Shown: in pieces, positions 1 through 34,349 of the stretch
Numbering within the stretch: the first letter of the stretch is position 1
Layout: each line of letters begins with the position of its first letter
From: a virus
IMG/VR virus record: IMGVR_UViG_3300034160_000202
Coordinates: 1-34,349 of that record
Length of the DNA: 34,349 nt
Direction: 5' to 3' (one strand)
Made by a program: the position numbers and the translations under genes
Notes under the pieces: generated by a model
What the model saw: the letters and a program-made list of their open reading frames with translations, nothing else
Databases searched by the model: none
What the model was told of the DNA's origin: nothing

Positions 1-414
1 ATGTTTTATCCCATTGCAATTGAAGCAGGTGACGATCAGCATGCATACGGCGTGATTGTTCCAGATTTACCCGGTTGTTTTTCAGCAGGTGACACTCTGG
101 ATGAAGCAATCTCAGCCGCCAAAGAGGCGATTACTGGTCATATCGAAGTTATGGTAGAAATGGGTCAGGATATTCCTGCCGTTTCCAGTGTTGGCAAATT
201 GGCAAAGGATCCTGAATTCGCAGGTTATATTTGGGCTGTTGTAGACATTGATGTTTCTCGTCTGCTTGGTGGGTCAGAAAAAATTAACGTCACTCTTCCA
301 AAATCGTTAATTGACCGTATCGACCGCTGTGTCGCCACACATCCAGAATTTAAAAGCCGATCCGCATTTTTAGCTGAAGCTGCGCTGTTGCAAATCAGCG
401 GCATCCACCAGTAG
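1..414 (+). CDS. hicB: HicB-family antitoxin
   Basis: HicB proteins neutralise the HicA mRNA interferase and repress their own operon. The 137-aa product has the N-terminal HicB fold (YGVIVPDLPGCFSAGDTLDEA, residues about 17-36, followed by an alpha-helical stretch) and a C-terminal ribbon-helix-helix DNA-binding region (INVTLPKSLIDRID, about 95-108, then a helix to 131), which is the usual antitoxin layout. The gene starts at the first base of the window, so the expected hicA lies outside it and cannot be checked. It is followed by an intrinsic terminator and then the prophage left end, and is read as chromosomal rather than phage DNA. Confidence 0.9.
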   Translation: MFYPIAIEAGDDQHAYGVIVPDLPGCFSAGDTLDEAISAAKEAITGHIEVMVEMGQDIPAVSSVGKLAKDPEFAGYIWAVVDIDVSRLLGGSEKINVTLPKSLIDRIDRCVATHPEFKSRSAFLAEAALLQISGIHQ

Positions 415-435
415 CAGCCCCCGTATAATCCAGAG

Positions 436-458
436 CAGCCTTCAGGCTGGTCTTTTTG
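436..458 (+). terminator. Intrinsic terminator of hicB
   Basis: CAGCC-TTCA-GGCTG hairpin (stem 436-440 and 445-449) followed by G and TCTTTTT. It lies 21 bp after the hicB stop, in the correct orientation. Confidence 0.75.
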
Positions 459-480
459 TTTACCCAGCCAAGCTGCAAAC

Positions 481-502
481 AAAAAAAGGGAGGCCATCGG
501 CC
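481..502. other. attL core (22-bp direct repeat with 32869-32890)
   Basis: Seven A residues followed by GGGAGGCCATCGGCC, identical to the right-hand copy at 32869-32890. To its left is host sequence (hicB terminator region), to its right phage sequence. In the right copy the bases continue TCCC and complete the ptsG terminator stem; here they continue GCCATT, so this copy forms only an imperfect hairpin. This is what is expected if the site was split between attL and attR. Confidence 0.85.
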
Positions 503-538
503 GCCATTTATAGTGAATTAAAAACAAGCAGTTACAGA

Positions 539-613
539 TTTATCAATGAGTTAGATACCTGTAACTGCGTGCTTAGAATGGGGATAGCGTGGGGATTTTG
601 GTCAATTTGTGGA
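539..613. repeat. att-arm repeat, copy A, with IHF-type site
   Basis: About 42 bp starting at ATCAATGA (542-583) match copy B at 986-1025 with roughly six differences, and both end in CAATTTGTGGA. The segment contains TATCAATGAGTTA (541-553), a perfect match to the IHF consensus WATCAANNNNTTR. A 9-bp inverted repeat, CAGTTACAG (529-537) and CTGTAACTG (559-567), spans it. Position beside the core fits an integrase/IHF arm of attP; function is inferred. Confidence 0.7.
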
Positions 614-672
614 TCTTCAGAAAAGGTACTTAGCCGCAGCAAAGCCGAAACCTAAGGCGGTAAATACAATCC

Positions 673-915
673 CTACAATCCACTTATTGTAGTTATTTCA
701 GGTACTGATAATTTGTTGGATCCACATGAAATACAGGTTCGACTTGCTCCTCTTTCATCTAAAAAACGAGCAAAAAGTTCAGGAGTTACCATTTTCACTT
801 GGGCCTCCAACTTTCTAAATAGCTCGTCTTTAATACGATTCTTTCGTTCCTCCTCATCGGAAAACTGTAGTTCAATGAATTCCTTTGCGATTTCTCCCGA
901 GGTTTTGCCCATCAT
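673..915 (-). CDS. Small unknown phage protein, possibly C-terminally truncated
   Basis: About 80 residues from the ATG at 915 (or 912), preceded on the minus strand by AAAGGCAGG. The frame is open back to an ATG at 975, but no ribosome site is seen there. The product is charged and helical (EEERKNRIKDELFRKLEAQ) and ends shortly after a single CISCG knuckle. One CxxC is only half of a zinc ribbon, so the original gene may have continued. It lies between the two att-arm repeats, downstream of the NACHT gene and in the same orientation. No family was recognised and no function is assigned. Confidence 0.5.
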   Translation of the reverse strand: MMGKTSGEIAKEFIELQFSDEEERKNRIKDELFRKLEAQVKMVTPELFARFLDERGASRTCISCGSNKLSVPEITTISGL

Positions 916-982
916 CCTGCCTTTATATTCATGAGAGGGCTGCACCGCCATATTGAGAGTAGTATAAACAATCATTCACATA

Positions 983-1039
983 TTAATCAATGATTTAGCA
1001 CCTGTAACTGTATGCTTAAAATGGGGGGCAATTTGTGGA
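983..1039. repeat. att-arm repeat, copy B, with IHF-type site
   Basis: Second copy of the segment at 539-613, lacking about 15 bp between the GGGG run and CAATTTGTGGA. It contains AATCAATGATTTA (985-997), again a perfect WATCAANNNNTTR match. The left arm of the CAGTTACAG inverted repeat is absent here. The two copies bracket the small gene at 673-915. Confidence 0.7.
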
Positions 1040-1101
1040 CAAGCGAGCCGCCCACAATCACTAATCTTGCCAGTATATTTGCCGAATAAAAAATCACATA
1101 C

Positions 1102-2991
1102 TTATTTAAATTTCATATCATCCAACATATTTGATATTAATCCATCACTTTCCAACTTTTTAAGATACTCATCATCAATCATTTTCTGAAGGGAGGTGGC
1201 TAAATTCAAATAATAAGAATAAGTGGCATCTATAAAACCTTTATCAAAATCAGTTAATACTTCTTTGAGTTCATCTACTATAACCCACTTTACTCCATCC
1301 ATTAAAATTTCATCTGTAGCGTTTTCAGTAAATTTACCCTTACCATTCTTATCTCTTGAAAAAGCCATAATCATCCCTTCATGCTTGATGAAGTATTCAT
1401 AAGCTGGGTCCTCTTCATGCCTTAAACCAGCAATGGCAATAGCATAGTTAATATATTTTAAATTCCTCGAACTATTGTCATCAAAATACTCAAAAGGAGT
1501 TACAGAGACAATTCCAGACTCGTCGATACCTAGCCTCGATTGGCTAATTTCTTTTTCTACATAATCTCTACTTTTTACTATTACTTTATTCTCAGAAAAA
1601 ACATCATTACTTGCAAGTAATGGAATTAAGTAATGCTTATAAAAAGCACTTGTGTCTATGAGTTTAAGCATTGACAAGAGATTATAATTTACTTTCCTTA
1701 GATCAATTTCCGTATATTTACTTAGAAATGAAACTTTTTGCTCAGGGCTAAACATTGCAATGCATTTTGCCGAGAAGTACTCCTGTATTGTCCTATGAAT
1801 ATATACGTAATTATTATATCCATCGCGCGTTATCAGATTTGTGCCATCAACTATGTCTGCACAAACATGTTCTTCGGATAGGCCCAATCTCTTTATTTCG
1901 CAGACTTTCTCAAAAATTTTATGCATAGTCTCCAAAGTGAAATCACTGCGAAATTCCATTAAGCTAAAAAAACTGAACAAGCTAAAACATTCTTCAAGTT
2001 TTTTATTTGTTAGTGTTGTTTTCTTCTCTCTTTTGAAGTTTTTATTCCAATCATGCCTGAAGATAAGGGCAGAAAAAAGTTGGTCGTAGTAATCACCAAT
2101 TGAGTTAGGCTCGTCACTCAATGATGGTGAGGTTACTATCAAAACATCTATTAATATTGGCGTTCGAATTGTTGACCTTAAAAAACTCTTAGTCCTTAAA
2201 GCATTAATTATCAACTCACCAGCATCTCTATTCTTGACCGTTTTTTTTATAATTTCACAAACATCTTTATAAACTAAAAGACTTACTCTGTATAAAAAAA
2301 CCCCCGGATGTCTAGTTATCTCTGTATCTGGTCTAGTAGTAACAAGGGAGGAACAACTATATTTATCATAAATAGACGAGATCATTCTTAATGCATTATT
2401 TCTTTGAGCCTCTACAATCTCATCGAACCCATCCCAGTAAAATACCACTTTCTTTGTTTTTAGAATATTGATTACATCATTGCGATCACATTCAATTCCG
2501 TTAGAGCTTAGATGATCTAATAAGATATCCTCACAACTAATCTTCGATGTATATTCAAATTGTCTAAGGGTGATAAAAAAAGGAAGCCTCTCTCCCCTAA
2601 CTAACTCTTCAAGAAACAACTTCCTCATAATTGTAGTTTTGCCTTGCCCAGCAAGTCCGACAATGGCACTGCAACCTTCATTATCTATAGAAACGCCATC
2701 ATCTATTAGCAATTGCCTGCTCTTAACTACTTTACCAATAATCCTCATTGGATGATATATTTCATCTAGATATACGTCTTCATCTCCAGCAGTCATAGTC
2801 CTAAAGACAAATATTTTATGTATAGCTTTTGAAACATACTCATTTATAATTTTATCGTCATTAAAAGCAATTAGTATTTTATTACTTATAGCTTTAGACT
2901 TACTCATTCCTGTTTCAGCTATTTTACTTCCAATAGCCTTGAAAACCCCTCCAAATAGTGCTTCAGCTATAAATACAGAAAGCGTCCCCAT
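1102..2991 (-). CDS. NACHT-domain NTPase (bacterial NLR-like, candidate anti-phage protein)
   Basis: A 629-aa STAND NTPase. Walker A is GLAGQGKTT (residues 112-120), Walker B is VVFYWDGFDE (182-191) with the NACHT-type DGxDE ending, LVTTRPD (216-222) matches the following TSRP-like motif, and YIHRTIQEYFSA (397-408) matches the winged-helix motif typical of NACHT proteins. The first 100 residues form a short unassigned N-terminal region with a small hydrophobic segment (4-20); about 200 C-terminal residues are an unassigned, possibly sensor, domain. Several bacterial NACHT proteins are experimentally shown anti-phage NLR relatives; a defence role here is inferred. The gene is clearly AT-rich compared with the structural genes, a sign of separate acquisition. 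GTGAGGT overlapping the int stop supports this start. Confidence 0.9.
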   Translation of the reverse strand: MGTLSVFIAEALFGGVFKAIGSKIAETGMSKSKAISNKILIAFNDDKIINEYVSKAIHKIFVFRTMTAGDEDVYLDEIYHPMRIIGKVVKSRQLLIDDGVSIDNEGCSAIVGLAGQGKTTIMRKLFLEELVRGERLPFFITLRQFEYTSKISCEDILLDHLSSNGIECDRNDVINILKTKKVVFYWDGFDEIVEAQRNNALRMISSIYDKYSCSSLVTTRPDTEITRHPGVFLYRVSLLVYKDVCEIIKKTVKNRDAGELIINALRTKSFLRSTIRTPILIDVLIVTSPSLSDEPNSIGDYYDQLFSALIFRHDWNKNFKREKKTTLTNKKLEECFSLFSFFSLMEFRSDFTLETMHKIFEKVCEIKRLGLSEEHVCADIVDGTNLITRDGYNNYVYIHRTIQEYFSAKCIAMFSPEQKVSFLSKYTEIDLRKVNYNLLSMLKLIDTSAFYKHYLIPLLASNDVFSENKVIVKSRDYVEKEISQSRLGIDESGIVSVTPFEYFDDNSSRNLKYINYAIAIAGLRHEEDPAYEYFIKHEGMIMAFSRDKNGKGKFTENATDEILMDGVKWVIVDELKEVLTDFDKGFIDATYSYYLNLATSLQKMIDDEYLKKLESDGLISNMLDDMKFK

Positions 2992-2999
2992 TGATTACC

Positions 3000-3992
3000 T
3001 CACTTATTTACTTCAAATAATACATTCAACGGATTAAACCTCACCGCATCTTCCAAATAACCCGGTGCAAAATGCGCATACACCATCGTTTGTAAAATAT
3101 TCGAATGTCCTAAAATCCGTTGTAGCGCCAGAATGTTGCCACCATTCATTATAAAATGACTAGCGAAGGTATGGCGTAAAACGTGAACGGCTTGCCCTGC
3201 TGGCAGGCCGGGGGCAACTTCTTTAATGCACGTTCTTAAATACGGGTAATTCAGCCCGGCAAACAGCGGTCCGGCCTTGATACCATCAGTAATATGTTGG
3301 CAAAGTTCAGCAGAGATCGGGACGGTTCTATTCTTATTATTTTTCGTATTGAGAAAGGTCACCTTATTACCGATCACTTCTTCCCGTCTAAGTTTGAGCA
3401 CCTCCCCCCAACGCGCACCTGTCGCCAAACAAAGCTTGACCGCTTTCAGGTGGCCGCCTTGTAACCGATCAAGCAGTTGCCAGATTTCGTCATGAGTTAA
3501 AAAACCCATTTCCTGATCCGGCAGCCTAATTTTTTTCATCTCTTTGAGCGGATGTTCACCATAGTAATGTCCCAAATCTATGAGAACGGAGAACACCCCA
3601 CCAAGCATTTCCTGATCAAGATTAATAGTTTTTGCCTTTTTGCCTTCAGCCAATCGTAGTACACGATAGTCTGAAAACGTGGCACGTGAAATCTGGTAGG
3701 CTTTCGGGCTGCCCATCTTTGTATCCATCACACGCAATTTATGCGCCCTCTTAACGCCATCCTTCAGGTTTTGGCCGTGATGCATAGACCAAAGCTCAAT
3801 CAGTTCTCTCAATGGCCGTTGGTCGGAGGGTTTTTCCACCCAGTCTTTACTGTTCTGTGTAGCTATGACCCACCGCTCATACTGTTGCGCTTCAGCTTTT
3901 GTCTTAAACTTTTTACGAACGCGTTTACCTTCACGTCCTTGGGGGCGAACATCCACCATGTAACCTTCCGAACCGAGTGATTTAATGCTCAT
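3000..3992 (-). CDS. int: Tyrosine integrase (HP1/P2 family)
   Basis: A 330-aa site-specific recombinase that would integrate and, with Cox, excise the prophage. The catalytic set is visible: R194 (ATGARWGE), lysine in TKNNKNRT (217 or 220), H270 and R273 (HVLRHTFASH), H296 (LGHSN) and nucleophile Y305. An N-terminal arm-binding region (about 1-50) and a core-binding SAM-like region (about 58-155) precede it. Length matches HP1 integrase (about 337 aa). The gene reads towards attL as in P2, but about 2.5 kb of cargo separates it from the attachment site instead of it abutting attP. Confidence 0.97.
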   Translation of the reverse strand: MSIKSLGSEGYMVDVRPQGREGKRVRKKFKTKAEAQQYERWVIATQNSKDWVEKPSDQRPLRELIELWSMHHGQNLKDGVKRAHKLRVMDTKMGSPKAYQISRATFSDYRVLRLAEGKKAKTINLDQEMLGGVFSVLIDLGHYYGEHPLKEMKKIRLPDQEMGFLTHDEIWQLLDRLQGGHLKAVKLCLATGARWGEVLKLRREEVIGNKVTFLNTKNNKNRTVPISAELCQHITDGIKAGPLFAGLNYPYLRTCIKEVAPGLPAGQAVHVLRHTFASHFIMNGGNILALQRILGHSNILQTMVYAHFAPGYLEDAVRFNPLNVLFEVNK

Positions 3993-4055
3993 CCCAAAGA
4001 TTCCTTTCGTAGCAAATTCCGCCTTTTCCCCATCTTTTCCATACCTTATAGATCG

Positions 4056-4358
4056 TTAGCCAACCTTCTGGTCGCCTTGGTGGTCGGATGTGTTGTTTTG
4101 CCCATTAGGGGAGAGAACCGGCGATATCTGGCCAATCTCAGGAGCAATATCACCGGTCATTAACCACATCGTGTATTTCTTGAATTTCTCATGCTGGGTA
4201 ATCTTCAAAAGAAAATCACTACCAATGCTTTTGATTCGGTCGGTCTCATACCTCTTTAAATTTCCTGCGGGAACACCGGTTAAAGCGGAGAAATCTTCTC
4301 GACTTAACCCCTCAGCCTCACGGATCTCACGAATCTTTGAACCTATGTTGGTTGACAT
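4056..4358 (-). CDS. C-type phage repressor (HTH)
   Basis: A 100-aa helix-turn-helix protein, the same size as P2 C repressor (99 aa). The HTH region is about residues 8-37 (REIREAEGLSREDFSALTG, then VPAGNLKRYE), and the gene sits divergent from cox with operator-like repeats between, the standard P2 immunity switch. It has no peptidase domain, so like P2 C it would not be expected to self-cleave in the SOS response; that is inference. Its start codon abuts one of the operator repeats, consistent with autoregulation. Confidence 0.88.
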   Translation of the reverse strand: MSTNIGSKIREIREAEGLSREDFSALTGVPAGNLKRYETDRIKSIGSDFLLKITQHEKFKKYTMWLMTGDIAPEIGQISPVLSPNGQNNTSDHQGDQKVG

Positions 4359-4413
4359 GGTAATTATTTGTACCCATAATTCAAATTAAGGTACGTATTC
4401 GTACCCATAATGA
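4359..4413. promoter_or_regulatory. Twin operator repeats between repressor and cox
   Basis: Two copies of one unit lie 31 bp apart. O1 is GGTACGTATTCGTACC at 4390-4405, a perfect 6-bp inverted repeat around TATT. O2 is GGTAATTATTTGTACC at 4359-4374, a nearly palindromic version. Both are followed by CATAAT. They occupy the divergent gap where P2 C repressor or Cox binds. Three bp-level details (same orientation, same spacing element, location at the repressor start) support an operator pair; the binding protein is inferred. Confidence 0.7.
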
Positions 4414-4445
4414 TGTAAATCTGCGTGTACTTAAAGGGTATCACT

Positions 4446-4712
4446 ATGAATAAAAACCGACAAAAAAAGGTTATAGGAGTGAGAGATAACCAGCTTCCTG
4501 CTGATTACCCTTTCGATGGCATGGTGGAGGAATCTATCTCTGACTATGCCCAGCGAATTGGTAAAAATCCACAGACCATCCGTACCCAAGCCGATGTTGG
4601 TTCACTGCCAATTCTTCAAGACAAACCTGGTGGTAAAAGACGTGTAAATCTTTACGCAATTTATCTGCGCGCAAAGCGTAGCGCAGAAAAATACGTCGAG
4701 CTGATGTGTTGA
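4446..4712 (+). CDS. cox: Cox-like excisionase/early regulator
   Basis: An 88-aa basic protein with a MerR/Cox-like winged-helix core (EESISDYAQRIGKNPQTIRTQADVGSLPI written in two parts: ISDYAQRIGKNPQTIR about 35-50 and GSLPI about 55-59). Cox proteins bind the early promoter region to turn off the repressor and act as directionality factor for integrase. It is divergent from the repressor, as in P2 and HP1. AAAGGG at 4434-4438 is well placed for the ATG at 4446; a GTG at 4425 would add seven residues but lacks a ribosome site. Confidence 0.8.
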   Translation: MNKNRQKKVIGVRDNQLPADYPFDGMVEESISDYAQRIGKNPQTIRTQADVGSLPILQDKPGGKRRVNLYAIYLRAKRSAEKYVELMC

Positions 4713-4723
4713 ACGGGATTCAA

Positions 4724-4822
4724 ATGCGATATGCACTTGCCAAGGTTAGTGAACAGGCAAGTTTGACGCTCAAGTCGACGCAGCAGGATATGTCGATCGG
4801 TTGTATACACAACGCGGGATAA
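4724..4822 (+). CDS. Very small ORF between cox and the next early gene (32 aa)
   Basis: Reading frame MRYALAKVSEQASLTLKS... ending in a TAA four bases before the next start. It lies in the early operon with spacing typical of coupled genes, but has only a weak GGGA upstream and no recognised relatives. Could be spurious. Confidence 0.3.
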   Translation: MRYALAKVSEQASLTLKSTQQDMSIGCIHNAG

Positions 4823-4826
4823 CTGA

Positions 4827-5087
4827 ATGAATCAGCCATTTTATACAGCAGCCAATCGCGTGATCCGTATGTATGCATTGCGCCAGGAATGTGCCAGTCA
4901 GAAAGCCCCTGCCCACTCTCAGACGGAAATTTATTGGGCATGTGAAATGCTACTGGATATCACCCGGGCTGCGGCTTATACCGCTAGCAAAGAGGCTATT
5001 GCAATCCGTATCGTTGCAGATCTCTGGAAAAAAACAGAACAGGCACCCGATCTCTTTTGTGAAGAAATTGAGGAAGTCCAATTATGA
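4827..5087 (+). CDS. Early small protein of unknown function (86 aa)
   Basis: An 86-residue, mainly helical protein (helices around residues 5-25, 34-50 and 53-73) with two or three cysteines and an acidic C-terminus (CEEIEEVQL). It sits in the early rightward operon after cox, and its end overlaps the next start by an ATGA. The position corresponds to the small non-essential orf cluster between cox and A in P2 phages. A second reading frame over the same DNA (4873-5127) is judged a shadow. No function assigned. Confidence 0.7.
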   Translation: MNQPFYTAANRVIRMYALRQECASQKAPAHSQTEIYWACEMLLDITRAAAYTASKEAIAIRIVADLWKKTEQAPDLFCEEIEEVQL

Positions 5088-5305
5088 CCATCGCGCAATG
5101 CCCATCACTGGCCGCACTGCTAGTTAACGGCCAACAAGTTAGTCACCATCGCCATCAACGTGGATGGATTGAAACCCCAAACGGTCATTTCATCCAGCCG
5201 AAGGCGAGCGAAGTGCAGTTTATCGCCAGTATGCGTATGCCGTTTATGACTGGCCAAGCACGTAAACCTCACTGGTTCGCCCGCTTAATGGGCATGTTTG
5301 CATAG
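5084..5305 (+). CDS. Small early protein, Fil-like (tentative)
   Basis: A 73-aa basic protein. The pattern LAALLVNGQ ... GWIETPNGHFIQP ... EVQFIASMRMPFMTGQARKPHWFARLMG resembles the small P2 Fil (filamentation) family by general memory of such proteins, not by a search. GAGGAAG lies eight bases upstream of the ATG, which overlaps the previous stop as ATGA. If Fil-like, it would interfere with host cell division during lytic growth; that is family knowledge applied tentatively. Confidence 0.7.
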   Translation: MTIAQCPSLAALLVNGQQVSHHRHQRGWIETPNGHFIQPKASEVQFIASMRMPFMTGQARKPHWFARLMGMFA

Positions 5306-5313
5306 GAGTAAAT

Positions 5314-5646
5314 ATGGATAAGTCAATCTGTAATACTGGAATCACTCCAAATAAGGCCCAGGTTAAAATAGGTTTAGAATATTCATATAAATTTATGCAA
5401 ATGATAGCTGCTGTTAAAAAACGCAATGAATCACAGCCATTTATTAATACATTACATTCGCGGCATAAAGGGTTGATTTATTTCATGGCAAATATAAACC
5501 GGGATCGTCATCGCCTTAAATTTGAACAGTTAACGGAGCAGGAAAGAATGGCGGTAATTGCTGCCATGCGCGATTTAAAAGAATTGTCAGCATCCTTGCC
5601 AAAGCAGTTATATAGTAGTGATGGTGTAATAAATAACGAAGAATAA
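5314..5646 (+). CDS. Early protein of unknown function (110 aa), possibly DUF5347-like
   Basis: A 110-residue basic, largely helical protein (FEQLTEQERMAVIAAMRDLKE near 76-96 is the best-formed helix). AGGAG six bases before the ATG makes the start secure. It follows the Fil-like gene by eight bases and is more AT-rich than its neighbours, suggesting a recent insertion or a fast-changing locus. I think it may belong to DUF5347, but this is uncertain and the function is unknown. Confidence 0.7.
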   Translation: MDKSICNTGITPNKAQVKIGLEYSYKFMQMIAAVKKRNESQPFINTLHSRHKGLIYFMANINRDRHRLKFEQLTEQERMAVIAAMRDLKELSASLPKQLYSSDGVINNEE

Positions 5647-5912
5647 TTAATAATTATTTGACTGGCGACTTCTATATTTCGCTGGGACTTATATTATCTA
5701 AATCCGGAGTTTTATAAATGCGCTATTTAATAAAAACTGGTGGTATCGCCGCACTCAAATTCTGGCTATTTCCTTGAGTTATCACGTGCAATACAAACCT
5801 GCTGTCTCTGCTTCCAAGCAGTTACGACAGCAGGGAAAAAACATTCCCCAAATATCAAAAACTCCAGATATCCTGCTTGGCTCTGTATTCGCTTGTATCT
5901 ATGCAGGTGTGA
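5647..5912 (+). other. Gap before the replication gene with competing small reading frames
   Basis: AT-rich start, then mixed composition. A GGAG at 5706-5709 is ideally placed for the ATG at 5718, but that frame stops after 19 codons (5777). Two other frames stay open into the next gene: 5740-5916 (GTG start, 58 codons, ATGA overlap with the replication gene) and 5702-5920 (about 72 codons with no ATG/GTG at its head, but with the more protein-like sequence, including VQYKPAVSASKQLRQQGKN). This may be a small gene broken by a one-base shift, or a leader peptide. No confident gene call. Confidence 0.35.
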
Positions 5913-8162
5913 ATGAGTAATCACAACCACCTGCATGCCCCAACCCCTCCGCTTCCTTACCCCGGAAACACTGAAACGTTTACCGGAGTTTACTCTTGGA
6001 ACCAACCCCACACAGCCATCGGCACCGACGCAGCCAAGCCGCCGATCGAAGAGTGGATGTTTAGACAAAATCAGGTTCTTGATCCACTAACACCAGAACT
6101 CCGAGCGCGCCGCCGCCTGGCTTCTTTGCCGTATTTTATCCGTCGTTACTATGACAATCATGCTAACCGGTTGGAGGATCAGCACGGTACAGCGCGAGCC
6201 AATAAATATTTAGTCAATACGTTTGCAAAGTATGTATTGCCCCGCGTTGATAGCGTTAACGATCGCTACCGGCTGGGTGTTGTTCCCGGTCAGTTAATCA
6301 CTTTTTCAGATGATTTCGCACGCATGCCCTGGTATGGCAAGCGTGAACTTAGGCGCATGGCTCACCGCCTGACTGATTTTATCACTGCTGAATTCATGAA
6401 TTACTACGAAAGCCAACATGAAAAAACAGGTGATGTATCGTTTTCGATCCTCTACTCCTATGGCCGAGCGGCCTGGTTGGTATCGCACCTTAATATGACA
6501 GCACCCGGCTGGGGCGACTATTGCAACATGAAACTGACAGACGTCAATGCCCTGCGCTGTATGGCACGACTTGAGTCACCATCATGGTGGCTACGCAGGC
6601 TCAAACGTATTCATGATCAGTGGCGTGAGCACTTGATGATTGCGGCCGGTTATGTCAGCAAAAAAGGGACGCCGTATTGCAGCGATCCAGCGCTCAAAGA
6701 GTGGAAGGCACAGAAGAAAGCCAACACCGAATATCTAAAAGCGATGGAGTTAGAGGATCAAGATACCGGTGAACGGATATCACTGATTGATAAGGTGATC
6801 GGCAGTGTGGCTAACCCTGCCGTACGTCGTCATGAACTAATGGCCCGTATGCGTGGCTTTGAAAACGTGGCTGATGATCTGGGCCTTGTCGGGGATTTTT
6901 ATACGTTAACCGCGCCGTCTAAATACCATGCCATGCATAGCAGTGGTAAGCGCAATGACAAATGGCGCGGAGCTAGCCCACGGCAGACACAAAAGTATTT
7001 ATGTAAGGTCTGGGCTCGCGTCCGTGCCGCGTGGAAACGTGCGGGTATACGGGCGTTCGGCTTCCGTGTCGTAGAGCCGCATCATGATGAAACCCCGCAC
7101 TGGCACTTATTATTATTCATGCGCCCTGAAGATATTGATGAGGCCCGCGATATTTTTTGTCTGTATGCCCGCTGGGAAGATTCAGAAGAGTTACAAGGGG
7201 TGAAAGCCTTGGAAGCACGTTTCTTTGTTAAGCCTATAGATAAAGCGCTGGGCTCAGCAACTGGCTATATCGCTAAATACATTTCGAAGAATATTGACGG
7301 GTACGCGCTTGAAGGTGAATTGGATAATGACACCGGTCTACCGCTGCAAGATACGGCCCGCCGTGTTAATGCCTGGGCATCACGTTGGCGCATTCGTCAG
7401 TTCCAGCAACTTGGCGGTGCGCCGGTCACTGTCTACCGAGAATTACGCCGCTTGCGCGATCGTGACCTTTGCTTACACCCGGAGATCGCACCGGCGCACG
7501 TTGCCGCCGATGAGGGGAATTGGGCCGGGTACACGATGGCACAGGGTGGGCCACTGGTCGCCCGTGATTGTATCCGTGTACGCCTCAACTACGAAATTAC
7601 CGAGGACGGCAACGTCTATGGGGATGACGTCAGCCGGATTAACGGTATCTACGCCCCGGCCACGGGGCAGGACTCTTTGATTTTTACCCGCACTGCAACC
7701 TACAAAATCGTGCCAAAAGCCAAAGCGGACGAGGGGGTGGGTGTTGACGTTCAGGGCGCCCCGCGCCCCCTTGGAGTTCTGTCAATAACTGTACCCGTCG
7801 CCGCCAGTACGGCACAGGGATCGGAGTTGACTGGTACCCAAACAAGTGACAGGGCCAGGCCAATACCGGCTGACTTAGACCAAATGACCAGGGACGAACG
7901 GCGGGATCTGCGTCATAGGCTGAAAGATAAGGTACCAGGAAAGACTCATCAACAAGAACTGCCAGATAAACAGCATACCATTACCCCTGAAATGGCCGCA
8001 GTGCTGAGCAATACTGCCATTCAGTTATTGAGTTTCCTCCGTTCTATCGGTCTGGAGCCCACTCCTTGGGAGTTTGACGCATTGTTATCTGGTGTAGTGG
8101 TGAATTTTGGTCAAGGTCATGCTTTCAAGTTGGACAAAGGGTGTTTACTGGTTGTAAAGTAA
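5913..8162 (+). CDS. A: GpA-like rolling-circle replication initiator (HUH endonuclease)
   Basis: A 749-aa protein, close to P2 A (761 aa). The metal-binding HUH motif is PHHDETPHWHLLLF with H390/H391 and H396/H398, and the nicking tyrosine pair is Y452 and Y456 in GYIAKYISKN. GpA nicks one strand at the phage origin and stays linked to the 5' end to start rolling-circle replication. In P2 the origin lies inside A itself; I could not identify it here. An AGGTG precedes the ATG. The last 150 residues (after about 600) are low in recognisable motifs and more variable, as in other members. Confidence 0.95.
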   Translation: MSNHNHLHAPTPPLPYPGNTETFTGVYSWNQPHTAIGTDAAKPPIEEWMFRQNQVLDPLTPELRARRRLASLPYFIRRYYDNHANRLEDQHGTARANKYLVNTFAKYVLPRVDSVNDRYRLGVVPGQLITFSDDFARMPWYGKRELRRMAHRLTDFITAEFMNYYESQHEKTGDVSFSILYSYGRAAWLVSHLNMTAPGWGDYCNMKLTDVNALRCMARLESPSWWLRRLKRIHDQWREHLMIAAGYVSKKGTPYCSDPALKEWKAQKKANTEYLKAMELEDQDTGERISLIDKVIGSVANPAVRRHELMARMRGFENVADDLGLVGDFYTLTAPSKYHAMHSSGKRNDKWRGASPRQTQKYLCKVWARVRAAWKRAGIRAFGFRVVEPHHDETPHWHLLLFMRPEDIDEARDIFCLYARWEDSEELQGVKALEARFFVKPIDKALGSATGYIAKYISKNIDGYALEGELDNDTGLPLQDTARRVNAWASRWRIRQFQQLGGAPVTVYRELRRLRDRDLCLHPEIAPAHVAADEGNWAGYTMAQGGPLVARDCIRVRLNYEITEDGNVYGDDVSRINGIYAPATGQDSLIFTRTATYKIVPKAKADEGVGVDVQGAPRPLGVLSITVPVAASTAQGSELTGTQTSDRARPIPADLDQMTRDERRDLRHRLKDKVPGKTHQQELPDKQHTITPEMAAVLSNTAIQLLSFLRSIGLEPTPWEFDALLSGVVVNFGQGHAFKLDKGCLLVVK

Positions 8163-8303
8163 TTTGAGAGTAGTCAATTTTTTGATGTCAAGGGAGATAT
8201 ATATGATAAGTGTTTTTTTGCAGTCAAAGAATAAATTTCAATATGGTATTTAATAGAATGCTTTAGTTAATTCTTCATTAGTTACTTTAAAAAAGAGATT
8301 AAA

Positions 8304-9131
8304 ATGGATGCAGAATCGGTCAAAACAGGAATTGATTGGATGCCAATAGCATTGGCGTTATTCAGCGGCTTCATTGGCACGTTTTTTGGAGCTTATTTTT
8401 TAAACTGGAGGTCGGAAAGAAAAATATCTGGCGTTAGAAAAATAGCTATAAAGTGTTTGAATAAAATTAAAGACTATGATAAATCAGGGAAAACTTATAA
8501 AAATGTAGAAGATGAGTTCAATAATGATATAACTACAGCAGAAAAGAGAGCAGTTTTGGTTGCGTTGCAAAAAATAGGAGTGCCTGTTAAATTTCCTTTT
8601 CAGCAACCATTTAATATTAGAGTTATTACTTTCTACCCTGAATTGATAAATTCAAAAGAAGTTGAAGAAATGATTGCGCAAATAAAAACTGGTAATTGTG
8701 ATCATTTATTTTTCTCAGACCCAGATATTTATTTTACTGAGAACAATAGAATAAAGGCAATGCGAACCGTAGCAAAAAACTGTGTTAATAATGCGCTTAG
8801 ACAGTCTTATGTAGGGGAAAATGAAAGTGGGAACTTAGAACGAGTACTTCCCAAAGTCTGGAGTGATAGCATTAGCGGTGGGGAAATGAACGTCCTTCTT
8901 GTTTTTTTATCAAAAACAAACAATGATTCATACTATAATGCTGATAATAAAGCGGATCAAAAAAAGATGGACTCTTTAGTTAAAGAGATTGAGTTAGGCT
9001 TATGGGATACTTATTTACAATGGGATCATGATTCATTCAGAAGTATGAATCAACAGCTAAGTGTAAATAATGTGATAATAGGCCTTGCGGAATCTCAGCA
9101 ATTACAAAACTTAATACCACCCTTTAAATAG
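8304..9131 (+). CDS. Unknown protein with N-terminal membrane anchor (hotspot cargo)
   Basis: A 275-aa product of an AT-rich gene. One transmembrane helix is visible at about residues 12-34 (WMPIALALFSGFIGTFFGAY), with a basic region just after it (NWRSERKISGVRK), so the roughly 240-residue remainder is probably cytoplasmic. The soluble part has alternating charged helices and no motif I recognise. It lies between the replication gene and the cos region, the place occupied by tin and old in P2, and is followed 79 bp later by a second AT-rich gene on the same strand. A defence role is inferred from position, composition and pairing only. Confidence 0.75.
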   Translation: MDAESVKTGIDWMPIALALFSGFIGTFFGAYFLNWRSERKISGVRKIAIKCLNKIKDYDKSGKTYKNVEDEFNNDITTAEKRAVLVALQKIGVPVKFPFQQPFNIRVITFYPELINSKEVEEMIAQIKTGNCDHLFFSDPDIYFTENNRIKAMRTVAKNCVNNALRQSYVGENESGNLERVLPKVWSDSISGGEMNVLLVFLSKTNNDSYYNADNKADQKKMDSLVKEIELGLWDTYLQWDHDSFRSMNQQLSVNNVIIGLAESQQLQNLIPPFK

Positions 9132-9210
9132 AAGTATAATCAGCCATAGTTTGTTAACTCGAGTAACTATGGTTGCTTATAGATTAAGTGAACTCCAAGG
9201 AAGAGACACA

Positions 9211-9912
9211 ATGCCGATTTCAAGAGCAATGTCAGAATTATTAGGAAAACCTCTGCCGAAAGATAATTTTTTATTTAAGAACGATTCAAAAATATCTAAA
9301 ATGATTACAAGATGCGAAAATTATGTTGAGATATCATTGGATCTAAAAAGCTGTATGTATTCTATCAAGGCTTTGGAAAAGTTGGTTGAAATAAGAGATG
9401 TAAACACAATTAGCACTAATGGCATTTACTTATCTCTGGCCATCACAATAGAGTCATACTCTTGTTATATTATCATGCTTTATTCTAAAGCGTTTGGTAC
9501 ATCAAAAGGCAGAACTAGCTTAGATAATAAATTGAAAGAGGTTTTTAATGAGTGTGAATATTTGCTTGATACTCATGGCTATATCATGGAGTTAAGGCAT
9601 AAATATTTCGCTCATCACCAATTAAAAGCTAATACTCATAGCATATTTTATAAGGTAATAGACGGTGAGGTATTATTAGATCCTTTCTGTTTTTCTTCAA
9701 AAGTGGAAATTTATAGTGTGGTTCCTTGGCTGGATTTTTATAAGTGCATTAAGCAAGTGAAAGTATTTGCAGAGACTGAAGCTGAGAAGATTTGTAAAAA
9801 AATACAAGATTCACTTACAGAGTCGCAACGTGACTATTTACGTTCTGTTGATTATGACGAAGTGATTTCCATTTATGAAAATTCTCAGAAAGACCTTCTC
9901 AGCGATAGGTAA
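9211..9912 (+). CDS. HEPN-like protein (candidate abortive-infection RNase)
   Basis: A 233-aa, helix-rich protein of an AT-rich gene. ELRHKYFAHHQ places R129 and H135 in an Rx5H arrangement, the signature of HEPN ribonucleases, preceded by the long helices such proteins have (47-62 and 70-93); AbiU2-type proteins carry a similar R-x-K-x-x-AH sequence. AAGGAAGAG nine bases before the ATG at 9211 decides this start; an upstream in-frame ATG (9169) and TTG (9151) lack a ribosome site. It would form an operon with the membrane-anchored gene before it. HEPN assignment is motif-based and moderate; many HEPN proteins are toxins or defence effectors. Confidence 0.75.
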   Translation: MPISRAMSELLGKPLPKDNFLFKNDSKISKMITRCENYVEISLDLKSCMYSIKALEKLVEIRDVNTISTNGIYLSLAITIESYSCYIIMLYSKAFGTSKGRTSLDNKLKEVFNECEYLLDTHGYIMELRHKYFAHHQLKANTHSIFYKVIDGEVLLDPFCFSSKVEIYSVVPWLDFYKCIKQVKVFAETEAEKICKKIQDSLTESQRDYLRSVDYDEVISIYENSQKDLLSDR

Positions 9913-9940
9913 CAGCTTCCCCGCTTTCGCAGGGGTTCTG
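9913..9940. other. Candidate cos site / hairpin between convergent genes
   Basis: Between two convergent genes. On the minus strand it reads GCGAAAGCGGGGAAGC, resembling the P2 cohesive end core GAGGCGGGGAAAGC. The location, past the end of the leftward portal operon, is where P2 has cos. The same bases form a CCCC/GGGG hairpin (9919-9922 with 9932-9935) that could instead be a weak bidirectional terminator, though no T tract follows. Confidence 0.4.
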
Positions 9941-10267
9941 CTATCTAGCCTGGTTTTGTAGTAGGTCTAACGCATATTGCCGTTCATCAGGCTTTAACCT
10001 ATCCAGCAAAAGCTTGACCAACTTATTGCCAGTCAGCCCGCTGGGGCTGAGTGAGTGGGAGAACGTCGCATTAAAAACAAAAGTATGGCCGCACTCCACT
10101 TCTGAGCAGGCGCAATACACATCGGCCAGTTGCTTATTCTTCCACTCGGTCTTACGGATGATTGCCGGAGCACTACACTCCGGGCAACTAATTTTGAATA
10201 TGCGCACGTTGATTACCCCGCATGCCAGTGCTAACAATGGGGACGATCTTAGCTTATTTCCGGTCAT
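9941..10267 (-). CDS. ogr: Ogr/Delta-like zinc-finger late activator
   Basis: Ogr/Delta proteins activate P2-type late promoters through RNA polymerase alpha. The 108-aa product shows CPEC followed after about 22 residues by CSEVEC (C-x2-C and C-x4-C), the Ogr zinc pattern, then HTFVF, matching the family's C-x4-C-x-ATF end. The ATG overlaps the portal stop as ATGA, giving a 22-residue N-terminal extension; a GTG at codon 21 (just before RIFKISCP) would give the size usual for the family. In P2, ogr is next to D near attP; here it ends the portal operon, an unusual place. Confidence 0.82.
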   Translation of the reverse strand: MTGNKLRSSPLLALACGVINVRIFKISCPECSAPAIIRKTEWKNKQLADVYCACSEVECGHTFVFNATFSHSLSPSGLTGNKLVKLLLDRLKPDERQYALDLLQNQAR

Positions 10268-11328
10268 TTTTCGCCCTTATCCTCGCTAACTGCGGCAATA
10301 TCAATATCAAATCGCAGATGTAAGTGCGCGGGGATCTCCGGGTCACTGTTGATACCAGTCATAAATTTGCGTTGCAGCGGGATCACCTCATCCTTGCGGT
10401 AGGTATCTCGGGCAGTTTCGGGGCTCCCCATCACCGCGCCATTGGTCGGGATGATACCCGCCAGGCCAGCCGGGAACCGGTGCGCGGTAAAAATATCTTG
10501 AGCGGTGATCCCCTTCACGTTAGCAAACTCATCCTTGGCGGTGACTTCTCCCACCGGTAACAGCTTGATCCCCTCAGGGTCACCTTTCGGGATATTAATA
10601 AACATGTTGCGAAAATTACCCAACCCTTTGGATTGTTCAATCTTGCTTTTGATCTCCGCTTCCACTTCCCCGGTAATGTTGGGGTCATTCGCATAGAGAA
10701 TAAACCCCATGTGCGCACCGTTATGGTAGTAACGGCGTCTAAAAATCGTGGCCTCACTGTTGAGCAATGCGGAGTGAATACCGCCAATATAATCCGGCAG
10801 GCCGTAAACCTGTTGGCGCGGGTCATACATCTTGTAAAAGGCAATATCTCGCGGGCTATAGGACAACGCGGGCCCCTCTTGCAGCACCACAAAATCGCCG
10901 TTCTTACGGCAGCGCAGGTAAAGCGAGGGCAGCGGCAACAAATCAATCACCTCATTAAAGACATTACGGATTTTCAACACCGCCACATCACCGAACAGCA
11001 GGTAATCAAACACCATTTGCTCTATCTGGTCAGTGGTTAACCCGCCGCCCAGGAAGCCACCGGCCACCATGTTGCGCCGGGCATACAGTACGCCGCCATG
11101 CTGCGCGCTAAGGTTGGGCAATTGGGCCAAGGCGAGCCTATCAATAGGTAATCGCCAGTGGTCAAACTCATTGTCATACCAGATATTGTGATAATCGGTC
11201 CCCGTGGTAAGAATGGGTTCGGGTTCGCCAAAGGTGATCACACTGCCACGCCCCGGTGTAAACGTTTCAGGCTTGACGGTGGGAACCCCTTTCTGGGGGT
11301 TGCGCGGCTTACGTTTCTTCGTTGTCAT
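10264..11328 (-). CDS. Q: Portal protein (P2 GpQ family)
   Basis: A 354-aa portal of the PBSX/P2 family, forming the dodecameric DNA channel at one capsid vertex. Family features include GGGLTTDQIEQMVFDYLLFGDVAVL, split here as GGLTTDQIEQ (about 96-105) and DYLLFGDVAVL, the central LPLPSLYLR segment, GLPDYIGGIHSALLNSEA and the C-terminal ETARDTYRKDEVIPLQ. P2 Q is 344 aa. It is cotranscribed leftwards with the large terminase, with a 4-bp ATGA overlap to the terminase stop, the P2 PQ arrangement. Confidence 0.96.
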   Translation of the reverse strand: MTTKKRKPRNPQKGVPTVKPETFTPGRGSVITFGEPEPILTTGTDYHNIWYDNEFDHWRLPIDRLALAQLPNLSAQHGGVLYARRNMVAGGFLGGGLTTDQIEQMVFDYLLFGDVAVLKIRNVFNEVIDLLPLPSLYLRCRKNGDFVVLQEGPALSYSPRDIAFYKMYDPRQQVYGLPDYIGGIHSALLNSEATIFRRRYYHNGAHMGFILYANDPNITGEVEAEIKSKIEQSKGLGNFRNMFINIPKGDPEGIKLLPVGEVTAKDEFANVKGITAQDIFTAHRFPAGLAGIIPTNGAVMGSPETARDTYRKDEVIPLQRKFMTGINSDPEIPAHLHLRFDIDIAAVSEDKGEK

Positions 11329-13124
11329 GCTGCTTTTCCAAAGGCCCAGGTTGATGGGCGGTCAAATTCATAATCCAGGGGCTCGTTTATCATTGCGTGA
11401 GAGGTGGCAAAGAAAACGTCGGCGTGGCCGGTCGCCTCTGAACGTTCGGCGACAAACGTCAGCGCATTACCGCTTTGGGTGGTGGTGCGGCGGATAGCCA
11501 TAAAGCTGGCGGCGATCTCCGCGCGCTCTTTGTTGGTTTCGTCCAGGGCGTCTTTGGCCCACTCAATACGCTTGCGCTCTACCGTGTCGATCATCTTAAA
11601 GACCAGCCGGTTCTTGCTTTCGACGCTGTACAAAATGGCGTGAGCCTCACGCGGGGCAAACTTGCTGACCAGGTCATACACGCTTTTACCGATGCCGGTC
11701 GTGTCGATACCGATGTAAGTAATGTTAAAACGCTTCATCAGTTGCTTGATTTGTTCGGCCTGCCAACTGAAATTCAATCCCTGCCATTGGTGGATCGCCA
11801 GAACGCGGAACCGTTCACCATCATGGATAGGCGGGGCCACGATCACAAAGGTCGAGTTATCGCCAGACCGTGACGGGTCAAAGCCCGCCCAGACTTCACG
11901 ATTGCCAAAGGGACGCACGGCGGTGGGGTCATAATCTCCCCAGGTAGCGGGATCGACTTCACAGGCCACCAGGGTGGAAAACTTGAATACTGCGTCTTTG
12001 CTGTCGACAAACTCGCACATGTACAGCATCGCAAACGCGGTCGGGTTGTACTTGTTACGAAGCCGTTCAATATCTACCAGGGCACCGAGGCCCCCCTTAA
12101 TGGCATCGTCCATTGTGATGACATAACGCCATATGCCATCAGGGCTACGCTGGCCCGCCTCACGCATGGCACTTTGCTTGGGAAATACGGCGGCTTTGCG
12201 TTTGGCATCATCGGTGCGCCACTCTTCCCCTGTCCACACGGTATAAGCCTGGTGCGTCTTGGCGCTGGGGGTTGAGAAATAGGTGGTGCGGAATTTGTTG
12301 TGTGTTGCCATCGCTGAGGCAACTTCATGCAGGCGGGTAAATTTGGGGATCCAAAAGACCTCATCACCATAAAGATGGCCGTTAAACCCCTGCGCCGTGC
12401 TGGCATTGGTCGACAGAAAACGCAGGATAGCGCCGTTACTGAGTCGGATATTCTTACCGGTCAACGACACCCCAAAATGTTGCTGGGCGATTTGAACGAT
12501 GTATTCACGGAAGATTTCCGACTGGGCACGGGAGGCTGAGAAAAACACCTGGTTATCACCGCTGATCACCGCATCTTCGAAAGCTTCCCACGCAAAGTAA
12601 TAGGTCATACCAATCTGACGGCTTTTCAGGATGAAGCGCCAATCCTCGTCCTTATGGTCGCGGCAATGCAGTTGATAATCGAAAAGATGTTCACGTGCCC
12701 AGCTATCGAGCATCTCGGCAGTAATGCCGGATGTATCATTTTTCCGGTATCGGCGCTTTCCGCCTTCTCCCGGCTCCCCGCCGTCCACCTCATTCCCCGC
12801 CCGGCGTTGGGTCTGAATTTCAGCCATTTTTTCGGCGTGCTTATTGCGTTGCGCCATCAGCTTGACGTGTTGCACGACCAGGTCGCGCAATTCGTCTAAC
12901 TCCAGCGCCGTTTTCTTTTCCCTGCCCGCCAGTTGGTTGATGCGCCGCGCGATCGCTTCTTCCACCGATTGCAGCGGCAATAAGGAGGCCCATTGGAATA
13001 CATCAGCCCAATGGTAAATCGTGCGCGGGGGAATGTTTAATTCTCGCGCAATGTCACGCGGTAACCAGCGCTTTATAAATAATGCGCGGGCAGCGTCTTT
13101 TATCTCGTCAGGGTATTTACTCAT
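11325..13124 (-). CDS. P: Terminase large subunit ATPase (P2 GpP family)
   Basis: About 599 aa from the ATG at 13124 (MSKYPDEIKDAARALF), matching P2 P (590 aa); the frame is open a further 52 codons upstream, but that extension looks non-coding. An N-terminal HTH (LPRDIARELNIPPRTIYHW, about 22-40) precedes a packaging ATPase with deviant Walker A (LKSRQIGMTYY) and Walker B (HLYGDEVFW), then an RNase-H-fold nuclease with AGFDPSRSGDNS. The enzyme translocates DNA into the procapsid and cuts at cos. The gene is divergent from the scaffold gene and overlaps the portal start. Confidence 0.96.
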   Translation of the reverse strand: MSKYPDEIKDAARALFIKRWLPRDIARELNIPPRTIYHWADVFQWASLLPLQSVEEAIARRINQLAGREKKTALELDELRDLVVQHVKLMAQRNKHAEKMAEIQTQRRAGNEVDGGEPGEGGKRRYRKNDTSGITAEMLDSWAREHLFDYQLHCRDHKDEDWRFILKSRQIGMTYYFAWEAFEDAVISGDNQVFFSASRAQSEIFREYIVQIAQQHFGVSLTGKNIRLSNGAILRFLSTNASTAQGFNGHLYGDEVFWIPKFTRLHEVASAMATHNKFRTTYFSTPSAKTHQAYTVWTGEEWRTDDAKRKAAVFPKQSAMREAGQRSPDGIWRYVITMDDAIKGGLGALVDIERLRNKYNPTAFAMLYMCEFVDSKDAVFKFSTLVACEVDPATWGDYDPTAVRPFGNREVWAGFDPSRSGDNSTFVIVAPPIHDGERFRVLAIHQWQGLNFSWQAEQIKQLMKRFNITYIGIDTTGIGKSVYDLVSKFAPREAHAILYSVESKNRLVFKMIDTVERKRIEWAKDALDETNKERAEIAASFMAIRRTTTQSGNALTFVAERSEATGHADVFFATSHAMINEPLDYEFDRPSTWAFGKAA

Positions 13125-13300
13125 AAGGCTATTATGACGACATAAAAGAAATGAAATTATCACTAAATATCGGCAATGGGGGGTTAATGCCCTATAACCG
13201 AATACCTCAGAATTAAAGTGAGTGCGGCGACCACATCTATTAGTAATACTGACCTTCACAGGATACCGATAAATAAACACACTCTTTAATAAGGTTAGTT
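13125..13300. promoter_or_regulatory. Divergent late promoter region (P-Q left, O rightwards)
   Basis: A 176-bp gap between the divergently read terminase and scaffold genes must hold start sites for both late operons. AT-rich elements such as TAGTAATACT (about 13242-13251) could serve as a -10 region, but no full promoter is clear and no TGT-N12-ACA Ogr box is present. Promoter presence is inferred from layout. Confidence 0.5.
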
Positions 13301-14383
13301 ATGCCGCAGCCTCATTACCGCACTGAGTGGTTATGTATTGCCACATCAGGTCAGGCCGTAGATGGTCGAGCCATTGAGTCTCAATGGTTGATTGACGCGG
13401 CAGAAACGTATACCCGCAGCACTTATACCGCCATGATTTGGCCGCACCATCCCCAATATGATGTAGGGGAACGAGAGTTTACGTGCAACCTGGGTGAAGT
13501 CGACGCGCTAAAAACCGAAACGCGAGGGGATATTGTCAAACTGTATGCCCAGCTTATCCCGAATCAATTTCTTATTGATGCCAACCTTATGGGGCAGAAA
13601 TTATTTACCTCTGCCGAATTTATTTCTGATTTTGCCGGTAGCGGTAAAGAATATTTATTTGGTCTGGCCGTCACAGATATTCCCGCAAGCCTGGGCACCG
13701 AAAAAATGAAATTCATTTTAGCCGGTGAAGAAAAGGATGCCGAGCGCGGCAATTTAGAAACCTTCAGCCTGGGAAATTTAAAGACGGATAAGCCAGAAAA
13801 ACACGGTTCCTCTTTCTGGGGAAAACTATTTTTTGCCAAAAAAGACTTTACGCCAACACCGCAACCCAACACCGACACCAACCAACCCAATGAGGGTGAG
13901 GAAGAAAAGATGGATGAATTAAAAGCCCTCTTGCAACAGATGATGCAAATGCTCGCTGACATGACCACGGCCGCCAGCGGTGACAGTACCGCCAGTGATA
14001 CGCCGGAGCTGGCAGCGGCCGAGGTGGCCGACATTGCCGGGGAGATCGCCGACGCCGCCGAAGAGGTGGCCGCATTGGCGGAAGAAGTCGCCGACAGCCC
14101 GGAAGATGAAGTGAAGGCACAGGAATTTGCCGTTGCCAAAACCAACCTGGTGCGCGCCATGAAAGCCTTCATCGCCAAGCCGGAAAAGCCTGAACGCTCT
14201 GCCCGACGCACCCGACGCGAGTTTAGCGCGAAAAAAGCGACAGGCGGCAACGCTGAACAAATCACGGCCTTAAACACCACGCTATCAACCTTCATGACCA
14301 AGCTGTCAGCGATGGAACAAGGCGGCACCCTGCGCCCAGGTAGCGCACCGGCAGGCGATAAAAAGCCGTTTGACTTCATTTAA
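13301..14383 (+). CDS. O: Capsid scaffold and maturation protease (P2 GpO family)
   Basis: A 360-aa protein combining an N-terminal serine protease with a C-terminal scaffold. Residues matching the P2 GpO catalytic triad (D19, H48, S107) are visible as D21, H49/H50 (IWPHHPQ) and S104 (KLFTSAEF). The C-terminal half (about 200-290) is a helical, Ala/Glu-rich coiled-coil-like scaffold segment with repeats of AEEVA, ending in the conserved basic tail. It matures the capsid and processes itself. AAGG six bases upstream supports the ATG. P2 O is 284 aa; the extra length lies in the Ala/Glu-rich region. Confidence 0.95.
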   Translation: MPQPHYRTEWLCIATSGQAVDGRAIESQWLIDAAETYTRSTYTAMIWPHHPQYDVGEREFTCNLGEVDALKTETRGDIVKLYAQLIPNQFLIDANLMGQKLFTSAEFISDFAGSGKEYLFGLAVTDIPASLGTEKMKFILAGEEKDAERGNLETFSLGNLKTDKPEKHGSSFWGKLFFAKKDFTPTPQPNTDTNQPNEGEEEKMDELKALLQQMMQMLADMTTAASGDSTASDTPELAAAEVADIAGEIADAAEEVAALAEEVADSPEDEVKAQEFAVAKTNLVRAMKAFIAKPEKPERSARRTRREFSAKKATGGNAEQITALNTTLSTFMTKLSAMEQGGTLRPGSAPAGDKKPFDFI

Positions 14384-14426
14384 TTGTGAGTTCCCGTATT
14401 TGGGACACGTTTAGGACATTAACACC

Positions 14427-15452
14427 ATGCGATTAACCCCAGAAATCGAAGCGAAGATTAACAAATACGCCGCCGAGTTGGCGAAATCCAACGGTGCGGT
14501 CAATCCGTCCCGCTTCTTTTCACTGACGCCACCGAAAGAAACCCGGCTGCGTGATGCCCTGCTACAACAGTCGGAATTCTTGCGCCTGGTTAACGTGATG
14601 GACGTCGACCAGACCACCGGCCAGGTTGTCACTACCGGTCAACCGGGTATTTATACCGGCCGTAAGAAAGAGGGCCGCTTTAACCGGGCGTTAGGCAATA
14701 CCGGTAATGATTACGTCCTGCGCGAAACGGATTCCGGCTCTTACCTGCGTTATGACCTGTTGGTTATTTGGGCCAACGCAGGTAGCGAGGATGAGTTTTT
14801 CCAGCGCATCCAGGCATTCAGCAATGAATCTTTTGCACTGGATATGTTGCGCATCGCCTTTAACGGTACGCATGCGGTCGAGGATACCGACCCGGACACC
14901 TACCCGAACGGGGAAGATGTGAACCCAGGTTGGCACCAGATTGTGAAAGACCGTTCATCTGAGCAGATCGTTACCGATGGCATCACCATCGGCGGGCCTG
15001 GTGCAGATTTCATGGGTCTGGATGCGGCGGTCACTGACCTGGTGCATACCAGCATTTTCGAACCTTTCCGCCAAGATCCGCGCCTGGTGGTGCTGGTTTC
15101 CGCCGACCTGATCGGTGCTGACGCCACCACCATGATGAATATGGTTGACCGGCCAACGGAAAAAGTCGCCGCGCAGTTGATTAACCGTCAGATTGCAGGC
15201 CGCATGGCATATACCCCGCCGTTTATGCCGGAAGGCCGTTTGATCGTCACCACGCTGGAAAACCTGCATATCTATACCCAGGCGGGCACCCGTAAACGCC
15301 GCTCGGAATGGAGCGATGACCGCAAGCGCTTTGAGAATAACTATCTGCGCATGGAGGGTTACGCCGTCGAGCATGACTCACTGTATGCGGCTTTTGAAAA
15401 GCTAACCCTGGCAGGCAGTGCCGCCGATCCAGGTACAGGCGGAGGCGAATAA
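14427..15452 (+). CDS. N: Major capsid protein (P2 GpN family)
   Basis: A 341-aa capsid precursor (P2 N is 357 aa). Recognisable pieces are the N-terminal LTPEIEAKINKYAAELAKSN, the FSLTPPKETRLRDALLQQSEFL segment (given in part), VDQTTGQVV, and the C-terminal YLRMEGYAVEHDSLYAAFE. In this family the first 25-30 residues are removed by the GpO-type protease. It follows O by 43 bp, in the O-N-M-L order of P2. Confidence 0.97.
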   Translation: MRLTPEIEAKINKYAAELAKSNGAVNPSRFFSLTPPKETRLRDALLQQSEFLRLVNVMDVDQTTGQVVTTGQPGIYTGRKKEGRFNRALGNTGNDYVLRETDSGSYLRYDLLVIWANAGSEDEFFQRIQAFSNESFALDMLRIAFNGTHAVEDTDPDTYPNGEDVNPGWHQIVKDRSSEQIVTDGITIGGPGADFMGLDAAVTDLVHTSIFEPFRQDPRLVVLVSADLIGADATTMMNMVDRPTEKVAAQLINRQIAGRMAYTPPFMPEGRLIVTTLENLHIYTQAGTRKRRSEWSDDRKRFENNYLRMEGYAVEHDSLYAAFEKLTLAGSAADPGTGGGE

Positions 15453-15454
15453 CA

Positions 15455-16159
15455 ATGGCGATGTCCCCGTGTCAGCGCTACCGCGCACGCATCAAGGCTA
15501 AAAAAACGCTGGATAACCATGAGGCACTCACTGCATCGCCGGTCAGTTTCCATATTCAAAAACTGGAGCTGCAAGAGGATGTGGAGCGCTTGCGCAGCTT
15601 GCCGCTGACGGCCGACCGTATCGATATGAAACGTGACGAACTGTTACCGCGTTGGTTACCGAGCGTCGAAGCCTACCTGGCCGGTGAAAAGCGTTACCAC
15701 AATCCCGCCTTTGTGTACTGCGTGATCTGGCTGCTTGATACGGGGGAAATGGGCAAGGCACTGGATTGGGCGGATATCGCGATTAGCGAGAATCAACCCA
15801 TGCCGGACAACTTCAAAACCATGATGCCCGCCTTTATTGCCGATACCGTTTTAGCCTGGGCCACCGAGCAGGCCGCAGCCGGACACAGCATTGAGCCGTA
15901 TTTTAGCCGGACGTTTAAAAATATTCGGGAAAAATGGCGGCTTCATGAAGAAATCAACGCCAAATGGTTCAAGTTTGCAGGGTTGCTGTTGCTGCGTGAT
16001 GAAAAGGGCCAACCGCGTGCTACCGCCGTGAATGACGTTGCCACCCTGGAAGCCGTCGACATGTTATTGGCCGATGCCGAGAAGTTTGATCGAAACATCG
16101 GCGTTAAGACACACCGCCAAAAGATTGCCGCCCGTATCAAAAGCATCACGGCCGGTTAA
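15455..16159 (+). CDS. M: Terminase small subunit (P2 GpM family)
   Basis: A 234-aa DNA-recognition terminase subunit (P2 M is 247 aa). Family features include SPCQRYRARIKAKK at the N-terminus, LPRWLPSVEAYLAGE and YCVIWLLDTGE in the middle, then the C-terminal AVNDVATLEAVDMLLADAEKFD and VKTHRQKIAARI. It would bind cos and pair with the P-type ATPase. GGAGG nine bases upstream, inside the end of N, supports the start. Confidence 0.95.
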   Translation: MAMSPCQRYRARIKAKKTLDNHEALTASPVSFHIQKLELQEDVERLRSLPLTADRIDMKRDELLPRWLPSVEAYLAGEKRYHNPAFVYCVIWLLDTGEMGKALDWADIAISENQPMPDNFKTMMPAFIADTVLAWATEQAAAGHSIEPYFSRTFKNIREKWRLHEEINAKWFKFAGLLLLRDEKGQPRATAVNDVATLEAVDMLLADAEKFDRNIGVKTHRQKIAARIKSITAG

Positions 16160-16266
16160 CGACTACCGCAAGCCGGGGCGGGCGCGGTGGAGGCTGAAAA
16201 CTCACAAGGTTTTCATGGCCGTGGAAACCGTTAGCCCGTTTCTCTTTTTACCACGAGGTTATGCCG

Positions 16267-16740
16267 ATGAGTGGGCCGAGTTTCAGCATTAGCGGGCGTC
16301 CGATTGATTACCAGGATCAGCCCATTACCAACGGCGTGGCATTTTGGCCCGATTTGAACCTGGCCGAATTCCAGCAGTTGCGCAAGATACCGGCCGACTT
16401 GCCCGCAAAAACCGCAGGTATCGCCGTGCTGACGGCCATCGCCGAAGTGAACCATACGTGCAAAGACGTGGTGACTTACTGGACAGCAAAGCGACATGCA
16501 CAGGCCGCCGATGTCCCAGGCGCAAAAATGGACGATGAAAACCAGCTTACGGCGCAATACAAAACGGCTGTTTATGCCAGGGCAAAAGCCGACTTGATGG
16601 GCGAGCTTGCCACTATTGGGCGGCGTGACTCGCACCCAGGGCAGGAAAGCAATGAGAGCCGCACCAGTCTTCTGGCCGAGGCGGCCATCGTGATCCGCAA
16701 CATGCTGCAACTGCCGCGCGTTGGGGTGCATCTGATATGA
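16267..16740 (+). CDS. L: Head completion/stabilisation protein (P2 GpL family)
   Basis: A 157-aa protein that caps the filled head (P2 L is 169 aa). The C-terminal RTSLLAEAAIVIRNMLQLPRVGVHLI stretch and the central helical region fit the family. GAGG at 16255-16258 is eight bases from the ATG at 16267, preferred over the ATG at 16261, where spacing would be only two. Its stop overlaps the next gene as ATGA. P2 would have lysis genes after L; here the tail completion gene follows directly. Confidence 0.88.
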   Translation: MSGPSFSISGRPIDYQDQPITNGVAFWPDLNLAEFQQLRKIPADLPAKTAGIAVLTAIAEVNHTCKDVVTYWTAKRHAQAADVPGAKMDDENQLTAQYKTAVYARAKADLMGELATIGRRDSHPGQESNESRTSLLAEAAIVIRNMLQLPRVGVHLI

Positions 16741-17237
16741 ACGAACTCGAAAGCCTGACCGCATTTATCACCCAAAATTTACCGCCGCGCGCCATGTATA
16801 TGTTTCAGAGCACCATGGAGGATTGCGAAATCCTGCGCAGCGCCAAGGCGCTGGGGCTGGGGCAAAAACGGATCGGCATCATGCGCTATAGCGCGACGTT
16901 GTCCTGGGATCGCTTCCCCTACCGCGAATGTTCGCCAGGGTTGGTTTATGCCCTGGTACTGGCCTGGTTAGCGGAGCATGCCAATGCGTTACACCAGGAA
17001 TTAGAGCTGCCTGACCCGACCGTGGATCCTGAATTTGACGATGAGGGTGCATGTCTCTTGCACGTCGTGGTCACCGTTGCCGACGCCATCATCATGAAGC
17101 CCAGTGAAACCGGCCCGATACCGTCCCAGGGGCAACGCTGGGAGCTGGTCTACCCAGAAACCTGGACGGCAACGCAGGGTTCTCTGTACGCCGCCTCTGA
17201 AAGCGGCGCACCGCTGGGCGGTGAGCGTGAAGATTGA
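16737..17237 (+). CDS. Tail completion protein R family
   Basis: A 166-aa protein of the P2 GpR family, needed to complete the tail end that joins the head. The region RIGIMRYSATLSWDRFPY followed by LVYALVLAWL and the central VVTVADAIIMKPSETGP match the family pattern. It starts in an ATGA overlap with L and its 3' end overlaps the next (S-like) gene in another frame. Confidence 0.85.
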   Translation: MNELESLTAFITQNLPPRAMYMFQSTMEDCEILRSAKALGLGQKRIGIMRYSATLSWDRFPYRECSPGLVYALVLAWLAEHANALHQELELPDPTVDPEFDDEGACLLHVVVTVADAIIMKPSETGPIPSQGQRWELVYPETWTATQGSLYAASESGAPLGGERED

Positions 17238-17931
17238 CGGTGGTCTGGATAAACGCCAGGTAACGCAACTGCGCACCGCGCTGGCAGCGGCTGATCTGAA
17301 GCCAAAGCAACGGCAACGCCTATTGTGGCGCATTGCCAAACTGGGGGTGATTGTCGCGGCCAAGCGCCATCAGCGCAATCAGGTGACGCCAGACGGCCAG
17401 CCCTGGCCGACGCGAAAGCGCGGTAAGGGCAAGATGCTGCGCCAGTTGCCCAAATTGCTGCATGTGCGGGATATGCCCGAAATCGACGCCGTCAGGATTT
17501 ACCTGAAAGGCGGTAACTACCGCAACAGCACCGGGCCGGTTTCAGCCGGGCTTATTGGGGCGGTTCACCAGGGGGGGGCATCGTTCCCCGTGCGTGCCGA
17601 CAGCATGCCGCGCCCTGACCAACGGGGAAAGCCCGTCCTGGTAAGCCAGGCCAAAAGATTACGGGCGCTCGGGTACAAGGTTTTCCGGGGTAAGCGATGG
17701 GTCAAGGCCACCTCCCGCGAAATCATGGAAAAGATGAGCATGGCGCAGGCGGGGTTACTGATTAAGAAACTCCGAGGAAAAGCGACAAAAAGCACCTGGA
17801 CAATTGACATTCCCGCCCGTGTTTTCCTGGGCGTGAGCGATAGCGAATTTAACCATATTCTTGCGCGCCAACTGCAAGCCATCGGCTTTGGCTGGAATGT
17901 AAAAGCGCAAGATATCAAGGGGAAACAGTAA
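17221..17931 (+). CDS. Tail completion protein S family (phage virion morphogenesis)
   Basis: About 236 aa from a GTG at 17221 (or 17227); the frame is open further upstream inside R, but only this part looks coding. The N-terminal half is basic and helical (LRTALAAADLKPKQRQRLLWRI) and the protein contains QVTPDGQPWPTRKRGKGKML, the DGxxWP pattern shared by GpS and Mu gpG-type morphogenesis proteins, which complete the tail tube end. It is longer than P2 S (150 aa), resembling the HP1-branch version. It overlaps R by 17 bp and is followed at once by the sheath gene. Confidence 0.8.
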   Translation: MSVKIDGGLDKRQVTQLRTALAAADLKPKQRQRLLWRIAKLGVIVAAKRHQRNQVTPDGQPWPTRKRGKGKMLRQLPKLLHVRDMPEIDAVRIYLKGGNYRNSTGPVSAGLIGAVHQGGASFPVRADSMPRPDQRGKPVLVSQAKRLRALGYKVFRGKRWVKATSREIMEKMSMAQAGLLIKKLRGKATKSTWTIDIPARVFLGVSDSEFNHILARQLQAIGFGWNVKAQDIKGKQ

Positions 17932-19083
17932 ATGACATGGCCCAACGTAACGATTAACCAGCTCAACCAGCGCCAGGGCAAAATCAACGAGATTGAGCGC
18001 ACGGTGTTATTTATCGGCCACGCGCATGAAGCGTCGGCGACGCTCGGCGATCTGATCATGCTTAATTCGCAATCAGACATTGACGGCGAATTGGCCGAGG
18101 CCAGCGATCTGTTGCGCGAAAACCTCCGCGCGGCACAGGTGAACGGCGGTCAGAATTGGCAAGCTTACGCCATCATTGTGCCCGCAACCGCCGACGTATC
18201 GACCAAACTCGACGCTATCCGTAACGCTCAGCCGATGATTTCCGTTGAAGGTGTGGTGAGCATTGGCAATCTCAGCATGGATATCACCACCTCAGAAATC
18301 GGTATTTTCAACGCACTACGTGAAGAACTGGTCAGCAAGCTGGGTCGTTGGGTGTGGTTTATGCTCGCGGTACCTGGCCCGCTCGATGGCGACAAGCCAG
18401 TCTCCTGGGCGCAATACCTTGAAAGGCTGTCACAGGTGACCAAGGGCAAGGCGGCCCATGCCGTACAACTGGTGCCCTCACTGTGGGGCAACGAGCTCGG
18501 TGTGTTGGCTGGCCGTTTGTGTCATCGCAGCGTCACCATTGCCGACAGTCCGGCCAGGGTAAAAACCGGTTCGTTGTTGGGGCTAGCCCCTGATCTGCCG
18601 GTTGATAGCGGTGGGATTGAATTGAATCTGGCCCACCTGCGCGCCCTGCATGACCTGCGTTATTCCGTGCCGATGTGGTACGCCGACTATGAAGGCATGT
18701 ACTGGTCAGACGGTGTCACGCTGGACGTTAAAGGCGGAGATTACCCGGTTATCGAATACCTGCGCATTGTCGATAAAGCCGCACGGCGAGTACGGATCCA
18801 GGCGATTGCCAAAATCGGCGATCGTGCCCTCAACAGTACGCCGAGCAGCATTGCAGCCCATAAAACCTATTTCAGCCGCACCCTGCGCGACATGTCACGC
18901 AGTGCGCAAATCAATGGCGTCACCTTCCCTGGCGAAGTGAAACCACCCCGCGAAGGCGATGTGGAAATCATTTGGACTGACGCCGACACCGTGAGCGTGT
19001 ATCTCATCGTTCGCCCCTACGAAAGCCCGAAATCTATCACCGTCAGCATCATGCTTGACACGTCATTGGAGGCGCAATCATGA
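17932..19083 (+). CDS. Tail sheath protein (DUF2586 type, HP1-like)
   Basis: A 383-aa protein of the DUF2586 type, which occupies the tail sheath position in HP1-like phages in place of P2 FI. Features: N-terminal WPNVTINQLNQRQG, LNLAHLRALHDLRYSVPMWY in the middle (given in part), and a C-terminal DADTVSVYLIVRPYESPKSI segment with the mixed beta structure of sheath subunits. It would form the contractile outer tail layer around the tube. The stop overlaps the tube start (ATGA), supporting paired synthesis. Confidence 0.88.
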   Translation: MTWPNVTINQLNQRQGKINEIERTVLFIGHAHEASATLGDLIMLNSQSDIDGELAEASDLLRENLRAAQVNGGQNWQAYAIIVPATADVSTKLDAIRNAQPMISVEGVVSIGNLSMDITTSEIGIFNALREELVSKLGRWVWFMLAVPGPLDGDKPVSWAQYLERLSQVTKGKAAHAVQLVPSLWGNELGVLAGRLCHRSVTIADSPARVKTGSLLGLAPDLPVDSGGIELNLAHLRALHDLRYSVPMWYADYEGMYWSDGVTLDVKGGDYPVIEYLRIVDKAARRVRIQAIAKIGDRALNSTPSSIAAHKTYFSRTLRDMSRSAQINGVTFPGEVKPPREGDVEIIWTDADTVSVYLIVRPYESPKSITVSIMLDTSLEAQS

Positions 19084-19535
19084 CTTCACGTATTGGAGGC
19101 ATGGATTTTGACATCACCCTGGGCACCGAACTTATCCACGTGAAAACCATCACGCTAGACGTGACGGACAACACCGCCGCCGCGCAAACGCGCGGGGTAC
19201 CTGACGGCCATGTTTCGGGCGATGTTGCAGGTGAAGGTGAAATGGAACTGGACACCAAGAACTTTAAGAAAATTGGCGCGGTCGCCCGTACGGCCGGGAG
19301 TTATCGGGGAATGCCGATCACGGACATTCTTTGGTATGCCAACACCGGGGATGAAGAGTTAAAGGTGGAAGCGTTCGGCTGCAAGCTGATTGTGACCAGC
19401 CCGCTCTCGTTTGACCCGAAAGGCGGGGAAACTGCCAGCCACAAGGTGAAATACCTGGTCACGAGCCCCGATTTTGTTCACATCGACGGCGTGCCGATCC
19501 TGTCGGAAAACGACGTTCGCGACTTGATCGGGTGA
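19080..19535 (+). CDS. Tail tube protein (DUF2597)
   Basis: A 151-aa protein of the DUF2597 type: SRIGGMDFDITLGTELIHVK at the N-terminus, TRGVPDGHVSGDVAGEGEME, GSYRGMPITDILWYANTGDE. It is the small beta-rich subunit expected to build the inner tail tube. Its place straight after the sheath gene, with a 4-bp overlap, matches the FI-FII order of P2 and the HP1 order. Confidence 0.9.
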   Translation: MTSRIGGMDFDITLGTELIHVKTITLDVTDNTAAAQTRGVPDGHVSGDVAGEGEMELDTKNFKKIGAVARTAGSYRGMPITDILWYANTGDEELKVEAFGCKLIVTSPLSFDPKGGETASHKVKYLVTSPDFVHIDGVPILSENDVRDLIG

Positions 19536-19538
19536 CCT

Positions 19539-19832
19539 ATGCCGAATGGTGAAAGTACGATTTTCAAGTTGGTGGTTATTGGCGGTCTGATTGGCTTTGC
19601 CAGGGTATTGCTGGATGAGCCCAAGCTGACCGCGCGGATCGTCGTCGGGCGTGTCTTGCTGGGTTCGGCAGTGTCTATGGTCGCCGGTTTACTGCTTATC
19701 AGTTACCCGGATTTGGGGGAAATCGCCCTGATCGGGGCGGCGTCGGCACTGGGGATCGCCGGGCACACCGTGGTGGAATCACTGGTTAAACGGTACTTTC
19801 CCGCAAAAGTTAAAAAGGAAGATAAATCATGA
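19539..19832 (+). CDS. Holin (HP1-type)
   Basis: A 97-aa membrane protein with three hydrophobic segments (about residues 7-26, 36-57 and 61-80) and a short basic tail (KRYFPAKVKKEDK). This matches small phage holins that form lethal membrane lesions and release the endolysin. It starts three bases after the tube gene, and its stop overlaps the endolysin start, giving a lysis cassette inside the tail operon as in HP1. Confidence 0.88.
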   Translation: MPNGESTIFKLVVIGGLIGFARVLLDEPKLTARIVVGRVLLGSAVSMVAGLLLISYPDLGEIALIGAASALGIAGHTVVESLVKRYFPAKVKKEDKS

Positions 19833-20167
19833 AATTAAGCGAAAAGCAGCACGTTTTTACCCAGATGGTCGGTCAGTTGATCTTCTACGCCAGTGATCAT
19901 GGTCTACGCCTGACCTTTGGCGAAGCCTACCGCACGCCCGCACAAGCGGCATTGAATGCCAAAAGTGGGACCGGTATCAGCAACAGCCTGCACACGCAGC
20001 GCCTGGCCGTGGATTTCAACCTGTTTATTAACGGGGTGTATCAGACTGACAGCGCCACATATACGCCTCTGGGCGAGTATTGGGAGTCTATCGGTGGCAG
20101 TTGGGGCGGGCGATTTAAAAGAGCCGATGGCAACCATTTCAGCCTTGAGCATCACGGGGTTCGATAA
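19829..20167 (+). CDS. Endolysin, M15-type L-alanyl-D-glutamate peptidase
   Basis: A 112-aa zinc peptidase cutting the peptide part of peptidoglycan. The set SLHTQRLAVDFN (H55, D62) and DGNHF (D100, H103) fits zinc ligands H55, D62, H103 with catalytic D100, as in the T5 endolysin. No signal peptide or wall-binding domain is present, so export depends on the holin. The start is an ATGA overlap with the holin. Confidence 0.92.
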   Translation: MKLSEKQHVFTQMVGQLIFYASDHGLRLTFGEAYRTPAQAALNAKSGTGISNSLHTQRLAVDFNLFINGVYQTDSATYTPLGEYWESIGGSWGGRFKRADGNHFSLEHHGVR

Positions 20168-20542
20168 ATGAAGGTGCTTGCGGTGGGGTTCTGCATTGGG
20201 GTCGCGGTCGGCATCGGGTTTATCACCGTGACCAATACATCGACCGCCAGCCGTGAGGCTGACTTTCGCGATGAGTTGCGTGGTCTGATCCAGGGGGTTT
20301 CTTCTGAATCGGCCAGGGTACTGGACGACAAATTACAGGACATTCGCAGCAATGAGATCCACACGGAGCGCCTTATTCACACTGAAATCATCAAGCCGGT
20401 TTTTACTCACATTTGCGCTACTGATGAGTATGTGCGGCTGTTCAACGACAGTGTTGAGCGGGACGAGCGAACCCTATCAGGAAAGCCTGCTGACGACGTG
20501 CCCGGAAAAGCTGCCACATCTGGCGGGAAAAACGGGAAATGA
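20168..20542 (+). CDS. i-spanin (Rz-like, DUF2570-type)
   Basis: A 124-aa protein with an N-terminal membrane segment (about 4-22) and a helical periplasmic part (about 30-75) rich in charged residues, typical of inner-membrane spanins. It would pair with the overlapping Rz1-like lipoprotein to fuse inner and outer membranes at the end of lysis. It begins directly after the endolysin stop. Two periplasmic cysteines are not visible; one (HICATDEY) could form a disulphide between copies. Confidence 0.82.
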   Translation: MKVLAVGFCIGVAVGIGFITVTNTSTASREADFRDELRGLIQGVSSESARVLDDKLQDIRSNEIHTERLIHTEIIKPVFTHICATDEYVRLFNDSVERDERTLSGKPADDVPGKAATSGGKNGK

Positions 20543-20660
20543 TTTCGACCTGGTCTTGAAGCAATACAAAGGGCTGTATGTGCCCTGCGCAGCCAGGCAT
20601 AACCAGCTAGTGACTGAAATTCAACAGAGAAAGGACATAAACCATGAGCAAAGAAAATAG
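20352..20660 (+). CDS. o-spanin (Rz1-like lipoprotein), overlapping in another frame
   Basis: A 102-aa product read in a different frame and starting inside the i-spanin gene. It has an N-terminal signal (basic R2, R5, K12, then FLLTFALLMSM) and a cysteine near residue 30 (MCGCST), matching a lipoprotein signal though the lipobox is not the classical one. The embedded overlap is the lambda Rz/Rz1 pattern. It runs 118 bp past the i-spanin stop and overlaps the start of the tail-assembly gene. Confidence 0.78.
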   Translation: MRSTRSALFTLKSSSRFLLTFALLMSMCGCSTTVLSGTSEPYQESLLTTCPEKLPHLAGKTGNDFDLVLKQYKGLYVPCAARHNQLVTEIQQRKDINHEQRK

Positions 20661-20919
20661 CAGCATCATCACCATGACGATCGCCGGTACTGATGTGAAG
20701 TTTGCCCCAACGATGCAGGCTTATAACAAATTTCTGAATGAGTCGGCACGGGATGAGGATGTGATGGGGGCCATGTCCACTTACCTGAAACGCATTGTTG
20801 TACCGGAAGCCCGCGACGCGCTGGCGTCGTTACTGTTGCGCCCAGGTATCAGCATGCAGGTGGCAAAGAAAATTAACGAGATTTTCGCGCCGACGGTTGA
20901 GATTGAAGTAAAGGCGTAG
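20644..20919 (+). CDS. Tail assembly chaperone
   Basis: A 91-aa protein placed between the lysis cassette and the tape measure, where contractile-tail phages encode the chaperone that wraps the tape measure before tube assembly. Features: ITMTIAGTDVKFAPTMQAYN at the N-terminus and a helical C-terminal half (SMQVAKKINEIF). The -1 frame is open from 20907 into the next ORF, so some product may be made as a longer frameshifted form, as in lambda G/GT and P2 E/E'. Confidence 0.82.
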   Translation: MSKENSSIITMTIAGTDVKFAPTMQAYNKFLNESARDEDVMGAMSTYLKRIVVPEARDALASLLLRPGISMQVAKKINEIFAPTVEIEVKA

Positions 20920-20960
20920 GCCAGTTAGTCGACCATATCCGGGCCAGTAGTTATGAGCAA

Positions 20961-21140
20961 ATGGTGACGCTACGGCGGCACTATTTGCCCTCACCGTCCG
21001 ACGAGGGCGATGAGGCCGAACGGGGCAATAGCATCATGAACCTGGCCCGTGCGCTCTGGCTGGCCGAGTATTTTCACGAAAGCAGCATTAACAGCATCGC
21101 GGCGGGCATCACCTTTGCCTTTAGCGGTACCAGGACATAG
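20961..21140 (+). CDS. DUF6890-like small tail protein, or frameshifted tail-chaperone extension
   Basis: A 59-aa frame beginning at the ATG at 20961 (MVTLRRHYLPSPSDEGDEAE), with NLARALWLAEYFHES and an AAGITFAFSGT ending, a pattern I associate with the DUF6890 proteins found here in HP1-like phages. The ATG has no ribosome site, while the same frame is open and protein-like back to 20907. It may therefore be reached by a -1 shift near the end of the chaperone gene. It is too short to be listed by simple ORF finding. Confidence 0.6.
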   Translation: MVTLRRHYLPSPSDEGDEAERGNSIMNLARALWLAEYFHESSINSIAAGITFAFSGTRT

Positions 21141-21145
21141 CCCCC

Positions 21146-23167
21146 ATGAAAGAATTGGCTTTTCTGCTGAGTTTGAAAAACAACCTGAGCGCCCCGCTCG
21201 GCAAGGCGCAGCGTTCCGTTGAGACGTTTGCCAAAAAATCAGCCAGTGCTTTTAAACAGGTGGGGATCGGTGCTGCCGGTTTATGGGGAGTCGTGCAAGG
21301 GGTTAAGGGATTATTGGGCCCTGCCGCTCAAGTCCAATCGGCATTGGATGAACTGTCTACCCGCAATGTGAGCCCCGATGCCCTGGATAAAATGTATCAA
21401 TCCGCACAGCGGTTCAGTACCGCTTACGGTAAATCGGCCGCTGAATTTATTGCATCCGGCACCCTTATTAAAAGCTCACTTGCTGGGCTGACAGACCGTG
21501 ACTTGCCGCGTACAGCACTGGCCGTCAACACGTTGGCGGTGGCGACAAAATCCAGCGCCCAGCAGGCTGCAAACTATATCAATGATATGGCGAGTCACTA
21601 CCGTTCGACGGTCAACGCGATGGGCAATGTCCCGTTTGCTGAAATGATGGCGTCAAAAGCGGCTTATATGGCGCAAAGTTTTGGCACCAGTATTGATGAC
21701 ATACGCGCGCTGATGCAGGCGAGCAAGGGGACAGGAAGCCAGTACGGGATCGGCATGGATGAACAGTTATCAGTCATGGGGTTGTTGAAGCAATCCAGCG
21801 GCTCGGCCGCAGGCGGCATTTATGACAATTTCCTAAAAAATGCGGTCCAGGGAGGCAAACAACTGGGGATGAGCTTCACCGATGCCCAGGGGAAAATGCT
21901 GCAATTCCCGGATATTTTGCAAAAACTACAGGCCAAATTTGGCGACACCATTGAGGGAAATATCCAGGCGCAAGCCGTTCTCAATAAAGCCTTTGGTAAA
22001 GGGGCCCAAGCACTCACCGCCGCCTGGGGACAGGCTGACCGATTACGCAAGCATATGCGCGATATGGGGAACACCCAGGGGTTAGACCGGGCCACCGAGA
22101 TGGCCGCCAAAATGGCGGATATGTGGGAGCGGGTAGACAAGGTGTGGGAGCGTATTCGCGTTTCAGTGGGTATGCGGTTAATCCCGGCGATCAGCCCCCT
22201 GGCTAATTTTGCCATCAATGCCGGTACCCAGTTTGCCAAATGGTTGGACATGTTCCCGAATATAGCCCGTTGGATAGGCTATATCGCCCTCAGTACCCTG
22301 GCGCTCGGCGCGGCCGGTGCGACCGCCAATATCGTGATGGGGGTATCGAAGTTCATCTGGATGGGGTTAGCGGGGATTTGGTCGGTTGCGGCCGTCGCCG
22401 GTCGCGCCTTGCTGTGGGTTATCAACGTGAAGGCCAGAGCGATGCAGATCGCCACCCTGATCACCGTGGCCTATAACGGGGTTATGCGGTTACTGCGCGT
22501 TACCTTGCTGGTCGGCGCTATTGCTATGCGCAGCATGGGAATTGCGACGCTATTTGCCGGTACCGGCATGCAATTGTTGATGAGTCCAATCACCTTAATC
22601 ATTGCCGCCGTGGCGGTACTGGCCGCAGGCGTCTGGTATGCCGTGACGCATTGGGATTCACTCAAAGCGGCTTTGCTGGATAGCGCTGCATTTCAGTGGG
22701 TCATGGGCGTGGCTACCCAGGTCGGTGAACGGTTCGCCGGGGTCTGGGCCTCCATCAAATTGGGATGGGAAATGGTGGTGCAATTCTTCACCGGTTTGTC
22801 ACCCGTAAAAGCCTTCACTGGCTTTGTCGATACCATTGGCAACGTCTTCAGCGGGCTATGGGATAGCTTGATCCAGTCCTTTGGTGCGACCTACAACTGG
22901 ATCGTCAGCAAACTGAACAACATCCCCGGCGTCAATATCGACCTGAAACCTATTGGTGATGCGGCTCCGAACGTGGCGACACTGCCAAGCCCGGCCGGGC
23001 TGAATGCGCCGCAGATAGAGCGCGGGGGTATTGGTAAAACCCTGTCGAACGGCGGTAACAGCAAAGTGACCGACAACAGCCGCAAGATCGGTCAGGTCAA
23101 CATCTACCCGCAAAACGGGGAAACGTTCGATTCACTGATGGAATCCAGGGAGCTGGCCGCAGGATGA
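21146..23167 (+). CDS. Tape measure protein
   Basis: A 673-aa tail length-measuring protein. The N-terminal third is helical and charged (SLKNNLSAPLGKAQRSVETFAK), a TMP repeat-like middle contains GTGSQYGIGMDEQLSVMGLLKQS, and residues about 370-500 hold several hydrophobic segments (WIGYIALSTLALGAAGATAN; TLITVAYNGVMRLLRV; ITLIIAAVAVLAAGVWYAVT), typical of tape measures that insert into the cell membrane during DNA entry. A 673-residue tape measure predicts a moderate tail length. Confidence 0.93.
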   Translation: MKELAFLLSLKNNLSAPLGKAQRSVETFAKKSASAFKQVGIGAAGLWGVVQGVKGLLGPAAQVQSALDELSTRNVSPDALDKMYQSAQRFSTAYGKSAAEFIASGTLIKSSLAGLTDRDLPRTALAVNTLAVATKSSAQQAANYINDMASHYRSTVNAMGNVPFAEMMASKAAYMAQSFGTSIDDIRALMQASKGTGSQYGIGMDEQLSVMGLLKQSSGSAAGGIYDNFLKNAVQGGKQLGMSFTDAQGKMLQFPDILQKLQAKFGDTIEGNIQAQAVLNKAFGKGAQALTAAWGQADRLRKHMRDMGNTQGLDRATEMAAKMADMWERVDKVWERIRVSVGMRLIPAISPLANFAINAGTQFAKWLDMFPNIARWIGYIALSTLALGAAGATANIVMGVSKFIWMGLAGIWSVAAVAGRALLWVINVKARAMQIATLITVAYNGVMRLLRVTLLVGAIAMRSMGIATLFAGTGMQLLMSPITLIIAAVAVLAAGVWYAVTHWDSLKAALLDSAAFQWVMGVATQVGERFAGVWASIKLGWEMVVQFFTGLSPVKAFTGFVDTIGNVFSGLWDSLIQSFGATYNWIVSKLNNIPGVNIDLKPIGDAAPNVATLPSPAGLNAPQIERGGIGKTLSNGGNSKVTDNSRKIGQVNIYPQNGETFDSLMESRELAAG

Positions 23168-23499
23168 ACACAGCACTGAAATATATCGACCTGTTGATCA
23201 CCGACAGAAATTTTACGTTGGACTCTGGTCATGAACCGGGGTTGTGCAACAACCGCGTCAGCATCGCGCAAGACATTGTTCATATGATTATTGAAGCGGG
23301 GATCGTCAAAGAGCTGATCGCCGAACGCAGCCCGGTGCTGCGTGCTGACATCATGATGCAGATGGAATTATTGGTTGAGACGGATCCCCGCATTGTGCCT
23401 GGCACCGTTGGTATCACCGATGGCGGCCGTGGGGATTATTTTATTGCCGCTGATACCTATGATTTCGGGCCGCTATCAGTCACGGATAAGTTGAACTGA
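23164..23499 (+). CDS. Baseplate protein (DUF2590, gp25/GpW-like)
   Basis: A 111-aa protein with the DUF2590 pattern: YIDLLITDRNFTLDSGHEP, NNRVSIAQDIVHMIIEAGI, then a short beta segment. It sits between the tape measure (ATGA overlap) and baseplate J, the place of GpW, the gp25-like wedge component of P2. It should join the baseplate wedge. Confidence 0.85.
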   Translation: MNTALKYIDLLITDRNFTLDSGHEPGLCNNRVSIAQDIVHMIIEAGIVKELIAERSPVLRADIMMQMELLVETDPRIVPGTVGITDGGRGDYFIAADTYDFGPLSVTDKLN

Positions 23500-23501
23500 C
23501 C

Positions 23502-24686
23502 ATGAACAATAAACCCAACCCAGACTATAAAACCATTTTGGCCGAGCAAGGCATGCCGACCACCGACGCGCAGATTCAGGCCGAATTCACAAATATCGTC
23601 CGTGAAAAAGGATTCATAACAAACACGTCCAGAATGTCTCCTTTCTGGCGTCTCATCACGGCCATCGTGTCAAAGCCCGTGTTATGGCTGGTTGATGCCC
23701 TGGTGAATACCGTCATGCGTAATCTGTTTCTGGCAACGGCCGGGGGCATGTTTGTTGACCTGTTCGCCTGGGCGGTGAACATCACACGCAAAGACGCTAC
23801 CGCAGCCGTGGGTGCGATCCGTTTCACCAAGGTGGCGGTCGGCCAGGAAATTACCGTGCCGGTGGGTACCGTTATTCAGACCGAGCGTATCAACGGTACC
23901 ATTTACCGGCTGTTGATCATGGCTGACCTGACCATTCCGGCAGGCATCGCCAGCGCCCTGGTACCCGTTACCGCCGAGTTGGAGGGCAGCGGGTTTAACC
24001 TGGCCCCCGGTTACTATCGCATCTTGCCCGTCGCTGTCGACGGCATCGCCAGCGCGGTGAATGAGGATGATTGGTTAACGGCTCCCGGGGCAGATCAAGA
24101 GAGTGACGACGACTTGCGCGACCGGGTGAAGAATCAGTTTAACCTGGTAGGGCAATATCATATTGATGCCGTCTACCGTGGCATGATCTCCAGCCTCGCA
24201 GGATTGAACACCGATCGCATTTTCTTTCAACATGACGCCCCGCGCGGGCCGGGTACCGCCAACGTGTACCTCTTGCTGGATTCCGGCATTGCCAGTCAGC
24301 CGTTTATCGATAAGGTCAACGATTACGTGATGGCCCAGGGCAATCACGGGCACGGTGATGATGTGTTATGCCTACCCCTGCCTGAAACCCGGCATGACCT
24401 CACGATCACCGTGCATCTGTATGCCGCCAGCCACTTGACCGACGAGCAAGCCGCCACGCTGATGCGTAACGCCGGTAACCTGGTGCGCGCCGCGTTTCGT
24501 GAAAACACCGATTACGATGTACAAAAAACCTGGCCGTTCAGCCGGTTTTCCATGTCACGCCTCGGCGAAGAGCTGCACGACGCCTTCCCCGATATTGAAT
24601 CGTTGATATTCTCTCTGGGCGACATCATCAGCGTGCTGAATGTGCCGCGCCTGCGCACCCTCAATATGGTACTGGCTGATGAGTAA
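23502..24686 (+). CDS. J: Baseplate J family protein
   Basis: A 394-aa baseplate wedge protein (P2 J is 302 aa; the HP1-branch versions are longer). The segment GAIRFTKVAVGQEITVPVGT followed by VPVTAELEGSGFNLAPG is the typical J-like pattern, and APGADQESDDDLRDRV followed by HIDAVYRGMI further supports it. It should form the wedges that hold the fibres and trigger contraction. It overlaps the following gene by 8 bp. Confidence 0.93.
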   Translation: MNNKPNPDYKTILAEQGMPTTDAQIQAEFTNIVREKGFITNTSRMSPFWRLITAIVSKPVLWLVDALVNTVMRNLFLATAGGMFVDLFAWAVNITRKDATAAVGAIRFTKVAVGQEITVPVGTVIQTERINGTIYRLLIMADLTIPAGIASALVPVTAELEGSGFNLAPGYYRILPVAVDGIASAVNEDDWLTAPGADQESDDDLRDRVKNQFNLVGQYHIDAVYRGMISSLAGLNTDRIFFQHDAPRGPGTANVYLLLDSGIASQPFIDKVNDYVMAQGNHGHGDDVLCLPLPETRHDLTITVHLYAASHLTDEQAATLMRNAGNLVRAAFRENTDYDVQKTWPFSRFSMSRLGEELHDAFPDIESLIFSLGDIISVLNVPRLRTLNMVLADE

Positions 24687-26481
24687 GCTACCCGATATCA
24701 CATTGCCGGTATGGATGAATCAGGGCGAACCGCTCACGTTAGCCCATGCATCAACAGTCTGGTGGGAGCGGGTTTACGAGTGGCTCACGTTCCCTCTGGC
24801 CCAAATCGACGTCGATACCTGCGACGAGCAGTTATTAACCCTGCTGGCCTACCAGCGGGATATTGACCGTTTCCCGGGTGAATCGCTGACGCTGTTCCGC
24901 CTACGGGTGAAATATGCCTTTGTGAACGCGCAGGATGCAGGCAGCAAGGCCGGTTTTGCGCGGATTTTCGAGCGATTACATATCGGCCAAATCCAACAGC
25001 TTGAGCGTCAATTGTGGCTCGATTGGGACGTTATCTTGTTACGCATCAACGATGCACAGTTGAGCCGTGATAACACCTTGATGATGAACCTGGTGCGCCA
25101 GTACGGCCGCACTTGCCGCCGCTATTTCTTTGACGTGCTGAATCAGCGGCCACTTTCAATCCGTGCAGGCCGGTTCGACCTCCACACGGGCTATCACTGT
25201 GCCCTTTTTGTGCCCACATTCGAGATCGTCCGTTTCCATGTTAATGGCTGGATGGCGAGCACGTTTGAACCCGTCACCAGTTTTGCCGGTGCGACATACA
25301 TGATTGAGGCGCAAGGGGCTGTAGGGGATACGGTCTGGAACGTTGACGGCAGCGCAACGGTTGCGTCAATGGGCAAGGATTGCCAGGTAACGATCACCGG
25401 GCTGGGCGTGATCACGGTAACGGGTACCGATACCCGTGATCGCATTGTCACTCATACCATTAACCCGGCGCTTTGGTTTATTCAGGACGGTACAAAGGGG
25501 CTTATCACCGAGGCGGAAGCCTGGGCAAGCCGCGTTTGGGGGCGTCTGCCACTCATCAGTGAATTGACCTACCGCACGCCCGCCGATGGAAAGAATACTC
25601 AGCGCGGCTTTAGTGGTGCGTTGTGGAGCGAATGGGGTGATATGGCGGTGTATGGCTGGCCGGGTGCCCCCGTTGCGGGGGCGCTCTACGCCGATTGGTG
25701 GTTAACACTGTCCCCCGCATCACAACCCCCTAACAACCTATATCTGCCTATCCTTGCGGGGACGCATAACCGAGCGGAGGAGTACAGCAGCAACGGAACG
25801 GTTGCCACTACGGTACTGACTAACACCAACGCTTTTCGGCGTTGTGCTATCTGGGAGGCGGTGCCTTTCCAGATTGCCGGGTTTACGGTCAATGGGTGGG
25901 ACACACCCACATTTGACCCCGTCACCAGCTTTGCCGGTGCAACCTACAACATCCGCTTATTGGGGCAGTTTGGCCCCGTTATCTGGGCAATCACCGGCCC
26001 TGCTACGATCAATGCCGGTGCAGTGACTATCACCGGCCCGGGTGACGTCACCGTGAGAGGCATTAACTCACGCGGGGAAGCCATTACCCACCGCTTTGCC
26101 CCAACCCGATATTTCATCCCGTGCAAGGCGCAAATGCTGCAAGACGATATGCCCGCATTTTTGGCGGCAAACAAGGGCCTCATGCCCTCACAAGACGACA
26201 TGACCAGCCACACAGAGGCCAGTAACAACGCCCCTCTATATCGACAAAGGGGCCATCTGTGGAATGAGTGGGGAAACTTAGGGGTTTACGGCTGGTTGGA
26301 GTCCCGAGGCACCAATAACAACCAGGAAGAACACTACGCCACGACAACGCAAGGCATGCAGGCCGACACTCATCGATTTGTCCGAATTCGTACGGGGGTT
26401 GGAACAGACATTGGCGCTACAAACACCAATAAATTTGCAGTAGCGGCAGTGATTGATCTGCCAACGGGGAAAGGTAAATAA
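24679..26481 (+). CDS. GpI-like tail protein with two large C-terminal modules (lectin/Ig-like)
   Basis: A 600-aa protein from the ATG at 24679. The first 180 residues fit the P2 I tail-formation family position and include LTLLAYQRDIDRFPGESLTL. After it, two tandem modules of about 216 aa (spaced 648 bp) both start with VNGW and PVTSFAGATY, continue with a beta-rich Ig-like stretch (TVWNVDGSATVAS; PVIWAITGPATINA), then a segment LWSEWGDMAVYGW / LWNEWGNLGVYGW. This resembles the Big domain plus C-type-lectin tip of invasin/intimin, by pattern only. P2 I is only about 176 aa, so the modules are added, presumably for host-surface contact. Confidence 0.85.
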   Translation: MSKLPDITLPVWMNQGEPLTLAHASTVWWERVYEWLTFPLAQIDVDTCDEQLLTLLAYQRDIDRFPGESLTLFRLRVKYAFVNAQDAGSKAGFARIFERLHIGQIQQLERQLWLDWDVILLRINDAQLSRDNTLMMNLVRQYGRTCRRYFFDVLNQRPLSIRAGRFDLHTGYHCALFVPTFEIVRFHVNGWMASTFEPVTSFAGATYMIEAQGAVGDTVWNVDGSATVASMGKDCQVTITGLGVITVTGTDTRDRIVTHTINPALWFIQDGTKGLITEAEAWASRVWGRLPLISELTYRTPADGKNTQRGFSGALWSEWGDMAVYGWPGAPVAGALYADWWLTLSPASQPPNNLYLPILAGTHNRAEEYSSNGTVATTVLTNTNAFRRCAIWEAVPFQIAGFTVNGWDTPTFDPVTSFAGATYNIRLLGQFGPVIWAITGPATINAGAVTITGPGDVTVRGINSRGEAITHRFAPTRYFIPCKAQMLQDDMPAFLAANKGLMPSQDDMTSHTEASNNAPLYRQRGHLWNEWGNLGVYGWLESRGTNNNQEEHYATTTQGMQADTHRFVRIRTGVGTDIGATNTNKFAVAAVIDLPTGKGK

Positions 26482-26482
26482 C

Positions 26483-28291
26483 ATGTCTCAGACAGCGATC
26501 ACGAAAGCATTTGAAACCTGGTTGGTGGATAAAACGATTAATGAGCAACCGGCCCGGCCCGATAAGATGATTTTTGCCCTTATCCCCGGCCAGGATGAAC
26601 ACGCCGAGATTGCGCGGTTGGAAGGTATGCCCAGCGCGGGGCAAATTTGTTATACCGCGGATATTACCCAGTATGGCGCATTCAACGAAAACGCCGTGGT
26701 GTACTCCGTGGTACTGGATACCACGATCGGCAACTGGGCCTATAACTGGGTGGGCTTGGTCGATAGCGTCAGCGGTACCCTGTTGATGATTGTCCACCTT
26801 GCCGAACAGCAGAAAATCAAGAGCGAGAACGGCCAACAGGGCAACAGCCTGATCCGTAACCTGGCGATGGAGTTTGACGGTGCAGCCACAGCATCACAAA
26901 TCAACGTCACCCCTGCGACCTGGATGATTGATTTTAGCGCCCGCCTGCAAAGCATGGATGAATCCCGCCGCCTGGCGAACGTCGATTATTACGGCGATGC
27001 GGCATTCCGGGGCGATGGCTTCAATGTCACCGTGGCCGGTACTATGGCCACCATTGCGGCGGGTCTGGGGTACGTGGCTGGCCTGCGAGCCATGATGTCC
27101 AATAGCCAGGCGCTGGCGCTGGCCGGTAAAACCGGGGTATGGGTTGACATGTGTTGGCAAGGGACGGTCACGGGGGAATGGGTAAACAGCTTTACCCTGC
27201 GCGCTGCCGATACCTTGGCCAATTATGTTGATAGTGCCGGGTTTAAGCATTTTGTTACCCGCATTGCCCACGTTAACGGGGCGGTAGTGACCGACGAACG
27301 CCAGCCGTTTCCTCTTGATGCCTTACGCCAGGATGTTGACGATCTCGACGTGTACAGCAAAGGGGAGTCTGACACGCGTTTTCTGTTTAAGGCCGGTGAT
27401 ACTGCCTCGGGAAAGTTGGGCGCAACCTACTTCCAGGCTAATGGTAACGGTGGCAACAATTGGCCTGAAGGGGCCGGTGCGTACACGGATCACTTGAATA
27501 CACGCGCACCTTTCTTTCAGCCGAATTTCGATTGGGAAAACCCGCCTGGGGGAAAGGGAACTGTCTATGTGCCGTTGATTAAGGGAAGGGCAACGCGCAA
27601 GGGCAAAGGGTGGCCGACGGCGGTCAGTTTCGGGCTTCTGATGCCTAAAGAGGACAAATCCGCACAACCGGTCATTCATGCGATCAGCGACATTGCTGAA
27701 AGTACCTGGCTGTTTGATCCTGATAACGGTCGGATTGCCAGCAAAGCGGGCACTTTTGCCCTGCAAAGCGAGCTTCTCCCGGTCGGGGTACCCATGCCCT
27801 GGCCGACCAATACCGCCCCCACTGGTTTTGCACTGATGGTAGGCCAGGCATTTAACACCATGGCCTATCCGCAACTCACCACCGCTTACCCGTCTGGTGT
27901 GCTGCCCAACATGCGGGGGCGCACCATTTTGGGCAAACCTGATGACCGTCAACCGCTCGTCAACGCTGATGGCGAGGTCAAATATCACGGGCATACCGGC
28001 GAGGTTGGGGGCATCGACCTGGGTAGCAGACAAACAACGGCTAATGGGGCTTTTCAACCCCGCTTACGGTCATACAACTCAAATACGGCTCTGGATGGGG
28101 GATGGAGTACACGCCATTCGATTGATCAGGATCGTGGATATGGTGATATCAACATAATTGCCCCTGTTCCTGATCATACCCACTGGGTCGTTTTAGGCTG
28201 GCACGGCCACAACTTGCGCATTGACCCTTACGGCGCGGCAAAAAACACCGTTGATAACATTGCATTTAACTACATCGTGAGGTTGGCATAA
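26483..28291 (+). CDS. H: Tail fibre protein with collar-type domain
   Basis: A 602-aa fibre from the ATG at 26483; GGGGAAAGG eight bases upstream makes this start firm. The N-terminal about 150 residues match the DUF3751 phage tail-collar fibre pattern (AITKAFETWLVDKTIN, YSVVLDTTIGNWAYNWVGLV). The C-terminal part has the tail-collar motif (MPWPTNTAPTGFALMVGQAF, LPNMRGRTILGK) and ends IAFNYIVRLA, the ending typical of P2 GpH-like fibres. The distal part is expected to bind the host receptor with the help of the next gene. Confidence 0.93.
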   Translation: MSQTAITKAFETWLVDKTINEQPARPDKMIFALIPGQDEHAEIARLEGMPSAGQICYTADITQYGAFNENAVVYSVVLDTTIGNWAYNWVGLVDSVSGTLLMIVHLAEQQKIKSENGQQGNSLIRNLAMEFDGAATASQINVTPATWMIDFSARLQSMDESRRLANVDYYGDAAFRGDGFNVTVAGTMATIAAGLGYVAGLRAMMSNSQALALAGKTGVWVDMCWQGTVTGEWVNSFTLRAADTLANYVDSAGFKHFVTRIAHVNGAVVTDERQPFPLDALRQDVDDLDVYSKGESDTRFLFKAGDTASGKLGATYFQANGNGGNNWPEGAGAYTDHLNTRAPFFQPNFDWENPPGGKGTVYVPLIKGRATRKGKGWPTAVSFGLLMPKEDKSAQPVIHAISDIAESTWLFDPDNGRIASKAGTFALQSELLPVGVPMPWPTNTAPTGFALMVGQAFNTMAYPQLTTAYPSGVLPNMRGRTILGKPDDRQPLVNADGEVKYHGHTGEVGGIDLGSRQTTANGAFQPRLRSYNSNTALDGGWSTRHSIDQDRGYGDINIIAPVPDHTHWVVLGWHGHNLRIDPYGAAKNTVDNIAFNYIVRLA

Positions 28292-29052
28292 TGAGCACGA
28301 CGTTTGAATTTTCAGCAAATCCGCGTTTTGTGTGGATTTACAACTTTGATGAAAAAGGCCTGTTTACCGGCACGTTTAATTACTGCATCCCGCCTCACAC
28401 AGGATTACCCGCTAATTGCACCACCGAGCCATGCCAGCCAAAAAGTGGCATGGCCGGGGTATGGAATGGGCAGAAGTGGCATGCCGTGCCTGACCTGCGC
28501 GGGGTTGAGTATTGGGATAACCACGGCACCTTGTCTATTGTGCTGGAACTGGTCGACGCCCTGCCCGAGGGGGCTATTACCCTCCCCCCACCGGTGCCCG
28601 CGCCGGGTAATGTCCTGTTATTCAAGGATGGCGCATGGCTTGAGCTAACCAACAAGACCGGCACCCCGTATTACAGCGCTGACGGCCAATCGCACACGGT
28701 ACCTGATCTCTGGTTTATCTTGCCCGATGATTGCACCTTTACCCCGCCAGGCACGGCGTTTGATACCTGGAACGGCACGGAATGGGTGACCGATATCCAG
28801 GCGCAACAAGAGGCCCAGCATCAAGAAGTTGCACAACAGCAGCAGTTGGCTATCAGCCAGGCTCAGCAGCAGCGCCAGGTATTACGCGCCGGGGCAGACC
28901 AGAAAATTACCGAATTGGACGATGCCATTGCGTTGGGGATCCAGCAGGATGGCGACGCCGATCACCTGACGGCATGGAAAACCTACCGCGTGTTATTGGG
29001 CCGTGTTGATCTGCAATCTGCGCCCGCGATTGAATGGCCGGTGATGCCGTAA
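28291..29052 (+). CDS. Tail fibre assembly chaperone
   Basis: A 253-aa protein following the fibre gene with a 1-bp overlap, the usual place. The C-terminal end AWKTYRVLLGRVDLQSAPAIEWP is the classic tail-fibre-assembly (Caudo_TAP) sequence. Before it is a Gln-rich stretch (about 175-200: QQEAQHQEVAQQQQLAISQ), likely a coiled coil or linker. The first half has a short Trp-rich repeated pattern (VWNGQKWHAV; TWNGTEWVTD). It helps the fibre fold and trimerise. Confidence 0.9.
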   Translation: MSTTFEFSANPRFVWIYNFDEKGLFTGTFNYCIPPHTGLPANCTTEPCQPKSGMAGVWNGQKWHAVPDLRGVEYWDNHGTLSIVLELVDALPEGAITLPPPVPAPGNVLLFKDGAWLELTNKTGTPYYSADGQSHTVPDLWFILPDDCTFTPPGTAFDTWNGTEWVTDIQAQQEAQHQEVAQQQQLAISQAQQQRQVLRAGADQKITELDDAIALGIQQDGDADHLTAWKTYRVLLGRVDLQSAPAIEWPVMP

Positions 29053-29756
29053 TGTGGGAGCAAAAGCGCCTGCATATCCCTGAAAATCTGGGGGCGGTGA
29101 CGTGTTCCACCCTAGTGGCGCACCCGTGGGTTTTTGGGCTGGGCCAGGAGGAGGAATCCGGTTTTTATCTGAGCCCGCCGAACGCGGTTAACTATCTGGT
29201 CAATAAGTTGGCCGGAGCGTCAGTACGCCAGGATGTCAGCGTGATCATGCTGACCGCCCCCACGCTGGCATCGTTTGCCACTCTGTTGGCCGCTGCCGCC
29301 GACGTATTTCCTATCCCGGCGTTAACCCAGGTACAGCGCCGGGCTACGACAGCGATCGGGCTGGCAACCAGCCGCATGCAGTTACCCGCGATCAGCAACG
29401 GGCTACCGCCAGCGGTACCGCTATCGGTCAGCACCACACGCCAAGCCGCTGGGGTGCAAGACATGATCCAGGCATTTGCGGAGAGTATCGCACCCAGCAC
29501 GCCGGAGAGTGTGACCGTTGCCTTGGCCGCGTTTGCCCAGCAGCGTGCGGCCCTGTTGGATGCGGCAAAGCAAGGTTTGCAACAGTTGCAGGCCGGTAGC
29601 GTGCCGGTGTGGTCTATCTCGGCGATCGGCGATACGCAAGCCGCCGCCAGGTTGATGCGTGATGCGGTACCTGTATCAGACAACGTTTTTACACTGGCGC
29701 TGATGTTTGTCGGCGATGATCTCGCGCCGCTGCGCGCCATGTTGGGGGAGCTATGA
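29052..29756 (+). CDS. HP1-type conserved tail protein, function unknown
   Basis: A 234-aa protein; the ATG at 29052 overlaps the previous stop (TAATG). It is Ala-rich and helical after residue 60, with an N-terminal WEQKRLHIPENLGAVTC and C-terminal DNVFTLALMFVGDDLAPLRAML. It lies between fibre assembly and hub genes in the ATGA-linked end of the tail operon, a position conserved in HP1-like phages. It is probably a tail or baseplate component; I do not recognise a domain. Confidence 0.75.
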   Translation: MWEQKRLHIPENLGAVTCSTLVAHPWVFGLGQEEESGFYLSPPNAVNYLVNKLAGASVRQDVSVIMLTAPTLASFATLLAAAADVFPIPALTQVQRRATTAIGLATSRMQLPAISNGLPPAVPLSVSTTRQAAGVQDMIQAFAESIAPSTPESVTVALAAFAQQRAALLDAAKQGLQQLQAGSVPVWSISAIGDTQAAARLMRDAVPVSDNVFTLALMFVGDDLAPLRAMLGEL

Positions 29757-30295
29757 CAAATATCATTGTGCTGGCGCTGGATGGCGAAGCCATTTTGCTG
29801 AAAAACATTCTGGTTTCCCCGTCCATGCAAATTCAGGATAAAGACCAGTCCGGCCAATCCAGCAGTACAGCCAGTGCCGAACAAGGGATTAAGGGTAAAG
29901 AGTTACGCGTGTCCGGGCTGATCCCCTTTTCTGAAAAAGAGCAGTTAACCCGCCTTTTTGCGCTGGCGGAAACCAAAGACGCGAGCGGAAAAATGAAGCG
30001 TTACCGCGTGGCTCATGAAGTCGCCCAGGCGATCAAATTCAGGGAGGCGACATTTTCCAGTAACGTCGATATCTCACCCCAGACTGACCTCATGGCCTGG
30101 TTAGTCAACTTCACGCTGAAAGAGTATTTCAGCGTGGCCGAGCGTAAAGCCATGCAAGCCGGGGGAACGGGCGGTAATGTGAGCGCCCAGGGCAGCGGTA
30201 CCGCCAGCGCTGAGGAGTCGCCGGAAAAGCTTTCCTGGTTCGAGAATGTGCTTAAAAAAGTGGATACGGCGATCGGCCCTGGGGGCAATCAATGA
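29753..30295 (+). CDS. HP1-type baseplate-associated protein, function unknown
   Basis: A 180-aa protein starting in an ATGA overlap and itself overlapping the hub gene by 4 bp. The N-terminal two thirds (VSPSMQIQDKDQSGQSSSTA, LRVSGLIPFSEKEQLTRLF) look like a compact beta/alpha fold; the last 45 residues are low complexity and Gly/Ser-rich. Tight coupling to the hub gene suggests a hub-tube adaptor role; this is inferred from position. Confidence 0.72.
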   Translation: MTNIIVLALDGEAILLKNILVSPSMQIQDKDQSGQSSSTASAEQGIKGKELRVSGLIPFSEKEQLTRLFALAETKDASGKMKRYRVAHEVAQAIKFREATFSSNVDISPQTDLMAWLVNFTLKEYFSVAERKAMQAGGTGGNVSAQGSGTASAEESPEKLSWFENVLKKVDTAIGPGGNQ

Positions 30296-31989
30296 AACCG
30301 GTTATCACCTTGCGGATCGGCACCGACGTTCTCGCGGTGGCGTCTTTCCATATCGTGCTTGAGTTGGCCGCCTGTGGTCGGGGATTTATTTCGGCATTAA
30401 CGCCGTTCGACTATACCGGACAACTGGTGCGCCTGGATTTGGGCATCAACAGCACCGTTTACCGCTGGTTTACCGGCTATGTTGAGCGCAGCAGCCCGGC
30501 CGAAAACGGCGCGCAGCGTCTTTTAGTGCGTGAGTTGGTCGGCGTGTTCGCCCAGCAATGGCCGGTATCGCTGCAACACCCGACGTTACGTGATGTGATC
30601 GCCGAGGTTGCCAGGCTTACCGGCATGGTATTTTCACTGCCGGAAAATGCCGTTTATCTTGATACGCCCATTCCCCATTTTACGCACAGCGGTAGCGGCG
30701 ATCAGTTATTGGCTAACTTGGGCCGTACTTTTGGCATTACGGATTACACCTGGTATCAGCTATCGGATGGTACTGTATTTGTCGGCAGTTATGCGGATTC
30801 GCTCTTTGCGCGATCACCGGTCGATATCCCCACCGACTTTATTCAACGCGCTGCGGCGGGTAACAGCATGACGCTGCCGTTAATCCCAGCCATACGGCCC
30901 GGCGTTGTTGTTAACGGCCAACGCATCACGCAAGTTACTGTCCGTGATGATGAAATGACGCTGACATGGACGCCACTCAACAGCCAGGGAAAACCGGCAC
31001 AGAAATCTCCGGAGCAGCGTCAGATTGATAAAATTTATCCTGAATTGAGCGCCGGTCTTCACCTGCCACGCCTGGCGCGTGTCATGGGGCCAACGGATAC
31101 CGCCAGCCTCGGCGATCAGTCTGATCCCTTCCGCCCACGCTATGCCGTCAACCTCCAACTGTTGGATGAGAACGGCACGGCGGCGAAGGATACCCCGGTT
31201 TACAATGCGGTACCGCTGCCGGTACCGATGGCCGGGGCCGAAGGGGGCATGTATCAATACCCGCCAGAGGGAACCGTTGTCGAGGTCGGATTTGCGGAAG
31301 GTCGGCCAGACAAGCCACTGATCCGCCAGACGCTGCAAGACGGTCATGCGTTGCCGGATATCAAGCCGGGTGAGCAGTTGCAGCAACAGCGGGCCGGTGT
31401 GAGCCAGCGAGTCACCATGGCAGGCAGTTGGCAACGTGAAACTGACCAGGCGATTGAGGAAACCAGCAACACGCGCACGGTGACCAGTGACACCGAAACC
31501 CGGACCACTACCACGCGAACGGTGACCATCAAAGGCAACGACACGGCCACCGTGCTGGGCAGCGCCAAACTGTTGGCCGGGGCGGTTATTCATTTGGCTG
31601 AGGATGACTACACCATCGGCACATTGGGAAGCCTGGTCAGCACTTGCGGAAAAAATCGAAACAGCCAGGTGGGCCTGGATGATAAAACCACGATCGGCGG
31701 CAGCCAGGACACCCAGATTAAGGGCAATCTTACCGAGCAAATCGCCGGTATCCGCCGCAGCGTGGCACAGGCACATGAATTTATGGCCCCTTCTATCCGC
31801 CTGGGTAGCGAGGAAGTGAACGTGTTAACCCTGTTGACTGACACCTTGGACGTACTCCACCAGTTGGCCCAACAGACAGCACAGCATGTTCACAGCAATA
31901 CCGGTACACCAACCAACAGCGCCGCCATCACCGCGACAGCCAACATGACCGCAGTCCTTACCCAAAAATACGGCCCATTCATTGCCTGA
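30292..31989 (+). CDS. Baseplate hub/spike fusion (GpD plus GpV-like)
   Basis: A 565-aa protein combining parts that P2 splits into D and V. Residues about 1-250 form a hub (GpD/gp27-like) domain. About 300-360 is an OB-like segment (YQYPPEGTVVEVGFAEGRPDKPLI), followed by a Thr-rich beta-helix-like spike region (about 385-420: RTVTSDTETRTTTTRTVTIK) and a C-terminal helical part ending HSNTGTPTNSA. It would be the central hub and puncturing tip of the contractile tail. It is the last gene of the late operon, so hub synthesis is tied to the end of the transcript. Confidence 0.85.
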   Translation: MKPVITLRIGTDVLAVASFHIVLELAACGRGFISALTPFDYTGQLVRLDLGINSTVYRWFTGYVERSSPAENGAQRLLVRELVGVFAQQWPVSLQHPTLRDVIAEVARLTGMVFSLPENAVYLDTPIPHFTHSGSGDQLLANLGRTFGITDYTWYQLSDGTVFVGSYADSLFARSPVDIPTDFIQRAAAGNSMTLPLIPAIRPGVVVNGQRITQVTVRDDEMTLTWTPLNSQGKPAQKSPEQRQIDKIYPELSAGLHLPRLARVMGPTDTASLGDQSDPFRPRYAVNLQLLDENGTAAKDTPVYNAVPLPVPMAGAEGGMYQYPPEGTVVEVGFAEGRPDKPLIRQTLQDGHALPDIKPGEQLQQQRAGVSQRVTMAGSWQRETDQAIEETSNTRTVTSDTETRTTTTRTVTIKGNDTATVLGSAKLLAGAVIHLAEDDYTIGTLGSLVSTCGKNRNSQVGLDDKTTIGGSQDTQIKGNLTEQIAGIRRSVAQAHEFMAPSIRLGSEEVNVLTLLTDTLDVLHQLAQQTAQHVHSNTGTPTNSAAITATANMTAVLTQKYGPFIA

Positions 31990-31998
31990 TATCCCCGG

Positions 31999-32199
31999 CT
32001 ATGCCGTGCCCTGCTGATACCTCCTCAATACAATCACACGCCGCCCGACCGCCACACTATGCCCGTGCATAGTGTGAAACTCTATCACCTCACCACATCC
32101 CAGAGGGGCCGGGTAAAATGGGTCACGGAAGCGCATGCGGGACGGAAACGGCGCTACACCGCACCCGCCTGCACGATTTGGATCATATAAATTTTGCAA
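31999..32199 (-). CDS. Possible small ORF at the right end (66 aa, TTG start)
   Basis: A 66-residue frame with a TTG start, or 45 residues from the internal ATG at codon 22 (MRFRDPFYPAPLGCGEVIEF), ending VAVGRRVIVLRRYQQ. Amino-acid composition looks protein-like, but no ribosome site is visible for either start and no family is known to me. It would be transcribed towards the hub gene, against the late operon. Confidence 0.3.
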   Translation of the reverse strand: MQNLYDPNRAGGCGVAPFPSRMRFRDPFYPAPLGCGEVIEFHTMHGHSVAVGRRVIVLRRYQQGTA

Positions 32200-32264
32200 A
32201 AGAAGTTATGCGCAAACCACCCCGCTAGCCCGCGCCGTGGCTGGGGTTCTCACGTCTGACCGGC

Positions 32265-32302
32265 TTTGCACTTTGTGCAATGTTTTGCAAGGTTGTGCAA
32301 GG
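32265..32302. repeat. TGCAA-rich repeat cluster
   Basis: Four close copies of a TTGCA/TGCAA motif: TTTGCA (32265), TTTGTGCAA (32272), TTTTGCAA (32283) and TTGTGCAAGG (32293). Further copies occur at 32191 (TTTTGCAAA), 32473 and 32485. Probable protein-binding sites in the attR-side arm; the protein is unknown. Confidence 0.5.
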
Positions 32303-32504
32303 AAACGAGTTGGTCGTGTGGCTAACCGGTTGGTTAACTTAATGTTTTAAAAAGGATCTCTTAGCTTTCCGTGTGGATCATCTACAGAGTTATAGCGGCG
32401 CTGGTAAAGCGTGGGGGCGTTGTCCGTGCGAGGCATGGCGCGGGTTCTAGCCTGATTGGCAGCAAGTAAAGCATTTGCAATTTATTGCACAAAGGATCGC
32501 GTGT

Positions 32505-32567
32505 TATCCGTGATGACTTACCCGCTATCCGTTATCACTTAGTCGCAATCCGTGATGATTTGTTGCC
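32505..32567. repeat. Three 21-bp tandem repeats
   Basis: Units start at 32505, 32526 and 32547, exactly 21 bp apart: TATCCGTGATGACTTA, TATCCGTTATCACTTA and AATCCGTGATGATTTG, followed by five less conserved bases ending GC/CC. A 21-bp period is two helical turns, so bound proteins would sit on one face of the DNA. Candidate integrase/Cox arm sites or a replication-type iteron; lies about 300 bp before attR. Confidence 0.65.
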
Positions 32568-32640
32568 TGTGTGTTGATTATCTTTCGATCGGTTTGAGCG
32601 ATCAATTAACGGGTTATTGATCTGCGTAATCAATTGGAGG

Positions 32641-32754
32641 GTGGCTGCATACCTGAGTAGACTGGCAGCAAAGCAGCAATTGCAGAACATTGCGGCCACG
32701 CCAGGGAAAGGAAGTAAAGAGAGCTGCACATTGATGCAAGCCATAGAGCAGTAA
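32641..32754 (+). CDS. Very small ORF before the right-end terminator (37 aa)
   Basis: A frame from GTG at 32641 (VAAYLSRLAAKQQLQNIAAT...) ending four bases before the strong terminator; the frame is open from 32578. GGAGG touches the GTG, so it is too close to act as its ribosome site. The terminator shows that something is transcribed rightwards here; it could equally be a small RNA. Low confidence as a protein. Confidence 0.25.
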   Translation: MAAYLSRLAAKQQLQNIAATPGKGSKESCTLMQAIEQ

Positions 32755-32757
32755 CCG

Positions 32758-32781
32758 GCCAGCCTACGGGCTGGCTTTTTT
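32758..32781 (+). terminator. Strong intrinsic terminator at the prophage right end
   Basis: GCCAGCC-TACG-GGCTGGC hairpin (758-764 with 769-775) followed by six T. The C(UACG)G loop is of the very stable UNCG class. It probably ends a rightward transcript (late operon read-through or a small right-end gene) and insulates ptsG. Confidence 0.85.
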
Positions 32782-32868
32782 ATGTCTAAAGGCCACCCGA
32801 GGCACTACCGGTGGTCACTTTGTGGGCATGGAGAATAAATAACCCTTATAAATCAATGAAAAAACCAT

Positions 32869-32890
32869 AAAAAAAGGGAGGCCATCGGCC
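32869..32890. other. attR core (22-bp direct repeat with 481-502)
   Basis: Seven A residues then GGGAGGCCATCGGCC, identical to the left copy. The host continues directly with TCCC, completing the ptsG terminator stem. Sequence to the left is phage-derived. Confidence 0.85.
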
Positions 32891-32894
32891 TCCC
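32869..32894 (-). terminator. Intrinsic terminator of ptsG (contains the attachment core)
   Basis: On the minus strand: GGGAGGCC-GAT-GGCCTCCC (perfect 8-bp stem) followed by seven T, 21 bp after the ptsG stop. The phage core supplies the T run and most of the stem, so the terminator is still whole after integration. Confidence 0.9.
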
Positions 32895-32915
32895 CCATAA
32901 GCTCCCCAGCCTGAA

Positions 32916-34349
32916 TCAGTGATTACGGATGTACTCATCCATATCTGTTTTCAGGTTATCAGACTTGGTACCAAAGATGGCCTGAACGCCAGAACCTGCG
33001 ACCACAACGCCCGCAGCACCCAGTTTCTTCAGCCCAGCCTGGTCAACCTTGGATATGTCGGCCACGCTAACGCGCAGACGAGTGATACAAGCATCCAGGT
33101 TAGTGATGTTTTCTTTACCGCCAAATGCCTGAACCAAAGCTGCAGACATTTCAGAACCGCCCTGAGTAACCTGATCAGCCGTCGTATCTTCACGACCAGG
33201 AGTTTTCAGATCCAATTTTGCAATCAGCACGCGGAAGATGGTGTAGTACACCAGACCGTAGATAACACCGACGATTGGGAACAGCCAGATTTTGCTGCTG
33301 TTACCGCTCAGTACGATGAAGTCGATCAGACCGTGCGAGAAGCTGGTACCGTCACGCATACCCAACAGAATACAGATTGGGAATGCCAAGCCTGCCAGAA
33401 GTGCGTGGATCACGTACAGGATCGGTGCAACGAACATGAACGAGAATTCGATGGGTTCGGTAATACCGGTCAGGAACGAGGTCAACGCAGCGGAGATCAT
33501 GATACCGCCGACTTTGGCACGGTTTTCCGGCTTAGCTGAATGCCAGATGGCAATCGCAGCAGCTGGCAGACCGTACATCTTGAACAGGAAGCCACCGGAC
33601 AACATACCTGCAGTTGGGTCACCCGCCATGTAACGCGGAATGTCACCGTGGAACACTTGACCCGCTGCATTGGTGAATTCACCAATTTGCATCTGGAATG
33701 GTACGTTCCAGATGTGGTGCAGGCCAAACGGCACCAGAGCACGCTCAACGACACCGTAAATACCAAACGCAACCACTGGGTTCTGATAAGCCGCCCATTG
33801 TGAGAAGGTCTGGATAGCCGTACCGATTGGAGGCCAGATAAAGGACAGAATCACGCCCAGAATGATGGCCGCCAGACCAGAGATGATCGGAACAAAACGC
33901 TTACCGGCAAAGAAGCCCAGGTATTCCGGCAATTGGATGCGGAAGAAGCGGTTGAACATGTAGGCAGCGATGGAGCCGGAGATAATCCCCCCGAGCACAC
34001 CGGTATCGGCCAGGTGTTTGGCTGCGATCTCTTCGGCTGGCAGATGCAGAACCAGCGGAGCAACCACGGCCATGGTTTTCACCATGATACCGTAAGCCAC
34101 CACAGCGGCCAGTGCGGAAACACCGTCGTTGTTAGTGAAGCCCAAAGCCACACCGATGGCGAAAATTAACGGCATATTGGCGAATACAGACCCGCCAGCT
34201 TCTGCCATCACGTGGGAGACTACCATAGGCAGCCAGCTAAAGTTGGCGGAACCGACGCCCAGCAGAATACCTGCAATAGGCAATACGGATACCGGCAGCA
34301 TCAGCGATTTACCTACTTTCTGCAGGTTTGCAAATGCGTTCTTGAACAT
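32916..34349 (-). CDS. ptsG: Glucose-specific PTS permease EIICB (PtsG)
   Basis: A 477-aa inner-membrane glucose transporter/phosphotransferase, the same length as E. coli PtsG. The IIC part (about 1-390) has the expected membrane helices and the substrate region [17 protein letters not shown] and [15 protein letters not shown]; the C-terminal IIB domain contains the phosphorylated cysteine in [13 protein letters not shown]. It takes up glucose while phosphorylating it with phosphate from PEP via EIIA(Glc). The start codon is the last base triplet of the window; its promoter is outside. It is chromosomal and convergent with hicB across the prophage. Confidence 0.98.

Follow-up and report, generated by a model that had tools for sequence, protein, structure and literature searches.

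What does a gene for a NACHT-type NTPase do in a temperate phage, lodged between the integrase and the attachment site? The question arises from IMG/VR record IMGVR_UViG_3300034160_000202, whose positions 1 to 34,349 make up the stretch of viral DNA analysed here (the window, 34,349 nucleotides). The features that bear on the answer are collected in Table 1.

Table 1. Features of the window; dots separate first and last position, and residue numbers are those of the NACHT protein.
Feature	Position	Strand	Basis and remarks
HicB-like antitoxin gene, left flank, outside attL	1..414	+	HicB_lk_antitox, E 1e-50
attL core, 22 bp	481..502		exact repeat of 32869-32890; empty site in L196
att core and conserved phage att arm	482..617		contains GTTACA...TGTAAC; in relatives, bounds the cargo slot on its far side
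Small zinc-ribbon-like cargo ORF, 100 aa	673..975	-	phrog_4293, E 1.2e-10
Second, degenerate att-arm copy	945..1026		79% to 501-583; separates most of the small ORF from the NACHT gene
NACHT STAND ATPase gene, 629 aa, predicted single-gene bNACHT (clade-14-like)	1102..2991	-	Pfam, motifs, bNACHT12 homology
C-terminal region, residues 415-629: SNaCT-like start and fast-diverging alpha/beta part, putative sensor	1105..1749	-	models and alignments
NACHT domain core, residues 109-224	2320..2667	-	Pfam match
Walker B, residues 186-191 (WDGFDE)	2419..2436	-	translation and homologue alignment
Walker A, residues 112-119 (GLAGQGKT), K118	2635..2658	-	translation and homologue alignment
N-terminal helix, residues 2-26	2914..2988	-	block pLDDT 55-85; hydrophobic, A/G/S/T-rich, no known domain
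Tyrosine integrase (int)	3000..3992	-	Phage_integrase, E 1.8e-19; ends 8 bp before the NACHT start codon
C-type repressor	4056..4358	-	phrog_147, E 3.6e-32; heads the C-int-NACHT run
attR core	32869..32890		within the terminator of host ptsG
Host ptsG-like gene (PTS EIICB), right flank	32916..34349	-	PTS_EIIC, E 7e-82

The gene has an ATG start, an intact reading frame and an SD-like GAGG upstream. Its 629-aa product matched the Pfam NACHT domain at E 3.1e-11 (43.8 bits against a cut-off of 26.7), and a second, independent search returned NACHT at E 9e-14; NB-ARC was barely above its Pfam cut-off. The motifs from which the first-pass annotation had named a NACHT ATPase are all in place: Walker A spans G112-L-A-G-Q-G-K118-T-T and Walker B W186-DGFDE191, TTRPD lies at 218-222, and the winged-helix motif IHRTIQEYFSA at 398-408. 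Across 43 homologues, G115, G117, K118, D187, D190, E191, R220, P278, H313, H399 and E404 are invariant, H399 and E404 being part of the winged-helix motif. With its domain above the curated cut-off and Walker A and B intact, the protein can, as far as sequence goes, be counted among the bacterial NACHT (bNACHT) proteins. Leucine-rich repeats C-terminal to the NACHT domain, which mark a true NLR, gave no Pfam match. PADLOC (2023), which is without a bNACHT model, returned only weak mads matches, and a sequence search against solved structures found no match. The NCBIfam family EruA was rejected as an assignment, with an E of only 0.08.

Kinship to bacterial proteins of demonstrated anti-phage activity had also been proposed, and one such protein could be named. 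Plasmid pEC012-4 encodes WP_021519735.1, which is bNACHT12, a member of clade 14 (PMC12169576). bNACHT12 and its clade 14 relatives protect E. coli from DNA and RNA phages, bNACHT12 doing so independently of DnaJ (PMC12169576). The window protein is 32% identical to bNACHT12 over residues 52-464 (423 columns, E 2e-68). In a tree of the NACHT region, drawn against a background of other NACHT proteins of the order, it falls in a 20-row group with bNACHT12 (support 81/96), apart from the long multi-domain NACHT proteins. Within this group it belongs to a seven-row subgroup of its own (100/99) that is sister to the bNACHT12 branch rather than inside it, and the full-length tree agrees. Because of the identity to bNACHT12 and the agreement of both trees, the protein is most likely a short-type bNACHT, from clade 14 or its sister as placed by proxy; the phylogenetic check thus did not put it outside the defence-associated NACHT proteins.

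The provirus in the record is P2/HP1-like in gene content, with a C repressor, gpA replication protein, ogr, terminase, a P2 I-type tail protein and an HP1-type baseplate protein. On the right flank, homology with other Enterobacterales chromosomes (up to 90%, over ptsG) sets in at 32865, that is, at the core; in L196 the terminator adjoining ptsG contains an empty site whose core is closely similar. The att repeat, the right-flank homology and this empty site thus place the NACHT gene within the prophage, with int on one side and attL on the other, just as had been read from the sequence. A tRNA scan of the window was empty; the att site used here is therefore not a tRNA gene. The GC content of the gene is 32.9%, against 51.0% for the provirus, and it is therefore regarded as foreign cargo. 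It begins 8 bp past the stop codon of int, is oriented like it and comes after both C and int, and the natural reading of this gene order is that the lysogen would co-transcribe all three genes. A promoter and terminator scan of the slot did no better than shuffled sequences.

Together these data favour, at a probability of roughly 0.78, the reading that a P2/HP1-like prophage carries the gene as lysogenic-conversion cargo and that the gene product is a single-protein, NLR-type anti-phage sensor. Because its close cousins are proven anti-phage proteins, the prophage most likely uses it to protect the host cell from rival viruses. In such a mechanism the gene would be transcribed with C and int at a steady level, so that the resident prophage keeps it on, and the protein would rest closed and autoinhibited with nucleotide bound. 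The trigger would come from a second infecting phage, as one of its products or effects, and be sensed by the fast-evolving C-terminal region. The protein would then be released, exchange its nucleotide and oligomerise by way of its NACHT module, and the oligomer would stop the infection, probably by halting or killing the cell. Its output might pass through the NACHT body or a partner, or else through the N-terminal 25-residue helix acting on a membrane. The trigger, oligomer and output steps are modelled on other STAND proteins and on clade 14.

How the output is achieved depends on what precedes the NACHT domain. An AlphaFold2 model built from 43 sequences (pLDDT 84.6, pTM 0.76) has a confident NLR core, whose best solved match is autoinhibited NLRC4 (VIA Z 21.7, 393 residues, rmsd 5.8, model residues 37-606; Foldseek E 5e-13), followed by NLRP3 (VIA Z 21.0, 361 residues, rmsd 5.6). 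In most structural alignments the NLR-like core starts at about residues 31-49, so only the helix of residues 2-26 remains N-terminal to it. The first-pass annotation had described the short N-terminal region as matching no recognisable domain and had suggested structure prediction; there is indeed no match N-terminal to NACHT in Pfam, NCBIfam or PADLOC, as in clade 14 bNACHT proteins, and prediction reduced the region to this one helix.

Two refinements of the main reading differ on the effector. The better placed, with a little less than an even chance, is that the protein has no effector of its own: its NACHT body would act on a target in the host or the phage, or a partner would be recruited, and the helix would be structural. 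Clade 14 bNACHT proteins defend despite having no readily discernible effector domains (PMC12169576). The N-terminal helices are also predicted with fair confidence, although the argument as a whole is built on the absence of a recognised domain. The other refinement, ranked below it and judged unlikely, takes the N-terminal helix for an amphipathic effector that, once oligomerised with its fellows, damages the inner membrane. In plant CC-NLR resistosomes the first helix damages a membrane on oligomerisation, which offers a model for such an effector, and the helix is here the sole N-terminal addition to the NLR-like core. Despite low identity, the N-terminal segments of the family are hydrophobic and G/A/S/T-rich, and in 43 non-redundant members their median hydrophobicity rank among segments of the same protein is 0.91, a statistic that overstates independence because the members are related. 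However, only 4 of the 43 proteins (2.2 expected) have their hydrophobicity maximum in the N-terminal segment, this segment seldom reaches the hydrophobicity of a classic membrane helix, and a buried structural helix would look alike. A membrane role is thus suggested by these sequences, short of proof.

At the other end of the protein, the whole C-terminal region had been reported to match nothing. This has to be withdrawn for residues 417-464, roughly the first 50 of the region, which hhalign matches to the bNACHT12 group (probability 66%, E 6e-5) and which may form a SNaCT-like start shared with that group. It stands for residues from about 465 to 629, since beyond residue 464 no homology to the C-terminal part of bNACHT12 could be demonstrated. 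Modelled alone, the C-terminal 215 residues fold into a mixed helix and strand domain with one long helix at the end (pLDDT 82.9, the five models ranging from 51 to 83), and this model found no relative in the PDB (best Foldseek E 2.8, best VIA Z 3.2). The closest relative of the protein, the NACHT protein of IMGVR_UViG_2847745031_000004 (L002), is 51% identical over its full length, with 68% identity in the NACHT part and 25% in residues 461-629. The corresponding dN values are 0.24 for residues 101-420 and 0.76 for residues 421-629, with dS saturated in the N-terminal and core parts. As the fastest-diverging part, and one with no match among solved structures, the C-terminal region is likely the sensor; the protein would then combine a conserved ATPase engine with a fast-changing C-terminal reader.

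The position of the gene was compared with that in 80 phage contigs carrying related integrases. At least 240 nt lie beyond int in 33 of the 80, and in 21 of these 33 an ORF on the int strand starts no more than 40 nt from the int stop codon, in some cases overlapping the end of int. The arm of about 135 bp that adjoins the att core is kept at 80-86% identity in L088 (the same as L002), L096, L093, L101, L087, L153 and L095, so that seven loci besides the window are bounded by int and arm. They hold six other contents, plus NACHT once more (L088): an HNH endonuclease (L096), an FRG-domain protein of PADLOC type PDC-S15 on the opposite strand (L101), a pair of ORFs with a weak HEPN match at E 0.002 (L095), a 476-aa protein with no Pfam or PADLOC match that is a candidate new defence gene (L087, 8988-10418, +), and a pair of small proteins in each of L093 and L153. 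In L157, Septu PtuA (PADLOC E 9e-171) adjoins int, and the far border lies beyond the contig end. Because the cargo differs nearly every time, the interval between int and the att arm is a high-turnover cargo slot with defence genes. On comparative sequence grounds it would qualify as a defence hotspot, with variable cargo between two conserved phage features in seven relatives and with other recognised or candidate defence genes (L096, L101 and L095, and PtuA beside int in L157). The view of the first-pass annotation that the gene sits in an unusual place therefore fails; the interval is a recurrent variable slot in this group of phages.

Two further loci in these contigs deserve mention. L132 encodes an AbiC/AbiP-like protein (9332-10495, -; PADLOC E 7e-11). 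Its gene follows a 56% identical integrase and precedes a racemase-like host gene that also occurs in L129, L137, L143 and L147, which have other cargo there. L078 and L153 are parts of one phage (IMGVR_UViG_2806310673_000001), with an integrase 86% identical to that of the window; it has other cargo in the slot between int and att, and its NACHT relative, a distant one, lies instead between gpA and portal.

The L002 gene has the same surroundings as the one in the window, directly after an int that is 87% identical and followed by the same att arm, but L002 is without the extra small ORF and second arm. The small ORF resembles, by eye, the first cargo ORFs after int in L092, L093 and L129, and its listed start codon lies inside the degenerate arm copy. 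The NACHT gene with its arm looks like the L002 arrangement, and the small ORF with its arm like a second unit added at att. The degenerate arm duplication around the small ORF suggests that cargo is exchanged as a unit together with an arm, the double arm being a likely trace of such an exchange.

For P2-like phages, three moron regions have been reviewed, gpA-Q, S-V and fun(Z) (PMC6823313), and a Vibrio hotspot has been located between cI and int (PMC9122126). These regions do not include the int-attL slot, though it may be described elsewhere in the literature; as a cargo region it seems modestly new. A more ambitious proposal, which we consider a long shot, is that it constitutes a fourth, undescribed P2/HP1-like defence slot, expressed in the lysogen and refilled at att by cargo-plus-arm units, with the NACHT protein as a minimal NLR whose only effector is the helix. 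As the slot would end the C-int run, any gene landing there would be expressed in the lysogen.

Relatives of the NACHT protein were also sought beyond the slot. A scan of genome contigs with the single protein found no matches, while an alignment query did find relatives. The next closest, about 40% identical, are those of L008, L052, L053 and L054, which adjoin portal genes of P2-related phages. Relatives lie between gpA and portal in the P2-related contigs L053, L054, L059-L062 and L078, an interval that is a published defence hotspot of P2-related phages (PMC9122126). An E. coli lambdoid prophage region contains one, and others are carried on plasmids, in 157 records that come mostly from Klebsiella and E. 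coli. Relatives at E 1e-20 or better occur in 11 of 395 genomes sampled from the order of an Enterobacter genome. A near-identity search of E. coli genomes for the gene itself found none. A related NACHT protein is also encoded near the genome end of a 14.8-kb tailless Vibrio phage (L006, 12520-14310, +). The window has its own gpA-portal (TO) hotspot, in which two ORFs (8304-9131 and 9151-9912, both +) have a GC content of 32.9%. They had no Pfam or PADLOC match apart from a weak HEPN_AbiU2 match of 9151-9912 (E 0.019), and are candidates for an undescribed defence or toxin-antitoxin pair.

This distribution bears on whether the NACHT protein serves the prophage itself, as a regulator of lysogeny or by excluding only its own kind, rather than in broad defence. 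Its place beside int in the C-int run would suit such a role. Against it, relatives are carried on plasmids and in a lambdoid prophage as well, and elsewhere in the group the slot is filled with unrelated cargo, so the phage does not need the NACHT gene; we consider this quite improbable. The very low GC of the gene and the partial att-arm duplication, a sign of past rearrangement of the region, might suggest a decaying passenger with no present function. This is scarcely credible given an intact 629-aa frame and a full set of catalytic residues. In addition, the window and L002 proteins share 68% identity in the core against 25% in the C-terminus, a contrast that indicates purifying selection on the ATPase.

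In summary, the reading as anti-phage cargo ties a proven family of bacterial kin of animal NLRs to one kind of carrier, the P2-related phages, which have taken up the bNACHT family in at least two cargo slots. The pair formed by the window and L002, with the same slot and integrase type, a conserved ATPase and a divergent C-terminus, amounts to a natural sensor-swap experiment. Since the int-attL slot is bounded by int and a recognisable arm, it is an easy place to seek defence genes. The window protein itself adds a member, of predicted function, to the known family of short bNACHT proteins.

Among known systems, mammalian NLRC4 and NLRP3 resemble the window protein in the predicted fold of the NACHT module, but identity is 14-17% and the window protein is without LRR, CARD and PYD. 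A gene of Vibrio phage 10N.286.49.B11_PE003 (XLL20330.1, annotated NLR_like_bNACHT01; we take bNACHT01 to be WP_015632533.1) is likewise a phage-carried NACHT gene of short architecture, although at 28% identity it belongs to another sub-branch and to a tailless-phage genome. The old/tin hotspot of P2, between gpA and Q, is like the slot described here a high-turnover cargo slot of P2-like phages with defence genes (PMC9122126); it holds the nearest relatives of the window NACHT, whereas the window gene lies between int and attL. The clade 14 proteins differ in that the C-terminal part of the window protein past residue 464 cannot be aligned with theirs, and in its carriage by a P2-like prophage in the int-attL slot. 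In other respects the likeness is close: bNACHT12, bNACHT02 and bNACHT11 (clade 14, with SNaCT) are also single genes of about 610-640 aa on mobile elements, and the window protein shares with their clade the combination of NACHT, winged helix and a short C-terminal region, with no classical effector domain.
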